A DNA stretch of 64,000 nt from Nostoc sp. FACHB-152 (GTDB lineage: Bacteria > Cyanobacteriota > Cyanobacteriia > Cyanobacteriales > Nostocaceae), in NCBI RefSeq assembly GCF_014697475.1, contig NZ_JACJRV010000003.1, positions 186,001 to 250,000 on the forward strand, read 5' to 3'. Numbering within the stretch: position 1 is the first letter of the stretch; each line of letters begins with the position of its first letter. The position numbers and the translations under genes are program-made. Of this stretch, positions 1 to 64,000 are shown in pieces. The notes under the pieces are model-generated. The model saw only the letters and a program-made list of their open reading frames with translations. It did not search any database and was not told the origin of the DNA.

Positions 1-52
1 ATTAAGTATGAAATGTGTAGACGCTTCTAGCGGCTTGCCGTAGGCTAGGATG

Positions 53-78
53 AAGGATGAAATTTTCTCTTCATCCTT
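53..78. repeat. short inverted repeat after pilC
   Basis: AAGGATGA (53-60) and TCATCCTT (71-78) form an 8 bp stem with a 10 nt loop just beyond the pilC stop codon. No T-run follows on the minus strand, so it is a weak terminator candidate at best and may be a dispersed repeat. Confidence 0.3.
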
Positions 79-86
79 CCGATTTT

Positions 87-1307
87 TCATCCCAGCTTTT
101 CAAATACTTTGAATAGTGGCAGATACATTGCTAAAATAATTGTCCCAACCATGCCCCCTAAAACTACAATCATCAGAGGTTCCAAAATACTGGTTAGTGC
201 TTTTACTGTTTGCTCAACCTCATCTTCATAGAAATCGGCAACTTTCATCAACATTGCATCTAATTCCCCAGTTTCTTCGCCAATACTCATCATTTGAATT
301 GCCATAGGAGGAAAAATTTTCTCTTTTTGCAACGCAATACTAATCATGCCTCCCTGTTGAACTTCTAAACGCGCTGCATCTATGGCATTAGCAACGATTT
401 GGTTGCCTGATGTATCTCGAACAATTTCTAAAGAAGTCAGAATTGGTACCCCTGAGCGAGTTAAAGCACCAAAGGTGCGGCTAAAACGAGCAACCGCAGA
501 TTTTTGAATCAACTCACCAAATAACGGCACTTTTAGAGAAAGACGGTCAATGGTTTGACGACCAGCTTCTGTTTTGTAAAACTGCTTATAGGCAAATCCT
601 AAACCTATCAAACCTGCAATAATTACCACAGACCAAAAACTTCTCAAAATTGCACTACAAATCATCAAAAATTCAGTTAAAGCCGGTAATTCAGTTCCTA
701 AATCTTTAAAGATACCAGCAAAAATAGGGATAAGAAAAACTGTCATCCCAACAAAGATAGTGACAGCTATAAAACCCACAACAACTGGATAAGCAAGTGC
801 TGACTTAATTTGGTTTTGTAATCGAGCTACATCTTCTAATAACTTTGCTAAACGACCTAGTACTTCATCTAGTACACCGCCCACTTCGCCAGCTTGAATC
901 ATACTCACATACAAACCATCAAAACAGTCAGGATGTTTCCGCATGGCATCGGAAAGATTAACACCACTTTGAACATCGTTACTAATATCAATTAGTGCTT
1001 GTTTCAATTTAGGATTAGTACACTGATCGGACAGTACTCCTAAACCTCTGACAATTGCGACTCCAGCATTCACCAAAGTAGCAAGTTGTCTAGAAAAAAC
1101 TGCTTTCTCTTTAATTGGAACCTTAACAAATGAATTTTGAAATTTTTTGAAGTCAAAAGTTAAAAAGCCTTGAGATTGTTTCAGTTCTTGGACTACAAAA
1201 CCTTTATCTCTGAGATTAGTACGAGCTTGTGCTAAAGATTCAGCAACAACTGTTTCTTTCCGAGATTTGCCTTGAGGATCTCGAATGCGGGCAACAAAGG
1301 TTGGCAT
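87..1307 (-). CDS. pilC: type IV pilus inner membrane platform protein PilC
   Basis: Platform protein of the type IV pilus, expected to sit in the cytoplasmic membrane and couple the PilB and PilT motors to pilin assembly and removal. At 406 residues it has the family's usual length. Two T2SSF/GspF repeats are visible, one starting near residue 71 (FSRQLATLVNAGV) and one near 274 (FSRTFGALTRSGV). Hydrophobic segments lie near residues 170-195, 220-240 and 375-397. It is the last gene of pilB-pilT-pilC, about 95 bp after pilT, and that spacer holds a 13 bp inverted repeat. In cyanobacteria this machinery drives twitching, hormogonium gliding and DNA uptake. Identity is secure; the exact phenotype here is inferred. 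Confidence 0.95.
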   Translation of the reverse strand: MPTFVARIRDPQGKSRKETVVAESLAQARTNLRDKGFVVQELKQSQGFLTFDFKKFQNSFVKVPIKEKAVFSRQLATLVNAGVAIVRGLGVLSDQCTNPKLKQALIDISNDVQSGVNLSDAMRKHPDCFDGLYVSMIQAGEVGGVLDEVLGRLAKLLEDVARLQNQIKSALAYPVVVGFIAVTIFVGMTVFLIPIFAGIFKDLGTELPALTEFLMICSAILRSFWSVVIIAGLIGLGFAYKQFYKTEAGRQTIDRLSLKVPLFGELIQKSAVARFSRTFGALTRSGVPILTSLEIVRDTSGNQIVANAIDAARLEVQQGGMISIALQKEKIFPPMAIQMMSIGEETGELDAMLMKVADFYEDEVEQTVKALTSILEPLMIVVLGGMVGTIILAMYLPLFKVFEKLG

Positions 1308-1346
1308 AAATTAATAATTTCAAAATTTTAAACTTCTTTTATAGGC

Positions 1347-1379
1347 AATAGTTAATAGTTTTTTTGACTATTAACTATT
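1347..1379. repeat. 13 bp inverted repeat in the pilT-pilC spacer
   Basis: AATAGTTAATAGT (1347-1359) and ACTATTAACTATT (1367-1379) are perfect reverse complements around a T-rich loop. The heptamer-like composition matches other STRR-type spacers in this window. It could attenuate pilC relative to pilT, but that is inference. Confidence 0.6.
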
Positions 1380-1402
1380 CCGTTCTTATTCGAGATGAAT
1401 TT

Positions 1403-2524
1403 TTAGTGTGCTTTTGCAGCTCCAGGTTTTGCTGCTGCTTGAGGAGGTGTTGTAGCACCGATGAGACGTTGAATTTCATCTGGCTTAGAAGTTTTAGACA
1501 TTGCCGCTTCAAAAGAGATAACTCCCGCTTTGTAATAATCTGCTAAAACTTTCTCCAGAGTTTGCATTCCCAATTTGCCGCCAGTCTGAATAGCTGAGTA
1601 AATTTGTGATGTTTTACCTTCTCTAATTAAGTTAGAAATAGCCGGAGTAACAATAAGAATTTCTTGAGCCATAACCCGACCATATTCACCTGGTTTGGGG
1701 TTTTTCTTGGATACTAAGGTTTGGCTAAATACGGCTACTAGCGAGTTAGATAATTGCACCCGCACTTGAGTTTGTCTTTCATGGGGGAAAACGTCGATAA
1801 TCCGGTCAACAGTTTGTGCAGCAGAACTGGTGTGTAGTGTACCAAATACCAAGTGTCCGGTTTCTGCTGCGGAAATTGCCAAAGAAATAGTTTCTAAATC
1901 CCGCATTTCCCCTACGAGAATAATATCTGGGTCTTCCCGTAGGGCGGCTTTTAAGGCGTTAGCAAAGCTCTTAGTATCCTCTCCCAATTGCCGTTGGTGG
2001 ACTAAGCTTTTAATTGGTTCGTAGACAAACTCAATCGGGTCTTCCACTGTTAAAATATGCTCTGCTTTAGTGCGGTTAATCAAATCGATCATCGCCGCAA
2101 GAGTAGTTGTCTTACCAGAACCAGTAGGGCCAGTTACCAGAATTAATCCTCTAGGTTTATCTGACATTTCCCGCACTACATCGGGTAAACCTAATTTTTC
2201 AAAGTTGGGAATCTTGGAACTAAGTGCGCGTAAACAAGCAGCGTAAGATCCCCGTTCTTTGTAAACATTCACCCGAAACCGAGCCAAACCTTTGACACCG
2301 TAAGAACAATCTAACTCCCAGGTTTGTTCTAGAGTCTTACGCTGGGTGTTATTGAGCATACTAAAGATTAATCGTTGGCATTGATCACCTGTCAAGACTT
2401 GATCGCCAATAGGAGTTAGTTTTCCACTAATACGAAAGTAGGGAGGCAAACCTGCGGATAAGTGCATATCCGAACCACCCATTTCAATCAGCTGCTCCAT
2501 CAAGTCTTCAATCATCATTTCCAT
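1403..2524 (-). CDS. pilT: type IV pilus retraction ATPase PilT
   Basis: Hexameric ATPase that powers pilus retraction. The 373-residue protein has an N-terminal PAS-like region (SDMHLSAGLPPYFRI), Walker A GPTGSGKTTT near residues 131-140, Walker B and Asp-box DPDIILVGEMRD near 196, and a His box GHLVFGTLHT. Near residue 287 it reads AISNLIREGK, matching the PilT-specific AIRNLIRE signature with one change; this separates it from PilB. The Ala/Pro-rich tail (TPPQAAAKPGAAKAH) is probably disordered. It follows pilB by 66 bp and precedes pilC on the same strand, so the three are likely co-transcribed. Confidence 0.95.
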   Translation of the reverse strand: MEMMIEDLMEQLIEMGGSDMHLSAGLPPYFRISGKLTPIGDQVLTGDQCQRLIFSMLNNTQRKTLEQTWELDCSYGVKGLARFRVNVYKERGSYAACLRALSSKIPNFEKLGLPDVVREMSDKPRGLILVTGPTGSGKTTTLAAMIDLINRTKAEHILTVEDPIEFVYEPIKSLVHQRQLGEDTKSFANALKAALREDPDIILVGEMRDLETISLAISAAETGHLVFGTLHTSSAAQTVDRIIDVFPHERQTQVRVQLSNSLVAVFSQTLVSKKNPKPGEYGRVMAQEILIVTPAISNLIREGKTSQIYSAIQTGGKLGMQTLEKVLADYYKAGVISFEAAMSKTSKPDEIQRLIGATTPPQAAAKPGAAKAH

Positions 2525-2565
2525 AGTTCTGCTTCCCTTTTGTTGTTTGTTATTTGTCCTTTGTC

Positions 2566-2588
2566 AATAGTCAATTGTTTTGACTATT
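2566..2588. repeat. 9 bp inverted repeat in the pilB-pilT spacer
   Basis: AATAGTCAA (2566-2574) and TTGACTATT (2580-2588) form a short hairpin immediately after the pilB stop codon. It uses the same GTCAATAG-type heptamer seen in many other spacers of this window. Confidence 0.5.
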
Positions 2589-2590
2589 CG

Positions 2591-4603
2591 CTAATCTTGA
2601 AATCTGGGTGTCATACAGTAGGGACAATCCAGCCATTCCGGTTTGAGTTCAGCACTACAAGTCCTACAGGTAAGACCAGTCTTACGTTTGGCTTTTAACT
2701 CGGCTTCTAAGCCTGTATCTGTAAATGTCACCCGATCAACTTCTTCTAAGGTGGTGGCTCCTTGACGCACTAAATCTAAGCTGTATGCCAACAAGGTTTT
2801 CATACCTTCTTCGACAGCAACTTCTTTAATACGGTCTGTAGGTGCTTCTTTGTTAATTAGGGTTTGCAGGTTTTCAGTGATCCGCATCACTTCATAAACA
2901 CCACAACGTCCTCTATAACCACCACCATTACAATTTGGACAAAGATGATTTTTGGCTTTGGCTTCTGCTAAGGCTTCTGCGGTTAAGGTATTAGCTTTGT
3001 AAAATGTGAGTTCTACATCACCAGCAGCAGATAGACCATAGCGAGCTAGTTCTTCTGGGGTGGGAGTATAGGGAATGCGGCACTCAGAACAGACACGCCG
3101 CACTAAGCGTTGTGCCAACACACCAATTAAGGAACTAGAAACCATGAATGGTTCAATCCCCATTTCTCCTAGACGAGCGATCGCACCAGGAGCGTCGTTA
3201 GTGTGTAAGGTAGTTAATACTAAGTGACCTGTTAAGGCTGCTTCAATCGCTGTTTTGGCGGTTTCTTTATCTCGCGTTTCACCCACCAATAACACATCTG
3301 GGTCTTGCCGCAAAAATGCTCTTAATGCGGTGGCAAAGTCTAGCCCTTTTTCCCGAATTACCTGTACTTGGGTAATTCCTGGCAAACTATACTCAATTGG
3401 GTCTTCTACAGTACTGATATTAATTCCGGGTGAGTTCTTTTCTGACAATGCCGAATACAGCGAGGTGGTTTTACCAGAACCCGTTGGCCCAGTTACCAAA
3501 ATCAAACCAAAGGGACGACTAACCATCTCTTGGACAATTTGTAAGGTTTCTGGGTCGGTGATTAACTTATTTAATCCCAACTGGGTAGAAGAGTTATCCA
3601 AAATCCGCAGTACAACCTTCTCCCCATAGCGGCTGGGCAAAGTGTTAACCCGGAAGTCTACTTTTCTACCCTCAAAAATCCGGCGAATGCGTCCGTCTTG
3701 AGGTAAACGCCGTTCGGCAATGTCTAGGTTAGCAATAATTTTAAATCGGGCGGTCACAGCCGGAATAATCTTCTTTGGCAGTTCGGGAAAGGCTTCATTT
3801 AACACACCATCCTTACGAAAACGAATGCGTAAGTTTTCTTCCTGTGGTTCGATGTGAATATCAGAGACTTTCTCGTGCAGAGCTTTGGCAAGAATTCTAT
3901 TTACAAGGCTGATGACTGGAGCATCTTCTGCACCCTTCATTGCTGCTCCCAAGTCAGCTTCCATATCTTCAGGAGCATCTTGAATATCTAGATTTCCTAA
4001 ATTTTCTAAGTCCTGATTGATATCTGTAAACTTCTCTTGTTCTAGATGCTTTTGCTTGACAGCCAGATCATCTAGATATTGATTGATCAGGTGTTGATAG
4101 TCTTCCTGAGTAATCACCATGCGCTGCAATGCCAACCCTTGAGGGCGCAAGATGCGATTTAGATCATCGGAAGCTTCTAAGTTATCCGGATCGACCATCG
4201 CCACTAAAACACTCGGTGGGTTTTGGTCTTCGTTTTTTGATAACGGCACTAAGCGATGGCGACGACAAATATCTACGGGTATGAGGGTTTCAATCAGGCT
4301 CCCTACATTCGTATTGCCAATGTTACTGACTTCTGGATCTAGGGATTCAACGCCGTATAGGATTTTTAATTCAAATAATTGTTGTTTTTTATACTGCCTG
4401 AGAAATTCAGGTGATAGTTGTCGCCCAGTGATCGACTCCAGCACTTCTGTCAGGGGCCGGCCAGATTTGCGACTTTCAATCAGAGCCTGTCTCATCTGTT
4501 CGCTATTAACATAGCCAGATTGCACTAGCTTACTGCCGAATGGCGAAAATTCTGTTCTGGTCGTGAGAGCGGTACTGCGCCGTTGCGGTGACGAGTGAGT
4601 CAT
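2591..4603 (-). CDS. pilB: type IV pilus assembly ATPase PilB
   Basis: Assembly motor of the type IV pilus (GspE/PilB family, 670 residues). Visible parts: an N-terminal MshEN-type helical domain (FGSKLVQSGYVNSEQMRQAL, residues 22-41), Walker A GPTGSGKTTS near 368-377, Walker B DPDVLLVGETRD, His box GHLVLTTLHT, and the family zinc-binding tetracysteine region (CSECRIPY, later CPNC). There is an extra C-terminal CxxC...CxxC cluster (CRTC near 645, CPYC near 660) that looks like a second zinc ribbon and is absent from classical proteobacterial PilB. It is first in pilB-pilT-pilC. The 350 bp upstream should hold the operon promoter, divergent from grpE. Confidence 0.95.
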   Translation of the reverse strand: MTHSSPQRRSTALTTRTEFSPFGSKLVQSGYVNSEQMRQALIESRKSGRPLTEVLESITGRQLSPEFLRQYKKQQLFELKILYGVESLDPEVSNIGNTNVGSLIETLIPVDICRRHRLVPLSKNEDQNPPSVLVAMVDPDNLEASDDLNRILRPQGLALQRMVITQEDYQHLINQYLDDLAVKQKHLEQEKFTDINQDLENLGNLDIQDAPEDMEADLGAAMKGAEDAPVISLVNRILAKALHEKVSDIHIEPQEENLRIRFRKDGVLNEAFPELPKKIIPAVTARFKIIANLDIAERRLPQDGRIRRIFEGRKVDFRVNTLPSRYGEKVVLRILDNSSTQLGLNKLITDPETLQIVQEMVSRPFGLILVTGPTGSGKTTSLYSALSEKNSPGINISTVEDPIEYSLPGITQVQVIREKGLDFATALRAFLRQDPDVLLVGETRDKETAKTAIEAALTGHLVLTTLHTNDAPGAIARLGEMGIEPFMVSSSLIGVLAQRLVRRVCSECRIPYTPTPEELARYGLSAAGDVELTFYKANTLTAEALAEAKAKNHLCPNCNGGGYRGRCGVYEVMRITENLQTLINKEAPTDRIKEVAVEEGMKTLLAYSLDLVRQGATTLEEVDRVTFTDTGLEAELKAKRKTGLTCRTCSAELKPEWLDCPYCMTPRFQD

Positions 4604-4983
4604 AGGTGAGCTATTAGTAGGGGAAAACCTCTGCTTAGAGTATTCCCAAGCTATGGCACAGAATTTTCATTTAAACTTAATAAAATTCCGATGGAAGTCT
4701 GAAGTGTGAAGTATGAAGTATAAATTTCAGGCTTCATACTTCATAATTCATACTTCACCTTTTATCGTTCGGGTTCCCGTCCTCAAGGCGTAGGCGCTAA
4801 TATGTTCACCATTTGTCACAATAAAATGACGGTGACATCACTTCCAGAAAAATGTAGGCAAAATCTACCTTTATGGTGATTTATTGTCCGCAAAAGTATC
4901 TGGAATAGACAATGATGGACGAAAATAAACAGGTAAACAATACAAGCCAGTAATTGGGTGAACCAATAGAGGTAAAGCAAGAA
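4604..4983. other. divergent spacer between pilB and grpE
   Basis: Non-coding 380 bp that must carry the promoters of the pil operon and grpE. It holds tandem heptamers of the form GAAGTNT at 4694-4721. TGAAGTATGAAG (4707-4718) and CTTCATACTTCA (4732-4743) make a perfect 12 bp inverted repeat. I could not pin down a promoter or a heat-shock CIRCE element. Confidence 0.5.
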
Positions 4984-5655
4984 ATGATGAGCGACTCCCC
5001 AGCCCAAATAAACTCCAACGAATCTGGCAGCGAGGTTACTGAGCAAGTGGCAGCCACAAGCAATGTATCAGGAGATACGGCTACGCTCAATCAGGAAGAT
5101 GGCTTCGCTGCAACCAACAAGGCAGAAACAGACACAGCAGCAGGATTGACTCAACAAATTGAGTCTCTCAAAGTGCAGCTAGAAGAACGTAGTACTCAGT
5201 ACATGAGAATTGCGGCCGATTTTGAGAATTACCGCAAACGTACTAGCAAAGAAAAAGAAGAGCTAGACGCACAAGTGAAGCGGAATACCATTATGGAATT
5301 ACTGCCAGTGGTTGATAATTTTGAGCGGGCGCGATCGCACTTGAAGCCACAAACTGATGGCGAGATGACAATTCACAAAAGTTATCAAGGCGTTTACAAA
5401 CAATTGGTAGATTGCTTGAAACGTCTAGGTGTTTCACCGATGCGTCCGGAAGGAGAACAGTTTGATCCCAACCTTCATGAAGCAGTAATGCGCGAACCTA
5501 CGGATGAACATCCGGAAGGAACAGTGTTAGAAGAGTTAGTGCGCGGATATTATATAGGCGATCGCGTGCTACGTCACGCAATGGTTAAGGTGGCTGCTCC
5601 TAAAGAGGATACACTGCCTACGCCAGAAGATCAGTCGAGTCCAGCCAACAGTTAA
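4984..5655 (+). CDS. grpE: nucleotide exchange factor GrpE
   Basis: Cochaperone that releases ADP from DnaK. The reading frame is open from a TTG at 4954, but GAGGTAAAG at about 4969 is a good ribosome binding site for the ATG at 4984, giving 223 residues. The first 60 residues or so are acidic and low-complexity. They are followed by the long dimerising helix ([20 protein letters not shown]), the conserved [13 protein letters not shown] segment and the C-terminal beta domain ([28 protein letters not shown]). dnaK and dnaJ follow on the same strand, the standard cyanobacterial chaperone order. Confidence 0.95.
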
Positions 5656-5683
5656 ACTGTGGTTACTCGCCTTGTTTTCAGTA

Positions 5684-5728
5684 AAAAGTCAAAAGAAAAA
5701 TCAATTTCGCTTTTAACTTTTGACTTTT
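5684..5728. terminator. 12 bp inverted repeat between grpE and dnaK
   Basis: AAAAGTCAAAAG (5684-5695) and CTTTTGACTTTT (5717-5728) pair perfectly around a 21 nt loop, and a GATTTTT run follows. This could be a terminator or attenuator after grpE, or simply a repeat of the GTCAAAA family. Confidence 0.4.
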
Positions 5729-5855
5729 GATTTTTAAATTCTGGAAAAAAGGAGTAAGGGTGTCAGGGTTTTTACTTACACCCTTATACTAGATTTATTG
5801 CTCAAAATATCCCGTATAAACAACATCAAAAGCATTCAGTACAAATACTGTAAGT

Positions 5856-7817
5856 ATGGGAAAAGTTATTGGCATCGACTTAGGCACTACTAACAGTTGC
5901 GTCGCAGTCTTAGAGGGCGGTCAACCGATTGTCATTTCTAATTCTGAGGGCGGACGAACCACTCCTAGTATTGTGGGATTTGGCAAGGGTGGCGATCGCT
6001 TGGTCGGTCAGCTGGCAAAACGCCAAGCCGTAACTAATGCCGAAAATACAGTCTACAGTATTAAGAGATTCATCGGTCGTCGTTGGGAAGATACACCAGA
6101 AGAACGCGATCGCGTCCCCTACAGCTGTGTCAAAGGTCGAGATGACACTGTTGATGTTCATATTCGCGGCAAAAACTACACGCCTCAAGAAATCTCCGCC
6201 ATGATCCTGCAAAAATTAAAGCAGGACGCAGAAAATTTCTTGGGTGAAACTGTCACCCAGGCAGTAATTACCGTACCAGCATATTTTACCGATGCTCAAA
6301 GGCAAGCAACCAAAGATGCTGGCACAATTGCCGGACTAGAAGTATTACGAATTATTAATGAACCGACTGCTGCTGCTTTAGCTTTTGGGTTAGATAAGCA
6401 AGACCAAGAGCAAATAATTTTGGTGTTTGACTTAGGCGGCGGAACTTTTGACGTATCTATTCTGCAACTAGGTGATGGAGTTTTTGAAGTCAAAGCCACT
6501 AGTGGAAATAATCAACTCGGTGGTGACGACTTTGATGACTGCATTGTACGCTGGATGATTAAACGCTTCCAAGAACAAGAAAAAATTAACCTCGTTCAAG
6601 ATAAGATGGCTTTGCAGCGTCTGCGAGAAGCGGCGGAAAAAGCCAAAATTGAACTCTCTATTATGGCAAGTACTTCGATCAACTTGCCTTTTATTACAGC
6701 TGATGAATCTGGGCCGAAGCATCTAGAAATGGAACTGAGCCGCTCTAAATTTGAGGAACTGGTTGCACATTTAATTGAAGCTACCATTGAGCCGATGATT
6801 CAATCCCTGAAAGATGCTGACCTTAAACCACAAAATATAGACCGGATTATTTTAGTTGGTGGTTCTACACGCATTCCTGCTGTTCAAAATGCTCTAATTA
6901 AGTTTTTTAATGGCAAGACTCCAGATCGTTCTATTAACCCTGATGAAGCTGTAGCTTTAGGAGCGGCAATTCAAGCAGGAGTTCTAGGTGGCGAAGTAGA
7001 TAATCTCTTGTTATTAGATGTTACTCCCTTATCTTTAGGTATTGAAACTTTAGGCGAAGTATTTACTAAAATTATTGAACGTAATACCACAATTCCTACT
7101 AGTAAATCTCAAGTTTTTTCTACTGCCATAGATGGGCAAACCTCGGTGGAAATTCACGTCCTCCAAGGAGAACGGGTAATGGCGCGGGATAACAAAAGTC
7201 TGGGTAAGTTTCTGTTAGCTGGAATTCCCCCAGCCCCTCGTGGTGTGCCGCAAATCGAAGTATCTTTTGAAATTGATGTCAACGGTATTCTTAAAGTTTC
7301 GGCTCAAGATAAAGGTACAGGTAGAGAACAAAGTATTAGGATTACTAATACTGGTGGCTTGAGCAACAACGAAGTCGAACGGATGCGGCAAGAAGCTGAG
7401 ATATTTGCTGAGGAAGACAAAAAGCGCAAGGAATTTGTTGAACTTAAAAACCAAGCAGACAATTTGTTAACCAGTTATGAATCCACTCTGAAAGATAATG
7501 CCAACTTCATTGGCGAGCAAATGAAAGCTTTAGCCAACGAAAAACTTGTACAACTACAAGCAGTCATGACTAACCCCGGCATTTCCTTGCAAGAATTTCA
7601 AAATTGCTTAGATGACTTCCAGCAAACTTTGTTCGCTATTGGTGCTGATGTTTACAATCGCGCTAATGGACAAGTTCTCAATGAAGTTGAAGGAGTTTCT
7701 GATGAGCGGTTGACATCAGCATCAGAACATCCCGCCAGTGGAACACTAATCCCACAATTCAATTTTGATTTTGATGAGGAAATGACAGCACAAGCTGATT
7801 ACGAGGCGATAGACTAA
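5856..7817 (+). CDS. dnaK: molecular chaperone DnaK (Hsp70)
   Basis: ATP-dependent Hsp70 foldase, 653 residues. The start is typical ([20 protein letters not shown]), with phosphate loop [12 protein letters not shown] near residue 192, adenosine motif [10 protein letters not shown] near 338, and a substrate-binding domain with [16 protein letters not shown]. The C-terminal tail is acidic and ends DYEAID, without the EEVD-like ending of the canonical type. The gene sits between grpE and dnaJ, as does the housekeeping DnaK2-type gene of cyanobacteria; since these genomes carry several dnaK paralogues, the paralogue assignment is tentative. The 200 bp upstream spacer suggests a promoter of its own. 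Confidence 0.96.
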
Positions 7818-8258
7818 AAATAAAGTATGAAGTCTGAAATTGGAACCTTCAACACTTTGTCCTTTATCTTCAATGGTGCCTGACTACAGATGCAATGTAA
7901 TACAACTGGGGGGTTTTCCACACCTAATGGTGCGGGTAGCCCCTCTAGTTCATAAGTAGGGTTTTGCCGTATTGCGTAGCACAATTGTAAGAGAGGCAGC
8001 CAGATCGACAGTCGTAAGTCTTAGCATTTGCTAACTGTGCTGTTAAAATTCATGAGTTATTGTCATCTCCTAAGCAAAAGCAAATTTTGCTTCGTACTTG
8101 CTGGTGATTTTTGTAAAAGGTAAAAGGTACAATCAGTTATTAATAAAAATTAATCTATGCCTTCTGCCTTAAGAGTGCTAAGTGCTAATTCAAAATAACT
8201 AGTATTTGGCACCTACTCCCTAGTCTGTTTCCTACCTTCTAACTTTTACCTTTACTAT
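7818..8258. other. dnaK-dnaJ spacer
   Basis: About 440 bp with no convincing ORF. It holds short heptamer-like direct repeats (GTAAAAG near 8115) and a half-site GAGTGCTAA at 8174-8182 followed by a direct GTGCTAA. That resembles half of a CIRCE operator, but no TTAGCACTC partner lies upstream. A promoter for dnaJ is likely but not resolvable. Confidence 0.4.
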
Positions 8259-9389
8259 ATGGCCCGCGACTATTACGAAATTCTGGGTGTCGCTCGTGAC
8301 GCCGACAAAGAAGAAATCAAACAAGCTTACCGCCGTTTAGCCCGGAAGTATCACCCAGATGTGAACAAAGAATCCGGTGCAGAGGAACGCTTTAAAGAGA
8401 TAAACCGCGCTTATGAGGTACTCTCAGAGCCAGAAACCCGTGCGCGTTACGATCGCTTTGGGCCAGAAGGTGTTTCCGGTGCTGGTGTTGGCTTCCAAGA
8501 TATGAGCGACATGGGTGGTTTTGCCGATATCTTTGAAAGTATTTTCAGTGGCTTTGCTGGCGGCGGTGTAGGCGGACAGACAGCGCAAAGACGACGCAGT
8601 GGGCCGGTGCGGGGTGATGATTTACGGCTAGACCTGAAGTTAGACTTTCGAGAAGCGGTCTTTGGTGGCGAAAAAGAAATTCGCATTTCCCACCTAGAAA
8701 CTTGTGAAGCTTGTAGTGGTTCTGGTGCAAAACCTGGAACTCGGCCGCGCACCTGTTCAACTTGTAGCGGTTCTGGTCAAGTACGCCGTGTGACTAGAAC
8801 TCCTTTTGGGAGTTTTACGCAAGTTTCCACCTGCCCCACTTGTAACGGTACAGGTTCGGTAGTTGAAGATAAATGTGATTCTTGTGACGGTAAGGGAAGT
8901 AATCAAGTTACTAAAAAACTCAAAATTACTATTCCGGCTGGGGTAGATAACGGTACACGCTTGCGGATATCACAAGAAGGTGATGCAGGACAACGCGGTG
9001 GCCCCCCTGGAGATTTGTATGTTTACTTATTTGTGAATGAGGATGAAGAATTCCAGAGAGATGGAATTAACGTTCTTTCGGAAATCAAAGTGAGCTACTT
9101 ACAAGCAATTTTAGGTTGCCGCTTAGAGGTAGACACTGTAGATGGGCCAGTGGAATTAATTATTCCCGCAGGAACCCAGCCTAATACAGTGATGAAGCTC
9201 GAAAATCGCGGTGTGCCTCGCTTGGGTAATCCTGTGAGTCGGGGAGATCATCTACTAACAGTGTTAATTGATATTCCGACTAAGGTGACTCCCGATGAGA
9301 GAGAATTGCTAGAGAAGCTAGCTAAAATTAAAGGGGATCGTACTGGTAAAGGCGGTCTGGAAGGATTTTTAGGAAATCTGTTTAAGTAA
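8259..9389 (+). CDS. dnaJ: chaperone protein DnaJ (type I Hsp40)
   Basis: J-domain cochaperone that stimulates DnaK ATPase activity. The 376 residues show the whole type I layout: J domain with the HPD motif (YHPDVN, residues 31-36), a Gly/Phe-rich linker (about 68-105), four CxxCxGxG zinc repeats between about 147 and 215 ([32 protein letters not shown]), then two beta-sandwich substrate domains. Its stop codon shares one base with the ATG of the TusA-like gene (TAATG), implying translational coupling. Confidence 0.96.
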
Positions 9390-9643
9390 TGGTATCTTCT
9401 GTATCTACTCCTGATGCTCAACTGGATTTGCGCGGCACTCCTTGCCCAATGAACTTTGTGCGGACAAAACTCCGCTTGGAGAAAATGCCGCCAGGAGGTT
9501 TGCTGGAAGTATGGCTTGACCCTGGTGAACCAATTGAGCAGGTTCCTGATAGCTTGACTATGGCAGGCTATCAGGTAGAACAAATTACAGACTGCACTGA
9601 CTATTTTTCTTTGTTAGTTCGCCGTCCTTTGGCTGTCCAATGA
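9389..9643 (+). CDS. TusA/SirA-like sulfurtransferase family protein
   Basis: Small 84-residue protein of the TusA (SirA/YeeD) fold. It has LDLRGTPCPMNFVRTKLRLE with the family cysteine in a CPMN context (canonically CPxP) near residue 19, and the conserved C-terminal strand pattern (QITDCTDYFSLLVRR). TusA proteins carry persulfide sulfur for tRNA thiolation or molybdopterin; whether this one does so is inferred. It overlaps dnaJ by 1 bp and the next gene, rsgA, by 4 bp (ATGA), so the three genes form a tightly coupled translational unit. Confidence 0.85.
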   Translation: MVSSVSTPDAQLDLRGTPCPMNFVRTKLRLEKMPPGGLLEVWLDPGEPIEQVPDSLTMAGYQVEQITDCTDYFSLLVRRPLAVQ

Positions 9644-10761
9644 CAGGGGAAACAGTAACGACTACTGGAGAGTTAGTTGGTACAGTCTTAGCTGTACAAG
9701 CAAATTTTTATCGTGTCCAAATTGATGTGACAGAAAACGAGGAGGGAGAAGGAACAGATAAAAATCCGTTGTCTCTCTCGTTGTCATCCCATCTCCCTGT
9801 CTTGCTTTGCACCCGCAGAACACGGTTAAAAAAAATTGGGAAGCAAGTGATGGTGGGCGATCGCGTCGTGGTAGAAGAAGCAGATTGGGCTGGTGGACGA
9901 GGGGCAATTTCAGAAGTTTTACCCCGCACTGGACAATTAGATCGCCCGGCAATCGCCAATGTCAACCAGATTATGCTGGTATTTGCTGTTGCTGACCCCC
10001 CATTGGAACCTTACCAATTGAGCCGATTTTTAGTCAAAGCTGAATCTACTGGCTGGGATGTGGTACTTTGCTTGAATAAAAGTGATTTAATTACGGCACA
10101 GGAAAAACAGCAAATTAGCGATCGCCTCCTGGGTTGGGGGTATCAACCGTTATTTATCAGTGTTCAAAATAATATTAATATTGACCAAATATTAAGCTAT
10201 CTCAGCCATAAAACGACGGTGATTGCTGGGCCTTCTGGTGTGGGTAAATCTAGCTTAATTAACGCCCTTATACCTGATATTAACCTGCGCGTTGGGGAAA
10301 TATCTGGTAAACTTGCTCGCGGTCGCCATACGACACGCCATGTGGAATTATTTGAATTGCCTGGGGGCGGTTTTCTGGCTGATACCCCTGGTTTCAATCA
10401 GCCAGACTTAGATAATCAACCAGAAGAATTAGTTTATTATTTCCCAGAAGCGAGAAAGCAATTAGCAGTTGCTAACTGTCGGTTTAGTGATTGTTTGCAC
10501 CGAGACGAACCTAATTGTGCCGTGCAAAGTGACTGGGAACGTTATGAACATTATTTAGAATTTTTGGATGAAGCGATCGCCCGACAAACCCAATTAAATC
10601 AACAAGCTGATCCAGAATCAACCTTGAAGTTAAAAACCAAAGGTAAAGGGCAGAGTAAATACGAACCCAAACTAGAAAGTAAGAAATATCGCCGGATTTC
10701 TCGTAAGACACAACTACAAGCTTTGCAGGATTTGTATCAAGAGGATGAGGAAGAGAATTGA
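9640..10761 (+). CDS. rsgA: small ribosomal subunit biogenesis GTPase RsgA (YjeQ)
   Basis: Circularly permuted GTPase that acts late in 30S subunit maturation. The motif order is diagnostic: G4 (LNKSDLI, about residue 144) comes before G1 (GPSGVGKSSLI, about 196) and G3 (DTPGF, about 247). An N-terminal OB fold (GTVLAVQANFYRVQI) precedes them. The C-terminal zinc finger reads CRFSDCLHRDEPNCAV. The last 60 residues are basic and extended, likely rRNA-contacting. Residues 30-45 hold an acidic insert (ENEEGEGTDKN) within the OB region. The start codon lies within the stop of the TusA-like gene. Confidence 0.93.
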   Translation: MTGETVTTTGELVGTVLAVQANFYRVQIDVTENEEGEGTDKNPLSLSLSSHLPVLLCTRRTRLKKIGKQVMVGDRVVVEEADWAGGRGAISEVLPRTGQLDRPAIANVNQIMLVFAVADPPLEPYQLSRFLVKAESTGWDVVLCLNKSDLITAQEKQQISDRLLGWGYQPLFISVQNNINIDQILSYLSHKTTVIAGPSGVGKSSLINALIPDINLRVGEISGKLARGRHTTRHVELFELPGGGFLADTPGFNQPDLDNQPEELVYYFPEARKQLAVANCRFSDCLHRDEPNCAVQSDWERYEHYLEFLDEAIARQTQLNQQADPESTLKLKTKGKGQSKYEPKLESKKYRRISRKTQLQALQDLYQEDEEEN

Positions 10762-10900
10762 TTAGGGGTTAGGGGCTAGAGGCTAGGGTTAGAGGTTCAG
10801 CTAAGTACTTAATTACCCAGCCCCTCTTAACATTAGTCCCTATTCCTCTGCCTCTAGTCTCTCTTAAAACTAGCCCCTAACCTCTAGTCTCTCTTCAGAA
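10762..10900. repeat. STRR-like heptamer cluster
   Basis: Imperfect 7 bp units of the kind GGTTAGG/GGCTAGA/GGCTAGG begin just after rsgA. Related inverted units (TAGTCTCTC, CCTAACCTCTAG) follow to about 10885. This is typical cyanobacterial spacer repeat and nothing else is visible. Confidence 0.5.
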
Positions 10901-10997
10901 AAGTAGGAAAAATTACAATTTTAGCCTTTCATCTTACCACATTGTCTCCTAGACTAGGGGCAGCAACCTTATTCAAACTGGCAGAGGAAAGTGGAAA

Positions 10998-12398
10998 TTG
11001 ACTGAGGCGAACAACTTAAACTCTACCCTCCAAGATTTGTCCCGCAGAGAATTACGAGATTTAGTGCGGACTCAACTGCAAATGCTGTTAGAAGCAGGAG
11101 ACTTACAAGCAGCAAAGGCAATTCTCATACCTGTGCAGCCTGCGGACATTGCCGAAGCAATTGAAGGTTTGCCAGAGGCGATGCACGCTTTGGCGTTTCG
11201 TTTGCTTTCTAAAGATGAGGCGATAGAGGTTTATGAATATCTCGACTATAGTGTTCAAGAACGGCTGATTGAAGAACTTAAAAGTCAGGAAGTCCGGGAT
11301 ATTGTCGATCAGATGTCTTCGGACGATCGCGCTAGACTATTTGATGAATTGCCGGCAAAAGTTGTCAATCGTTTATTAGAACAACTCAGTCCTACAGAAC
11401 GCCAAGCTACAGCCCTGTTGTTGGGTTATGAACCTAACACTGCTGGGCGAATCATGACACTAGAGTTTATTTCTTTAAAAGAGAATATTACAGTTTCGCA
11501 GGCTCTAGAAAGAATTCGCCGTTTAGCTAATGCTAGTGAAATAATTTACTACCTTTACGTGACTGATAACGAAAGGCGGTTGACAGGGATTGCATCTTTA
11601 CGTGATTTGGTAACATCTCAGCCTGAGCAAATCATTGGTGATATCATGACCCGTGATGTTGTATTTGTACGTACAGATACAGACCAAGAAGAAGTTGCCA
11701 GGATAATTAAAAGATATGACTTTTTGGCTGTGCCTGTAGTTGACAAACAACAACTTTTAGTAGGTATTGTTACTGTTGATGATGTCATTGATATTTTAGA
11801 AGAAGAAACCACCAAAGATATTTACGCTTTAGGCGGTGGTGTGCAATCTAGTGGTGACAACTATTTCCAGATGAATTTACTGGAGGTAGCCCGTAAACGC
11901 GTGCTGTGGTTATTTGTTTTATTAATAACTAATACTGTTACAGGCACAATTATTAAGTCGCAAGAAGATATCTTGACAAAAGTAGTCACACTAACCGCGT
12001 TTATTCCTTTATTGACAGGAACCGGTGGTAACGTTGGCGCGCAGTCTTCTACAGTTGTGATTCGTGGGATGAATACTGAAGAAATCCGATCGCTTGGGGC
12101 ATGGCAGGTAATAGGCCGAGAAGCGATCGCTGGTATGCTATTAGGAGGAATGTTAGGAATAGTTGCTACTGTTTGGGCTTACTTTTTGCAAGGACGAATA
12201 GAAGTAGCGATCGCTGTTGGTACTAGTCTGGTAGCTATTTCGATGTTAGCTTCTATTTCTGGTTCATCACTACCGTTTTTATTTCGTCTGTTGCGTTTAG
12301 ATCCGGCTTTGATGTCAGCACCATTTATTACTACAGCAGTTGACGTTTTAGGCGTTTTAATTTATTTCAATTTGGCACGAATAATTTTAAAATTATAG
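10998..12398 (+). CDS. mgtE: magnesium transporter MgtE
   Basis: Mg2+ channel/transporter of the MgtE family, 466 residues. Domain order: an N-terminal superhelical domain (about 20-140, e.g. LSPTERQATALLLGYEPNTAG), two CBS domains (about 150-275; IMTLEFISLKENITV, DIMTRDVVFVRTDT) and a membrane domain of five helices (about 300-466). The membrane domain has the pore signature PLLTGTGGNVGAQSS near 345. The start is TTG at 10998, chosen because AGAGGAAAG lies at an ideal distance upstream and no ATG lies nearby in frame. The CBS/N domains usually gate the channel by cytosolic Mg2+. Confidence 0.94.
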   Translation: MTEANNLNSTLQDLSRRELRDLVRTQLQMLLEAGDLQAAKAILIPVQPADIAEAIEGLPEAMHALAFRLLSKDEAIEVYEYLDYSVQERLIEELKSQEVRDIVDQMSSDDRARLFDELPAKVVNRLLEQLSPTERQATALLLGYEPNTAGRIMTLEFISLKENITVSQALERIRRLANASEIIYYLYVTDNERRLTGIASLRDLVTSQPEQIIGDIMTRDVVFVRTDTDQEEVARIIKRYDFLAVPVVDKQQLLVGIVTVDDVIDILEEETTKDIYALGGGVQSSGDNYFQMNLLEVARKRVLWLFVLLITNTVTGTIIKSQEDILTKVVTLTAFIPLLTGTGGNVGAQSSTVVIRGMNTEEIRSLGAWQVIGREAIAGMLLGGMLGIVATVWAYFLQGRIEVAIAVGTSLVAISMLASISGSSLPFLFRLLRLDPALMSAPFITTAVDVLGVLIYFNLARIILKL

Positions 12399-12424
12399 GT
12401 CAATAGTCTTTTGACTACTGACCT
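12397..12424. terminator. inverted repeat after mgtE
   Basis: AGGTCAATAGTC (12397-12408) and GACTACTGACCT (12413-12424) form a 12 bp stem with one mismatch and a TTTT loop between the convergent ends of mgtE and the next gene. There is no clear T-run, so a bidirectional terminator is only a possibility. The units are STRR heptamers. Confidence 0.4.
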
Positions 12425-12448
12425 TAGAAACTAATGAATATTAAGTTT

Positions 12449-12706
12449 TTACAATTCTGACGCTGTATCTGGAGCAACAATTTCGCCAGTCCCTATTTGT
12501 AACATCATGTCTTGGTCAGTTATTAATTCACTTAGTTCTTTAACTTGTAAGTTCATTTCTGTACAAGCTTGTCTGAGTTCTCTGGCAAAAGTGTTGAGAT
12601 CATCACCATAGCCACATTGATAAGCAGCAGTTTCAATTCCTTGCTTGGCATTTGCTCTGGCACAATCTACTAATTCTGTGCCATGCAATGGTTTTGAAGA
12701 TGGCAT
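12449..12706 (-). CDS. small hypothetical protein, 85 residues
   Basis: I do not recognise this family. The 85-residue soluble protein starts MPSSKPLHGTELVDCAR and has two cysteines near the N-terminus and one near residue 47. It has amphipathic helices (LNTFARELRQACTEMNLQ; VKELSELITDQ) and no signal peptide or membrane segment. The composition and helical pattern look like a real protein, and the frame is flanked by non-coding sequence on both sides. It converges with mgtE. Confidence 0.65.
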   Translation of the reverse strand: MPSSKPLHGTELVDCARANAKQGIETAAYQCGYGDDLNTFARELRQACTEMNLQVKELSELITDQDMMLQIGTGEIVAPDTASEL

Positions 12707-12865
12707 AATTCTAATTGTTATGGATTAAATGTTACTAATTACTATAAATAAGCGATTTTTGTTGATTGGCACATCCCTCTATTGGAGGACTAAATAAATG
12801 AGCAACTTCAGAATTCAGAATTAGTTAAAACTAATTCTGAATTCTATATTGGGGATAATTCTGAA

Positions 12866-13729
12866 TTAACCGTTGACGACTTCTCCACCGTTGGGATGAA
12901 TGACTTGACCAGATATATAAGAAGCATCGTCAGAAGCTAAAAATACATAACTAGGTGCAACTTCTTCCGTTTGTCCTGGTCTTTGCATCGGTACTTGTTT
13001 GCCAAAAGTTTCTACTTTTTCTTCAGGGAACGTTGAGGGAATCAAAGGTGTCCAAATTGGCCCAGGTGCTACAGCATTTACTCTAATCCCTTTCTCCACC
13101 AAACTTTGAGATAAAGAACGAGTAAAGGCAACGATCGCACCTTTTGTTGAAGAGTAATCTAATAATTGTGGATTGCCTTTATAAGCAGTGACTGATGTAG
13201 TGTTAATGATGGCACTGCCTTGTTGCAAATGTTTCAGTGCTGCTTTGGTCAGATAAAACATTGAGAAAATATTAGTTTGGAAAGTTCTCTCTAGCTGTTC
13301 CTTTGTAATGTCTTCAATGCTTTTTTGCGGGTGTTGTTCAGCAGCATTATTTACTAAAATATCGAGTTTACCAAACTCACCTACTGCTTGTTGTATAGCG
13401 TGCTGACAAAAATTTTCATCGGTAATGTCACCAGCTATAGCTAATACACGCCGTCCGTGTTTTTCTACCAAACTTTTGGTTTCTTTGGCATCTTCATGCT
13501 CATTCAGGTAGACAATGGCTACATCTGCACCTTCTTTAGCAAAAGCGATCGCTACAGCACGACCAATACCACTATCGCCACCCGTGATTAACGCAACTTT
13601 ATCTTGTAATTTGCCGCTACCACGATAGTTTTCATCCTCAGCCTTGGGCTTTGGAGTCATTGCGGCTTCACTACCTGGTGGTTTTTGCTGCTGTGGTGGT
13701 TGTAATTTCTCTTCTTGTGATGTTGGCAT
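12866..13729 (-). CDS. SDR family oxidoreductase, general-stress type
   Basis: Short-chain dehydrogenase/reductase of the extended-N-terminus group related to Bacillus general stress protein 39 (YdaD). In 287 residues it shows the dinucleotide site TGGDSGIGRA near residue 50, NNAAEQ (NNAG-like) near 128, catalytic Ser in NTTSV and YSSTK (Tyr-x3-Lys) near 192, and PGPIWTPLIP. The N-terminal 40 residues are Pro/Gln-rich and probably disordered. The substrate cannot be told from sequence. It appears monocistronic, with a 16 bp imperfect inverted repeat just upstream (13772-13817). Confidence 0.9.
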   Translation of the reverse strand: MPTSQEEKLQPPQQQKPPGSEAAMTPKPKAEDENYRGSGKLQDKVALITGGDSGIGRAVAIAFAKEGADVAIVYLNEHEDAKETKSLVEKHGRRVLAIAGDITDENFCQHAIQQAVGEFGKLDILVNNAAEQHPQKSIEDITKEQLERTFQTNIFSMFYLTKAALKHLQQGSAIINTTSVTAYKGNPQLLDYSSTKGAIVAFTRSLSQSLVEKGIRVNAVAPGPIWTPLIPSTFPEEKVETFGKQVPMQRPGQTEEVAPSYVFLASDDASYISGQVIHPNGGEVVNG

Positions 13730-14154
13730 CAGATTTTCCTTGATAATTGATTTTTACAGTTCAAAAATTCCTATAAATAAACCTTGGATCGAAAACTCAA
13801 CCCAAGGTTTACTTATAGATTTTGCTCCCGCTTGCCATCAGCAAGTTGAAGCATTTTTACCCCGGATATAAACCAAATGTACTAATTGCTAGCAAATGTA
13901 CTCGACTGACGTTATTTTGCTCCACACACCAGAAACGCCATTCATCTGACCACGTAAAACAAGTACACAACTTTACTATTGATGAAGTATATAAGCTTCT
14001 TCATCTGCTTTTAAGTTAACTATTAGGTTGAGAAAATTTATCATCCACCAGATGGAATCAAAGGTACTTTAACTCAAACTTAAGACAGAAAATTAATCAA
14101 GATAAATAACTGATATTATCTATCTAAAGTTAAAAGAAAAATTATATCCACAAC

Positions 14155-14234
14155 TAGAGCAATCTTATTTGATTTACAAACTACTCGTAGGTGCAGGCAA
14201 TATATTTGTTTGGCACTCATTTAGAGTTGCTATA
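14155..14234 (+). repeat. dispersed repeat X, copy 1
   Basis: About 80 bp beginning GCAATCTTATTTGATTTAC (from 14159) and ending TTGCTATA (14227-14234). A second copy at 36065-36152 shares the same left block, the AGGCAGGCAA-like centre and the same right end. The size and inverted ends suggest a MITE-like element. Confidence 0.6.
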
Positions 14235-14235
14235 A

Positions 14236-14362
14236 GACTCATATTTGATTTGGGAAAAAACTCAGTATACCTTTATTCCTTCTTTCCTGTTGCCTATTTG
14301 CCTATTGCCTATTGCCTCTCTATACAAGTATTTTCAGTAATCAAACCGGATTCCTATAGGTA
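14236..14362 (-). repeat. dispersed repeat Y, copy 1
   Basis: Read on the minus strand it begins CTATAGGAATCCGGTTTGAT, has a heptamer tract (GGCAATA)n in the middle, and ends with TCAAATATGAGTCTTATA. The same block order occurs at about 36295-36402, 41445-41559 and 41587-41690. Confidence 0.65.
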
Positions 14363-14375
14363 AATCTAAAATTGT

Positions 14376-15038
14376 ATGACTACTCAAACGCTAGGCTTAG
14401 AAGCAAATGTGTATGAATATTTACTATCTGTCTCTGTCAGAGAATCAGAAATATTGACGCAACTACGCCAAGAAACAGCCCAACATCCGATGGGGAGAAT
14501 GCAAATTGCACCAGAACAAGGACAGTTATTGGCTTTGCTGGTAAAGTTGTTAGGAGCAAAAAAAACTTTAGAAATTGGTGTATTTACGGGCTACAGCAGC
14601 TTAGTAGTAGCGTTAGCTTTACCACCAACAGGCAAAGTAGTAGCTTGCGATATTAGTGAAGAGTTTACCGCGATCGCTCGGCGTTATTGGCAACAAGCAG
14701 GGGTAGCCGAAAAAATTAACTTGCATATTGGCCCAGCTATGGATACTTTAGATCAATTGTTGGCAGATGGTGAGGCGGCAACCTTTGACTTTGCGTTTAT
14801 CGATGCTGACAAAAGCAACTATGATGGATATTATGAGCGATCGCTACAATTAGTACGGCCTGGTGGATTAATTGCAATTGATAATGTTTTGTGGTCAGGT
14901 AGAGTTGCAGATCCTCAAGTTCAGGATAATCGAACTAGAAAAATTCGGGCTTTTAATCAAAAGCTTCATCAAGATTCACGGGTGAATCTTAGCTTGATCC
15001 CAATCGCAGATGGGTTAACTTTGGCAAGAAAACATTAA
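14376..15038 (+). CDS. class I SAM-dependent O-methyltransferase
   Basis: Methyltransferase of the caffeoyl-CoA/catechol O-methyltransferase family, which is metal-dependent, 220 residues. Motif I reads EIGVFTGYSSLVVALALP near residue 73. It is followed by CDISEEF (acidic ribose-binding residue), the metal-site segment FDFAFIDADKSNYDGYYE near 142 and LIAIDNVLWSGRVADP near 168. Such enzymes methylate catechol-type hydroxyls of small molecules; the natural substrate is unknown here. It converges on the giant KAP gene with only 12 bp between stop codons. Confidence 0.9.
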   Translation: MTTQTLGLEANVYEYLLSVSVRESEILTQLRQETAQHPMGRMQIAPEQGQLLALLVKLLGAKKTLEIGVFTGYSSLVVALALPPTGKVVACDISEEFTAIARRYWQQAGVAEKINLHIGPAMDTLDQLLADGEAATFDFAFIDADKSNYDGYYERSLQLVRPGGLIAIDNVLWSGRVADPQVQDNRTRKIRAFNQKLHQDSRVNLSLIPIADGLTLARKH

Positions 15039-15050
15039 AGTTATATACTG

Positions 15051-18000
15051 TTAAACTTCTTTTGCAATCATTCCTGGAATTTGATAATCAGCATCATAGC
15101 CAATATCGCCCACAAAAGAAAATCGTCTGACAAAATTAAATATTTGTTTGATATTCTCTAGTGTTGAGTCTTGTGGAATAACTTTATCTATATCATGTTT
15201 GAGTTTCTGTGCTTCTTGATAAATATAGGGATGACTCCGATATTTAGGACTATGTTTTTGTAAAGATTCATGGAAAAACTTGCATAAATTATCATTAATT
15301 ATTTGGTTGCGAGATTCTTCATAACAGTGTTCAATGTCTTGTAAAATATCACGCATCAAGTCAGGGTAACGTCCTGAAAAAGCTAGTAAACCTAAAATCG
15401 CCTGTTGTTCTTTGGCTGTAGATTTATGTCCTTGAATACGGTTAAGAACTTTGAATAGTTTGTAAACATTAGTCAGTCGTTTGAGGCTGCGAGGTGATAA
15501 ATCTACTTCTTGACAACACTGCACTAAGATATTAAATTCTTCTGGGGAAAATTCATTAAATTTATTCCCACTAGTCGCACTATCTTGAACTACTACTTGC
15601 GCTTTAAGATACTGTCTTAATGCTGAGTCAGTGATAGGTGTGACTCGGTAAGGAATTTGAATAATTTTTTCAAGATAATCAGCAGGTGAAGGACGACCTT
15701 GACGAGAAAGTACACCTTGATATTGTTTAGCTAAAGCGCGATTAATATAGCGTTCATCTATTGCCAGCACAGCAATAAATAGCCGATTTTTGACTAGAAG
15801 TTGAACGGCTTCTAAGACTTCAACAACAATATTAGGAGGACAACGGTCTAAATCATCAATATATACAATCACCCGTGCTGGGCCGCGTGGGAAAGCTTTT
15901 TTAAGATTGTCAATTTTAGAGGAATAGTCTTTACTATCAACTGGTGGCGGGAGAATTTTATAGCTCAAATCTGCCAAATCTTTTTTAACTTGATGAATAA
16001 TTCCCAGTTGTTTTTCGTAACTGTCATCTTTGAGGCGATCGCTGATAAATTCTCCTAAAGATGCATAATTATTTTTTGGCAGTTCTTGTTGCTGTTTTTC
16101 TAATTGGATGTTAAGTGTATTAATTTCCTCTCTTAATTCATTAAGGCTATCATCATTAATTTTTGTTTGTATATTTTGAATCTCTTGTTTAAGCGCTGTA
16201 ATTTCAGAGTTATTAATGATTGATTCTTTTAGTAATTTAATTTTTTCGCTAATAGAAGTAATTTTAGTATCTTTTTTGATTTCTGCTTCTATGTCTTTTT
16301 CTCGTTGTTCAACTAACTCTTTAGTTCTCTTCTCTAAAGCTTGTTCGTATGATATTTTATATTCGTTGAGTGCAAGCTGAGTATCAGCGTACCACTTTTT
16401 ACCTGTAGTTAATAAGGCTTGTAAAGTTGCGATCGCAGGTAGTGTTGGTGTCAAAAATCCAATTAATTGAGCAATAATATTAGGCTTAATTAGATTAATT
16501 GTGACAGGAAGGATTATAGCCAGAAATAAACAAAACACAAATATAGTAATCAATAAGCGATTTTTATTAAACCATCCCTTGAAGCTCTGCACTGTTATAG
16601 ACTGGTAATTATTACTAATAGCTACCGTTACTACACCCTTGAGGAAGGAGCTTAATTGATTAACATTTTCCGGCTTAATATTAAACTTTTCTAAATTTAA
16701 TTTTTGATTAACTTCGGCTTGGATTTTTTGATCAAAGATTTTCGTAAAACCTTCCGAACCCAAAGTCGCTTTAAGAACAACTGCGGAATAGCCTAAAGCT
16801 AAATATGAATTTTTTTTAACTTCTGAAATTTCAAAGTTTATTTCTTCATTGTGCTTTTTTTGAATAAGTTTTTTTTGCTCATCCTGAAGTTGTTCTTCTG
16901 CATTCTGCAATTGGGTTTGCAGTTGCTCTTTTACATTTTGTAGTTTGTTTTCATTTTCCCTTAACTCACTCAGCAATTCAGCTTCTTGTATTTTCAGCTT
17001 CTCTTGCTTATTTATTAATTCTCGTTTTGTCTGTTCACAAGAACTCACAGCATCTTGCTGTGATTTAGTTAATATCTTCCAGAGACTATCTTGTAAATCA
17101 TGATTCTTGCTATTAGCTTGAAATTGTTGCAGTTGTTCTTCTGTTAAGACTCGTTCTAAAAACCATTTTCTATCATCATCATTCGACTGATATAAAACCT
17201 GCCAAACTTTAGCACCACTTTCTGCACAGGCGTTAATTCCAGCCTTGATTAATTGTTGTTCTAAAGTAATTTGTCTATCTAATTCCCAAAAAATAGTCTG
17301 CATTAAACTTGACCAAAGATGAGATTTAGCATAAGTCCAAGCATCAAATTTTATTTGATAAATATGTCCAACATAAGGATAAAGTTCATCACTATTCGGG
17401 TTTTCATTCCAAGCTTCATTTTCATTAATACCTCCGCTCCGAACTTCTAGCATTCGGTTTTGCATGAGGTGCATAATATATGATTTACCACCACCCCAAC
17501 CGCCAAGAATACCCACAGCAACAGGAGGTTCTAAATCTCGCATCAACAACATATCAGCGAGAGCATCAATTTCGTCTTTCAGGTTAAGTAAATCTTGGTT
17601 GAAATCAGTATCATTACGAAAACTACCGCCACTTAAAGCATCTCGATAAGTTTTTCTGAGAATTTTTAGAGAACGGTACCAAAGCTCATGAGGAATTTTA
17701 CCCTTTTTTCTTTCTCTGTCAATTTCCCGAACAATACGCAGAGGTAAATGAGGTTTAAGTGCAATTAAAATTTGCTTTTGTTCCCAGTGTTCAATTTCAT
17801 TTTCCTGAAAGTAAGTGTTATTTTGAACAATTTCTGGTTGTATTGTTTTGAGTTCTAAATATTTTAAAATATTGGGTAAAATTTCTGGTACTTCAACTGC
17901 TAAACTAGATAAAAGTTTTATACTAGCTACAAAATTTTCTCGCTGATTTTTAAAATCTTGTGCTTGTCTTTGCGCTACGGCTCTGAATTGAGGAAACTTA

Positions 18001-21000
18001 CAAGCTAAGGCAATTAAAGCTTTAATATTATAATATTTATCTTGAATTTCTTGAGCGACGCTTTGAGATTCCAGCATATTTTCAGGCTGGAGGTAAGGAA
18101 CTAAGCTTTCGAGGTATCTACATTGCAAATATGGAGCATTAGTTAAGTCACGAATATAACGTAAGATGTTAATTTGGTCTTGCGATGAACCGGAACAAGA
18201 GGCTACATCAAGTAAAACCTCAGGATGCAGAAAATTAAACTTGATATCTTTTTGAGCTAATTCTCTAACTTCTGGCAGTTTTTCAAAAATACCACTTAAT
18301 ACTTTAGCTTTAGAGTAAGTCTGCTGAAACCCTTGGGTTATTTGCAAAGCTGTATTAAGCTCTTGTTGATTGTTAGATAATTTTGTTACTAGAAGTTTCA
18401 AAGCTTGGGCTTTATATCTTTCTTGAGTGAAAGCTCTGATAATTTCGATTACATATGCAAACTGAATAGATTTTAATTTTGGGATGACAATGCATAAGAT
18501 TTGATTTTTATATTCTTCACAAGCTTCTAGATTGTTATCCTTAAGCAGTTTTAACATATGCTGAGTTAAAGCAATAGGAAGATTATTTTTTAAACTTTGA
18601 TATACAGTTTCCCTATACTTTTGGTTACTAAATTTTTGGGTTGCTGCCAAAATTTTTTGTAGTAATTCCGGTTCAGAAGGACTCAACTGAGCAGCTAAAG
18701 CCGAAAGCACTTCAACTCGATATTTTATATCTCTAACTCCATTTGCAAGTTCTATAGCTTGTTGAAAGAATTTGGATTCAGCCTGATATAGTTTAGGAGC
18801 TAAGTCTATTAAAAGTGCAACTATTTGAAGGCTGGTTTCAGCATGAACTACTGCTTTAATCTTCCTCTGCAATTCTGCTATATCAGAAAAATTAATTTGT
18901 TTAAGAGATACTCTCTTGATCAAGTCTAATTCTTTTTGTAATTCTTCGGGAGACAATGAAGTTGCTTGGGAAGATATATCACTTGGAGTTTCAGATTTAT
19001 TGATAGTTTCTGAAAAAATTGTGTTTTGTTTATCAAGTAAGTTAGATAAACGTGAAGCAATAGCTATTAAAACTTGCCAGTGATACGAATCTCCTCGAAA
19101 GCAATGAGCAATTCTCAAAGCTTCGGGAATTTGATCTATTGAAATATAAGGAACTAAACTGCTGAGAGCATCCGCCTGAGACGAAGGAATGATAATTTTG
19201 CTTTCAATCAAGTCTAGAGCTTCTGAAAACAGGTACGCAGGAATATAAGGAGCTAGGTTGCTAAATGCTTCGGCTCGATAAGCAGGATGGATAATATTTT
19301 CTATGATGAGGCGTAGAGCGCTAGGGAAAAGTCCTGATGAGAGACGAGGAGCTAATGCACTGAGAAACTTAGTTTTATTTTCATCCCCTTCAATGTATAT
19401 TACACATTTAAGAGCAGTAGAAATAGAAATTTGAGCAGCAACTTCTTCAGAAAAACGAGTTGCTATTTGGCTAATAATTTTAAAAATTCTTTCTTTATAC
19501 CTATCTATCTGATTATTTTGAATTTTTCCTTGGACTATCTCTAATATTTTTTGTAGTAATGGAGATTGCGGTTGTTTGATGCAAGCAGCGATATCAGATA
19601 AGATATTTATTAAGTTATCTATATCGTAATCATGCCAGATAGACTCTTGTATAATATCTAAAGCTTGTTGCAGAATTTCTGTATGCTTAGGTTCACTGAA
19701 ATAAGGTGCGATCGCTACTAATGATTTGATTGGTGTATTGTATTCTTGAAATTTTTGTGCAACTTCAAAAGCTTTATTCAATATTTGAGGTTCAGATTCA
19801 CTAAGATATGGCGTAATAGCAGCGAAAATCTCAAAAGCATATGTCTCTAATATTTGCTGCTCTAACTGTTCATTGATGTGTTCTAAAGCTTTTTCTATTA
19901 AAGATGGTTGTGATTCACCTAAAGCAATAATAAGAGAGATTAAATAATAATGCTCTCTCTCGGAAAAATTAATACTAGACAATTGTTGTTGGAATTCAAG
20001 TTTAAATTCAGGTAAGGAAGAAATAGTAATGGTTGATGCTGGTAATTGCTCTGAAATTTGATTTTTAAGCAGTAGTTTAATAACTTTTGGTAAAAACTGG
20101 CTACGCTCAGATTCTCTTAAATGAGGAATAATACCGATTATGGCTGAAATTGGAATTTGTTCCTGATGTTCAATTTGCCATTCATCTACTATTTTAATTA
20201 TTTGGTTTAAGCATTTTACCTGTTCTTCTGCACTTAAATGAGGAAGTATATGAGCTAGTGCTTTAAATTGATGATATTGACTATATTCAATTTCTTCTGT
20301 GAAGCTGTAAGCCTGTGCTAAAAGTTTGGTTTGCGATTTATTTAAATGATTAACTAAAGTAATGAAACATTCTACCTTTTCATCTGTGCTATAGAGGTAA
20401 TTGTTCCAGTCAAAAGCTTGTTGTAATAAATCTGTTTTTATTTGAGAGTCTGTTAAATTAGAGGCAATAATAGTTAAAGCTTGAACTTCATATATAGTAG
20501 GATTACCTTGTTGCTCATCATATTTTTGTGCGAATTGAATAGCTGTTTGTAATAACTGAGGTTGAAATTCATTGAGATGAGGAGCAATAGTACCTAAAAT
20601 TTTTACTTTGTCCTCATTTTTAATGTTATTTAAAAAAATCAGAGATTGTTCTAAAAGTTTAACTTCTGATTCATCCAAACAACTAATAATAGACACTAAA
20701 GCGTCAGTACGATATTGCTCATCTTCAATTGTTTCAGCAATTGTTAAGGCTTGCTCTAAAACTTCTGTAAGCTCGTATTTATTTAAATAAATAGCAGTAT
20801 CAACTATAACATCAAATGATTTATTAGAAAGTATACGTTGCAAAAATTCGGGGTGAAGAGATCCTTTAAAATGCTTAAAAAAAGCACTCAGAGGTGTAAT
20901 ATTATCTTGATTGAGAAATTTTTCTAGTATATCAATGGCTTGTTGTGAAACTTCTAAATTATTAGAATGAGCAGAAATCATTGCGATCGCAGTTAACTTT

Positions 21001-22319
21001 TCATTCGGATAAGCATCGGAAATCGAGTTGAAGATATCCAAAAATTGTGGCAATAATTGAATATTTTTTGCTCTAAAAGCAGATGCGATCGCAACAAAAG
21101 ACTTAACTAAATCAGAATTAGAAATTTTTTCAGTCTTTTGTATAAAATTCAGGGCTTCTTGCAAAATTTCTGTATGCTGAAACTCATCAAAATGAGCAGC
21201 AATAGCAGCTATGGCTTGAAATCTCTCAACTTCCCATTGAAAATTTTTTGCTATTTTTAAGGCTTTTTCTAGTAAATCTACCTGAGATTTTGCCAAATAA
21301 GGAGCAATTTCCATGAAAGCCTGAAATCTTTGATTTTCATTCAATACTTGAAATTCAGCTACATTCAGAGCTTGTTCTATAACTTTTGTATGCTCAGATT
21401 CATTTAAATTAGCATCAGCAGCAAGAGCAACTAAAATTTTAACTCTATTGATTTCACTACCCTTTTCTGCCAGGTCAAACACTTTTTGCTGGAATTGAGT
21501 TAGAGATTCATCCAGATGAGAAGTCAGAGCAATTAAGTTTTTAATTAAATCACTTTCATAGTCAATATCATATTCAATTCTGTGTAAGATATCTAAGGCT
21601 GTTTCTAAAACTTCTTGGCGATGACTAATGCTTAAATAAGGAGCAATCAAAATTAAAGCTTTAGCTTTGTCAGGCTCATAACTAATATTTTCTATGACCT
21701 TAAAAGCTTGTTGTAAAACTTCTGTATGTTGGGATTCACTCAAATTAGAAATGGAAGCAATAGTAGCTAGTGATTTAACTTTGTTAAGTGCATTATCAAT
21801 CTTATTTATAGATTCAAAAGCTATCGGCAACACTTTTGTAAGCCAAGCTTCACTGAGGTTTGGATGAGCAAGAATAACAGTGAGAGCTTGATAGTCAGCA
21901 AGATGAATAAATTGTTCAAATAATTGAGGTTGCGACTCTCTTACATGAGGTGCAATATTTACTAGAGTACCTACTAGAAAAAGTTCACTATATTTTTCTA
22001 CAATGTCAAGAACTTGTTTAATTAATCTAGGTTGCGATGGACTTAAGTTAGAGGCAATATTAGCTAGTAACTTAGCATTGGATTGAAGCAGAAGCGTATT
22101 GACCGCCAAAGGATGAAGATGAGGAGACATTTCCTCCTTTGTTGAGCTTTCAATAAAATCCAGAGCTTGTGTTAGTAAAGTTGACTTTGATGGTGGCAAT
22201 TCTGCAAGTAAACAGGCAAGGGCTTGGACTTTTTTCTCATCATTGGGAATGCTTTTAATTTCTTCAAGCCATGCCAATAAATCCTGAGTCCACAAGTTCT
22301 GATCTTGCACTGATAACAT
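15051..22319 (-). CDS. giant KAP-family P-loop ATPase with helical-repeat N-terminus
   Basis: A 2422-residue protein. Residues 1 to about 1480 are a long array of degenerate HEAT-like helical repeats of roughly 35-45 residues, recurring as L.QALDI... IA.HLSES. Then comes a KAP-type NTPase: Walker A GGWGGGKS near residue 1605 and Walker B VIVYIDDLDRCPP near 2147, both canonical for KAP proteins. As in other KAP proteins the P-loop domain is split by a large insert: coiled coil (about 1740-1830), a hydrophobic segment near 1920-1970 (LLITIFVFCLFLAIILPV) and more coiled coil (about 2000-2090). The LSPRSLKRLTNVYKLF region near 2270 is sensor-like. It is therefore probably membrane-anchored with cytosolic repeats. 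KAP ATPases occur in phage exclusion (PifA) and membrane scaffolding; the role here is unknown. It stands alone, without a partner gene. Confidence 0.88.
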   Translation of the reverse strand: MLSVQDQNLWTQDLLAWLEEIKSIPNDEKKVQALACLLAELPPSKSTLLTQALDFIESSTKEEMSPHLHPLAVNTLLLQSNAKLLANIASNLSPSQPRLIKQVLDIVEKYSELFLVGTLVNIAPHVRESQPQLFEQFIHLADYQALTVILAHPNLSEAWLTKVLPIAFESINKIDNALNKVKSLATIASISNLSESQHTEVLQQAFKVIENISYEPDKAKALILIAPYLSISHRQEVLETALDILHRIEYDIDYESDLIKNLIALTSHLDESLTQFQQKVFDLAEKGSEINRVKILVALAADANLNESEHTKVIEQALNVAEFQVLNENQRFQAFMEIAPYLAKSQVDLLEKALKIAKNFQWEVERFQAIAAIAAHFDEFQHTEILQEALNFIQKTEKISNSDLVKSFVAIASAFRAKNIQLLPQFLDIFNSISDAYPNEKLTAIAMISAHSNNLEVSQQAIDILEKFLNQDNITPLSAFFKHFKGSLHPEFLQRILSNKSFDVIVDTAIYLNKYELTEVLEQALTIAETIEDEQYRTDALVSIISCLDESEVKLLEQSLIFLNNIKNEDKVKILGTIAPHLNEFQPQLLQTAIQFAQKYDEQQGNPTIYEVQALTIIASNLTDSQIKTDLLQQAFDWNNYLYSTDEKVECFITLVNHLNKSQTKLLAQAYSFTEEIEYSQYHQFKALAHILPHLSAEEQVKCLNQIIKIVDEWQIEHQEQIPISAIIGIIPHLRESERSQFLPKVIKLLLKNQISEQLPASTITISSLPEFKLEFQQQLSSINFSEREHYYLISLIIALGESQPSLIEKALEHINEQLEQQILETYAFEIFAAITPYLSESEPQILNKAFEVAQKFQEYNTPIKSLVAIAPYFSEPKHTEILQQALDIIQESIWHDYDIDNLINILSDIAACIKQPQSPLLQKILEIVQGKIQNNQIDRYKERIFKIISQIATRFSEEVAAQISISTALKCVIYIEGDENKTKFLSALAPRLSSGLFPSALRLIIENIIHPAYRAEAFSNLAPYIPAYLFSEALDLIESKIIIPSSQADALSSLVPYISIDQIPEALRIAHCFRGDSYHWQVLIAIASRLSNLLDKQNTIFSETINKSETPSDISSQATSLSPEELQKELDLIKRVSLKQINFSDIAELQRKIKAVVHAETSLQIVALLIDLAPKLYQAESKFFQQAIELANGVRDIKYRVEVLSALAAQLSPSEPELLQKILAATQKFSNQKYRETVYQSLKNNLPIALTQHMLKLLKDNNLEACEEYKNQILCIVIPKLKSIQFAYVIEIIRAFTQERYKAQALKLLVTKLSNNQQELNTALQITQGFQQTYSKAKVLSGIFEKLPEVRELAQKDIKFNFLHPEVLLDVASCSGSSQDQINILRYIRDLTNAPYLQCRYLESLVPYLQPENMLESQSVAQEIQDKYYNIKALIALACKFPQFRAVAQRQAQDFKNQRENFVASIKLLSSLAVEVPEILPNILKYLELKTIQPEIVQNNTYFQENEIEHWEQKQILIALKPHLPLRIVREIDRERKKGKIPHELWYRSLKILRKTYRDALSGGSFRNDTDFNQDLLNLKDEIDALADMLLMRDLEPPVAVGILGGWGGGKSYIMHLMQNRMLEVRSGGINENEAWNENPNSDELYPYVGHIYQIKFDAWTYAKSHLWSSLMQTIFWELDRQITLEQQLIKAGINACAESGAKVWQVLYQSNDDDRKWFLERVLTEEQLQQFQANSKNHDLQDSLWKILTKSQQDAVSSCEQTKRELINKQEKLKIQEAELLSELRENENKLQNVKEQLQTQLQNAEEQLQDEQKKLIQKKHNEEINFEISEVKKNSYLALGYSAVVLKATLGSEGFTKIFDQKIQAEVNQKLNLEKFNIKPENVNQLSSFLKGVVTVAISNNYQSITVQSFKGWFNKNRLLITIFVFCLFLAIILPVTINLIKPNIIAQLIGFLTPTLPAIATLQALLTTGKKWYADTQLALNEYKISYEQALEKRTKELVEQREKDIEAEIKKDTKITSISEKIKLLKESIINNSEITALKQEIQNIQTKINDDSLNELREEINTLNIQLEKQQQELPKNNYASLGEFISDRLKDDSYEKQLGIIHQVKKDLADLSYKILPPPVDSKDYSSKIDNLKKAFPRGPARVIVYIDDLDRCPPNIVVEVLEAVQLLVKNRLFIAVLAIDERYINRALAKQYQGVLSRQGRPSPADYLEKIIQIPYRVTPITDSALRQYLKAQVVVQDSATSGNKFNEFSPEEFNILVQCCQEVDLSPRSLKRLTNVYKLFKVLNRIQGHKSTAKEQQAILGLLAFSGRYPDLMRDILQDIEHCYEESRNQIINDNLCKFFHESLQKHSPKYRSHPYIYQEAQKLKHDIDKVIPQDSTLENIKQIFNFVRRFSFVGDIGYDADYQIPGMIAKEV

Positions 22320-22380
22320 ATCGCAGATAATGCTCTTAAATAGCTGTGTTTGTCCAAGGATAGCAGCTTGTTTTTAGAAT

Positions 22381-22419
22381 GTAACTATATGTACACTGCG
22401 AATTTTTGTAAACTATAAT
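22381..22419 (+). promoter_or_regulatory. NtcA-type promoter upstream of the dipeptidase gene
   Basis: GTA (22381-22383), eight bases, then TAC (22392-22394) matches the NtcA consensus GTAN8TAC. A perfect TATAAT lies 19 bases further on at 22414-22419, close to the usual spacing of class II NtcA-activated promoters. The ATG of the downstream gene is at 22477, leaving a leader of about 50 nt. This indicates nitrogen-status control, inferred from sequence only. Confidence 0.65.
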
Positions 22420-22476
22420 TCAATGCTAGTTTAGTGATTTTTACACCCTTATTCAGTTTCTAAATCCAAAATTGCT

Positions 22477-23184
22477 ATGCGACCTTATCACCATATCTCT
22501 ATTATTGAATGCGATGAACCTCTGATAGAAATTCCTTTGCAACTGTTCGCAGTGGAATCACCCCATCCTTATGAAAAACTAGGTGCTATTTATGGGGAAT
22601 ACTCTCCGTATTATCTCCGCCAGAGTGTTGTCGAAAATTTAATCACAGCCCAAAATTACTTACACTCTCTGCTTCCTAATTGGCAGATTCAAATTTTTGA
22701 TGGCTATCGCCCAGTGAATGTGCAGCAGTTCATGGTTGATTACAGCTTTGCTACAGCTGTACAAGAGAGGGGACTGACTGAAGCCCAGTTATCATCAAGT
22801 CAACGCCAAGAAATTTGGGAGGCGGTTTACCAAATTTGGGCTGTTCCTAGTCTGGATGAAAAAACGCCGCCGCCTCATAGTACAGGGGCTGCGGTGGATG
22901 TAACTTTAGTAAATGATGTGGGACAAGTTGTAAATATGGGTTCGCCCATTGATGAGTTGTCAGAGCGATCGCATCCCGATTATTATGCCAATCATCCCGA
23001 AAAAGACGCACAACAGTATCACGCCCACCGTCAGTTATTAAATGATGTCATGTTAAAAGCTGGCTTTCAACGCAATCCTAGAGAGTGGTGGCATTTTTGT
23101 TATGGAGATCAAATGTGGGCGTGGCTGAATAATCAAGCTAATCCAGCAAATAATTTTACAGCGCGTTATGGTCGGATTTTGTAG
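22477..23184 (+). CDS. D-alanyl-D-alanine dipeptidase (M15D, VanX/DdpX family)
   Basis: Zinc metallopeptidase expected to cleave D-Ala-D-Ala. The 235 residues contain the M15 zinc signature HSTGAAVDVTLV near residue 139 (SxHxxGxAxD) and the second site EWWHFCYGDQMWAW near 206, plus IFDGYRPVNVQQ (the VanX substrate-site arginine). There is no clear signal peptide, so it is probably cytosolic like VanX and DdpX. No vanA/vanH or peptide transporter lies nearby, so scavenging or recycling of cell-wall dipeptides is more likely than glycopeptide resistance. The NtcA-like promoter fits use of the dipeptide as a nitrogen source. Confidence 0.88.
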   Translation: MRPYHHISIIECDEPLIEIPLQLFAVESPHPYEKLGAIYGEYSPYYLRQSVVENLITAQNYLHSLLPNWQIQIFDGYRPVNVQQFMVDYSFATAVQERGLTEAQLSSSQRQEIWEAVYQIWAVPSLDEKTPPPHSTGAAVDVTLVNDVGQVVNMGSPIDELSERSHPDYYANHPEKDAQQYHAHRQLLNDVMLKAGFQRNPREWWHFCYGDQMWAWLNNQANPANNFTARYGRIL

Positions 23185-23192
23185 ATGCCTAA

Positions 23193-23666
23193 TTACGCAT
23201 CTTCTGGATTAAGTTCTTTTAATTCGTCTGTAGTAAGTGTGCCAATTGGACTCCAAACTAGATACGGAATCAGTAATACAGTAGCTATTGGGGAAATTGG
23301 CAGCACACATAAAGCCAGAACGATGCCTGAAATCAACCCAACTAACCCCAGGGTTTCGCCAACTTTTAGACTGCGAAACCTCAACATTAGGGGTATGTAG
23401 GCAATAGTGACAATTTCTACGAAAAGGTATAAACCCATCAGCAACCAAGTAACAAAGCTTCCAGGGTTGTGTTTCCAGACGAGGTTAGCAGAAATCGCAC
23501 CACAAATAAAAATTGCAGTCCAGATGAAAGGAATAAGCGGTTCAAAAACTAGCCATTGTGGACGGCTTAAATGCGCGAACCATTTCACGTCACGGGGGGT
23601 GATGAAAAAACTTCCAAAAGCAATTAAGAATGTTATTGCCCCAATGATTACACCAGATGAAATCAT
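23193..23666 (-). CDS. TspO/MBR family membrane protein (copy 1)
   Basis: Five-helix tryptophan-rich sensory protein homologue (translocator protein/benzodiazepine receptor family). The frame is open to 23741, but the ATG at 23666 has AGGAAAAGGG upstream and yields 157 residues, the same length as the adjacent paralogue. Family features: W-F..L.RPQW..FEPLIPFIWT in helix 2 and LWSPIGTLTTDELKELNP at the C-terminus. TspO proteins bind porphyrins and tetrapyrroles and are linked to stress responses in cyanobacteria. It lies downstream of and parallel to copy 2. Confidence 0.85.
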   Translation of the reverse strand: MISSGVIIGAITFLIAFGSFFITPRDVKWFAHLSRPQWLVFEPLIPFIWTAIFICGAISANLVWKHNPGSFVTWLLMGLYLFVEIVTIAYIPLMLRFRSLKVGETLGLVGLISGIVLALCVLPISPIATVLLIPYLVWSPIGTLTTDELKELNPEDA

Positions 23667-23756
23667 GCTAATACCCTTTTCCTGATATTTTGTCAAGTCA
23701 TACACTGCCAGTTTGACAATATAAGGAGGGGGTGAAATCAATCGCAGGTTTGATAC

Positions 23757-24230
23757 TTAGGCATCTTGAGGATTGAGTCTGACCATCTCCCAAGTGGTAT
23801 AAGTGCCAATAGGACTCCAAAGTAAAAAGGGTACTAATAACAATGCTGCCCAACCAGAAATAGGTAAGACGACAAGGGTTAAGATGAGTCCAATAAAAAA
23901 ACCTGTACCACCAATAATTGTGCCTGCTTTCAGACTCCGCAACCGAAACATAACAGGTGTATAGGCAATAATCGCAATTTCTAAAATTAAATATAAACTC
24001 ATCAATAGCCACGTAGATGTGGTTCCTGGGTTTCTTTCCCAGACTATATAAGCCGACCAACCACCACAAATAAAAATCACAGTCCAGATGATCGGAATTG
24101 CTGCTTCAAAAGTTAGCCATCTCGGTCTTTGTAAGCGTTTGAACCACTGGCGATCGCTTGGCTGCATTAAATTAGCTCCTAAAGCCACTAATATGGCCAC
24201 ACCGCCAATTACCATCCATGATTTAATCAT
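23757..24230 (-). CDS. TspO/MBR family membrane protein (copy 2)
   Basis: Paralogue of the preceding gene, 157 residues with five predicted membrane helices. It reads DRQWFKRLQRPRWLTFEAAIPIIWTVIFICGG near residues 26-57 and ends LWSPIGTYTTWEMVRLNPQDA, aligned end to end with copy 1. Both carry the tetrapyrrole-pocket tryptophans typical of the family. The tandem arrangement on one strand with a 90 bp gap points to local duplication. Function is inferred from family only. Confidence 0.87.
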   Translation of the reverse strand: MIKSWMVIGGVAILVALGANLMQPSDRQWFKRLQRPRWLTFEAAIPIIWTVIFICGGWSAYIVWERNPGTTSTWLLMSLYLILEIAIIAYTPVMFRLRSLKAGTIIGGTGFFIGLILTLVVLPISGWAALLLVPFLLWSPIGTYTTWEMVRLNPQDA

Positions 24231-24373
24231 GCCTTTATTCCTTGTAATTGCTGCTTATCGCTGAAATATCACCATTTACTGGCCTTCAGACACATCATAA
24301 TTCTCTAGATTGCTGTTTTTCTTCTGCTTAGAGTCATAAAACGCTGGATACTAGGAATTAAGTAAAATTTTCT

Positions 24374-24835
24374 ATGAATCTCAAACCAGAACACATCCAA
24401 ACTATCCGCAGCCACGCCGAAAGCACCTATCCTGAAGAATGCTGCGGTCTGATCTTGGGCTATATAGATAATCAAACCAAAACGGTAGTCGAAATCATTC
24501 CTACAGAAAACGCTTGGAGTGCAGAATCAGCAAACTTCGCCCTTGATGACAGCAAATACAGCGAAGCCAGAAGATATGCGATCGCACCCCAAGTTATGTT
24601 ACAAGTACAAAAAGCAGCGAGGGATAAATCGTTAAATATCATTGGGATTTATCACTCGCATCCAGATAACTCGGCAATTCCTTCAGAATGCGATCGCCAG
24701 TATGCTTGGCCAGAATACTCGTATATAATAGTTTCCGTTCAAAATGGTAAAGCAAGTGAACTCCTAAGTTGGAGCCTTGACGACAATCATCAGTTTCAAT
24801 CAGAGTCAATTGATACCATAAATTTAACTACTTAA
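24374..24835 (+). CDS. JAMM/MPN+ metallopeptidase (M67 family)
   Basis: Zinc isopeptidase-like protein of 153 residues. The JAMM motif is intact: catalytic Glu in the ECCGLILG segment (about 21-22), then IYHSHPDNSAIPSECD near 91-106 (HxHP...S..D). Bacterial members such as Mec+ of actinobacteria release cysteine from the ubiquitin-like carrier CysO. The next gene encodes an E1-like adenylyltransferase with a rhodanese domain, which supports a sulfur-carrier role. No ubiquitin-like carrier gene is present nearby, so the partner must be elsewhere. The spacing to the next gene (62 bp) suggests one transcript. Confidence 0.9.
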   Translation: MNLKPEHIQTIRSHAESTYPEECCGLILGYIDNQTKTVVEIIPTENAWSAESANFALDDSKYSEARRYAIAPQVMLQVQKAARDKSLNIIGIYHSHPDNSAIPSECDRQYAWPEYSYIIVSVQNGKASELLSWSLDDNHQFQSESIDTINLTT

Positions 24836-24897
24836 GTTAAATAAAGACATCGTTTTTCGATAGGATTAATGATCCGCTCGTCCACAGCAAAACTGCT

Positions 24898-26070
24898 ATG
24901 TTAAATCCCAATCTGGATGAAATCCAGCTGACTAAAGACGACTACGAACGTTACTCCCGCCACCTGATTTTGCCAGAAGTCGGGGTAGAGGGACAAAAAC
25001 GCCTGAAAGCGGCTAGTGTACTGTGTATCGGTACAGGCGGTCTTGGTGCGCCACTGCTGTTATATTTAGCAGCAGCAGGTGTCGGACGCATTGGTATTGT
25101 GGATTTTGATGTTGTTGATACTTCTAACCTGCAACGTCAAGTCATTCACGGTACTTCTTGGGTAGGTAAACCCAAGATTGAATCAGCAAAAAACCGCATT
25201 CACGAGATTAACCCCCATTGTCAGGTTGATTTATACGAAACTCGCCTGAGTTCTGAAAATGCCCTGGATATCATTAGACCTTACGATATTGTGGTGGATG
25301 GTACTGATAACTTCCCCACTCGATATCTAGTTAACGATGCTTGTGTGTTGCTGAACAAGCCAAATGTTTACGGTTCAATTTTCCGTTTTGAAGGTCAAGC
25401 AACGGTATTTAACTACGAAGGCGGGCCAAACTACCGCGACTTGTATCCAGAACCACCACCACCAGGGATGGTTCCCTCCTGTGCAGAAGGCGGCGTGTTG
25501 GGAATTTTGCCAGGAATTATTGGTGTTATCCAAGCAACGGAAACTGTCAAAATTATTCTCGGAAATGGCAATACTTTAAGTGGACGACTATTGCTGTACA
25601 ACGCCTTAGATATGAAATTCCGGGAGTTGAAACTGCGTCCGAACCCCATCCGTCCAGTCATTGAAAAGCTAATAGACTACGAACAATTCTGCGGTATTAC
25701 CCAAGCTAAGGCTGAGGAAGCAAAACAACAGCAAGAAATTGCCGAAATGACTGTGACAGAATTAAAGGCATTGTTAGATAGCGGTGCAAAAGATTTTGTA
25801 CTGTTGGATGTTCGTAACCCTCACGAATACGACATTGCAAAGATTCCTGGTTCGGTTTTAATACCATTACCAGATATCGAGAGTGGCGATGGTGTAGGCA
25901 AAGTCAAAGAACTACTCAACGGTCATCGTTTAATTGCTCATTGTAAGATGGGCGGTCGTTCTGCCAAAGCCCTCAGTATCCTCAAAGAAGCAGGAATTAC
26001 TGGTACAAATGTCAAAGGCGGTATTACCGCGTGGAGTCGAGAAGTCGATCCTTCAGTTCCCGAATACTAA
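24898..26070 (+). CDS. moeB: E1-like adenylyltransferase MoeB/ThiF with C-terminal rhodanese domain
   Basis: Activates the C-terminal glycine of a sulfur-carrier protein by adenylation. The 390 residues combine an E1-like domain (about 1-270; nucleotide site GTGGLGAPLLLYLAAAG near 48, DFDVVDTSNLQRQV near 72, catalytic-cysteine region VPSCAEGGVLG near 196) and a rhodanese domain (about 285-385; active site CKMGGR near 350). The paired zinc cysteines of E. coli MoeB are missing: where CYRC is expected the sequence reads NYRD, and the later CxxC pair is also absent. The rhodanese fusion recalls eukaryotic MOCS3/Uba4. Candidate carriers are MoaD, ThiS or a CysO-like protein. The symbol is by best family fit. 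Confidence 0.88.
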   Translation: MLNPNLDEIQLTKDDYERYSRHLILPEVGVEGQKRLKAASVLCIGTGGLGAPLLLYLAAAGVGRIGIVDFDVVDTSNLQRQVIHGTSWVGKPKIESAKNRIHEINPHCQVDLYETRLSSENALDIIRPYDIVVDGTDNFPTRYLVNDACVLLNKPNVYGSIFRFEGQATVFNYEGGPNYRDLYPEPPPPGMVPSCAEGGVLGILPGIIGVIQATETVKIILGNGNTLSGRLLLYNALDMKFRELKLRPNPIRPVIEKLIDYEQFCGITQAKAEEAKQQQEIAEMTVTELKALLDSGAKDFVLLDVRNPHEYDIAKIPGSVLIPLPDIESGDGVGKVKELLNGHRLIAHCKMGGRSAKALSILKEAGITGTNVKGGITAWSREVDPSVPEY

Positions 26071-26137
26071 AAATTAACCGTAGATGACGCAGAGAAAATA
26101 AGGGGAGTAACATAAGTTACTTCCCGTTTCTCTTTTT

Positions 26138-27328
26138 ATGAGTAGATTGCGATCGCCTTTAAAGATTTTATGGCTGCAAGTATTGGCATTAGCAGCCGTC
26201 CAAGGGTCAATCAGTATTGCTTGGTTAATTTACAATTTATACTTGCCTCAATTATTGATCCAGTTTGGTTTTCCAGCATCTTTAGCAGCTAGTTTAATAG
26301 TTATCGAAAATGCCTTAAGTGCGCTGCTAGAACCATTGATGGGTGGACTTTCTGACAAATCTCAACGCTGGGTAGGTAGTCGTTTCCCCTTCATCTCCCT
26401 CGGTGTTATCCTCTCATCACTCATCTTTATCTCGATACCATGTATCGTCACGTTTACCCAGCCCTCTGTAATTATGCGATCGCTGCTACCAATTACACTG
26501 GTAGCCTGGGCTTTAGCTATGACAATATTTCGTAGTCCAGCGATGGCCTTATTAGGAAAATGCGCCACACCTCCCGAATTACCAGCAGCAGTTAGCGTTG
26601 TCACTTTAGTCGGTGGAGTAATTGGGGCTTTTCGACCAATTGCTAACCAGTATATTCTGAGCTTCGGGGCAATTTTTACCTTTGCAACCGCTTCTTTTGT
26701 GATGCTGGCTGCGGCTTGGATATTACGTTGGGTAACTCCTCCCGATATACCTCAAGATGACAGCACAGGATTTAAATTGCCCTATAAAAAATTGAGCTTA
26801 ATTTTAGCAACTGGCTTTGGTGTGGCGTGGGGTACGCGATTGCTGATGAGTACCTTAACCAAAGTCCTAAAGTTACAATTTCATACTGATAATGTTGATC
26901 TGCTGCTAGTATACGTTGGGCTGGCGATCGCTTTTGCTACCTTACCCGCAGGATTTGTGGCTACCAAAATTGGTAATTGTCGGGCGATGCTAGTTGGCGT
27001 TGCTGCCACAATTATCTCAATACTAGCGATCGCCCATACAGGTGCAAACTTACCCATGATAGTTTTGTTAGTAGCTGGTTTTAGTACCATCATCAATGGC
27101 GTAATTCCTTTAGCCTTGGGGTTGATGTCGCAAAAATGGTCAGGCTTGGGTATAGGAATGTATTTTGGTGGGTTTGCTTTGGGGATGAGTTTGTTCGGTT
27201 GGTTGTTTCCCCAAGCACCAGGAATGGCGATTTTTGCTAGCGCGCTTTTCAGTGCATTAGCCTTCTTGCTAGTTGCTATCTGCGTAATGACTGCTATGCA
27301 AATACAAAAAATCAACAGTCAAGTTTAA
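26138..27328 (+). CDS. MFS transporter
   Basis: Major facilitator superfamily carrier of 396 residues with about 12 hydrophobic segments. The loop 2-3 motif A variant reads LMGGLSDKSQRWVGSRFPFI near residues 68-87, of the kind seen in sugar/proton (SLC45/GPH-like) carriers. A polar central loop (about 200-215) separates the two halves. The substrate cannot be assigned. It stands 67 bp after moeB and converges with the LivF-type ATPase gene. Confidence 0.82.
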   Translation: MSRLRSPLKILWLQVLALAAVQGSISIAWLIYNLYLPQLLIQFGFPASLAASLIVIENALSALLEPLMGGLSDKSQRWVGSRFPFISLGVILSSLIFISIPCIVTFTQPSVIMRSLLPITLVAWALAMTIFRSPAMALLGKCATPPELPAAVSVVTLVGGVIGAFRPIANQYILSFGAIFTFATASFVMLAAAWILRWVTPPDIPQDDSTGFKLPYKKLSLILATGFGVAWGTRLLMSTLTKVLKLQFHTDNVDLLLVYVGLAIAFATLPAGFVATKIGNCRAMLVGVAATIISILAIAHTGANLPMIVLLVAGFSTIINGVIPLALGLMSQKWSGLGIGMYFGGFALGMSLFGWLFPQAPGMAIFASALFSALAFLLVAICVMTAMQIQKINSQV

Positions 27329-27349
27329 ACGACCACTTCTCGCTTCCTA

Positions 27350-28093
27350 TCAATGTCTTTTCCCTGCGCCCAAATACAGTTCACCTACTTTCGGGTCATT
27401 CAGCAACTCATGACCAGGGCCAGAAATTGCATCGCGTCCAGACTCTAGAACATAACCACGATGAGCCATTTCTAAAGCTTTACGGGCATTTTGCTCGACA
27501 AGTACAATGGCTGTACCTTCCTGATTAATTTTTTTAATCTGTTCAAATACCTGCGTAACTAGGATAGGAGACAAAGCCGCAGAAGGTTCATCTAACAGTA
27601 ATAAATTAGGTTCCAACATCAAAGCTTTACCCATCGCCAGCATTTGGCGTTCTCCTCCAGAGAGTGTACCAGCCCGTTGCCGACGGCGATCGCTCAGTCT
27701 GGGAAACATAGCGAATATTTTATCTTTGATCGGTTTTAAGGGAGCGTTACTCACAAAAGCCCCCATTTCTAGATTTTCTTCGATACTCAAAGAAGGAAAG
27801 ACATTGGCAATTTGGGGAACGTAGCACATTCCCTTCTTAACGATTTGATTTGACTTTAGTCCAGCAATATTCTCACCTTTAAAGGTAATCGAGCCTGTAT
27901 GCGGTGTCAAAAGTCCAAAAATCGTCTTTGCTAAGGTCGATTTACCTGCACCGTTGGGGCCAATAACTGTTACTAATTCTCCGGCTGCTACCCGAAAATT
28001 TACCCCTTGCAAAATATCTACATCTTTAATGTAACCAGCATGGACATTTTTAACTTCTAGCAATGGGGCAGAATGATCAACTGAACCTGACAT
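27350..28093 (-). CDS. LivF-type ABC transporter ATP-binding protein (possibly NatE)
   Basis: ATPase of the branched-chain/neutral amino acid ABC family, 247 residues. Walker A GPNGAGKST near residue 42, Q-loop YVPQIANVFPSLSIEENL near 93, signature LSGGERQM near 145, Walker B LLLLDEPSAAL near 164, switch His in LVEQNARKALEMAHRGYVLE. In Anabaena and Synechocystis the N-I neutral amino acid system has scattered single genes including such an ATPase (NatE), which fits this isolated copy. UrtE is the main alternative, but no urea-transport genes lie nearby. No permease or binding-protein gene is adjacent. Confidence 0.88.
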   Translation of the reverse strand: MSGSVDHSAPLLEVKNVHAGYIKDVDILQGVNFRVAAGELVTVIGPNGAGKSTLAKTIFGLLTPHTGSITFKGENIAGLKSNQIVKKGMCYVPQIANVFPSLSIEENLEMGAFVSNAPLKPIKDKIFAMFPRLSDRRRQRAGTLSGGERQMLAMGKALMLEPNLLLLDEPSAALSPILVTQVFEQIKKINQEGTAIVLVEQNARKALEMAHRGYVLESGRDAISGPGHELLNDPKVGELYLGAGKRH

Positions 28094-28197
28094 ATAATCC
28101 TTAAATTAATAAAAGTAAAAATAGCAACATCCTATATCTCTTTAAGCATTGAGTGCGGATGCAATGGCATAAATTTTCTTTAACATAACCTCTAGAA

Positions 28198-28227
28198 AGA
28201 AAAAAACATAGGTATTGTACCTATGTT
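28198..28227 (-). terminator. intrinsic terminator of the PEP-CTERM gene
   Basis: AACATAGGTA and TACCTATGTT (28205-28214 and 28218-28227) form a 10 bp stem with a 3 nt loop. On the minus strand this is followed by a run of Ts (28204 down to 28199). Position and T-tract fit termination of the PEP-CTERM gene ending at 28262. Confidence 0.85.
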
Positions 28228-28261
28228 CACTCATTAATACTAGATATAACTCTCTTCAAAA

Positions 28262-28972
28262 TCATTCTGCTTTGTTTTTTTTACTGCGAGTAACACCTAA
28301 GAATATTCCCACTAAAGATAAAGCAGCTACACTACTTGGTTCAGGAATGTGTTTTCCCATCACTTCAACAGTTGCTACCTCACCGTTGTCGCCTACTTCT
28401 CCAAAGTAAAGGTAGAGTGGAGTTGTTATGGAAAGCGGACTTTTGAGTTTAAACGCAATTTTACCATCATCTCCCAAGGTGACAAACCCAAAAATTTTCT
28501 TGGGATCAGTAGTAGAATTCGCATCAAAGTTCTCTAAGGTAGCAACCAAATTGTTAATAACGCCACCTATGTTACCGAATAGCTGTGAAGCTTCTGGAGG
28601 TCGCTGAGTTCCTAAAGTCAAAACAGTCCCATTTGAACTAAAGTCAAAAACGTCTAACCCGGCAATGCTATTAACATCTGCTGCATTGTTAGTAAAAATG
28701 GAACTTAGTTTGATTGCATCTAAATCAAATCCACTCACCTGACCTTCAGAACCACCCTGACCCTGACTATTATCATTAATTACCATAGAAGTAATATCGT
28801 TTAAGGCTGGAATTTCGGCACGGAAAACCGCAGTTTGACCTGGAGAACCACCAGTCAAACCTGAAAGCTTGGTAAAGTCAAGAGTCAGTGTTGCAGCTGT
28901 GGCACTTTGAACAGATATCAAGCTGATGGTTAACGTAGCTAGATTAGAAAAACTACTTAGATACTTCATCAA
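28262..28972 (-). CDS. PEP-CTERM sorting domain protein
   Basis: Secreted protein of 236 residues. A signal peptide is visible (MMKYLSSFSNLATLTISLIS, cleavage near SATA). At the C-terminus is a PEP-CTERM tripartite signal: IPEPSSVAA, a short hydrophobic helix (LSLVGIFLGV) and a basic tail (TRSKKNKAE). Such proteins are recognised and cleaved by exosortase in exopolysaccharide-producing bacteria. The central part is beta-rich and Ser/Thr/Asn-rich with no recognised catalytic motif. It is a single gene with its own terminator. The function is unknown beyond surface sorting. Confidence 0.85.
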   Translation of the reverse strand: MMKYLSSFSNLATLTISLISVQSATAATLTLDFTKLSGLTGGSPGQTAVFRAEIPALNDITSMVINDNSQGQGGSEGQVSGFDLDAIKLSSIFTNNAADVNSIAGLDVFDFSSNGTVLTLGTQRPPEASQLFGNIGGVINNLVATLENFDANSTTDPKKIFGFVTLGDDGKIAFKLKSPLSITTPLYLYFGEVGDNGEVATVEVMGKHIPEPSSVAALSLVGIFLGVTRSKKNKAE

Positions 28973-29467
28973 TTTTTGCAGATTGTATAGTAAATACCAC
29001 TAAGTCTTGGATATTTATTAAATTGCTATTTGCTATATTTAACTAGACCTTTTCTTAATTTTTGCAAAAAATACACCATGACTTTATAAATTTTTTATAC
29101 GACGCTGCTAATAAGCAGTTATATAATAATTCATACATTTATAACGCAGGGTATAGAAATTGAAATCTTTCTCTTATAGCCGGGGACAGGTTATAGGTGA
29201 CAGGTGACAGGGTTAAAAGTCTTTTGCGGTCTCAGTTTTATAATTTCCTGATGTCCTAACTACCTTGGCTATTGCTATAAATCAAAAATATGCTCGTGCT
29301 ATGTGGAATAGCTGATTATAATCAATCAGTACAAAAAGGCATTAGGTAATTTCCCCAATGCCTTTTATTAATGAATTGTGATCAATCCTTTTTGAGAGGT
29401 AACAGGAAATAGGAAACAAGATAATTATTTGCCTATTCTTTATTGCCTGCTGCCTATGAATGGATAA
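28973..29467. other. 495 bp spacer with terminator and STRR tracts
   Basis: AT-rich spacer upstream of the PEP-CTERM gene and downstream of the ferredoxin gene. It includes a GTGACAG heptamer tract near 29195-29212 and the ferredoxin terminator at 29333-29366. I see no credible ORF or RNA gene. Confidence 0.5.
29333..29366 (-). terminator. intrinsic terminator after the 4Fe-4S ferredoxin gene
   Basis: AAAAGGCATT (29334-29343) and AATGCCTTTT (29357-29366) form a 10 bp stem with a 13 nt loop. On the minus strand it ends in TTTTT. It lies about 100 bp past the ferredoxin stop codon at 29468. Confidence 0.75.
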
Positions 29468-29692
29468 TTACGGTGTTTTTTGCAAATCCGGGCGTTCTTC
29501 TGGAACGATCGCATCTGCTACCGGGCATACTTGAATACATATGCCACAATCGATACAAGTCGAAAAATCAATCCAATACCAATCAGTGCCTTTAGCATTT
29601 TTTCCAGGCCCTTCATGGATGCAAGCTACTGGACAAGCATCTACGCAGTCGGCGACACCTTCACAAACATCAGTAACAATTGTGTGTGGCAT
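29468..29692 (-). CDS. bacterial-type 4Fe-4S ferredoxin
   Basis: 74-residue low-potential electron carrier. It has two cysteine clusters: C-x6-C-x3-C (CEGVADCVDACPVACIHEGP), where an insertion separates the first cysteine from the others, and CIDCGICIQVCP, which is a canonical CxxCxxCxxxCP. The second cluster certainly holds a 4Fe-4S centre; the first may hold 3Fe-4S or 4Fe-4S. The order resembles seven-iron and Thermus-type ferredoxins of cyanobacteria. It is monocistronic, followed by a terminator. The redox partner is not evident. Confidence 0.88.
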   Translation of the reverse strand: MPHTIVTDVCEGVADCVDACPVACIHEGPGKNAKGTDWYWIDFSTCIDCGICIQVCPVADAIVPEERPDLQKTP

Positions 29693-29991
29693 TTGATAGA
29701 TTCCCTCTCTTTAAGTGGTCAAGAGTCAATAGTCCATAGTCATGAAGAAGGGTGTGGGGTGTTGGGTATAGGGTGTTGGGAAAAATCAATGGGGGCTTGA
29801 ACCCACCACTGATTTAAGACCGCCAAATCATAGATTTGGGGGGGCTTGTACCCAGTTGGCTACGGGGCAGGGTGTACAAAACATAGCTCTCTCTCCCCCC
29901 ACACCCGACACCAAGCATCACTAACCCTGTTTTAGTCAAGGGTCAATAGCAAAAACTATTGACCATTAACCATTGACTATTGACTCTAAAT
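29693..29991. repeat. spacer with heptamers and GGGGGCTTG direct repeats
   Basis: About 300 bp. GGGGGCTTGAACCCA near 29791 and GGGGCTTGTACCCA near 29841 are related direct repeats, and CCAAATC (29823-29829) with GATTTGG (29833-29839) makes a small hairpin between them. The end (29937-29985) is made of GTCAATAG-type heptamers in both orientations. No gene is seen. Confidence 0.5.
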
Positions 29992-31206
29992 TTATTGACT
30001 AATACTTTCTATTGTGGGTGAGCCATCAGCTTTAATCCAAGCGATTTGGGCTATCCCGCGATCGCGTGCATATTCACGGACGGCTTGTGCGTCTCTTCCC
30101 CCCAATTCCAGTTCTACGATGACTAAATGAGTAGAATCACGGAGTTTTTGGGCATAAGCAAAAGCCGCAGCCTCAGCATTTTCTATTTCTGGTACTACTA
30201 ACCAGTTACTTGCCGGAATCTCCTGCGGTAATTGTCCAGTTGATAAAAGAACTTGATATAAATCCTCAATGTTGAGGACAAAACCAATACCGGGGATATT
30301 TTCACCTTGGGGATGGTAAAGTCCGAAAAGCTGGTCGTAGCGACCACCTTGCCCTAAAACTCTGGCTGGAGAATTGCTATTGCTGACAATTTCAAAAACA
30401 ATTCCACTGTAATAGTCAATGGTTTGGATCAAGCTGAGATCCAAGATTACGGGAAGATTACCTTCTAGCTCTAGTAACTCTACTAAAGATTTTAGGTTAT
30501 TTATCGCCTCTTGCTGCTGGGCATCTAAACCTAAACTACTGACTTTCTGCAACACATCATGACTGTTGCCGCGTAGGTCTAGCATGATTCGGGCGCGATC
30601 GCGCAGGTCTTCACTCAAAGGCAAAGTATCGATAGCTACGCGGTCAAGATGAGCGATCGCACTTCGCACTTTTGCTTGCATATTTGCCGGAAAAGCGTGT
30701 AATAGCGATCGCGTAATTCCCGCTTCACCCAAAACTATACGCCAATCTCGCAAACCCAGTGCTGTCAAACAATTACCTGCTAACAGCAGCACTTCCGCAT
30801 TAGCGCGCAATCCGCCAACACCTAAAAGTTCTACGCCAGCTTGATAAAATTCTTGCTGGGAATTATGTCGATTTTGCCAGATGCGGCGGAAAACATTGGC
30901 ATAGTAGTAAAGCCGTTGCGGATAAGTCAGACTTGCCATGCGTGGAACAATAGCACGAGCAATTGAGGCCGTCAATTCTGGTCGCAGTCCTAATTCTTCA
31001 TCTTCAGAGTTTTGCAGTTGAATCACCATCTGGCGTTGAATTGCTTCCCCCGCCATTAAGGTGTCCATACGTTCCAACGTTGAGGTAATAATCCTGTGAT
31101 ATCCCCAACGATGGAACACTTGCTGTAACCTGTCTTCAATCCAGCGTTTTTGAGCCACATCTAAAGGTAATAAATCCCTGGCTCCCGCTGCTGGTTGATA
31201 CACCAT
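29992..31206 (-). CDS. hisZ: ATP phosphoribosyltransferase regulatory subunit HisZ
   Basis: Regulatory subunit of short-form HisG, the first enzyme of histidine biosynthesis. It is a paralogue of histidyl-tRNA synthetase without the anticodon-binding domain; 404 residues is the usual length. Visible class II features: motif 2-like RLYYYANVFRRIWQNRHNSQQEFYQAGVELLG near residues 100-131 and the HisA/HisB boxes (LDLSLIQTIDYYSGIVFEI near 256; GQGGRYDQLFG near 287). Its ATG overlaps the stop codon of the upstream J-domain gene (TAATG), so the two are coupled. hisG itself is not in the window. Confidence 0.93.
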   Translation of the reverse strand: MVYQPAAGARDLLPLDVAQKRWIEDRLQQVFHRWGYHRIITSTLERMDTLMAGEAIQRQMVIQLQNSEDEELGLRPELTASIARAIVPRMASLTYPQRLYYYANVFRRIWQNRHNSQQEFYQAGVELLGVGGLRANAEVLLLAGNCLTALGLRDWRIVLGEAGITRSLLHAFPANMQAKVRSAIAHLDRVAIDTLPLSEDLRDRARIMLDLRGNSHDVLQKVSSLGLDAQQQEAINNLKSLVELLELEGNLPVILDLSLIQTIDYYSGIVFEIVSNSNSPARVLGQGGRYDQLFGLYHPQGENIPGIGFVLNIEDLYQVLLSTGQLPQEIPASNWLVVPEIENAEAAAFAYAQKLRDSTHLVIVELELGGRDAQAVREYARDRGIAQIAWIKADGSPTIESISQ

Positions 31207-32183
31207 TATTTTTTCTTCCCACCAAACAAACCACCAAATAAACCTCCACCTCCAGACTTATCTGGTTCTGGATGCCCAGTTTTGGGAGATGAAGTTACTT
31301 TAGAGCCACTCGATTGTTGTCCCAAAGCTTTATCTATTTTAGGTTTCCATGACAACGCTATTTGGTCGTTCGGGTCTAATTTTAGTGCATTGTCAAAATG
31401 AATCTTGGCCATTTTCAGCTGATTTTGCCTCAAATACACCAAGCCAATCAAGCTATGACAGCGACTACTCTTAGGTGCAAGTTTTAAAGCATCCTGTAAC
31501 TCAACTTTGGCTTGAGCAAATTGGTTTTTCTCAATCAAGGTTTGCGCCCGTCGAATATATTGTTCGGCTGCTGAGTCTTCTTTTGGTGGTGGCGGTGGCG
31601 GTGGCGGCGCACTTGCCTGATTTGGTGATGTATGAGAACTAGATGTAGGTTGAGGTGTTGGCGGTGGAACTGCGAAAGCTTTACCCACACTCCGCATTAA
31701 AAAGACTAAATTCAACTCACTAATTTGGGCAATTATAGGTATTACTTGCTGTAACGAGTTAAATTGAGTTTCTGCAATTTTAGCGATCGCAGTTTTATAA
31801 GAATGATCAATATTCGGAGCAGCAGCTAACTGTCTAGCTATATCGGTGGTAAGTTCTATGGAGGCAGAATCTTGCACCAAACGCTTACCCATTTGCGACA
31901 AAACTATCATGTATTCTGTGCGGACGCGTTCTGCCGACAGATGTTCATAAGCTGGGTTAACCAACTTAGATAGCAATTCACTAGCCAGCTTTTTTTCTCC
32001 TGGAGTAGCAGCATTATTGCTATCAGGATGTAAACGCCGGGCTATTTGCAGATAACGCTTGCGGATCTCTTTGACATCCGCATCCACTGGAACGCACAGA
32101 ACTGCGTGATGGTCTATAAAGTCATATTTAAACAATCCACGATCTATTTTTAGCGACATAAATCGGTTTTGCACCAGAGTCAT
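31206..32183 (-). CDS. J-domain protein with C-terminal TPR
   Basis: A 325-residue cochaperone-like protein. An N-terminal J domain (about residues 18-85) has its HPD intact in RRLHPDSNN. Then come a helical linker, a Pro-rich spacer (about 175-205), a TPR region (about 207-285; CHSLIGLVYLRQNQLKMAKIHFDNALKLDPN) and a Gly-rich, Lys-tipped tail (GGGLFGGLFGGKKK). It probably recruits a DnaK to a client bound by the TPRs. The start could instead be the ATG eight codons in (32159). It overlaps hisZ by one base, an unexpected pairing of a cochaperone with a histidine gene. Confidence 0.85.
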   Translation of the reverse strand: MTLVQNRFMSLKIDRGLFKYDFIDHHAVLCVPVDADVKEIRKRYLQIARRLHPDSNNAATPGEKKLASELLSKLVNPAYEHLSAERVRTEYMIVLSQMGKRLVQDSASIELTTDIARQLAAAPNIDHSYKTAIAKIAETQFNSLQQVIPIIAQISELNLVFLMRSVGKAFAVPPPTPQPTSSSHTSPNQASAPPPPPPPPKEDSAAEQYIRRAQTLIEKNQFAQAKVELQDALKLAPKSSRCHSLIGLVYLRQNQLKMAKIHFDNALKLDPNDQIALSWKPKIDKALGQQSSGSKVTSSPKTGHPEPDKSGGGGLFGGLFGGKKK

Positions 32184-32300
32184 AAGATTGTTTCTAGTGT
32201 ACTTCGCTAAATCAGTGGATCGTCAGTAGCAAATTACCCATAGTCAATGGTTATTTGTGATGGGTTATTAGTTATTCTCACTAAGTTCCTGTTTCCTCTT

Positions 32301-33113
32301 TCACTTCCAAGAAGACAAAGGCGGAACTTGGGTTAATTCACGGCTGAGTATGTCATGAATGTCACCGTTCGTAGCGAGAATTCGACCTGAGTCGATTTGT
32401 AATTTAGAACCATCGTAGGCAGTAACTTTACCGCCAGCCTCTTGTAATAAAATGATACCTGCCGCCATATCCCAAGGTGAAAGTCCTCGTTCCCAATAAC
32501 CGTCGACTCGGCCACAGGCGACATGAGCCAAATCAATAGATGCCGCACCACTACGTCTGACACCTTGGGTGAGGTGGGTGAAGTGACAAAATTCGGCGTA
32601 GTTATTATCTGAGGTTTCGCGGCGATCGTAAGCGAAACCTGTTACTAAAAGACTTTTAGACAATTCACTAGTTTGGGAAACTTTGATCGGGCGGCGGTTA
32701 CGCGTCGCACCTAAACCAGCCGCCGCCCGAAATAACTCATCATGCATCGGGTCATAAATTACGCCCAATTGCGGTACACCATTAATTAACAACCCAATAG
32801 AAACCGCAAAGAAAGGGTATTGGTGGGCATAATTGGTAGTCCCATCTAAAGGATCGATTGCCCAAAGGAATTCATTATCTTGATTGCCGATTTTGCCTGA
32901 TTCTTCAGCCAAAATGGAATGCTGGGGGAAATGACGATGCAAAATTTCCAACACAACTGCTTCCGAGGTTTTATCCGCAGCAGTCACCAAATCACCAGGA
33001 CGACCTTTTTCTATTACTGCGTCTTCTAACTTACCCAAGTAACCTTGTAAAACTGCACCCGCAGCTAACGCCGCTTCTGTGGCAATGTCGAGAAAGATTT
33101 GTAGTTGAGTCAT
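32301..33113 (-). CDS. inositol monophosphatase family protein (SuhB/ImpA type)
   Basis: Mg2+-dependent phosphatase of 270 residues. Family motifs are complete: metal site ILAEESG near residue 67, WAIDPLDGTTNYAHQYPFFAVSIG near 83-106, and WDMAAGIILLQEAGG near 213. In cyanobacteria such enzymes act on inositol-1-phosphate, histidinol phosphate or related sugar phosphates. The closeness to hisZ (about 120 bp beyond the J-domain gene) makes histidinol-phosphate phosphatase worth considering, but motifs alone do not decide it. STRR heptamers flank the gene on both sides. Confidence 0.9.
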   Translation of the reverse strand: MTQLQIFLDIATEAALAAGAVLQGYLGKLEDAVIEKGRPGDLVTAADKTSEAVVLEILHRHFPQHSILAEESGKIGNQDNEFLWAIDPLDGTTNYAHQYPFFAVSIGLLINGVPQLGVIYDPMHDELFRAAAGLGATRNRRPIKVSQTSELSKSLLVTGFAYDRRETSDNNYAEFCHFTHLTQGVRRSGAASIDLAHVACGRVDGYWERGLSPWDMAAGIILLQEAGGKVTAYDGSKLQIDSGRILATNGDIHDILSRELTQVPPLSSWK

Positions 33114-33119
33114 GGGTTA

Positions 33120-33192
33120 GTCAAGAGTCAAGGGTCAATAGTCAATGGTTATTGGTCAAGGGTCAATAGTCAATGGTCATTGGTCAATAGTC
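33120..33192. repeat. perfect-phase heptanucleotide STRR array
   Basis: Ten consecutive 7 bp units, all variants of GTCAATA (GTCAAGA, GTCAAGG, GTCAATA, GTCAATG, GTTATTG and so on), run without a phase break. This is the clearest STRR-type array of the window. It lies directly before the ATG of the phosphatase gene on the minus strand and so falls in its leader or promoter. Confidence 0.85.
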
Positions 33193-33332
33193 CCTAATCA
33201 ACATTTACAAGAAATTGCAGGTAGATGAGGTACAGATTTTCGTCAAAAAATCATATACTAGAAGGCTTTCAAACCTATTGCCTATTGCCTGCTGCCTATT
33301 CCCTGGCTTCCTGTTTCTTTTACTCATCACTT

Positions 33333-33887
33333 CTATCTATTCAAAAAGCGAAACTCAGCCGGAGTTTGACGCATGGGGCTTTTGGGATTCCAAATACCTT
33401 CTCCCATGATTCTTGCCCATTGTTGGGCGCGTTCTAGACGCTGGTCATATTTATGATTAGGCGATCGCCCGACAAACAGCGCATATCCTTTTTTAACGAT
33501 CTGTTCGTTTAATAACTGTTTATCTTTCCACACGTAAGCCAAAGTCCGCCCAAATTGATCTTTGGTTTCCAGGTCAAATTCTAGTTTGACCGATTGTTCT
33601 GCATCCCCAATTAATTTTTCTAAGCTTTCTTTGGCTTCATCTCCCCAAGGATCTTGCCGCAAATCTGGCGCATCAATCCCAATCAGCCGCACTGGGGAGG
33701 AGTAATTAGGTTGTTCTGCCATCCCCAACACTTCTATACTTTGCCCACTCAACACACGCGCCACTTTTACCTGCATTTGATTATCTGTGGGTTGACTTTT
33801 GGCTTGACAACTCATCAGTAGTAATAGGCAAGCTAAGATAACTATTTTTCGCGTCCAGAGACTAAGACGCACTGACAAAATTCGCAT
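33333..33887 (-). CDS. thermonuclease family lipoprotein (SNase fold)
   Basis: Staphylococcal-nuclease-like protein of 184 residues. The N-terminus has a basic stretch, a hydrophobic helix and the lipobox LLMSC (cysteine near residue 27), so it is likely an exported lipoprotein. SNase landmarks: VRLIGIDAPDLRQ near 67 (catalytic Arg/Asp), WGDEAKESLEKLI, DQFGRTLAYVW near 110, and GYALFVGRSPNHKY followed by ERAQQWARIMGEGIWN. It probably hydrolyses extracytoplasmic nucleic acid using Ca2+. No partner gene is evident. Confidence 0.88.
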   Translation of the reverse strand: MRILSVRLSLWTRKIVILACLLLLMSCQAKSQPTDNQMQVKVARVLSGQSIEVLGMAEQPNYSSPVRLIGIDAPDLRQDPWGDEAKESLEKLIGDAEQSVKLEFDLETKDQFGRTLAYVWKDKQLLNEQIVKKGYALFVGRSPNHKYDQRLERAQQWARIMGEGIWNPKSPMRQTPAEFRFLNR

Positions 33888-34001
33888 ATTTACTATTCCT
33901 TTGCACCCTGTAGGAGGAGGCTGGGGGAGTAGGGGAAGAAAAATAGATTCTTCCTTATCCTCCTTGTTTACCTTGTCTCCCTTATCCTGCTGGTTTCAGG
34001 A

Positions 34002-34370
34002 TTAATCTTCATCCAATGGTAAGCCTGCTTTCACTCTGCCTTTGGCAAAGTAACGTCCAAATTGGAGTTCGTAGACTTCATCTTCGTCTTGTGTCTCAAC
34101 TTCCAAGTCAGAACGGGCATAACTCACACACAGCAAGGCATAACCTTGCCGACGCAACTCTAACGACAAGCCAACCGCTTCTGGCTGGTCAATTTCTCCT
34201 GACAACACCCTGACAGCACAAGTGGTGCAAGCCCCATTGCGGCAGGAAAAAGGCAATTCTACCCCTTGTTTTTCGGCAGAATGTAGGATGTAGCGGTCAT
34301 CTGGTACTTGTAGGGTGTATTCTTTGCCAGTGGCGCGATCGCGGACTTTAATCGTGTATGTACAGGACAT
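34002..34370 (-). CDS. 2Fe-2S ferredoxin with C-terminal extension
   Basis: Plant-type [2Fe-2S] ferredoxin of 122 residues. The cluster ligands are clear in PFSCRNGACTTCAVRVLSG (C-x4-C-x2-C, about residues 39-57), with the fourth Cys in GYALLCVSYA near 79. Photosynthetic PetF is about 98 residues. Here a 25-residue tail follows (VYELQFGRYFAKGRV...DED), as in the FdC2-type ferredoxins of cyanobacteria and chloroplasts, which have shifted redox properties. It is transcribed away from tRNA-Ser. An FdC-like role is inferred from the tail. Confidence 0.88.
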   Translation of the reverse strand: MSCTYTIKVRDRATGKEYTLQVPDDRYILHSAEKQGVELPFSCRNGACTTCAVRVLSGEIDQPEAVGLSLELRRQGYALLCVSYARSDLEVETQDEDEVYELQFGRYFAKGRVKAGLPLDED

Positions 34371-34480
34371 CTTGTTTTGGATTTGGGTTTTTGACCTTTA
34401 GATCTCTACTCTAAAATGTCTTTTTATATATTATTTGCATTTTCGAGAAATTCATATTACAATGAAAAATTGTGACGCCT

Positions 34481-34567
34481 GGAGAGATGGCCGAGTGGTT
34501 GAAGGCGCAGCACTGGAAATGCTGTTTGGGGGCAACTTCAACGAGGGTTCGAATCCCTCTCTCTCCG
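34481..34567 (+). tRNA. tRNA-Ser (anticodon GGA)
   Basis: An 87 nt cloverleaf. Acceptor arms GGAGAGA (34481-34487) and TCTCTCC (34560-34566) pair fully, with discriminator G at 34567. The anticodon stem CAGCA/TGCTG encloses loop CTGGAAA with anticodon GGA at 34515-34517. A long variable arm (class II, GGGGGCAACTTC region) and a T-arm GAGGG-TTCGAAT-CCCTC follow. CCA is not encoded. Confidence 0.96.
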
Positions 34568-34581
34568 TTTTTATTAAACTT

Positions 34582-34618
34582 AAAATCCCTATTACCTCAT
34601 ATTTGGTATAGGGATTTT
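34582..34618. terminator. bidirectional terminator between tRNA-Ser and the glycosyltransferase gene
   Basis: AAAATCCCTAT (34582-34592) and ATAGGGATTTT (34608-34618) form an 11 bp stem with A- and T-runs at the arms. It can therefore stop transcripts from the tRNA on the plus strand and from the glycosyltransferase gene on the minus strand. Confidence 0.8.
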
Positions 34619-34623
34619 ATTGT

Positions 34624-35925
34624 TTAAAACTTAATTAATCCCATCTCATATAAGCCTTGGCGAAGTCTTGCAGCCTCTTGAGGGTTATGTTGTTCATGCA
34701 GGAGAATGGCATTTTTAAAAGCTGTGATACTCGCTTGAACGTTGCCAACTTTTAACTGCACAACACCTAAATTTTGATATGCTTCTGCATAGTAAGGATT
34801 TAATTTAATAGCTTTTTGATAACAAGCGATCGCATCAACAAAAAGCCCTAAAGCTTTCAGCGTCATCCCCAAGTTATAATTTCCCGCCGCAAAATTGGGG
34901 TCAATCTTTAAAGCTGTTTCATAAGTTTTTTTGGCATTATGTAAATCACCTGCATCTTTGAGTAAGTTGCCTAAATTGTTATACGCTCCTAATTTGAGCA
35001 TGGGATATATTGGCAATTTAATAGCAGCTTGATAGTGAAAAAGAGCTTGTTGCGGATTTTTTAAATGGCTGTGAGCAATACCTAAATGATAATGGAGTTC
35101 ATATAAAATTTCGTAGTTCTCTGCTGATTGCAGCAGAGAATTAGTAGCTATACTAGCCAAGTTCATCGGCTGGGGCGGAGCATTTGTTAACTCACGCAAA
35201 CGGTTTTCGTTTATAGAGTTGGGATTTTTTGTGGCTTGGCTTAAACCTCGTTGCAATAACTCCATACCTTGAGAAATATTGCCAGTTTCAACGTAAAGCG
35301 CACCTAGTTTACTGCAAACATAGGGGTCATCAGGATGAGTGGAAAGAAACTCCAACATTGCTGCTTGCGCTTTGACATATTTGTTATTTTGAGCGATCGC
35401 CGCTTTTTGATATCCTGCATGGAGAATCGCTACACCTTGTAAATAACCTACCTGCCAATGGGGTTCTTTGTTTAAAATTGCGGCTACACTGTCATCTACT
35501 AATGCATGATATGGACGTTCAAATTTAATTTCTGGATGGTTGCGAAATAAGCGAGAAACTAAAGAATAGGGAGACTGTGCCGCACCAACTTCTTGGCGAA
35601 CAAGGTTAATTAAGATATATTCATCACTTTGGATGACAGACTGCATCTGCGGCATAATACTAGGTGTGAGCATCTCATCAGCATCTAGTACCAGCACCCA
35701 ATCACTAGTGACATATTTTAAAGCGGCATTGCGGGCAGTACTAAAATTATTAGACCATTGAAAATCATAAACTTTAGCACCGAATTGTTGAGCAATTTGA
35801 GGAGTGCGATCGCTAGAACCAGTATCTAGCACTATCATTTCATCTACAAAATCTTTAACACTATTCAAGCACTTAGGCAACGCAGCTTCTTCATTTTTAA
35901 CAATCATGCACAGACTAATAGACAT
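34624..35925 (-). CDS. family 2 glycosyltransferase with C-terminal TPRs
   Basis: 433 residues. The N-terminal GT-A domain (about 1-190) has CMIVKNEEAALPKCLNSV, DTGSSDRTP near residue 40, and the catalytic DXD in VLVLDADEML near 79. The C-terminal half carries at least three TPRs from about 270 to 415 (AGNYNLGMTLKALGLFVDAIACYQKAIKLNP; AEAYQNLGVVQLKVGNVQASITAFKNAI). Such GT2-TPR proteins (SunS-like/O-GlcNAc-like layouts) glycosylate proteins or surface glycans, with the TPRs holding the acceptor. The acceptor here is unknown. There is no membrane segment. Confidence 0.88.
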   Translation of the reverse strand: MSISLCMIVKNEEAALPKCLNSVKDFVDEMIVLDTGSSDRTPQIAQQFGAKVYDFQWSNNFSTARNAALKYVTSDWVLVLDADEMLTPSIMPQMQSVIQSDEYILINLVRQEVGAAQSPYSLVSRLFRNHPEIKFERPYHALVDDSVAAILNKEPHWQVGYLQGVAILHAGYQKAAIAQNNKYVKAQAAMLEFLSTHPDDPYVCSKLGALYVETGNISQGMELLQRGLSQATKNPNSINENRLRELTNAPPQPMNLASIATNSLLQSAENYEILYELHYHLGIAHSHLKNPQQALFHYQAAIKLPIYPMLKLGAYNNLGNLLKDAGDLHNAKKTYETALKIDPNFAAGNYNLGMTLKALGLFVDAIACYQKAIKLNPYYAEAYQNLGVVQLKVGNVQASITAFKNAILLHEQHNPQEAARLRQGLYEMGLIKF

Positions 35926-36398
35926 AAACCAACGTGAATTTATTTACTTTTATGTATTTGGTAATAGTAGATGCTACTTATCAAGGAATGTCAGCAACTC
36001 ATGATTAGCGTTAAAAACGCTGGATGTCAACTCTACTGGCTACCATGTACTACTCAGAACTTTATATAGCAATCCTATTTGATTTACAAACTATTTGTAT
36101 AGGCAGGCAACAGGCAATAGATTTGTTTTAATCTCCTACACGGGTTGCTATAGTATATCTTTGCTGTGACTTTGAACATTTGGTTAAATTCGGTTTGAAC
36201 AATATAGAAAAATGATATTAGGATAGCTGTATCCGCAAGGAAAAACTAAACAACTAATGTTTTTAATAATTTAAAAGAATTATATAGGACGAGTATTTAA
36301 TTTTTGAAAAAAATCAGTACCTTGTTACCTGTCTGTTGCCTATTGCCTATTGCCTATTGCCTGACTAGACAGATATGTTCAGTAATCAAAACGTATTC
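35926..36398. other. 473 bp repeat-bearing spacer
   Basis: No gene visible. It contains repeat X copy 2 (36065-36152) and repeat Y copy 2 (about 36295-36402) with a TTGCCTA heptamer tract at 36336-36363, and about 140 bp of AT-rich sequence between them. Confidence 0.6.
36065..36152 (+). repeat. dispersed repeat X, copy 2
   Basis: 88 bp bounded by a perfect 8 bp inverted terminal repeat, TATAGCAA (36065-36072) and TTGCTATA (36145-36152). It shares AATCCTATTTGATTTACAAA and an AGGCAGGCAA block with the copy at 14155-14234. Confidence 0.65.
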
Positions 36399-36402
36399 TT
36401 AC
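36295..36402 (-). repeat. dispersed repeat Y, copy 2
   Basis: On the minus strand: GAATACGTTTTGATTACTGA, then a GGCAATA heptamer tract, then TACTGATTTTTTTCAAAAA. It parallels the other Y copies block by block. The element overlaps the last few bases of the DUF3769 gene's 3' end. Confidence 0.6.
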
Positions 36403-39017
36403 TCTTGTTGCACACCTCCAACAACTGGCTTAACTTGATTATTAGAAAATGGATCTGTACCACCACTCCAATTAAAGTCACTAATACGAAAGCTAATGCC
36501 GCCTAATTCTAAAACAGGATTGTAGCGCAGAGTAATTCCATAGGTGCGACGGCTATATTCTAAAATATAGTCGGTGCTGCTTTCTTCACCAGTATCTAAG
36601 TTCACTGAAGTTTGGAAACCTAAACGAAAAGGCCCATAAATTTGCTGAGTAATTCCAGCACTTAATACTCTATTGTCAACATAACGGTCAAACAAAAAAG
36701 GTGATAATCCGGTGTTTAAACCTTGAGAATAACTAATATTAAAAGCTGTGTAATCTAAAAAAGGACGAGAAAAATGTCCGAATTGCCCAACTAATCCAAT
36801 GGTACCGATGATAGTGTTTTGGCTATCACCATTGGTGTAATAACTAGTAGTACCTCTTACACCAGCGATCGCAGTTAAATAAGGAACAACCGGAGTAGCT
36901 GTGTAGCGTAATCCCTGGGTGGCTGTAGCTGGTAATGGTTTTCCCTGCCATAGCGGTATCCCAGTGCTGAGAGCTACACTGGCTTGCAAGCGACCCAGAG
37001 AGATGCGATCATTCTCTCTAATTGGTTCGAGTAAGTCTAGGCGGTCGGTATTGGCGTTAATATATTGTGCGCCAGCTTGATAGCTAAGGTTAATGCCACT
37101 TCTACCTAAAGGTACATTAGGAGAGGTAATAACCGCACCTAGACTACTTTGTACGGTTTGAAAGCCGAGAGTACCGTTATACAAACGATCGCGGTAGCTA
37201 TATTCCAAATTCAAAATATGCGGATTGCGATCGCCTAATATTTGTTGCAGTCGCAAACTAGCACGCAAATTTTCTTCGACTTTATTTAAGTCAAAACTCG
37301 TTAATTCTCCCGAACCACGCAGTGTAGTGCGTGGCCCTAAAACAGCATTCCCCTTTGTTCTTAAGCCAAATAAAGCAGCTAAATCACCCGTTCCTCCCTG
37401 CACAGCTTTCTGCACGAAAAACTGTGGCGTAACGATCCAGCGTGCTTGTTCTGTATTTATCGGTGTAAACGCACGCTCTAAATATAAACCGCCACGGTCA
37501 TCACCATCAAAACCAGGAGAAACAATTGCTGGGGTTACTTCCTGTTCTCGACGGTCGATAGTTCGGCTACTGACTGGTATAGGTAAGCTGAGACGTTGAT
37601 CGAAGACTAAACGCTGGCGTTCGGTTGTGATGCGGTCTATTAAGGGGGCTTGACGCGTGAGAGTAACTTTACTCGCCCGTAACTCTAGTTCGGGCGGCGA
37701 GAAAGGATCATTGGTGATCCGCACATCTCTAGCTTGCCAACCGCGTGGATAGAAATCGATGTGTCTAGCTTCAAATCGCAGCCGCTTCACTTCACCGCCA
37801 GTTTTTGACGCTGGCAAATTACTCGCCTCTCGACCACCTAAGTTAACATTAATTCCTCCCGGACTGTTAACACCTGTCAATGGCTGATTAGCACGAATGC
37901 GATCGCTTAATGGCCGTTGTGGTACACCGCCAGCAGTAATATCAGTAGGTAAAAAGCCTAAATCTGTTGAAGATGAAGGAATATAAATTTCACCGCTACC
38001 ATTTTCTAATTCTCCACTGTCTTGCAGAAAATTGTAGGTAAAGCGTTGACCGCGTAATATCTGATCACCCCTGGTTAAAGCTACATCGCCTTCCCCCACA
38101 GCAATCAAATTTGCTAAATTTACTTGTAGGCGATCGGCATCCACCACAGCCCCATCAAATCGCACTACTACATTCCCCTCAGCAGTCACAATCCGCCGTT
38201 GTTCGTCATACTCTTGCCTATCAGATACAACTTCTACAATTCTTTCCCTCACTACTGGAGTAGTGGTAGGAGAAGGCTTTTGGGGACTTGTAGAAGCAGG
38301 TGGTGTTTGAATTGGCTGGTTAGGTGATGTGAATTCTATATTATTCGGGGTAGCCGATTCACTTATGGCATTGCGTGGCTTAAACTCAATAATATTTTTT
38401 ACTGGCTGATTACTGGGTACTTGATCAGTAAATGTACCAGAGAGATTAATGCTTTCTGGTTGCTTTTGTGGTTCTTGTTGGGTTACTTCTGCAACGACTT
38501 GCTTATGAGATGGCAATTGCTGGTTAGATGAGCCAGAGTGAGATAAATGACCACTTGGTGTCTGGACGCTAGAAGTTGGAGAGTCGGGAGTCAGAAAAAG
38601 ACTACTGTCATGCTGGGTGACGAAACTTGTTTCATCAGGGCTATCGTTCAATGACTCTACAGAATAGCCAACACCCAAAGCTTGCCCTAAATCATTTGCG
38701 CTTGTAGAGGGAGTAAATGAAGGCAATGCCGATGGCAAGGTTTCTGGTGTATGAGAGGTAGATCCAGTTTTGGCAGTTTCTAATTTATCTAAAGCCGGAT
38801 TATGAGGAGTCTGAGGCGAAAAATTCTTTGTTTCTGCCAAATTTACGTCTTTAGGCTTTTGTGTTTGTTGCTCCGACTTTTCCTGATTGTTTGGCTTACT
38901 ACTAGCAGTATCTACAACTGTACGAGTATCGGGATCACTAGCCGAAGCCAGAGAATTTACATATTTTACAGGTTTTAGTACAGCAGGCGGTGCAGGCGGC
39001 AGAACTGGATGAAGCAT
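36399..39017 (-). CDS. DUF3769 outer-membrane protein, LptD/OstA-like
   Basis: 872-residue cyanobacterial protein. Residues 1 to about 265 are Pro/Ser/Thr/Gln-rich and probably disordered, spanning the periplasm or linking to a partner. Near 268-345 is an OstA/LptA-type beta-jellyroll strip (YDEQRRIVTAEGNVVVRF; DADRLQVNLANLIAVGEG; LRGQRFTYNF). The rest, about 450-860, is beta-rich with alternating patterns typical of an outer-membrane barrel and ends in Phe/Trp-containing strands. By analogy it inserts lipopolysaccharide or another lipid into the outer membrane. No signal peptide is obvious at the annotated ATG, so export may need a different start or be unconventional. Confidence 0.82.
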   Translation of the reverse strand: MLHPVLPPAPPAVLKPVKYVNSLASASDPDTRTVVDTASSKPNNQEKSEQQTQKPKDVNLAETKNFSPQTPHNPALDKLETAKTGSTSHTPETLPSALPSFTPSTSANDLGQALGVGYSVESLNDSPDETSFVTQHDSSLFLTPDSPTSSVQTPSGHLSHSGSSNQQLPSHKQVVAEVTQQEPQKQPESINLSGTFTDQVPSNQPVKNIIEFKPRNAISESATPNNIEFTSPNQPIQTPPASTSPQKPSPTTTPVVRERIVEVVSDRQEYDEQRRIVTAEGNVVVRFDGAVVDADRLQVNLANLIAVGEGDVALTRGDQILRGQRFTYNFLQDSGELENGSGEIYIPSSSTDLGFLPTDITAGGVPQRPLSDRIRANQPLTGVNSPGGINVNLGGREASNLPASKTGGEVKRLRFEARHIDFYPRGWQARDVRITNDPFSPPELELRASKVTLTRQAPLIDRITTERQRLVFDQRLSLPIPVSSRTIDRREQEVTPAIVSPGFDGDDRGGLYLERAFTPINTEQARWIVTPQFFVQKAVQGGTGDLAALFGLRTKGNAVLGPRTTLRGSGELTSFDLNKVEENLRASLRLQQILGDRNPHILNLEYSYRDRLYNGTLGFQTVQSSLGAVITSPNVPLGRSGINLSYQAGAQYINANTDRLDLLEPIRENDRISLGRLQASVALSTGIPLWQGKPLPATATQGLRYTATPVVPYLTAIAGVRGTTSYYTNGDSQNTIIGTIGLVGQFGHFSRPFLDYTAFNISYSQGLNTGLSPFLFDRYVDNRVLSAGITQQIYGPFRLGFQTSVNLDTGEESSTDYILEYSRRTYGITLRYNPVLELGGISFRISDFNWSGGTDPFSNNQVKPVVGGVQQE

Positions 39018-39444
39018 ATCTGGGCAAAATTAACCTAACAAATAGCTAACTGATAGCCGGAATGATGAACTCAACTTTTGCCTTCTGACTTTTGCTTTCT
39101 GCCTACGTGCAGCAAGCCGCTAAAAGGAGGAAATTGCATTGCTTAAGAAACTGCTTTACCAAAATTCCCTCCGTTTTCAAGCGACGGAGGGTAGATTACT
39201 ACTGAATACCAACTACTATCAGCAAAACTTACTCAAAGCAAGTGTCTACCGAATTTGGAGAGGCAGTATATTTTGCTACTAGCAATGTAAACAACCAGAA
39301 AGCACAACAGGGAAATTCCCTGTAGCCACTGGCTGCGGACTTTCCCTGTTGTAGCAACTGCCATTCAGTGTAGGGTAGCAAGCAAGTGTCCGTGACTTTT
39401 AGTATTTTCCACCTTTCGGCAGTCGCGGATAATTTGTCTAATGC
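39018..39444. other. spacer downstream of psbI with nested hairpins
   Basis: 427 bp without an ORF. It includes CCCTCCGT (39167-39174) with ACGGAGGG (39184-39191), and the stacked alternative hairpins at 39304-39352 listed separately. The part next to 39018 should contain the DUF3769 gene's promoter. Confidence 0.5.
39304..39352 (-). terminator. alternative hairpins / probable psbI terminator
   Basis: ACAACAGGGAAA (39304-39315) pairs perfectly with TTTCCCTGTTGT (39341-39352), a 12 bp stem with a 25 nt loop. The left arm can instead fold on itself, since 39307-39323 is a 17 nt odd palindrome centred on 39315. This lies about 93 bp after the psbI stop on the same strand. Termination or processing is the likely role. 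Confidence 0.55.
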
Positions 39445-39561
39445 TTACTCTAAATCCCGGCGACCAGGGTTACGAGCAGGGTCATTCGACAAGAATCCGA
39501 AGACAAAGATAGTCACAAAGAAGGCAACAACAATATAAACAGCGATTTTTAAAGTCAGCAT
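39445..39561 (-). CDS. psbI: photosystem II reaction center protein PsbI
   Basis: 38-residue single-span membrane subunit that sits beside D1 in photosystem II and aids early assembly. Translating the minus strand from the ATG at 39561 gives [20 protein letters not shown], continuing [18 protein letters not shown] then stop. This matches the very conserved PsbI length, its single helix (about residues 4-24) and its RNPGR.DLE tail. GGAG sits about 10 bases before the start. The gene is monocistronic between the DUF3769 gene and the acyltransferase gene. Confidence 0.95.
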
Positions 39562-39868
39562 AGAAATATCTCCAAAGGGGTGAGAAGGAAGTCTCTCAAT
39601 ATCTGCCATGCAGAAAAGATAGCTACTTTATCTTACCCGGATCTTGTCTCGTTTTGAGCGGACTTTGCTGAGAGTGAGGAGCTAGGTGGTGACTACTCCA
39701 TAGAGTATGGCACAAGTTTAGATATTATCTCATGCTGTGGTTTGTTTGATGGTAAATGCCGATGAAAATATGGTTGTTGACTGGCTATTCTTGTGACGTT
39801 TACGAATGACGGAGGTTTCCCAACTGTTCACGGAATCAGGACAAGTGATTTTTAACCACACATCAAAA

Positions 39869-40651
39869 TTATGTCCCTGAGATTCCCACACCTTCTTCCC
39901 ACAATGACTGACTAATGCGACTTTTGATAACTCGTGCAGGTACACCTACAGCCACAGACAATGGCGGAACATTTTTATTCACTACTGTTCCTGCGCCAAT
40001 GACGCTACCTTGGCCAATAGTTACGCCATCTAATACTGTGACTCCATGCCCTATCCAACAATCATCTTCAATCACAATTCCTTTACGAGTCACACCTTGG
40101 TGCTTAATTGGTTCTAGCGAATTGGCAAAATTGTGACTGTTGGCATATATACCTGAATGGGCTGCAATCATACAACGCTTGCCAATTTTAATGTTTCCTG
40201 GGCCTTCAATACAAACACCAGGGCCAATAAAAGTTTCTTCATCAATATAAATGCAAGTGTCAGCTAAAGCTCCTATATCCGTGTTGCGTTCAATAGCTAC
40301 ACCGTTGGCTAAATAAATTTTATTGTTTGGGTGACCTTGAGCATCTATACGCACACCTTTAAATATATATACGCCTTTGCCCATTTGAATACGATCAGTC
40401 CCCAGAAATTCCACACCATTTTGGATATAAACTGGACTACCTAACTGAGCAAAAATACTACGATAGACAAAGTTGCGTAGTTTTGGGCCAAGCGCAATTG
40501 TCGGGATATCTCCTAACAATGTGGTGAGTAACAATTCTTGGAGGCGCTGCCATTTTGAGAAATATCGCTGGTTATTCATGACTGAGTATCTCTTAGATAA
40601 ATTAGGGTTGGCTGTTGTTGAAGATGTTTGTGTGTCTTCTGGTAGTGCCAT
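39869..40651 (-). CDS. hexapeptide-repeat acyltransferase (LbH fold)
   Basis: 260-residue left-handed beta-helix transferase of the CysE/LacA/WcaF kind. From about residue 85 to 245 there are hexapeptide turns ([LIV]GxxxxI-like), for example FIGPGVCIEGPGNIKIGKRC and GHGVTVLDGVTIGQGSVIGA. Residue HSHN-like AAHSGIYANSHNFAN near 165 supplies the catalytic histidine. Probably O-acetylates a sugar of exopolysaccharide or lipopolysaccharide. The first ATG (40651) has AGGAT upstream; an internal ATG at 40579 is the alternative and would drop a Ser/Thr-rich leader. No other polysaccharide gene is adjacent. Confidence 0.85.
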   Translation of the reverse strand: MALPEDTQTSSTTANPNLSKRYSVMNNQRYFSKWQRLQELLLTTLLGDIPTIALGPKLRNFVYRSIFAQLGSPVYIQNGVEFLGTDRIQMGKGVYIFKGVRIDAQGHPNNKIYLANGVAIERNTDIGALADTCIYIDEETFIGPGVCIEGPGNIKIGKRCMIAAHSGIYANSHNFANSLEPIKHQGVTRKGIVIEDDCWIGHGVTVLDGVTIGQGSVIGAGTVVNKNVPPLSVAVGVPARVIKSRISQSLWEEGVGISGT

Positions 40652-41149
40652 TTATCCTGATTTGCTCAATTGATGAATTTTTTGCTGATTGAGCAAAAAA
40701 TTTTCCAAGACTTGTTGATAGTTCTGCAAAGAACTAGAAAGCTAAAATTTGGGTTTGACGAAATCTGCAATCTTTTGATTTTGGTGCGATCGCAGATGAT
40801 AATTTATCTACACACCAATTCCCTTAGCAAACACAATTTTTCTCAACCAAAGGCTATGATTGCGTCAAATTTCTTTTGCTTACTAAACTAATTGGCAATG
40901 TCAAACCTCAATCTATTAAATTGTAAAATTGGGTACGGAAATCAAAATGATTTGACTAGCTTGAACTCGTTTTTCACTCAAGCTGTTGTCTATCACTGCA
41001 TTTAATATTAATCAATAACCCAATTTAACAAGCTTTTTCAACAGCACTACTCTTTGATTAATTTAAAAGTTTCAGGCAGAATCTTTCTGCCCATCAAAGT
41101 GTAATGTTAGTTGAATTCTTCTTGGGAACCTGACCCAAGGAAACACTTA

Positions 41150-41278
41150 CTAAGGTGGAGTGTCACCAACTTCAGCCATCACATTAAAATTTACCATCGG
41201 TGCAAACAAGTAGGCACTACCCCGATTGCAATGACGAATTTCTTGCAATGAATTTTTAGAGTTTGCTGCTCTGCTCAT
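41150..41278 (-). CDS. possible small peptide gene, 42 residues
   Basis: Unrecognised. The ATG at 41278 opens a 42-residue frame starting MSRAANSKNSLQEIRHCNRG and ending MAEVGDTPP; the frame continues upstream to an ATG at 41368 (72 residues) with a less protein-like composition. A 6 bp-stem hairpin, CTTGGG/CCCAAG (41121-41139), lies just downstream on the same strand. No strong ribosome binding site is visible. It could be a small conserved cyanobacterial peptide or chance. Confidence 0.35.
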   Translation of the reverse strand: MSRAANSKNSLQEIRHCNRGSAYLFAPMVNFNVMAEVGDTPP

Positions 41279-41444
41279 GTTGCACGCTGATGATTTCCAA
41301 ACTAACAACGTCACGATTTCATTTAAAAGAATGGCTTTTAGTATTAGTTGCCTCCCACAATAACACATTTTATTTTTAATGGCTCACTCTCAAATTGAAA
41401 GTTTAGTTCTATTAATTTCTAAAAATGTAAAGCTTAATACATAT

Positions 41445-41559
41445 AGGAATCTGGTTTGATTATTGAAAATACTTATGTATTAAGCCAATAGGCAATAGGC
41501 AATAGGCAACCCAAAAGAAGGCAAGTAACAATGTACTGATTTTTTCAAACATCAAATAC
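41445..41559 (+). repeat. dispersed repeat Y, copy 3
   Basis: AGGAATCTGGTTTGATTATT at the left, then AATAGGC heptamers (41487-41509), then TACTGATTTTTTCAAACATC and TCAAATACTAG. Same order as the other Y copies. Confidence 0.65.
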
Positions 41560-41586
41560 TAGTCTTATATCAGCAATAAGTGATCT

Positions 41587-41690
41587 AGGAATCCAGTTTG
41601 ATTACTGAACATATTGATGTAGGAAGGCAATAGTAAATAAGACAGTTATAAATATAAATGTACTAAGTTTTTTCAAATATCAAATATGAG
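41587..41690 (+). repeat. dispersed repeat Y, copy 4
   Basis: AGGAATCCAGTTTGATTACT at the left, only one GGCAATA unit, then TACTAAGTTTTTTCAAATAT and TCAAATATGAG. It is in direct orientation 27 bp after copy 3, so the two form a tandem pair. Confidence 0.65.
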
Positions 41691-42175
41691 TTCTGGATAG
41701 CTATTTTTTATACTTATATCAAAAAATACAACTATTCAAGATAAATTCCCTCACTCAATAACCAAATCAATAGTATTTATACAGTAATTGAAGCCAATCC
41801 ACTGCAAATATGCCAGAATATTATAAAACATCAATTATTTAAGTAACGACTGCGACGACAGAGTTGAGTAACTTTGTACGTATATGATGTGCCAATAAAA
41901 AAACTGCTACTTTCTGGTTATATTGCTCTTAGCGATCGCCATATTAAAATCTTCATTCATAGGACAAGGTGACTATAGGCTACAGCCGTTTATGAGAAAT
42001 GCTTCAAGACCAAGTCCCTAGTTTGTATAGCTCAAAGCATTTGTTAAAAAAATACTATTAATTAATAATTTAGAATAATAGTCAAAATTGTTACGTGAAT
42101 GCTAAGATTGGGCCTGAACATAAGTAAAAAATTACTCTATTTTACTATTTTTATAGTTTAATATTTGCTAAGTCT

Positions 42176-44206
42176 ATGAAGCCGCTTGGTAAAGTTCTAC
42201 AACAGGCTGACCTGATTTCATCCGAACAGGTAGAAATAGCTCTACAAGAGCAGACACAAGTTGCTGGGATGCGGCTGGGTGAAATTCTGGCTGCGCATGG
42301 ATGGCTGAAACAAGAAACGGCTGATTTTTTCTCACAGCAGTGGGCAATTCTATTGAAGGAAAAACCAAAACAACCTTTGGGTAAGTATTTAGAGGAAGCT
42401 GGACTGTTAAATGAACACCAAATTAGAGCTATCCTCGCTGAACAAGCACAGCAAAATCTCCGCTTTGGGGAATTAGCTGTCCTTAAGGGTTGGTTAAAGT
42501 CTAGTACGATTAAATTTTTTTTGGATCATATTGCTCCAGCACCACAACTGCAAGAGCAAATCTGGCAGCACACCCAAGCCCCAACCTATCACAGTTTGGC
42601 ACAGGCAGAAGAATTACAGTTGGCAATGACAGCACCACAGCATAATTTGACAACTTCAAACACGTTCAAGCACTCAGGTTTAGAACTAAATTTGCTAGAG
42701 GAAGAACCATTACGGTTCCGACAGTTTAGTCGTAGTGCAATCAAAATATTTAAATCATTCAAATTAGAGAAACAAGCTAGTTGTCCAAAAGTTTTACTAG
42801 GAGAAATACTGTTTTGGACAAATGGACAGCCAATTCTTACCCAAACGCTATGCCAATTGCTGGCGGAGTCAGCTTTTTTTATCCCAGCAGGTACAGAAGC
42901 TACAACCGTACAAAATCTGGTACAAAGCCGCTTGATAGATAATTGGGAAACTCAAATGGCATCTGAGCATTTGCATAAAGTGCGAGCCAAGATTATTTAC
43001 AATCATCAATGCGACCCTTTGCTGTTGTTGGAACTGTACCAGCAAATTTGGGAACAGGGTGAAATTTTAAGTGACAACAGTCCAGAACAGGCAGAGTTAT
43101 TGCATCTGGGATTGGTAGTGCAACAAAATGACAAGCTGCAATTGGGGAACCGCATTTACCAATCAGTGTTTAATCTCAATTGGGTAAGAGGGGAATTAGA
43201 AAAAATACTTTATCCCGCATTAGCAAGCACAGCTATATATGATCCTATATCCTCAGCTACTACTATAAATGTCAGCAAGACCGTTGCTTCACCTGAATCT
43301 ATTGCCAATAAACGATTGTGGGCATTATTAGCTATAGCTGGCTTGATGGTCTGTGGTTCTGGCTTGATGATTTTAGGGTTTAGTATCTTTAAATGGTTAC
43401 AAGTAGAAACAATTTTTAAACGTGGTAATGCCTTATTGCAGCAAGGACAATATCAACAGGCGATCGCAAAATATAATAATATTTTAAAAATTGACAGTAA
43501 CTACTACCAATCTTGGACTAACCGTGGCTATGCTCTAGCTAGACTCAAAGACTACAATCAAATGCTGGCATCTTGTAAGACAGCAACTTTGATTAATCCT
43601 CAAGCTGTTTATGCCTGGAATTGTCAAGGAGAAGCCCTATATAATCTCAAACAATATAATGAGGCGATCGCGGCTTTTGATCAAGCAATCATCATCAACT
43701 CAGAAGATCCGGCATTCTGGATTAATAAAACCGAAGCCTTACTAGCAATCAAGCAACCAGATAAAGCCCTGACAGCAGTTAATCAAGCAATTAAGTTGTT
43801 AACGAAAGTTTGGGAAAGGGAACCGCAGCCAGCCAATGCCCAAGAGTTAGCCGTGGGTTTGAGTTATCAAGCTAAGGTTTTATTGCAGAAACAAGACTAT
43901 GAAAGCGCCCTCACAGTTTATCAGCAAGCATTAAAATACAATCCCAACTACTATGTAGCTTTGCGGGGTAAAGGGATCGCACTGCAAGGCTTAAATCAAG
44001 ATGATCGAGCGATCGCGCAATTTTATTTTCTCTTAGATCATCAGAAATTAACCAGTACTCAAAAAGCTGAGTCCTGGTATTATTTGGGATTAAGCCTGTG
44101 TAAATTCCGTCAAACCCAAAAAGCGATCGTCGCTTTTGATCAAGCCTTAAAGTTAAAACCAGATTACCAAGCTGCCGAACGTGCAAAACAAGCTTGTTCT
44201 CTATAG
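42176..44206 (+). CDS. TPR membrane protein with duplicated MshEN-like N-terminus
   Basis: 676 residues. Residues 1-58 and 62-120 are two copies of one helical module (PLGKVLQQADLISSEQVEIAL; PLGKYLEEAGLLNEHQIRAIL), like the N-terminal domain of PilB/GspE. Residues about 185-345 resemble the winged-helix part that follows AAA modules in cyanobacterial STAND-type proteins (FWTNGQPILTQTLCQLLAES), yet no Walker motif is present. One membrane helix follows (about 381-405, LWALLAIAGLMVCGSGLMIL). The C-terminus from about 410 to 676 has six or so TPRs (YQSWTNRGYALARLKDYNQML). It looks like a membrane-tethered scaffold; the function is unknown. Confidence 0.8.
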   Translation: MKPLGKVLQQADLISSEQVEIALQEQTQVAGMRLGEILAAHGWLKQETADFFSQQWAILLKEKPKQPLGKYLEEAGLLNEHQIRAILAEQAQQNLRFGELAVLKGWLKSSTIKFFLDHIAPAPQLQEQIWQHTQAPTYHSLAQAEELQLAMTAPQHNLTTSNTFKHSGLELNLLEEEPLRFRQFSRSAIKIFKSFKLEKQASCPKVLLGEILFWTNGQPILTQTLCQLLAESAFFIPAGTEATTVQNLVQSRLIDNWETQMASEHLHKVRAKIIYNHQCDPLLLLELYQQIWEQGEILSDNSPEQAELLHLGLVVQQNDKLQLGNRIYQSVFNLNWVRGELEKILYPALASTAIYDPISSATTINVSKTVASPESIANKRLWALLAIAGLMVCGSGLMILGFSIFKWLQVETIFKRGNALLQQGQYQQAIAKYNNILKIDSNYYQSWTNRGYALARLKDYNQMLASCKTATLINPQAVYAWNCQGEALYNLKQYNEAIAAFDQAIIINSEDPAFWINKTEALLAIKQPDKALTAVNQAIKLLTKVWEREPQPANAQELAVGLSYQAKVLLQKQDYESALTVYQQALKYNPNYYVALRGKGIALQGLNQDDRAIAQFYFLLDHQKLTSTQKAESWYYLGLSLCKFRQTQKAIVAFDQALKLKPDYQAAERAKQACSL

Positions 44207-44220
44207 TTCTGAAAGTAGCG

Positions 44221-44748
44221 TTAAAATGGCCAAAACCGCAAAATCGCAGGTCTAGTATCTGTGTAAGTCCGGCTAACAGTTCGTGCATCAGGACGCTGTG
44301 CTTGCTTAAAATCGCTACCTAACATTTCGTACAAAGCTTGCGATGGGTTATCGGTCGGCTGGAAATTAAACAAAATTTGGGCGCTGTAATGATTGCAGCC
44401 GATACCCCGGCGTTCGACAACACAAACAACAGATTGCTCGTTCAGCTTATCACTCGTCAAATACATAGAACTACCGGCATCATAGATAGCCTGTAGACCT
44501 TTAGCGGCCTTCTGGCAACTTTGCACCACATCTTGAGGGGAGAAGTATTCTGGCAGAAAATTCAAAATAGGATAATCTTTGGCAGTACCTTCTTTGCTTA
44601 AAGTCACAATTACTTTTGGCGTACTAGCGTTAGCCTGACAGCTGACTTCTACGCTGTTAGCTTTGCTGGGCTTAGAGAATGTAGCTACAGCACCCAGAGC
44701 TATTATTGGCACCGTGATCATATTTACCCAAGGCCGCCACTTGTTCAT
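44221..44748 (-). CDS. COP23 domain protein
   Basis: Small exported protein related to the circadian oscillating protein COP23 of Cyanothece. The frame is open to 44799, but the ATG at 44748 has GGGGAG about 12 bases upstream and begins a signal peptide (MNKWRPWVNMITVPIIALGA), giving 175 residues. The mature region has the family cysteines (VSCQA, VQSCQKAAKGL, VCVVERRGIGCNHYSAQILF) and ends RPAILRFWPF. COP23 is membrane-associated and cycles with the circadian clock; the biochemical role is unknown. It is transcribed away from the TpsA gene 140 bp away and converges on the TPR gene. Confidence 0.8.
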   Translation of the reverse strand: MNKWRPWVNMITVPIIALGAVATFSKPSKANSVEVSCQANASTPKVIVTLSKEGTAKDYPILNFLPEYFSPQDVVQSCQKAAKGLQAIYDAGSSMYLTSDKLNEQSVVCVVERRGIGCNHYSAQILFNFQPTDNPSQALYEMLGSDFKQAQRPDARTVSRTYTDTRPAILRFWPF

Positions 44749-44885
44749 CTTACTTAACTCCCCTTCTTGACCAGAATTTAGGCTTGAATATAGACTCAAT
44801 ATTATTATTTTTTTAGTTGGATTTACTTAAACTAAACTAAAACTTCAAGTAATTTTTCAGTGGAATTCATGATTCCCTGTTCAAA

Positions 44886-47800
44886 ATGAAACATCTCCTT
44901 CACCAAATTTTCATCACTAGTAGTGTTTATCTTTGCTGCTTAATTACTGGTTTGCCAGCTGCGGCACAAATTTCTTCAGATAACACACTTGGTAGCAACG
45001 TGAATCAGTCTGGTAACAGCTTTGAAGTTACCGGGGGGAGACAAGTTGGCAGCAACCTTTTCCATAGCTTTCAACAATTTTCTGTGCCTACTGGTGGTGA
45101 GGCTTTTTTCAACAACACCAGTAACTTGAGTAATATTACTAACATTATCAACCGGGTCACAGGTGGTTCAACTTCTAATATTGATGGTTTAATTAGAGAG
45201 AATTACGGTGCGAATTTTATTCTCATTAATCCTAGTGGAATTAACTTTGGTGCTAATGCCCAACTAAATATTGGCGGCTCATTTTTGGGGAGTACAGCCA
45301 ATAGCCTCAGATTTGCCGACGGTGCAGAATTTAGTGCCACTGACACTTCAATTTCTCCTCAACTTACAATTAGTGTGCCAGTCGGCTTGCAATTTGGGCA
45401 GAATCCGCAAGCAATTCGTTTACAAGGTCAAGGTCACAACCTCAGCCGACAAAGTTCCATATCTTCACCCTTCACGCGGGGAAACACCACCGGACTAAAG
45501 GTGCAGCCAGGTAACACCTTAGCCTTAGTAGGAGGCGGGATTATTTCAGAAGGAGGAACGCTCACAGCCGAGGACGGACGCATTGATTTAGGTAGTGTGG
45601 CGGGGGGTTTGGTCAGCCTCAATCCTAATTCTCAAGGTTGGAATTTAAGTTATCAAGGGGTGACAGACTTTCAAGATATCACCTTATCCCAAAAAGCCTT
45701 AGCAGATACTAGTGGTATAGGTAGTGGCTCAATTGGGTTGCAGGGGCGAAACATTTCCCTGCGTGATGGCTCAGTGGCATTAATTCAAACCCAAGGGGCG
45801 CAAGCAGCGAGTGGTATTCACGTGAATGCTGCTGAATCTTTAGCTTTGGTAGGAACCACAGCAGATGGCCAGATTTCTAGCAATATATCTACAGAAACTA
45901 TCGGCAGTGGCAAAAGCGGCGATATTAATGTTTCTACTTCCCGTTTAGTTCTTCAAAATGGGGGAGCTATATCTGCAAAGACTTACTCAAATGCACCTGG
46001 GGGAAATATTGATATCAAAGCAACAGATACTGTACAAATGTCCGGTTTTTCCGCTTTTAATCCCCGCCGCTTCAGTAATATCACAGCCGGAGCTTATGGT
46101 GGGGGAGCAGGTGGCAACTTAGCGATCGCAACTGGTAATTTAACAATAGGCGATCGGGCATTCATCTCTTCCGAAACTTTTGGTAGTGGCACTGGCGGAA
46201 ATGTTAATATCCAGGCTGCTAACTCGGTTGATATCTCCGGCACTGGATTTGAGGAATTGCAACAGACTTTTCAAATAGGCGCACTTTTAAATCTACTCCA
46301 GCCCACTGACAGAGGAACAGGTATCTTCCTGGGGACTGCGGGTGCAGGAGGTACTTCAGGCAACCTCAATCTTGAAACTTCCTCCCTCATCATGCGTAAC
46401 GGAGGAATCATCTTTAGTCCGACATTTATTCAAGGAATAGGCGGAAATCTCAACATTCGTGCCTCCGAAGTATTAGAAATGAGTGGCTCTGCTATTCAAG
46501 CCGGAAATAGCCGGGGTAGTAATGGTACAGGTGGCAATATCGCAATTGATACCAAGCATCTAAACTTGCAAGATGGGTCTGTGATTATCAGTGCTACCTT
46601 TGGTAATGGTAAAGGCGGCGATGTTAATGTTAAAGCTGATACTATAAGCATACAAGAAACCCCCCTAGGAGCCGCTCTTTTAACTGGTATTTATACGAAT
46701 ACCACCATAGGTCAAGGGCAAGGCGGCCACCTCAACATTGATACGGGTAATCTGTTGATCAAAGATGGAGTAATTGCTAGTAATACCGGAGCCTCCTTAC
46801 CAACTGGCGTTATTCCATTCGGGGGGCCAGGAGGAAATGTCACTATCAATGCTCGTGACACTGTAGAAATAGCTGGGGTACTACCCGATCCTAGGTTTCC
46901 CAGTGGTTTAGGGACTACGGCTTTTAGTCAGTCCACCGCAGGAGACTTAACAGTTTTTACGAAGAAGTTGATACTCCGAGAAGGAGCAGATGCATCAACA
47001 GCTACTTTAGGTGCTGGACAAGGGGGAACTTTAACTGTCAATGCTTCTGAGTCTGTAGAACTCAGTGGTATTACAGTCGGTAATTTAACACTAGGCGGCT
47101 TATCTGCTGCTGCTGGACGCGCTAACCTACCAGAACTGAAAGCAACAGGTGCTTCTGGTGACATCAAAGTATTTACAGACAAGTTGATTGTCCGGGATGG
47201 GGCCAGAATTGATGTGGAAAGTTTAGGTACAGGAAATGCTGGTAATCTGCAAGTCGTAGCTAACTCCATCTTTCTAGATAATCAAGGAAGCATATCCGCA
47301 GCTACTACATCGGGTGAAGGTGGTAACATTTCTATACACGCAAATTCTTTACTAATGCGCCATACCAGTCAGATATCGGCAACAGCTGGTGGAAGTGGTA
47401 ACGGCGGTAATATCAACATTACTGGCTTTAGTCCTGCCGACTTTGTGACACTGTTAGAAGGTAGTAAGATTACTGCTGATGCTGTTGCAGGTAGGGGCGG
47501 AAATATTAACATCAATGCCAGAGGATTCTTTTTGTGTCCGACTTGTGTAGTCAGTGCTAGTTCTCAACTCGGAATTGCCGGACAAGTCAGCATTATTACA
47601 CCAGAGGCAGAAAATAACTTTGAAGTTCTCGATTTACCGCAAGAGGTCGCCAAACCTGAACAAGTGGTAGCTCAGGCCTGTCGCTCTGAGAACAGGCAAG
47701 CACAAAGCGAATTTACCATCACTGGACGTGGAGGATTACCGCCTCGACCAAGTGAACAACTAAGCAGTGGTGCTTTGATAAATTTTGAGCCTGCTGTTGC

Positions 47801-47957
47801 TAATAGTGCCATAAAAGGTCAAAATAGCTCTCAACTGCCACCAGCAGCCCGTGGTTGGTATGTGAATGCTAAAGGTGTGGTAGTTCTCGCTAGCCAAACA
47901 CCAACTCCGAGTCCTTATAGTTCTGAGTTAACTTCGTCTAACTGCCATGTTAATTAA
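44886..47957 (+). CDS. two-partner secretion exoprotein (filamentous hemagglutinin-like, TpsA)
   Basis: 1023-residue secreted beta-helix protein. It has a signal peptide (MKHLLHQIFITSSVYLCCLI...), then the conserved TPS secretion domain at about residues 30-250 (VTGGRQVGSNLFHSFQQFSV; NFILINPSGINFGANAQLNI, where NPSGI stands for the NPNGI box). A long run of about 20-25 residue parallel beta-helix repeats follows (GSGTGGNVNIQAA, GTGGNIAIDTKHLNLQDGS). Near the C-terminus are a few cysteines (FFLCPTCVVSAS). The matching TpsB porin is the next gene. It probably serves as a surface adhesin or is released; no toxin domain is visible. Confidence 0.92.
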   Translation: MKHLLHQIFITSSVYLCCLITGLPAAAQISSDNTLGSNVNQSGNSFEVTGGRQVGSNLFHSFQQFSVPTGGEAFFNNTSNLSNITNIINRVTGGSTSNIDGLIRENYGANFILINPSGINFGANAQLNIGGSFLGSTANSLRFADGAEFSATDTSISPQLTISVPVGLQFGQNPQAIRLQGQGHNLSRQSSISSPFTRGNTTGLKVQPGNTLALVGGGIISEGGTLTAEDGRIDLGSVAGGLVSLNPNSQGWNLSYQGVTDFQDITLSQKALADTSGIGSGSIGLQGRNISLRDGSVALIQTQGAQAASGIHVNAAESLALVGTTADGQISSNISTETIGSGKSGDINVSTSRLVLQNGGAISAKTYSNAPGGNIDIKATDTVQMSGFSAFNPRRFSNITAGAYGGGAGGNLAIATGNLTIGDRAFISSETFGSGTGGNVNIQAANSVDISGTGFEELQQTFQIGALLNLLQPTDRGTGIFLGTAGAGGTSGNLNLETSSLIMRNGGIIFSPTFIQGIGGNLNIRASEVLEMSGSAIQAGNSRGSNGTGGNIAIDTKHLNLQDGSVIISATFGNGKGGDVNVKADTISIQETPLGAALLTGIYTNTTIGQGQGGHLNIDTGNLLIKDGVIASNTGASLPTGVIPFGGPGGNVTINARDTVEIAGVLPDPRFPSGLGTTAFSQSTAGDLTVFTKKLILREGADASTATLGAGQGGTLTVNASESVELSGITVGNLTLGGLSAAAGRANLPELKATGASGDIKVFTDKLIVRDGARIDVESLGTGNAGNLQVVANSIFLDNQGSISAATTSGEGGNISIHANSLLMRHTSQISATAGGSGNGGNINITGFSPADFVTLLEGSKITADAVAGRGGNININARGFFLCPTCVVSASSQLGIAGQVSIITPEAENNFEVLDLPQEVAKPEQVVAQACRSENRQAQSEFTITGRGGLPPRPSEQLSSGALINFEPAVANSAIKGQNSSQLPPAARGWYVNAKGVVVLASQTPTPSPYSSELTSSNCHVN

Positions 47958-48040
47958 GCAGTGAACAGTGAAAAGTAAACAGTGATCACGGCGTATCGTG
48001 GGAGACTTAAACCCAAAGATAAACACCTCATTTTTTACTG

Positions 48041-48075
48041 ATAACTGATAACTGATAACTGATAACTGTTAACTG
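48041..48075. repeat. ATAACTG heptamer array
   Basis: Four ATAACTG units followed by TTAACTG run in phase just upstream of the TpsB gene. This is an STRR-type array. Confidence 0.8.
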
Positions 48076-48167
48076 TTAAACATATGTCACGCAGAGCCGC
48101 AGGGTCGCAGAGGAGGATGCAGGAGTGTAGGTTCAAAATTGTAGTTGGGGAAATTGTAGGAGCTAAG

Positions 48168-49889
48168 ATGAATTGGCTAAAAGTATTTTCTTGGGTTCCT
48201 TGCCTTTTTCTCATACTCCTGCCATATCAGACAAATTCGGCTTCTGCACAGCCGATAAATCCTAATACTCCAAAACCCTCAGAGCAACCGCTACCTACGC
48301 CTATACCGCCAACAAACGCACCCATCGAAATACCGCCTACAGCACCGCCAACCCCGGAAGAAGTTTTAGATATTCCAGGGAGCATTACTGTACAACAGTT
48401 TCAGTTTGTCGGCAATACAGCTTTTAATCAAAAAGAGTTAAATTCTACGATCGCTAATTTTACAAACAAACCAATTACTTTTGCCGAACTCCTTAAAGCC
48501 GCTAATCAAATCACAGAACTGTATGTCCAAAAGGGATACATTACCTCTGGTGCCTATATACCTGCTCAAGAATTTCGCTCTGGGATTATCAAAATTCAGG
48601 TAGTAGAAGGTAGTTTAGAAGATATTCAAGTCAATGTTATTAAAGGACGGTTGAATTCTAATTATGTTCGCAGTCGGATTGCGATCGCTACTAATAAACC
48701 ACTAAATATCAACCGTCTGCAAGAAGCATTACAACTACTACAACTCAATCCCTTAATTGAAAGGTTAGATGCTGAATTGACTGCGGGTACTAGACCAGGT
48801 GTTAATTCTCTAAAGGTAACAGTTCAGGGAGCGAAAACATTTAATACACAATTTACACTAAATAATAACCGCAACCCCAGCGTTGGCAGTTTTGAGCGCG
48901 GTATAGGTATATCAGAAGCTAGTTTACTAGGATTAGGCGATCGCTTCACTTTTGCTTACAAAAATACCGATGGTAGCAATAGTTTTGAGGGCGGCTATAT
49001 CTTGCCTGTGAATCCTCGCAATGCCACTATTGGCTTCAACTTTCAGATTACTGACAACAAAATTATTGAACCACCATTTAATGATTTAGATATTGAAGTT
49101 AACTCCCGTGAGTATCAACTAACCTTTCGTCAGCCAATCTTGCAAAAAGCTACACCAGAAATCAGTCAAGAACTCGCTTTAAGTTTAACGGCAGCTAGAC
49201 GCTTAAATAATTCTTCTATTCAAGGCGTGGAATTTCCTTTGTTTCCTGGTGCTGATGATAGAGGCGAAACAAGAATATCTGAGTTGAGTTTTGCCCAAGA
49301 ATGGTTACAGCGAAGTCGCCAAGAAGTCTTAGCAGCACGTTCAGATTTTAATCTGGGCATTGGAGCTTTTAACGCCACAATTAATAACGACGAACCAGAT
49401 AGTCGATATTTTCTTTGGCAGGGACAACTAATTTATTTACGCCAACTCAGTCCAGCAACAGAACAAAGAGCAACTCCCACCTTGTTACTACGTTCTAATG
49501 TGCAATTGACAACTAGTTCTCTACTTTCCATTGAACAGTTTAGTGTAGGCGGTCAAGGAAGTGTGCGTGGTTATCGCCAAGATGCCTTACTAGGTGATAA
49601 CGGCATTTTTGCTTCCGCAGAATTGCGATTACCTATCGCTCGCTTTCCAGAAGTGCAAGGAACTTTACAGGTTGCACCTTTTATCGATGCTGGTACTGTC
49701 TGGAACACAGGCACCGAAAATCCTCGCTCCAATACCCTGGTAAGTTCAGGATTCGGTTTACTTTGGCAAATGGGGGATTCCTTAACAGCACGGTTAGATT
49801 GGGGTATTCCTTTAGTTAATATTGATACAAACAAGCGCACGTGGCAAGAAAACGGTCTGTATTTTCAATTGGAGTATAAGGCGTTTTGA
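48168..49889 (+). CDS. two-partner secretion transporter (ShlB/FhaC/TpsB)
   Basis: Outer-membrane translocator for the preceding exoprotein. An ATG at 48084 is in frame, but the region before 48168 is repeat-like; the ATG at 48168 has GTAGGAG upstream and starts the signal peptide (MNWLKVFSWVPCLFLILLPY), giving 573 residues. A Pro-rich linker is followed by two POTRA domains (ITVQQFQFVGNTAFNQKEL near residue 70; IQVVEGSLEDIQVNVIKGRL near 160). A 16-strand-type barrel follows from about 230, with the conserved VRGYRQDALLGDNG near 470. It ends in a Phe (QLEYKAF), as expected for BAM-dependent proteins. Confidence 0.92.
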   Translation: MNWLKVFSWVPCLFLILLPYQTNSASAQPINPNTPKPSEQPLPTPIPPTNAPIEIPPTAPPTPEEVLDIPGSITVQQFQFVGNTAFNQKELNSTIANFTNKPITFAELLKAANQITELYVQKGYITSGAYIPAQEFRSGIIKIQVVEGSLEDIQVNVIKGRLNSNYVRSRIAIATNKPLNINRLQEALQLLQLNPLIERLDAELTAGTRPGVNSLKVTVQGAKTFNTQFTLNNNRNPSVGSFERGIGISEASLLGLGDRFTFAYKNTDGSNSFEGGYILPVNPRNATIGFNFQITDNKIIEPPFNDLDIEVNSREYQLTFRQPILQKATPEISQELALSLTAARRLNNSSIQGVEFPLFPGADDRGETRISELSFAQEWLQRSRQEVLAARSDFNLGIGAFNATINNDEPDSRYFLWQGQLIYLRQLSPATEQRATPTLLLRSNVQLTTSSLLSIEQFSVGGQGSVRGYRQDALLGDNGIFASAELRLPIARFPEVQGTLQVAPFIDAGTVWNTGTENPRSNTLVSSGFGLLWQMGDSLTARLDWGIPLVNIDTNKRTWQENGLYFQLEYKAF

Positions 49890-49939
49890 TTGTGATGTAT
49901 TGTTTATTATCAAGAAGGAACTTTGATTACTGTTTACTG

Positions 49940-50761
49940 CTAGACATCAGCTAGGCGGCTCCACTCATTCCAAGAGCCATCATAATTGCGAACATTTGGA
50001 TAACCCAATAAATACTTTAAGACAAACCATACATATCCTGAGCGTCCACCAATAGTACAGTAGGGAAAAACTTCTTTCTCAGCTGTAACGCCCTTACTGG
50101 TATAAAGATTTTTTAATTCGTTGAATGATTTAAAAGTGCCATCCTCGTTAAAAGTTAAAGTATGCTCAAGATGGACTGCACCTGGAATATGCCCAGTGCG
50201 TTCACCTGCTTTTGGTGGCTGATCAAAAAACCACTCACCAGAGTATTCTTGAAGTGTTCGGACATCTAACAGAATGCGATCGCTGCGACCAATTGAAGCG
50301 TAAACTTCAGGATATAAAACTCTGAGGCTGGGATCTGGAGTTTTGGCATGGTAATCAGTGGTAGGAAATGTTGATAATTCATTAGCCAGAGGGCGACCTT
50401 CTGATTTCCACTTCTGGTAGCCGCCATTGAGAACGCGTACATTTTCATGACCAAAGACTTTCAACAACCAAAAAATCCAGGCTCCTGTTGTAAGGTAACT
50501 GCCATAAGCAATCACTGTTGTATCATTAGTAATGCCTGAACGTGCCATCAGCTTTTCAAAAGCGATCGCATCGAAATTAATGTTGCCATTGGGCAAAAGT
50601 AAGTCTGTAAAGAGATCCCAAAAGACAGCACCAGGAATATGAGCATTTTTGCACGGATGTGGACTAGGATCTAATTCAATAATGCGAAGGTTTGGGTTAG
50701 AGAGATGATTTGCCAGCCATTGAGTATCAACGAGAACTGATGGATGAGCGTATTCCGGCAT
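49940..50761 (-). CDS. two-domain sulfurtransferase (thiosulfate/3-mercaptopyruvate type)
   Basis: 273 residues with two tandem rhodanese domains. The N-terminal one (about 5-130) is inactive; the C-terminal one (about 145-270) has the active-site Cys in PYCTIGGRSGYVWF near residue 236. The loop after Cys (TIGGRS) fits thiosulfate-type rather than the CG[S/T]G mercaptopyruvate type. Interdomain linkers and the ILLDVRTLQEY motif are typical. It transfers sulfane sulfur to cyanide or thiols. It is divergent from the LuxR-type regulator and starts the sulfur-related island. Confidence 0.9.
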   Translation of the reverse strand: MPEYAHPSVLVDTQWLANHLSNPNLRIIELDPSPHPCKNAHIPGAVFWDLFTDLLLPNGNINFDAIAFEKLMARSGITNDTTVIAYGSYLTTGAWIFWLLKVFGHENVRVLNGGYQKWKSEGRPLANELSTFPTTDYHAKTPDPSLRVLYPEVYASIGRSDRILLDVRTLQEYSGEWFFDQPPKAGERTGHIPGAVHLEHTLTFNEDGTFKSFNELKNLYTSKGVTAEKEVFPYCTIGGRSGYVWFVLKYLLGYPNVRNYDGSWNEWSRLADV

Positions 50762-50821
50762 ATATGTTTCTCCTTGAATGTTCTCTGTTTTGTCGCGCGG
50801 TGCTAAAGCTAAGATAAATCT

Positions 50822-50837
50822 GTGACAATATTGTTAC
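50822..50837. promoter_or_regulatory. 16 bp palindromic operator candidate
   Basis: GTGACAATATTGTTAC is a near-perfect palindrome (14 of 16 bases, perfect core ACAATATTGT 50825-50834). It lies 12 bp before the start of the GAF-LuxR gene and in the divergent promoter region shared with the sulfurtransferase gene. It may be an autoregulatory or dual-promoter site. Confidence 0.45.
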
Positions 50838-50849
50838 TAGACCTCGAAA

Positions 50850-51527
50850 GTGTACAATTTGCCGATTATGGTTGCTTTAAGCACTCTATTTAATGGAATT
50901 GCTCAAGCAAAAGATGAACAGATATTGCGATCGCACATATCCAGCCAAATCAAAGAATATTTTTCAGCTACACGAGGTGGGCTGTTTTTTTTAAGTCAAA
51001 TTCCTCTAATTGACAGTAGTAAATTCCAAAGGTCACTACAAATTGCATTCTCACCTCAATACAATCCAGTTGTTCGCTACTTGGTAGAACGTCATGCCCC
51101 TGTCCATGAAGCTTTGGTAGTAGAACCGAAGACCTGGAAATTAATTTGCCCTCGTGCTGACCACTGGCACGTTATGGCAGGGCCAATTGTCAGTGCTGGT
51201 CAGTTAATCGGTGTAGTAGGATTTACCCGTAAACAAGGAATGTCTGCATTTGATTCACAAAATCTGACAGATTTGAGCGCGATTTGTCTACATATTTCTA
51301 CTTGGGTGACAACGGCAAAATTGCAACAGCCACTATTGCAAACAGAGCGTTTAACACCTCGTGAAATGCAAATTGCTTCTTTAGTGGCGCAAGGACTAAG
51401 CAATGCAGAAATTAGTGCAGAACTTTGGATTACTGAAAACTCCGTCAAACAAGCTTTAAAAAGGATGTTTCGCAAGCTTGAGGTTTCATCTCGAACTCAA
51501 ATGATTGCCAAGCTTTCACAGTTTTAA
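50850..51527 (+). CDS. GAF-like sensor with LuxR-type HTH
   Basis: Transcriptional regulator of 225 residues. Residues about 15-150 look like a GAF-type ligand domain (HVMAGPIVSAGQLIGVVGFTR). The C-terminal LuxR/GerE helix-turn-helix is intact (LTPREMQIASLVAQGLSNAE near residue 165, then ISAELWITENSVKQALKRMF, then RKLEVSSRTQMIAKL). The start is GTG at 50850; an ATG six codons later is the alternative, and neither has a strong Shine-Dalgarno. It sits beside sulfur genes and is the only regulator in that island, so it probably senses a sulfur compound. Confidence 0.85.
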   Translation: MYNLPIMVALSTLFNGIAQAKDEQILRSHISSQIKEYFSATRGGLFFLSQIPLIDSSKFQRSLQIAFSPQYNPVVRYLVERHAPVHEALVVEPKTWKLICPRADHWHVMAGPIVSAGQLIGVVGFTRKQGMSAFDSQNLTDLSAICLHISTWVTTAKLQQPLLQTERLTPREMQIASLVAQGLSNAEISAELWITENSVKQALKRMFRKLEVSSRTQMIAKLSQF

Positions 51528-51610
51528 TGGAATATATAGCGGTTCTCACTTCGTTGCAATACAGTCGGAACCCCACCCCGCCAAAGCTGCGCTTTCTCTC
51601 ATTCTAGGTT

Positions 51611-51629
51611 AATGCGATGATATCGCATT
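51611..51629. terminator. 8 bp inverted repeat after the LuxR gene
   Basis: AATGCGAT (51611-51618) and ATCGCATT (51622-51629) form a tight stem with a 3 nt loop between the convergent LuxR-type and ABC genes. It is a possible terminator without a clear T-run. Confidence 0.35.
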
Positions 51630-51663
51630 CTTAAGATTTGCTTTATAAATGAGTGGCGATCGC

Positions 51664-53550
51664 CTATATTGTCCGTGATTGTCGGTTATGTATGCGTTCT
51701 GGACTACCAGTGGGAATCGAAGCAATTAACTTTTGCGTATATGCTTGTTTAGGTTCACGGTAGATAGTTTCGGCTGTGCCTTGTTCAACAATTTGACCTT
51801 GATTCATGACTAAAATGCGATCGCTCATAAATTTCACCACACTTAAGTCATGTGAAATAAAAATATAAGTCAGTTGAAAATCAGATTGCAATTCTTTCAA
51901 CAAATTTAACACTTGCGCCTGTACTGATACATCTAACGCCGAAGCTGACTCATCACAAATGATAAATTTAGGATTTAATGCCAAAGAACGAGCAATACAA
52001 ATGCGTTGACGTTGACCGCCCGAAAACTGATGCGGATAGCGGTTCATTCCATCTGTACTCAAACCCACCCGTTCTAACAGTTCCGCCACTCTTTCGCGCC
52101 GTTGTTTGAGTGACTTACCCACAGAGTGAATTACCAACGGTTCCATAACTGCATCGCCAACTTTCATCCGGGGGTCAAGTGCGCTAAACGGATTTTGGAA
52201 AACAATTTGCATTTCTCGCCGCAATTTCTGCAAAGCTTCACCCTTGAGATGGGTGATATCTTGACCATCAAAAATAATTTGACCACTCATCGGTTCAATT
52301 AACCGCAGCAAAGTCCTGCCCAGGGTAGTTTTACCGCAACCAGATTCACCTACCAATCCTAGAGTTTCCCCTGGTTTAACATCAAAAGAAACATCATTCA
52401 CGGCTAAGTTGTAGCGTTTGGTTGCACCAAAAATTCCGCGTACAGGGAAACCAACTGTCAGCCCACGAACTTGTAATAAAGGAGGCTGTTCTTCAAGTTG
52501 TGTCAGCCGAGTCCTGATTTCTTCTGGGGAAATTTCTATTGGCTGTAGAGGTTCTTTTGCTTGAATTAATAACTCGCCGTTTGCTCTTTCTTCTACACTC
52601 ATGTAGTCAGAAACCGTGAGTAGTTTGTGGGGACGATGGTTAAGTGTGGGGCGACAAGCTACTAATCCCTTAGTATATGGATGTTGCGGGTTACTAAAAA
52701 TATCGGCCGCAGCACCATACTCGACAATTTTACCTCTGTACATCACCGCTACTTGGTCAGCAATTTCTGAAATTAGACCCAAGTCGTGAGTGATAAAAAT
52801 TAATGCCATCTCACGAGTTTGTTGCAAGTCTCGTAACAATTCAAGAATTGTGGCTTGCACAGTTACATCTAAGGCTGTGGTTGGTTCATCAGCCATTAAT
52901 AGCAATGGGTTACAAGAAATTGCCATTGCTATCATTACCCGTTGTAATTGTCCTCCAGAAAGTTGGTGCGGGTAGCGATCTAAGATAGCTTCTTTATGCT
53001 GCTTTACCAGTTGTGCCAGTTTATAACCATCTGGCTTTGGTGAGTGGGGATGAGTTTGCGACCAACTTTCGAGATACTGCTGCTGGATTTGCTCATCACT
53101 AGGTAAAAGTTTGACTTCTTGTAAACCTGCGATCGCAATTCGTTCGGCTTCAACCGTTGACACATTCTGATGGCGCATAATCGCTTCAGTTAGCTGAAAC
53201 CCAATCGTGAACACCGGATTCAGCGAAGTCATCGGTTCTTGAAAAATCATCGCCAAATCACAGCCTCGGTGCAGCTGCATTTGTTCTGGCGGTAACTCTA
53301 ATAAATTTATCGGCTTGGCTTGGGGCTGTTGACGAAACCAAATTTCTCCACCAGTGACTCTCCCAGGAGTTTGTATCAAACCCATGATGGCGAGTGAAGT
53401 TACAGATTTGCCACTTCCCGACTCTCCTACGATTCCTAGAGTTTCACCCCGGCATAATTCAAAAGAAATCCCATCCACAGCTTTGAGGCTGTTGTTATCA
53501 CTGGGAAATTCAACTTGGAGATTGTGAACCTCTAGGACAGTTTCTCTCAT
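51664..53550 (-). CDS. fused double ABC ATPase, oligopeptide/nickel type (DppD-DppF, GsiA-like)
   Basis: 628 residues, two complete nucleotide-binding domains in one chain. NBD1: Walker A GESGSGKS near residue 40, signature LSGGQLQRV near 193. NBD2: Walker [18 protein letters not shown] near 399, signature [19 protein letters not shown] near 503. The C-terminal oligopeptide-transporter tail ([12 protein letters not shown]) is seen after NBD2. It is the ATPase of a peptide, glutathione or nickel/opine importer. Permease and binding-protein genes are not adjacent, so the gene is an orphan, as is common in cyanobacteria. Confidence 0.93.
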
Positions 53551-53740
53551 AGGAGTTGTGTATGAACATACTCAGAAAATTATTAGGATTCTAGCAGTAG
53601 TTTAGTTACTTCTACCTTAAATACACTTGATTTTATCTAAATGTTTGTGATACTCTGCCTTCATTCACAAAATACAGTTGCCCGATAGATTAACCGTATT
53701 TTAGATGTAGACAGTTTGCATTAAACGGGAACCACGCCTT

Positions 53741-54397
53741 ATGCCAAAAGATTGGTATGAATGGCACGACCTCTACAAGACTGAGCCAAGGTTGCAGCAG
53801 CGTCTAGAAATCGTGCAGGAATTTATTGCTGATAGCTTAAATGCTTCCCCAAATGGAGCTATTCGGATAGTGAGTGTTTGCGCGGGTGATGGACGAGATT
53901 TATTAGGAACATTAGAAAATCATCCTCGTAAACACGATGTTTCTGCAAGACTTGTGGAACTCAACCCGTATTTAGTTGAACGTGGACGAGCAACTATTGA
54001 ATCATTGGGTTTAACTAAGCAAATTGAGTTTATCAATGGTGATGCAACGATCGCCAGCAACTATGTAGGTGCAGTACCAGCAGATATTGTGATTGTTTGC
54101 GGTGTTTTTGGCAATCTGACTGATGAAGAAGAACTTAATCGCTTACTAGATAACTTGAGTTTTCTGAGTAAACAGGGTGCTTTTGTCATTTGGACTCGCG
54201 GACACTCTAACGGTATTCCCTACTCTGACAATGTGCGAAAAATTTTACGTGCTTCTGAATTTGAAGAAGTTAACTTCAAACTTACAGCAACGGGTGATAT
54301 GGGTGTAGGTCTGAATCGATACATTGGTGAAAACTTACCTCAACCCAAAGAACAACAGTTATTTGTGTTTTCAGGCGTTCCTAATAAAGCGAGGTAA
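53741..54397 (+). CDS. class I SAM-dependent methyltransferase
   Basis: 218 residues. Motif I reads RIVSVCAGDGRDLLG near residue 43 (a VCAGDGRD variant of the usual glycine-rich loop). It is followed by ELNPYLVERGRATIESLGL near 73, NGDATIASNY near 98 and ADIVIVCGVFGN near 114. The substrate is unknown. It is separated from the GST gene by 2 bp, and the GST ribosome binding site lies within its end, so the two are translationally coupled; methylation of a thiol or thioester detoxification product is a plausible but unproven link. Confidence 0.85.
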   Translation: MPKDWYEWHDLYKTEPRLQQRLEIVQEFIADSLNASPNGAIRIVSVCAGDGRDLLGTLENHPRKHDVSARLVELNPYLVERGRATIESLGLTKQIEFINGDATIASNYVGAVPADIVIVCGVFGNLTDEEELNRLLDNLSFLSKQGAFVIWTRGHSNGIPYSDNVRKILRASEFEEVNFKLTATGDMGVGLNRYIGENLPQPKEQQLFVFSGVPNKAR

Positions 54398-54399
54398 AA

Positions 54400-55623
54400 A
54401 TGTCTATTCAAAACACAGTATCGAGTTGGGAAGAACTGTTAGAAACTGCGAGAAACCATACCTCTGCGCGTCGGGTAAAAAGACCAGGACAATCTCCTTC
54501 TACTGCACCCATACCCAGCAGTTTACATAAACTTCTCCCAAACACCCAACCGCCAGTCCTACTGTATCGAGACACTAATTCTTGGTGTCCTTTTTGTGAG
54601 CGAGTTTGGTTTGCATTGGAAGAAAAAGAAATTCCCTTTGCAACAGAGTTTATTGATTTAAGTAATAAACCCAAGTGGTATACAGATTTAGTTCCAACAA
54701 CTCTTGTCCCAGCTGCCAAGATTGAAGGAAATTTGGTATATGAATCAAAAGATATTCTTCTGGCTTTAGAAGCAAGGTTTCATAGTCCTGCATTATTACC
54801 AGAAAATCCAGAGGAAAACGCTGTTGCAAGACAGTTGGTTGAAGAAGCTGAGACGAACGGATTTAGAAATATTGCGTTTAAATTCTTAAGAGAAGCACCC
54901 GCAGATGCTGATGAATTGGCAAACTTACAAACAGAATTTGAAGCCAAGTTAGATGAACTTGAGCAAGCTTTAGCTAAATATCCTGGCCCCTTCTTTGTCA
55001 GCACATTTAGCTTGGTAGATATTATGTATAGCCCCCATTTAGATAGATTGGCGGCTAATTTACCCGTGTATCGGGGATATCACATCAAAGGAAATCCACG
55101 CTTTCCTCGAATTAATGCTTGGTTTGAAGCGTTGAATCAACGTCCTGCTTATCACCGGGTGAAGTCGGATAATATTACTAACAATTTACTATTGCGTCGT
55201 CGATGGGGTGTAGAACCAATTGGGAATCCCTTAACTCTGGATGCAGCAGATAGTGAGAATATTCAATATCGCGCTGAAGCAGCTGAGAGACTGAGCGATA
55301 ATCGGGAAGTTGCCATAGGAGATATTATCAAAAATTCTGGAGTCCAAGCTTTAGCCGCAGATGGTGACTTTACCCAAGTTAAAGAAGCAGTTGATTTTCA
55401 CCTCCGACAATTGGCTAATTATCTCATTCATGGCAATGGTGAGATTTTACCGGGTGGTAGGACGGGTGGTAAAAATAGCAGCGTTGATCCTGTCTTTGCT
55501 GCTGTGGGGGCGATTACTTTGGCGTATTTGAGAAATCGCATCTGTGCGCCTCGTGATATGAGTGCGGGTGCAGCGACGGCATTTCGGGCGGCGATAGATA
55601 AGCTTTTGGCTTCTGTTTATTAA
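54400..55623 (+). CDS. glutathione S-transferase family protein with C-terminal extension
   Basis: 407 residues, much longer than a standard GST (about 220). A thioredoxin-like GST N-domain (about residues 50-130) has a CPFC active-site motif near 63 (SWCPFCERVWFALEEKEIPF). An all-helical GST C-domain follows to about 260. The last 140 residues (EAAERLSDNREVAIGDIIKN; FHLRQLANYLIHGNGEIL) have no known motif, resembling a separate helical domain. The Cys-based site suggests an omega/beta-class or glutathionyl-hydroquinone-reductase-like activity rather than Ser/Tyr-type conjugation. It is coupled to the upstream methyltransferase. Confidence 0.85.
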   Translation: MSIQNTVSSWEELLETARNHTSARRVKRPGQSPSTAPIPSSLHKLLPNTQPPVLLYRDTNSWCPFCERVWFALEEKEIPFATEFIDLSNKPKWYTDLVPTTLVPAAKIEGNLVYESKDILLALEARFHSPALLPENPEENAVARQLVEEAETNGFRNIAFKFLREAPADADELANLQTEFEAKLDELEQALAKYPGPFFVSTFSLVDIMYSPHLDRLAANLPVYRGYHIKGNPRFPRINAWFEALNQRPAYHRVKSDNITNNLLLRRRWGVEPIGNPLTLDAADSENIQYRAEAAERLSDNREVAIGDIIKNSGVQALAADGDFTQVKEAVDFHLRQLANYLIHGNGEILPGGRTGGKNSSVDPVFAAVGAITLAYLRNRICAPRDMSAGAATAFRAAIDKLLASVY

Positions 55624-55648
55624 AGAAGGCAGAAGGCAGGAAGTGAGC

Positions 55649-56689
55649 CTAAAGCACTGTTTGGCGTAGTTCTGGGAAGACTTTGGAGACTTTGTTTAAT
55701 AGATATTCGCCGTAGGTTCCGCGAAATTCGTGGACACTGGCTTTATCCCAGCGATCGCTTTGATCATCATTCACTACTACGTCGTTCAGTTCAATGGGTT
55801 TGACTTCAACGTTGAAATTGGGATCGAAGAAGAATGGGAATGATAGGCGATGACTGGTTGATGAGTTTAAGACGCGGTGAGGTGTTGAACGATATAGTCC
55901 TTGAGTCATGCGATCGAGCATATCGCCAATGTTGCACACAAAGGAGTTAGGAATCGGAGGTGCATCTATCCAACCAGACTTTGATTTAACTTGTAATCCA
56001 CCAATATTGTCTTGTTTGAGAATGGTTAATACGCCGTAATCAGTATGTTCGCCAACGCCCCATTCAGACTCAGATGATGATGAATTAGGAGGGTAATTAA
56101 AAATCCGAAATAATATCAATGGGTCTTTTGTATAACGGTCTGCAAAGTAAGACTCTTCTAATCCTAAACTCAGAGCAATACCAGCCATTAGAATGTGTCC
56201 GAGTTGAGTCATTGACTCTATATATTCCAGTACTGTTTCTCTAAATTGCGGAATATTATCTGGGAAAAGATTACAACCGTGCATTGGTACACCAGCTTTC
56301 ACAAATGGATGGTCTTCTGCTAATTCTGCACCAAAGTAAATGCCTTCTTTTAAGTCTGGTTTACCTGATGTAAGTTCGTTACCAACGGGGAAATATCCTC
56401 GCCATGCTCTACCACCAAGAGCCATACGAATTTTCAGTTTAGTGTCTACATCCTGGGCGAAGAATTGTTGGCTAAGTTGTTCTAATTGCTTTTGTAATTG
56501 TTCATCAACTCCATGACCAACAATATAGAAAAAACCGTAATCTTGGCACGCTTGTCTGATTTCGTCTGCAATTATTAAACAATCCTGTGATGTTCCGCTA
56601 GAAGATTTTTTAGTTTGATCAACCAGCGCACTAATATCAATTATGGGAACTTGTAAAAACTTTTTATCTACAACTTGTAAGACTGTCAT
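55649..56689 (-). CDS. 2-oxoglutarate/Fe(II) oxygenase, isopenicillin N synthase-like
   Basis: 346 residues of the IPNS/plant 2-ODD superfamily. An N-terminal DIOX_N domain has the QACQDYGFFYIVGHGVDEQL signature (about residues 47-66). The C-domain has the iron triad: GEHTDYGVLTIL (His/Asp, about 214) and STPHRVLNSS (His, about 271), with the 2-oxoglutarate Arg/Ser in HRLSFPFFFDP (about 281). The substrate is unknown. The gene is divergent from the arylsulfotransferase-like gene and convergent with the GST gene. Sulfonate or sulfate-ester oxidation would suit the neighbourhood, but such dioxygenases usually belong to the TauD family instead. Confidence 0.88.
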   Translation of the reverse strand: MTVLQVVDKKFLQVPIIDISALVDQTKKSSSGTSQDCLIIADEIRQACQDYGFFYIVGHGVDEQLQKQLEQLSQQFFAQDVDTKLKIRMALGGRAWRGYFPVGNELTSGKPDLKEGIYFGAELAEDHPFVKAGVPMHGCNLFPDNIPQFRETVLEYIESMTQLGHILMAGIALSLGLEESYFADRYTKDPLILFRIFNYPPNSSSSESEWGVGEHTDYGVLTILKQDNIGGLQVKSKSGWIDAPPIPNSFVCNIGDMLDRMTQGLYRSTPHRVLNSSTSHRLSFPFFFDPNFNVEVKPIELNDVVVNDDQSDRWDKASVHEFRGTYGEYLLNKVSKVFPELRQTVL

Positions 56690-56818
56690 TTTTTTATTCT
56701 CCTAGTTAATTGTGGATTAGAAACAGTCTCTTTTTCATCTGTGATTTAGTGTACACAATTATTAATGTGAAAGTTTCTAATTACATAAGATACACCTAAC
56801 CTCTAGCCTCTGAAAATT

Positions 56819-57940
56819 ATGACGATCGCAACAGCATCAGTTGACCAAAATACTATTCGTCGCCGTGGTACTGGTTTAAGAGCTTATAATCCTGACAAAG
56901 TATTCAAGGGTTATACACTTTTCACACCACTTACAGGCGATGGAGAAGTATATCTTCTAAACCTAGAGGGCGAAGTAGTACATCAATGGAATTTACCTTA
57001 TCCACCAGGTCTATACGCTTATCTCTTACCCAATGGCAACCTTTTTTATAACGGTAAAACTCCAGAAAATCCGCCGCGTTTTCCTTTATGGGCTGCTTTT
57101 AAAGGTGGTGTTGTTTTAGAAGCAGATTCCAAAGGAAATATTATTTGGGAATACAAACATCCAGATCATCATCACGATGGACGCAGACTTCGTAACGGTA
57201 ACACGATTTTATTAGCTATTGAAAAGATACCCCAATCTTTAATTCCTCGTATTAAAGGCGGTGTACCTGGAACGGAAGCAGAGGGTGATATCTATGCTGA
57301 TGTGCTTTACGAAGTCACTCCAGGAGGTGAAATTGTCTGGACTTGGCACGCCTATGAACACCTAGATCCCGATATTTTTACCATCACTCCCCAAGATCAG
57401 CGACACGAATGGACTCATGGTAATACTGTAGGCGAACTCGCTGATGGCAATATTATAGTGAGCTTTCGTAACATCTCTACCGTCGCAATTATCGATCGCC
57501 AAACCGGAGAAATTATCTGGACACTCGGAGATGACGTATTAGCACAGCAGCACTTTCCAAACGAGTTACCTAACGGTAATATCCTGATTTTTGATAATGG
57601 CGCACATCGTCGTCACACTGCGCTGAATTTCTCGCGTGTAATTGAAGTTAATCGTCAAACTAAAGAAATAGTTTGGGAATACACAGATAGCCCACCCCAA
57701 AATTTCTTTAGTTCCTATATATCAGGCGCACAACGTCTTGGAAATGGCAACACTTTAATTACGGAAGGTGCTTTCGGACGCATCTTTGAAGTGACAGTTT
57801 CAGGAGAAATTGTTTGGGAATATATCAATCCCCACTTTGCTGTTCGGAATCTTGGAGAGAAGTCAGCAGTCGCTCGTGGGGAGCAGAATTCAGTCTTCCG
57901 CGCCTTTCGTTACGCGCCTGAAGAAGTGCCTTGGCTGTAG
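56819..57940 (+). CDS. arylsulfotransferase-like beta-propeller protein
   Basis: 373 residues with repeated blades of the ASST type, each about 45-50 residues and marked by L.NGN.L....G...E (YAYLLPNGNLFYNGKTPENP; RRLRNGNTILLAIEKIPQSL; GELADGNIIVSFRNISTVAI; NELPNGNILIFDNGAHRRHT; QRLGNGNTLITEGAFGRIFE). His-rich segments (PDHHHDGRR; HEWTHGNT) could supply active-site histidines. No signal peptide is visible, unlike periplasmic bacterial AssT, so it is probably cytosolic. A sulfate-ester transfer role is a family inference. The gene is followed by a GST gene 66 bp later. Confidence 0.75.
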   Translation: MTIATASVDQNTIRRRGTGLRAYNPDKVFKGYTLFTPLTGDGEVYLLNLEGEVVHQWNLPYPPGLYAYLLPNGNLFYNGKTPENPPRFPLWAAFKGGVVLEADSKGNIIWEYKHPDHHHDGRRLRNGNTILLAIEKIPQSLIPRIKGGVPGTEAEGDIYADVLYEVTPGGEIVWTWHAYEHLDPDIFTITPQDQRHEWTHGNTVGELADGNIIVSFRNISTVAIIDRQTGEIIWTLGDDVLAQQHFPNELPNGNILIFDNGAHRRHTALNFSRVIEVNRQTKEIVWEYTDSPPQNFFSSYISGAQRLGNGNTLITEGAFGRIFEVTVSGEIVWEYINPHFAVRNLGEKSAVARGEQNSVFRAFRYAPEEVPWL

Positions 57941-58006
57941 TTCAATTTTGGATTGAATTAATTGCCAAAGCTAGTAAACCAATCCTACTCATAGAGGAAC
58001 ATAAAC

Positions 58007-58672
58007 ATGGCTGAAATTAAGATATATAGTGCGGTCGTTTGTCCTTATGCTCATCGTTCACGCTTGGTATTGCAAGAAAAAGGCATCGACTTTGACTTGA
58101 TAGAAATTAACTTGCAAAACAAGCCAGAGAGATTTACAAATATTTCTCCCTATGGCAAAGTGCCAGCACTTGTACATGGTGAACATAGAGTTTGGGAATC
58201 GGCTGTAATTAACGAATATCTCGACGAAGTATTTCCGAATCCGTCTCTTTTACCTAGCAGTCCCATTGCTAAAGCACAGGCTCGGATTTGGATTGATTTT
58301 GCTAATACTAGATTTGTGCAAGCTTTTTCTACCCTCTTACGTAGTCCTGAAATTGAACAGCAGGAAGCTGCCAAACAAGAGCTATACAAACATCTGGAAT
58401 TTATCGAAAATGAAGCTTTCGGAAAATTATCAGGTGAAGGCCCTTACTGGTTTGGTGAATCTATTAGTCTAGTTGATTTCACCTTTTACCCTTGGTTTGA
58501 GCGTTGGCCTGCACTAAAGCACTATCGCGGCTTTGGAGTACCAGAGGAATTTACTCGTATACGTCAGTGGAAAAAGGCTTTAAAACAGCGTGAATCAGTA
58601 GTGGCGATCGCTAATAGCAAAGAGTTCTATATAGAACGATATGCAAGATTCGCTACTCCTGTCGCGGCTTAA
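58007..58672 (+). CDS. glutathione S-transferase
   Basis: Standard-length GST of 221 residues. The N-terminal thioredoxin-like domain (KIYSAVVCPYAHRSRLVLQE, a Cys-Pro-Tyr-Ala motif near residues 12-15) and the G-site loop WESAVINEYLDEVFP near 64-78 point to the Cys/omega-like class. The helical domain (about 88-215) is typical. It may share a transcript with the preceding gene and is followed by a strong hairpin terminator. The substrate is unknown. Confidence 0.9.
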   Translation: MAEIKIYSAVVCPYAHRSRLVLQEKGIDFDLIEINLQNKPERFTNISPYGKVPALVHGEHRVWESAVINEYLDEVFPNPSLLPSSPIAKAQARIWIDFANTRFVQAFSTLLRSPEIEQQEAAKQELYKHLEFIENEAFGKLSGEGPYWFGESISLVDFTFYPWFERWPALKHYRGFGVPEEFTRIRQWKKALKQRESVVAIANSKEFYIERYARFATPVAA

Positions 58673-58689
58673 CGTCGCGTTGCGATAGA

Positions 58690-58736
58690 AAACATAAGAG
58701 TCCAAAGAATTTTACTGATTCTTTGGTCTTATGTTT
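58690..58736 (+). terminator. long hairpin terminator after the GST gene
   Basis: AAACATAAG (58690-58698) pairs with CTTATGTTT (58728-58736), and CCAAAGAAT (58702-58710) with ATTCTTTGG (58718-58726). Together they form an extended stem of 18 pairs with a small internal loop. It lies 18 bp after the GST stop. Confidence 0.75.
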
Positions 58737-58784
58737 ATCAAGTTTTCGTTAGTAAATGGTTGATTTTGAATTTTAGGTCAATTA

Positions 58785-59885
58785 ATGCAATCTTTTAAAA
58801 ATAAATTTGAATCCTGGAAAAACCAACGTATCACTCGTCGTCGCGCCTTATTTGCTTTTGGCTATGGTCTAGTCTTATCTACTACACTATTTAGTTGCAG
58901 TCCTGCCAAAAATAATAGTCAACAACAAGCAGCACCATCTACATCGAATGTAGCTAATACTAGTAGTACTGGTGAGAAAGTAGTTAGAGTTGTCCGTTCT
59001 AAACAACTTACAGCCCTAGCTGTTTTAGAACAAAAAGGTACTTTAGCAGAACGATTGAAACCTCTAGGTTATAGAGTGGAATGGCCAGAATTTGCGGCTG
59101 GGCCTCAGCAATTAGAAGCTTTAAATGCAGGTGCGCTTGATATTGCTTCTACAGCTGAGTCGCCTCCTATTTTTTCTCAAGCAGCTGGTGCGCCCCTTGT
59201 ATACTTAGCTGCTAACTCTAGTGATGGGAAAGCGGTTTCACTGTTAGTTCCGAAAAACTCTCCTATTAAAAGCGTCAAGGATTTGAAAGGTAAAAGAGTT
59301 GCTTTTCAAAAAGCATCGATTGGCCATTATCTTTTAGTCAGAGCTTTAGAAAGAGAAGGTTTAAAACTTAGTGATGTCAAATCAGTTTCTTTGCCACCTC
59401 CAGATGCAAATGTAGCATTCAGTCAAGGTAAAGTAGATGCTTGGTTTATTTGGGAGCCATTTGTTACCAGAAATGTCCAAAATCAAACTGGTCGCATTAT
59501 TACAGATGGTGGTAATGGTTTGCGGGATACTAACAACTTTTACTCTACAAATCGCAAGTTCTATCAAGAAAATCCAGAAGTGATCAAAGTTTTTCTAGAA
59601 GAACTGAATAAGGCACAAAATTGGTCTAAAAATCATCCTAAAGAACTTGCTCAATTACTAGCTCAAACGACCCAACTTGATGCGCCTACTTTAGAAATCA
59701 TGCACGGCAAATATGATTTTGCATTAGTACCAATTACAGATCAAATTATCAACAAACAACAAGAAGTGGCTGACAAATGGTACAACTTGGGACTAATACC
59801 TAAAAAGGTAAATGTCAGAGATGGTTTTTTAACTCCAGAAGAATATGCGAAAATTACTCCTCAAGAAGTACTGGCAAAAAAATAA
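58785..59885 (+). CDS. aliphatic sulfonate/taurine-type ABC substrate-binding protein (SsuA-like)
   Basis: 366 residues. A lipoprotein or TAT-like signal is present: TRRRALFAFGYGLVLSTTLF then SCSPAKN, with a lipobox Cys near residue 40. The mature part is a NMT1/SsuA type 2 periplasmic fold (KQLTALAVLEQKGTLAERLK near 72; AGPQQLEALNAGALDIASTA near 107; SPIKSVKDLKGKRVAFQKAS near 160; GKVDAWFIWEPFVT near 219). It should bind sulfonates and hand them to SsuBC. No ssuB, ssuC or ssuD is present downstream, so it is an orphan binding protein or uses a transporter encoded elsewhere. Confidence 0.9.
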   Translation: MQSFKNKFESWKNQRITRRRALFAFGYGLVLSTTLFSCSPAKNNSQQQAAPSTSNVANTSSTGEKVVRVVRSKQLTALAVLEQKGTLAERLKPLGYRVEWPEFAAGPQQLEALNAGALDIASTAESPPIFSQAAGAPLVYLAANSSDGKAVSLLVPKNSPIKSVKDLKGKRVAFQKASIGHYLLVRALEREGLKLSDVKSVSLPPPDANVAFSQGKVDAWFIWEPFVTRNVQNQTGRIITDGGNGLRDTNNFYSTNRKFYQENPEVIKVFLEELNKAQNWSKNHPKELAQLLAQTTQLDAPTLEIMHGKYDFALVPITDQIINKQQEVADKWYNLGLIPKKVNVRDGFLTPEEYAKITPQEVLAKK

Positions 59886-59916
59886 TATAGCAGTCATAAA
59901 TCATTAGCGAACAACA

Positions 59917-59949
59917 AGATCCCCGACTTCTTCAAGAAGTCGGGGATCT
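59917..59949. terminator. 33 nt palindrome, terminator or REP-like element
   Basis: AGATCCCCGACTTCTT (59917-59932) and AAGAAGTCGGGGATCT (59934-59949) pair perfectly around one base. It lies 30 bp after the ssuA-like stop codon. There is no T-run. Near-identical GC-rich palindromes recur in Nostoc-type genomes, so it may be a REP/MITE rather than a dedicated terminator. Confidence 0.7.
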
Positions 59950-60023
59950 GAATAAGCAGGCAATACATTACTTACTCTGAATAAAAGCACGTGCTTTATA
60001 TATTCTTATTAGATATTAGGCGG

Positions 60024-60130
60024 GTGACCCTTTAGCTAGGAATGACGTAGCCTGTAATACCTTCTAACACATACCCTTCAAAGGGCGACAATCGCCTCTA
60101 AACCCTGCAAGCTAAAGGTTTGAGAGTCAC
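60024..60130. other. structured region, possible small RNA or element relic
   Basis: Outer arms GTGACCCTTTAGCT (60024-60037) and AGCTAAAGG (60110-60118) plus GTCAC (60126-60130) pair with a 7 nt bulge. Inside are CCC-TTCAAA-GGG (about 60074-60085) and GGCGACAATCGCC (about 60084-60096). The nested stems suggest a structured RNA or a mobile-element end. No family recognised. Confidence 0.35.
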
Positions 60131-60247
60131 AGACACCTGAAAAAATTTGTGTGCTTATTGAGAATGAACTGTACAGTTATTAAGAGGCTACCTGTAGGGT
60201 ACAGTTTAATGGTAAAAAAGAACGGTCTCGTAATTTGACCAAGACCG

Positions 60248-60559
60248 TCATAATAATGCTGCACATTTAATAATTTGATGCAGCAAATAAGAACCTAAAC
60301 CCTTACCTTTATCTCGGTCGCTTATAACTTGGATTTCATGTACCCATAGCCTTTGCTTACCAGTAACATTTTCAATGGTTGTACAAGCAAAAGCAACACT
60401 TTTTTGATGTTCTTTTTTCCGTTCCCATCGCTTATTCAAAGAATAATCAATATCAATCTCTTCTTCTGAATACTTTCTCTCAAATTTCTTTAATTTATAT
60501 AAAAAAATAATCCATAAGTCGTGCAAGTAACGCTTGGCAATTGGAATAAATAAATTCAC
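60248..60559 (-). pseudogene. C-terminally truncated GNAT acetyltransferase
   Basis: 103-residue frame. The end contains the GNAT acetyl-CoA segment: beta-4 strand RLWVHEIQVI followed by DRDKGKGLGSYLLHQII (R/Q-x-x-G-x-G/A box). GNAT proteins normally continue some 40 residues beyond this point; here the frame stops at KCAALL, inside a hairpin (60222-60248). So the fold lacks its last strands and is probably decayed. The codon use and AT-rich DNA differ from neighbouring housekeeping genes. Confidence 0.55.
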
Positions 60560-61102
60560 ATCAAATCGTCGCCATGAAAAATGGATTTACGCCATAAGCT
60601 TAGGTCTGTTGTTGAGGCTAAACATTCATCTTTGATTTTGCGACTCTTCAAATGTACGGAGCTTTATTTGGCTTATTTTAGGCAATATTATGAGCGCAAC
60701 TGAGCGGAAGAATAAGGTTTGAGCCTTCAGCTTCTATTTTCGGCAATATTTTCTAATTTGGGAGAGATAAGCTCGAAGTGTTCATTAGGCTGAAAGCCAA
60801 ACTAGGCAGACTTTTCTCTCATATAGACAAAGGCGAACACGTGAAATTTGTTTCAAAAACTTTACATGGTGATAAATTTTGCGCGTATCTTGTCTTTACC
60901 CCAATTACTCCCTTACCTCATATTTCTGTAACAATCTTTTAGTCTTACTTATTTATTATTGGTGTAAGAATAAAAAAAAGACACTACAACTAGTTTCAAT
61001 ATGTCAAATTATCCATATTTTCATCATACTTTTATCATAACGCTGTTAGCCTTACATGATATAGTAATCACGTAACGTATATTACTAGTACTTAAAATAA
61101 TT
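60560..61102. other. 543 bp AT-rich spacer
   Basis: I see no gene, hairpin of note or repeat family here. A GTA-N8-TAC match at 61072-61085 lies only 17 bp before the SET gene's start, too close for a normal activator position. Confidence 0.4.
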
Positions 61103-61552
61103 ATGAAAATAGATAGTTTCAACAAAGTTCTCATAAAAACAACACCTAAAGGTCAAGGCGTATTTGCTAATTATAATTTTACAGAAGGGGAAACTGTAAT
61201 AATTGGAAAGAGAGTAAAAGTAGTACCAGATAGAACTGTTTATTCACTCCAGATGGGCTTTGACTTACATATAGACATTGATGAACCGGGAAGATTAATT
61301 AATCACTCTTGCTCTCCGAATACTGGCGTTCGCAATAATGAATTTGGAGGATATGATTTTGTTGCTATTAGTAATATTGCACTATTAGAAGAAATTACAT
61401 TTGATTACGAAACAACAGAATGTATTGTAAGTGCGTTTTCTAAATGTTTATGCGGTTCTGTAAACTGTAGAGTTATAATTTGTGGGTTTAATTTTAATTC
61501 TGAAGAATTAAAATTAAAATCTAATAAATTTATTGCAGATTATTTAAAGTAA
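61103..61552 (+). CDS. SET-domain protein (putative lysine methyltransferase)
   Basis: 149-residue compact SET protein. Hallmarks are complete: GQGVFANYNFTEGETV near residues 18-33, RLINHSCSPNTGVRNN near 70-85 (NHSC.PN), EEITFDYET near 97-105 (the Tyr-bearing FDY box), and a post-SET-like CLCGSVNCR near 115-123 (CxCx4C). These bind S-adenosylmethionine and the target lysine. SET proteins are mostly eukaryotic; bacterial ones are scattered and often acquired laterally. AT-rich codon use fits a recent arrival. The target is unknown; it may act on a host or ribosomal protein. Confidence 0.85.
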   Translation: MKIDSFNKVLIKTTPKGQGVFANYNFTEGETVIIGKRVKVVPDRTVYSLQMGFDLHIDIDEPGRLINHSCSPNTGVRNNEFGGYDFVAISNIALLEEITFDYETTECIVSAFSKCLCGSVNCRVIICGFNFNSEELKLKSNKFIADYLK

Positions 61553-61655
61553 GACTTTGGAAGTTATCTATGTCATCTCTTAAAACTATTTAGACATTTC
61601 TGCTGCATAACTTTACCTCATAACTAACTTTATACTTTTATTCCGATGGTACGAA

Positions 61656-62081
61656 ATGTTTCAAGTAGATGAATGGCTTATCTATACACTAATCTCTTCA
61701 GTTTTATATGGCGTGTGGGGATTTTGTAGCAAAATGGCGGCTAACTACATTACCCCCAAAAGTGCTTTAGGTTACGAAGCAATTGGCTTTTCAGCATTAG
61801 CTTTATTTGTCATGACAGGAGAAAAATTGACTTTGAATTCAGATATAAGGGGAGTTATCTATGCAACCTTAGTTGGAGTTACTGGTGCTGTAGCATCACT
61901 GTTTTTATTTATTGCACTCAGCAAAGGTAATGTTTCTATTATTATCCCCATAACAGCTTTGTATCCCATTATCACTATTATAATGGCTTATTTTATCCTT
62001 AAAGAGCCTATTACTTTTCGACAGAGCATTGGTTTGATGTTGGCTTTAGCCGCTGTAGTACTATGTGCAGATGTTAAGTAG
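61656..62081 (+). CDS. small EamA/DMT-type membrane protein
   Basis: 141 residues with about five hydrophobic segments, a single EamA repeat (half of a normal ten-helix DMT carrier). Family signature YPIITIIMAYFILKEPITFR near residues 108-127 and the start WLIYTLISSVLYGVWGFCSK. Half-size EamA proteins may work as homodimers, like the SMR family, or may bind metabolites. It lies 103 bp after the SET gene on the same strand and could share its transcript. The substrate is unknown. Confidence 0.82.
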   Translation: MFQVDEWLIYTLISSVLYGVWGFCSKMAANYITPKSALGYEAIGFSALALFVMTGEKLTLNSDIRGVIYATLVGVTGAVASLFLFIALSKGNVSIIIPITALYPIITIIMAYFILKEPITFRQSIGLMLALAAVVLCADVK

Positions 62082-62102
62082 ACATTATGTTGTATTGCCA
62101 AA

Positions 62103-62316
62103 TGTCGGTTAACAAATTGTTTGTCACTTTAACAGATTAATGTCGTCCTATCAGAAACTGCTAAAGTCAAGACGGCTCAAGGAGTCGTAATTTTTTGGGC
62201 ATTCCTCACAAGGCACGGATTAGCGCTCACATCAACAACTGAAAACCTTGCATTGTAAGGTTTTCTCTTCCGATAACATCAATATGTTAAAGCGACAAAC
62301 AATCTGTTAACCGACA
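62103..62316. mobile_element. mini-element with Tn7/CRISPR-associated-transposon-like ends
   Basis: The two ends are inverted copies. Left reads TGTCGGTTAACAAATTGTTT, then GTCACTTTAACAGATTAATG; the right end on the minus strand reads TGTCGGTTAACAGATTGTTT, then GTCGCTTTAACATATTGATG. About 37 of the first 40 bases match. Each end carries two spaced units of the form TAACARATTNNTGTC, like TnsB sites in type V-K CRISPR-associated transposons of cyanobacteria; just outside the right end is TGTACAGT (minus strand, 62317-62324), the terminal sequence I recall from those elements. The interior, about 130 bp, codes nothing; it has an AAAACCTT/AAGGTTTT hairpin (62242-62263). No 5 bp target duplication is evident. 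Probably a deletion derivative mobilised in trans. Confidence 0.55.
62242..62263 (+). terminator. hairpin inside the mini-element
   Basis: AAAACCTT and AAGGTTTT (about 62242-62249 and 62256-62263) pair around a short loop and are followed by CTCTTCC. It may be the relic of a terminator at the end of a lost gene of the element. Confidence 0.4.
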
Positions 62317-62499
62317 ACTGTACATACAAGCATCCTTTTTGCTTGATACTAGTTGCGAGTATATTAGCAGATAAATTTGGTTAATAGAGCTATTCTTTCT
62401 GCACGACGCTGGTATGGTAACAAAAAGTTTCTTAAAGGTATAATCTGCTAATTCAATCCTCAGTATAAGAGTTATTTCTAAAGTAAAAATAAAATTACT

Positions 62500-62614
62500 G
62501 TAGGGTGTGTTAGGTACTAATTTCGATATGATTTCTCACGAAAAAGATAACTTAAGTGCCTAACGCACCGCTAAATAACAAGGTGCGTTAGGCTAACGCC
62601 TTAACACACCCTAC
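62500..62614. mobile_element. 115 bp palindromic MITE-like element
   Basis: GTAGGGTGTGTTA (62500-62512) and TAACACACCCTAC (62602-62614) are perfect 13 bp terminal inverted repeats. Inside, CCTAACGCACC (62559-62569) and GGTGCGTTAGG (62582-62592) form a second perfect 11 bp inverted repeat. The interior between the two stems is AT-rich and non-coding. The size and symmetry are typical of cyanobacterial MITEs. Confidence 0.7.
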
Positions 62615-62819
62615 TTAAGATTTACTTTATGAATAGTCTCTAAATGTAAGACTTATTTGTCACTTACTTAGGATTGCTGTATAGCAGCCAAAGTATAGGT
62701 TAGGACAACAATTAATTATCAAACATGGAAATTAAGAGGCTTTCAAACCTGTTTCCTGTTCCCTGCTATCAGATATTAACAAGCGAAGTAGAATAATAAC
62801 TATTTTCCAGCGTTAGAAG

Positions 62820-63644
62820 TTACCAAGCCTGGGGGCTTTCGTTGGAGATTGCTTTAAGTTTTGAGGTCAATGGCTCGGTGCGATCGCTTTTTTCGGGAGT
62901 AAACCGCCCAATTGGTGGATGATTGACTGTAGATGTCAGTAGTTTTGTTTGTTTGTCAAGGTTTGATGGCAGATTGTTGGGCAGCGTCGGTTGTGAATTA
63001 GCTTTGGATTTCAGACTTGAGGCCGCAACACTCAATGTGGAAGATGCCAAAATGTTTCTGACTCGCTCATTATCTGCTGTGTCGGATGCTATCTCGGTTT
63101 GTCTGTTGATAACTTGCACGGCAGAATTTTTTCTCTGCTCATATCCAGCATCAACACTAGCTAAAGAATCTGCTGTTGTTGCCAAATTGGCAACATTCGC
63201 TACATTTTCTGAGCTACTATTCTCATTGGCAGGTGGCAAGGCTGGTGTAGCCAATGCCGTTAATATTTCTGGGAACTTGCTACAAATCAGGCGTTCAAAT
63301 TCCATATTGAAATGATAAATCGGCTGCTCTCGCCGTTGCCAAAATGCGAGGATTTGCTGTACAGAAAATGCTTTATAGCGACCTTGATACAGTGCCTCAA
63401 TTACTGCCAAATGCAGCCAATCTAAAGGATATTGATTTTGCCAACGGTTAACTAACTCAATGACAGTGTAGCCACTGAGGTCAAAACTGTAATGTAGGAG
63501 TAAGGCAGCTGCCAATTCGGCAGAAGTTTCTGGCGCGTTGGTAAACATGGGACTATTGGCTTGCGGCAATAGGTGTAAGTTTTCGACCCATCGCCTATAG
63601 CCTAGCGTGTTTTTAGCTATAGGGTTAGTAACCAAGGTTTCCAA
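62820..63644 (-). CDS. cyanobacterial hypothetical protein, 274 residues
   Basis: I do not recognise a function. The N-terminal 130 residues are well-structured and helical (LNRW-like segment YTVIELVNRWQNQYPLDWLH near 59-78; RYKAFSVQQILAFWQRREQP near 87-106; HFNMEFERLICSKFPEIL near 109-126), resembling a DnaD-like or winged-helix fold. The second half is Ser/Asn/Ala-rich and probably disordered. It has no signal peptide or membrane segment. It is separated from the SLH gene by about 30 bp on the same strand, so the two may be co-transcribed. Confidence 0.7.
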   Translation of the reverse strand: METLVTNPIAKNTLGYRRWVENLHLLPQANSPMFTNAPETSAELAAALLLHYSFDLSGYTVIELVNRWQNQYPLDWLHLAVIEALYQGRYKAFSVQQILAFWQRREQPIYHFNMEFERLICSKFPEILTALATPALPPANENSSSENVANVANLATTADSLASVDAGYEQRKNSAVQVINRQTEIASDTADNERVRNILASSTLSVAASSLKSKANSQPTLPNNLPSNLDKQTKLLTSTVNHPPIGRFTPEKSDRTEPLTSKLKAISNESPQAW

Positions 63645-63675
63645 GTGTATGAGCAGTGTTTTTCATTTTACTTGG

Positions 63676-64000
63676 TCAACTGTTGGCTGTCGAAACTATA
63701 TAGGGTGAATTAATATTTGCTGTACGTTTAATAGCAACTAAGGCCTGATAAACCATTGCGGCTACCTCTGCCCTGGTTGCTTCGCGTGTAGGTGCGAGAA
63801 GCTGAGGCTGTGGGTAGTTGACAATAATTCTTTGTTGTGTAGCAGTTGCCACTGCTGTTTGGGCATACTCAGGAATAGTATTACTGTCAGTGTAAGGAAG
63901 TAAACCATTGCTCCCGGCTGCTGGTAAGCCTAGCCCGTTGACTAAAGAAACAATCACCTGTAATCTTTGGACATTTTGATCGGGGCGGAAGGTGCGATCG
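63676..64000 (-). CDS. SLH-domain protein, 3' part (runs off the right edge)
   Basis: Partial gene. The frame reads through the edge: before the GTG at 63957 it continues in frame DRTFRPDQNVQRLQ, a typical SLH-motif core (FRPD), so the GTG is not the start. SLH-like repeats follow: VIVSLVNGLGLPAA, then PEYAQTAVATATQQRIIVNY, then REATRAEVAAMVYQALVAIK (TRAE core). Such domains anchor surface proteins or porins to peptidoglycan-linked polymers in cyanobacteria. The N-terminal catalytic or structural part is outside the window. Confidence 0.85.
   Translation of the reverse strand, partial: DRTFRPDQNVQRLQVIVSLVNGLGLPAAGSNGLLPYTDSNTIPEYAQTAVATATQQRIIVNYPQPQLLAPTREATRAEVAAMVYQALVAIKRTANINSPYIVSTANS

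Follow-up and report, generated by a model that had tools for sequence, protein, structure and literature searches.

A gene-free 214-bp element with type V-K CAST-like ends, a probable MITE-like transposon of Nostoc sp. FACHB-152 and its relatives

The window analysed here, a stretch of 64,000 nucleotides from Nostoc sp. FACHB-152, carries a 214-bp element (62103-62316, no strand assigned; contig C114 of the host genome, G000) that probably represents a MITE-like, non-autonomous transposon without cargo, descended from a type V-K CAST of the sort with TGTCG tips and TTAACA sites. The description as a MITE-like derivative fits since the element has V-K CAST-like ends, holds no genes and is found as copies at unrelated loci. 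No cas12k, tnsB, tnsC or tniQ lies inside it, and thus it would be a derivative and not a CAST. An earlier sequence-only reading had proposed a gene-free, MITE-like derivative with ends like those of V-K CASTs. Both proposals were supported, the first by the absence of any ORF of at least 60 aa from the 214-bp element and by the copies at unrelated loci, and the second by the site sequence, spacing and tip as seen with CAST-end profiles.

The element is bounded by the tips TGTCGGTTAAC and GTTAACCGACA, and these borders are common to the copies in other genomes. The left end (62103-62146, plus strand) begins with the tip TGTCGGT and holds two TnsB-type sites, TAACAAATTGTTTGTC (62110-62125, plus strand; typed by comparison with CAST ends) and TAACAGATTAATGTC (62130-62144, plus strand), with a spacer of 4 nt. 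The right end (62275-62316, minus strand) is inverted and has the same TGTCGGT tip, two TnsB-type sites (62294-62309 and 62275-62289, minus strand) and a 4-nt spacer. Immediately inward of it lies the hairpin GAAAACCTTACAATGCAAGGTTTTC (62241-62265, minus strand). The interior (62147-62240, no strand assigned), likewise without an ORF of at least 60 aa, includes a terminator-like hairpin (62172-62188, plus strand). A possible short reading frame was also seen in the interior by eye. Read inward from 62103 and 62316, the two ends were identical at 38 of 44 bases, against a best 44-base inverted match of 31 in 60 shuffles of the 401 bases from 62000 to 62400. These measurements agree with the earlier description of two inverted ends, then given as 37 of 40 identical bases, around approximately 130 bp of non-coding DNA, and the two spaced units of the TnsB-site type that had been noted in each end were confirmed as TAACARATT-N-TGTC-type units.

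The ends were compared with a profile made from 28 type V-K CAST ends, all cas12k- or tnsB-linked, without any of the short gene-free elements of this kind (minis). The source was 40 cas12k loci, for which genomes with minis were preferred; 20 of them were used, together with host L154 and L075, the end matches of L194, L201, L215 and L226 and host L074 were not used, and the remaining 16 loci yielded no end by the methods used. In the window, the profile matched 62103-62145 on the plus strand (38.4 bits, E = 6e-11) and 62316-62276 on the minus strand (24.6 bits, E = 1e-6), both matches beginning at profile position 1. The third match in the window reached 4.1 bits; the highest score among 20 shuffled windows was 13.1 bits. 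When the CAST end L227 was searched against the host genome, the first match began at 62103 (E = 5e-7). Since a mini-derived profile had served to locate many of the CAST ends (and most had been located by that profile or by a tip pattern, with a bias toward mini-like ends), control profiles were built. The nine ends that the mini-derived profile had not picked gave 27.2 bits (E = 2e-7) at 62103 and 15.4 bits (E = 0.001) at 62316, with a best shuffle of 13.7 bits; this control keeps both places, though the choice of profile is less independent than first thought. A profile of 14 TGTC-tip ends scored 33.5 and 19.7 bits at 62103 and 62316. With 14 TGTACA-tip ends the scores were 30.9 and 23.0 bits, the left match starting at 62110 and the right one running, with a gap, to 62323, where the sequence-only reading had set its tip. 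By these profiles the ends have the TnsB-type sites and tip of V-K CAST ends, but the matches of the TGTACA-tip profile do not fall at 62103 and 62316. Among Cas12k-linked ends, TGTCG tips combined with TTAACA sites were present at L197, L205, L208, L209, L220 and L227.

The V-K CAST-end profile anchors at both tips, the genome search with a CAST end matches from 62103, and the homologous copies end at TGTCGG...CCGACA, that is, at 62103-62316. These comparisons make 62103 and 62316 the best positions for the tips. The tips suggested earlier, 62091 and 62324, would lie 12 bases beyond the left border and 8 beyond the right one, and the TGT at 62091 and the TGTACAGT at 62317-62324 lie outside the sequence common to the other copies. 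Thus the copy borders and the 28-end profile speak against the earlier tips, and the TGTACA-tip profile, in reaching 62323, speaks for the right one. The TGTACAGT directly outside the right border (minus strand) is the tip sequence of other V-K CASTs. Since it is absent there from the other full copies, we take it as flank, which may be due to chance or be the trace of an older insertion or neighbour.

Since the sides of CASTs are named differently between papers (the tRNA side is the left end in an excerpt of PMC9938897), the ends are named here by their genes. The first two sites were 4 nt apart in seven of eight tnsB-side CAST ends (the eighth, L075, which the script did not parse, has a spacing of 5 by eye) and 5 nt apart in all 20 CRISPR/tRNA-side ends. 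The window element has the 4-nt spacing at both of its ends, as tnsB-side CAST ends do. In the 214-bp family, the left ends had 4 nt in nine of nine cases and the right ends in five of nine, the other four being unparsed. G015, G145, G039 and G179 contain other minis, 220-408 bp long, whose ends are of this kind and whose interiors differ; their spacings were 4 and 4 in G145, G039a, G039b and G179, and 5 and 4 in G015. The hairpin at 62241-62265, folded with its context, had a free energy of -12 kcal/mol, which 2 of 200 shuffles equalled. At that place, hairpins were also present in the tnsB-side CAST ends L212, L217, L195 and L207 (0, 0, 0 and 1 of 200 shuffles equally good), and none above shuffles was present in L224, L210, L218 and L075 (53, 86, 127 and 35 of 200). 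With only four of eight ends carrying it, the hairpin does not appear to characterise tnsB-side ends in general. In the mini hairpin, covariation did not exceed that of shuffled controls, 55 of 500 of which reached the observed level. The right-end hairpin perhaps stops transcription from outside.

The element was searched for in 217 family genomes. At least 26 of them had a match at E <= 1e-8, and at least 12 had near-full copies with different flanks, at 11 loci. At least 204 of 215 positions were covered in ten genomes (G000, G003, G226, G222, G013, G111, G042, G216, G199 and G185), nearly full copies were also present in G007 and G110, and the genomes with full copies span five genera. The copies have the same borders and related interiors, and the interior and hairpin are recognisable in all five genera. 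When flanks of 1.5 kb were compared, both sides were common only to G110 and G111, and therefore 11 loci were counted. Weaker, one-sided similarity was seen between the left flank of G013 and that of G110/G111, inverted, and between 68 bp of G042 and G222. Hence, as is expected of a MITE, the same element stands at unrelated loci, 11 in number. Conserved copies at orthologous loci, which the sequence-only reading had named as a sign of a regulatory role, were not observed, the flanks being unrelated except in the pair G110/G111. One copy is on a plasmid of Nostoc sp. HK-01, and all three matching plasmid records belong to Nostoc; no phage record matched the element. The window copy and the HK-01 plasmid copy share 95% identity, as against 81% between the two genomes for the gene on the right side of the element. 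All 13 host candidates were scored, and besides a single full copy the host carries a decayed fragment at C108:5621. The search for further mini-copies in this genome, which had been proposed earlier, thus gave that fragment and no second full copy. Among the matches listed, each genome has one full copy.

At the window locus, no empty site was readable, since DNA related to the left flank is present in only 2 other of 208 genomes, at 65-66% identity. The neighbouring genes encode a 149-aa protein with a SET domain (61103-61552; Pfam PF00856, E = 7.5e-10) and a 141-aa EamA-type half transporter (61656-62081; PF00892), and for the latter, related DNA occurs in just 2 other genomes among 208 of the family. 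A second short repeat, of the GTAGGGTGTGTTAGG...AACACACCCTAC type, lies at 62466-62643; related copies of it are found in the host (C103, C134, C4 and C116) and in many relatives.

Cas12k was detected at E <= 1e-20 in 130 of the 217 family genomes; the full-copy genomes G226 and G216 are outside these 130. The search for cas12k and tns genes elsewhere in the host, which had been proposed earlier, revealed two Cas12k loci, G000:C180 (L154) and G000:C186 (L074). The C180 locus, a CAST located at tRNA-Pro, has a CRISPR array whose anchor spacer matches the tRNA by eye. Its end sites are TTTGCAAATTAATGTC, with sites of the TTTGCAAATT sort. Contig C74 probably carries the tnsB of this CAST; on it are sites similar to those of C180 and genes with Mu-transposase and TniB domains. 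The C186 locus comprises cas12k, a TniQ gene and genes called tnsC and tnsB by order and similarity; its end sites are TTAAAGAATTNTTGTCC, and TTAAAGAATT sites adjoin tRNA-Ala. The TTAACA sites of the mini match the end sites of neither locus. Therefore, of the earlier suggestion of a CAST in this genome, the presence of V-K CAST genes in the host held, and a resident CAST as the partner of the element was not supported, since both host Cas12k loci have end sites of other sequence.

When the host genome was searched with a CAST end of the matching type (E < 0.01), only the window element and the C108 fragment matched, so that no partner with matching ends was found in the assembly. Such a partner may have been lost, may be missing from the assembly or may never have been in this host. 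Since neither host locus has TTAACA sites, the most likely partner would be a V-K CAST with TGTCG tips in another or a former host. Among the candidates listed across the 217 genomes, none was a parent CAST whose ends match closely. The loci L077 and L078 were considered as parents and rejected, being half-copies with no transposase gene by eye or by tblastn with host genes. Several other observations were made on these loci. Beside the cas12k of C180 lie genes that are restriction-modification-like by eye. Further TniQ-bearing modules are present in the host at G000:C112, C169 and C157 (L071-L073); in the C112 transposase, TnsA-like and Mu-transposase domains are joined in one 911-aa protein, and the TniQ of C157 has an internal stop codon. 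At L096, a 7.9-kb element (5686-13583) with V-K-type ends stands beside tRNA-Pro; its genes are restriction-modification-like by eye, and no cas12k or tns genes were found in it.

The parent may instead have been a Tn5053-like TnsB/TnsC/TniQ transposon without cas12k, with ends of the same sort. No cas12k-bearing element with closely matching ends is among the candidates listed, and similar ends bound the 7.9-kb L096 and the 799-bp L092, in which no cas12k was found. However, the ends behind the tip-finding profile were cas12k- or tnsB-linked, and L096 and L092, which adjoin tRNA-Pro genes in the manner of V-K CASTs, could be decayed ones. We therefore consider a parent of this kind unlikely.

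The junctions were then inspected for a target site duplication (TSD). None of the 14 minis counted, a set without G222, G007 and G110, whose ends are incomplete, and without two partial G039 elements, had flanks identical over 3 to 9 bases at the tips, and the 5-bp TSD of a V-K CAST was accordingly seen in 0 of 14. Flank matches over 5 bases numbered 22 of 70, compared with 22.6 expected from shuffled pairs. Among seven larger elements with both tips read, two had a 5-bp TSD, L210 (AAAAT) and L212 (TCTGT), or two of the five with cas12k; L195, L217, L224 and the cas12k-less L092 and L096 had none. Since L212 has TGTC tips, a duplication beside such a tip is on record. The lack of TSDs could mean that the insertions are old, and five of the seven larger elements likewise have none.

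At two loci the flanks were broken. The left flank of the G185 mini is the start of a multi-copy gene, which breaks off at the tip; of the ten homologues listed, all but L119 continue with similar sequence, seven of them directly and two, L123 and L132, after a slight shift. On the right, the flank consists of a decayed stretch of a WD-repeat gene that ends at the other tip. By look the left-flank gene was taken for a transposase, but it had no Pfam match and was left unnamed. When G111 was compared with its relative G013, which has no element there, the right flank began at the tip and approximately 1.1 kb on the left differed; a gain in G013 is the alternative account. G199 was dropped as a further rearranged locus, with no clear break, since its right-flank repeat begins at or near the same base elsewhere. 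At L250 (G213:C44), a short palindrome-like TGTCGGTTAACCGATA stands beside a relative of the left flank of the G199 mini, and it is perhaps the remnant of a mini whose tips met. As to RNA-guided placement, 166 spacers from the retrieved loci were compared with 15 minis and their flanks, and the longest of the best 12 matches was 16 nt at 94%; arrays that match may have been lost or may lie outside the retrieved loci.

The absence of TSDs, the single full copy per genome among the matches listed and the half copies L077 and L078 are what would be expected if the minis were dead relics, that is, shrunken remains of CASTs that were inherited or plasmid-borne and never mobile as minis. Nevertheless, the same borders and related interiors recur at 11 loci with unrelated flanks, and independent shrinking would not yield the same interior, so that we hold dead relics to be improbable. 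A conserved regulatory or RNA element that is no transposon is very improbable, since, for all that the interior and hairpin are recognisable in five genera and two terminator-like hairpins are present, the flanks at the compared loci are unrelated, no conserved gene neighbours were seen, similar hairpins occur in some CAST ends, and Rfam gave nothing near the gathering score for 61500-63000, its one match being far below.

As a MITE-like transposon from a V-K CAST, the element would have been moved in trans. The TnsB and TnsC of a related CAST, in the present or a former host, would have bound both ends and then joined them to new DNA. According to excerpts of PMC9527255 and PMC11406308, V-K systems are without TnsA and form cointegrates. 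The move, made without TnsA, would thus be replicative, and moves within one replicon would result in deletions or inversions at a tip and not in a simple insertion with a 5-bp duplication. That the element has moved is inferred from its sequence and that of its copies. The scars fit replicative moves inside a single replicon, but a similar picture would be expected from old insertions whose scars have decayed. More tentatively, the minis may be a natural family of V-K CAST parasites with two tnsB-side ends, which borrow TnsB and TnsC without Cas12k targeting and, by TnsA-less replication, leave deletions and inversions and not clean insertions; we regard this fuller account as possible but doubtful. 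If true, such a family would be a natural record of the effects of V-K transposition on cyanobacterial chromosomes. Dispersed minis with exact borders, no duplications and broken flanks at two loci offer natural test junctions, and they suggest the existence of non-autonomous hitch-hikers of CASTs. A further question that they pose is whether V-K transposition can do with two tnsB-side ends, which would bear on the smallest DNA for CAST tools.

No description of a V-K CAST in mini or MITE form was found in the titles and abstract openings of the literature searched. The element resembles a type V-K CAST in its tip-anchored inverted ends, the paired TnsB-type sites, the 4-nt spacing of the tnsB side and the hairpin, which four of eight tnsB-side ends share. 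It differs in having no genes, no CRISPR array, scattered sites and no TSD found, and in combining two ends of the tnsB-side type in place of one CRISPR/tRNA-side and one tnsB-side end. Like bacterial MITEs, it is short and gene-free, has the inverted ends of a known transposon and occupies many loci; unlike them, it shows one full copy per genome among the matches listed and no TSD. Unlike a Tn5053-like transposon, it has no resolvase gene, there being no ORF of at least 60 aa in the 214 bp; its parent may nevertheless have had a resolvase. In Tn7, the right end is the tns-gene side. An excerpt of PMC11406308 reports that a Tn7 element with two right ends functions and that one with two left ends does not. 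The window element is like those Tn7 test elements with two right ends in having two ends of one kind, and differs from them in being natural and of the V-K instead of the Tn7 kind.
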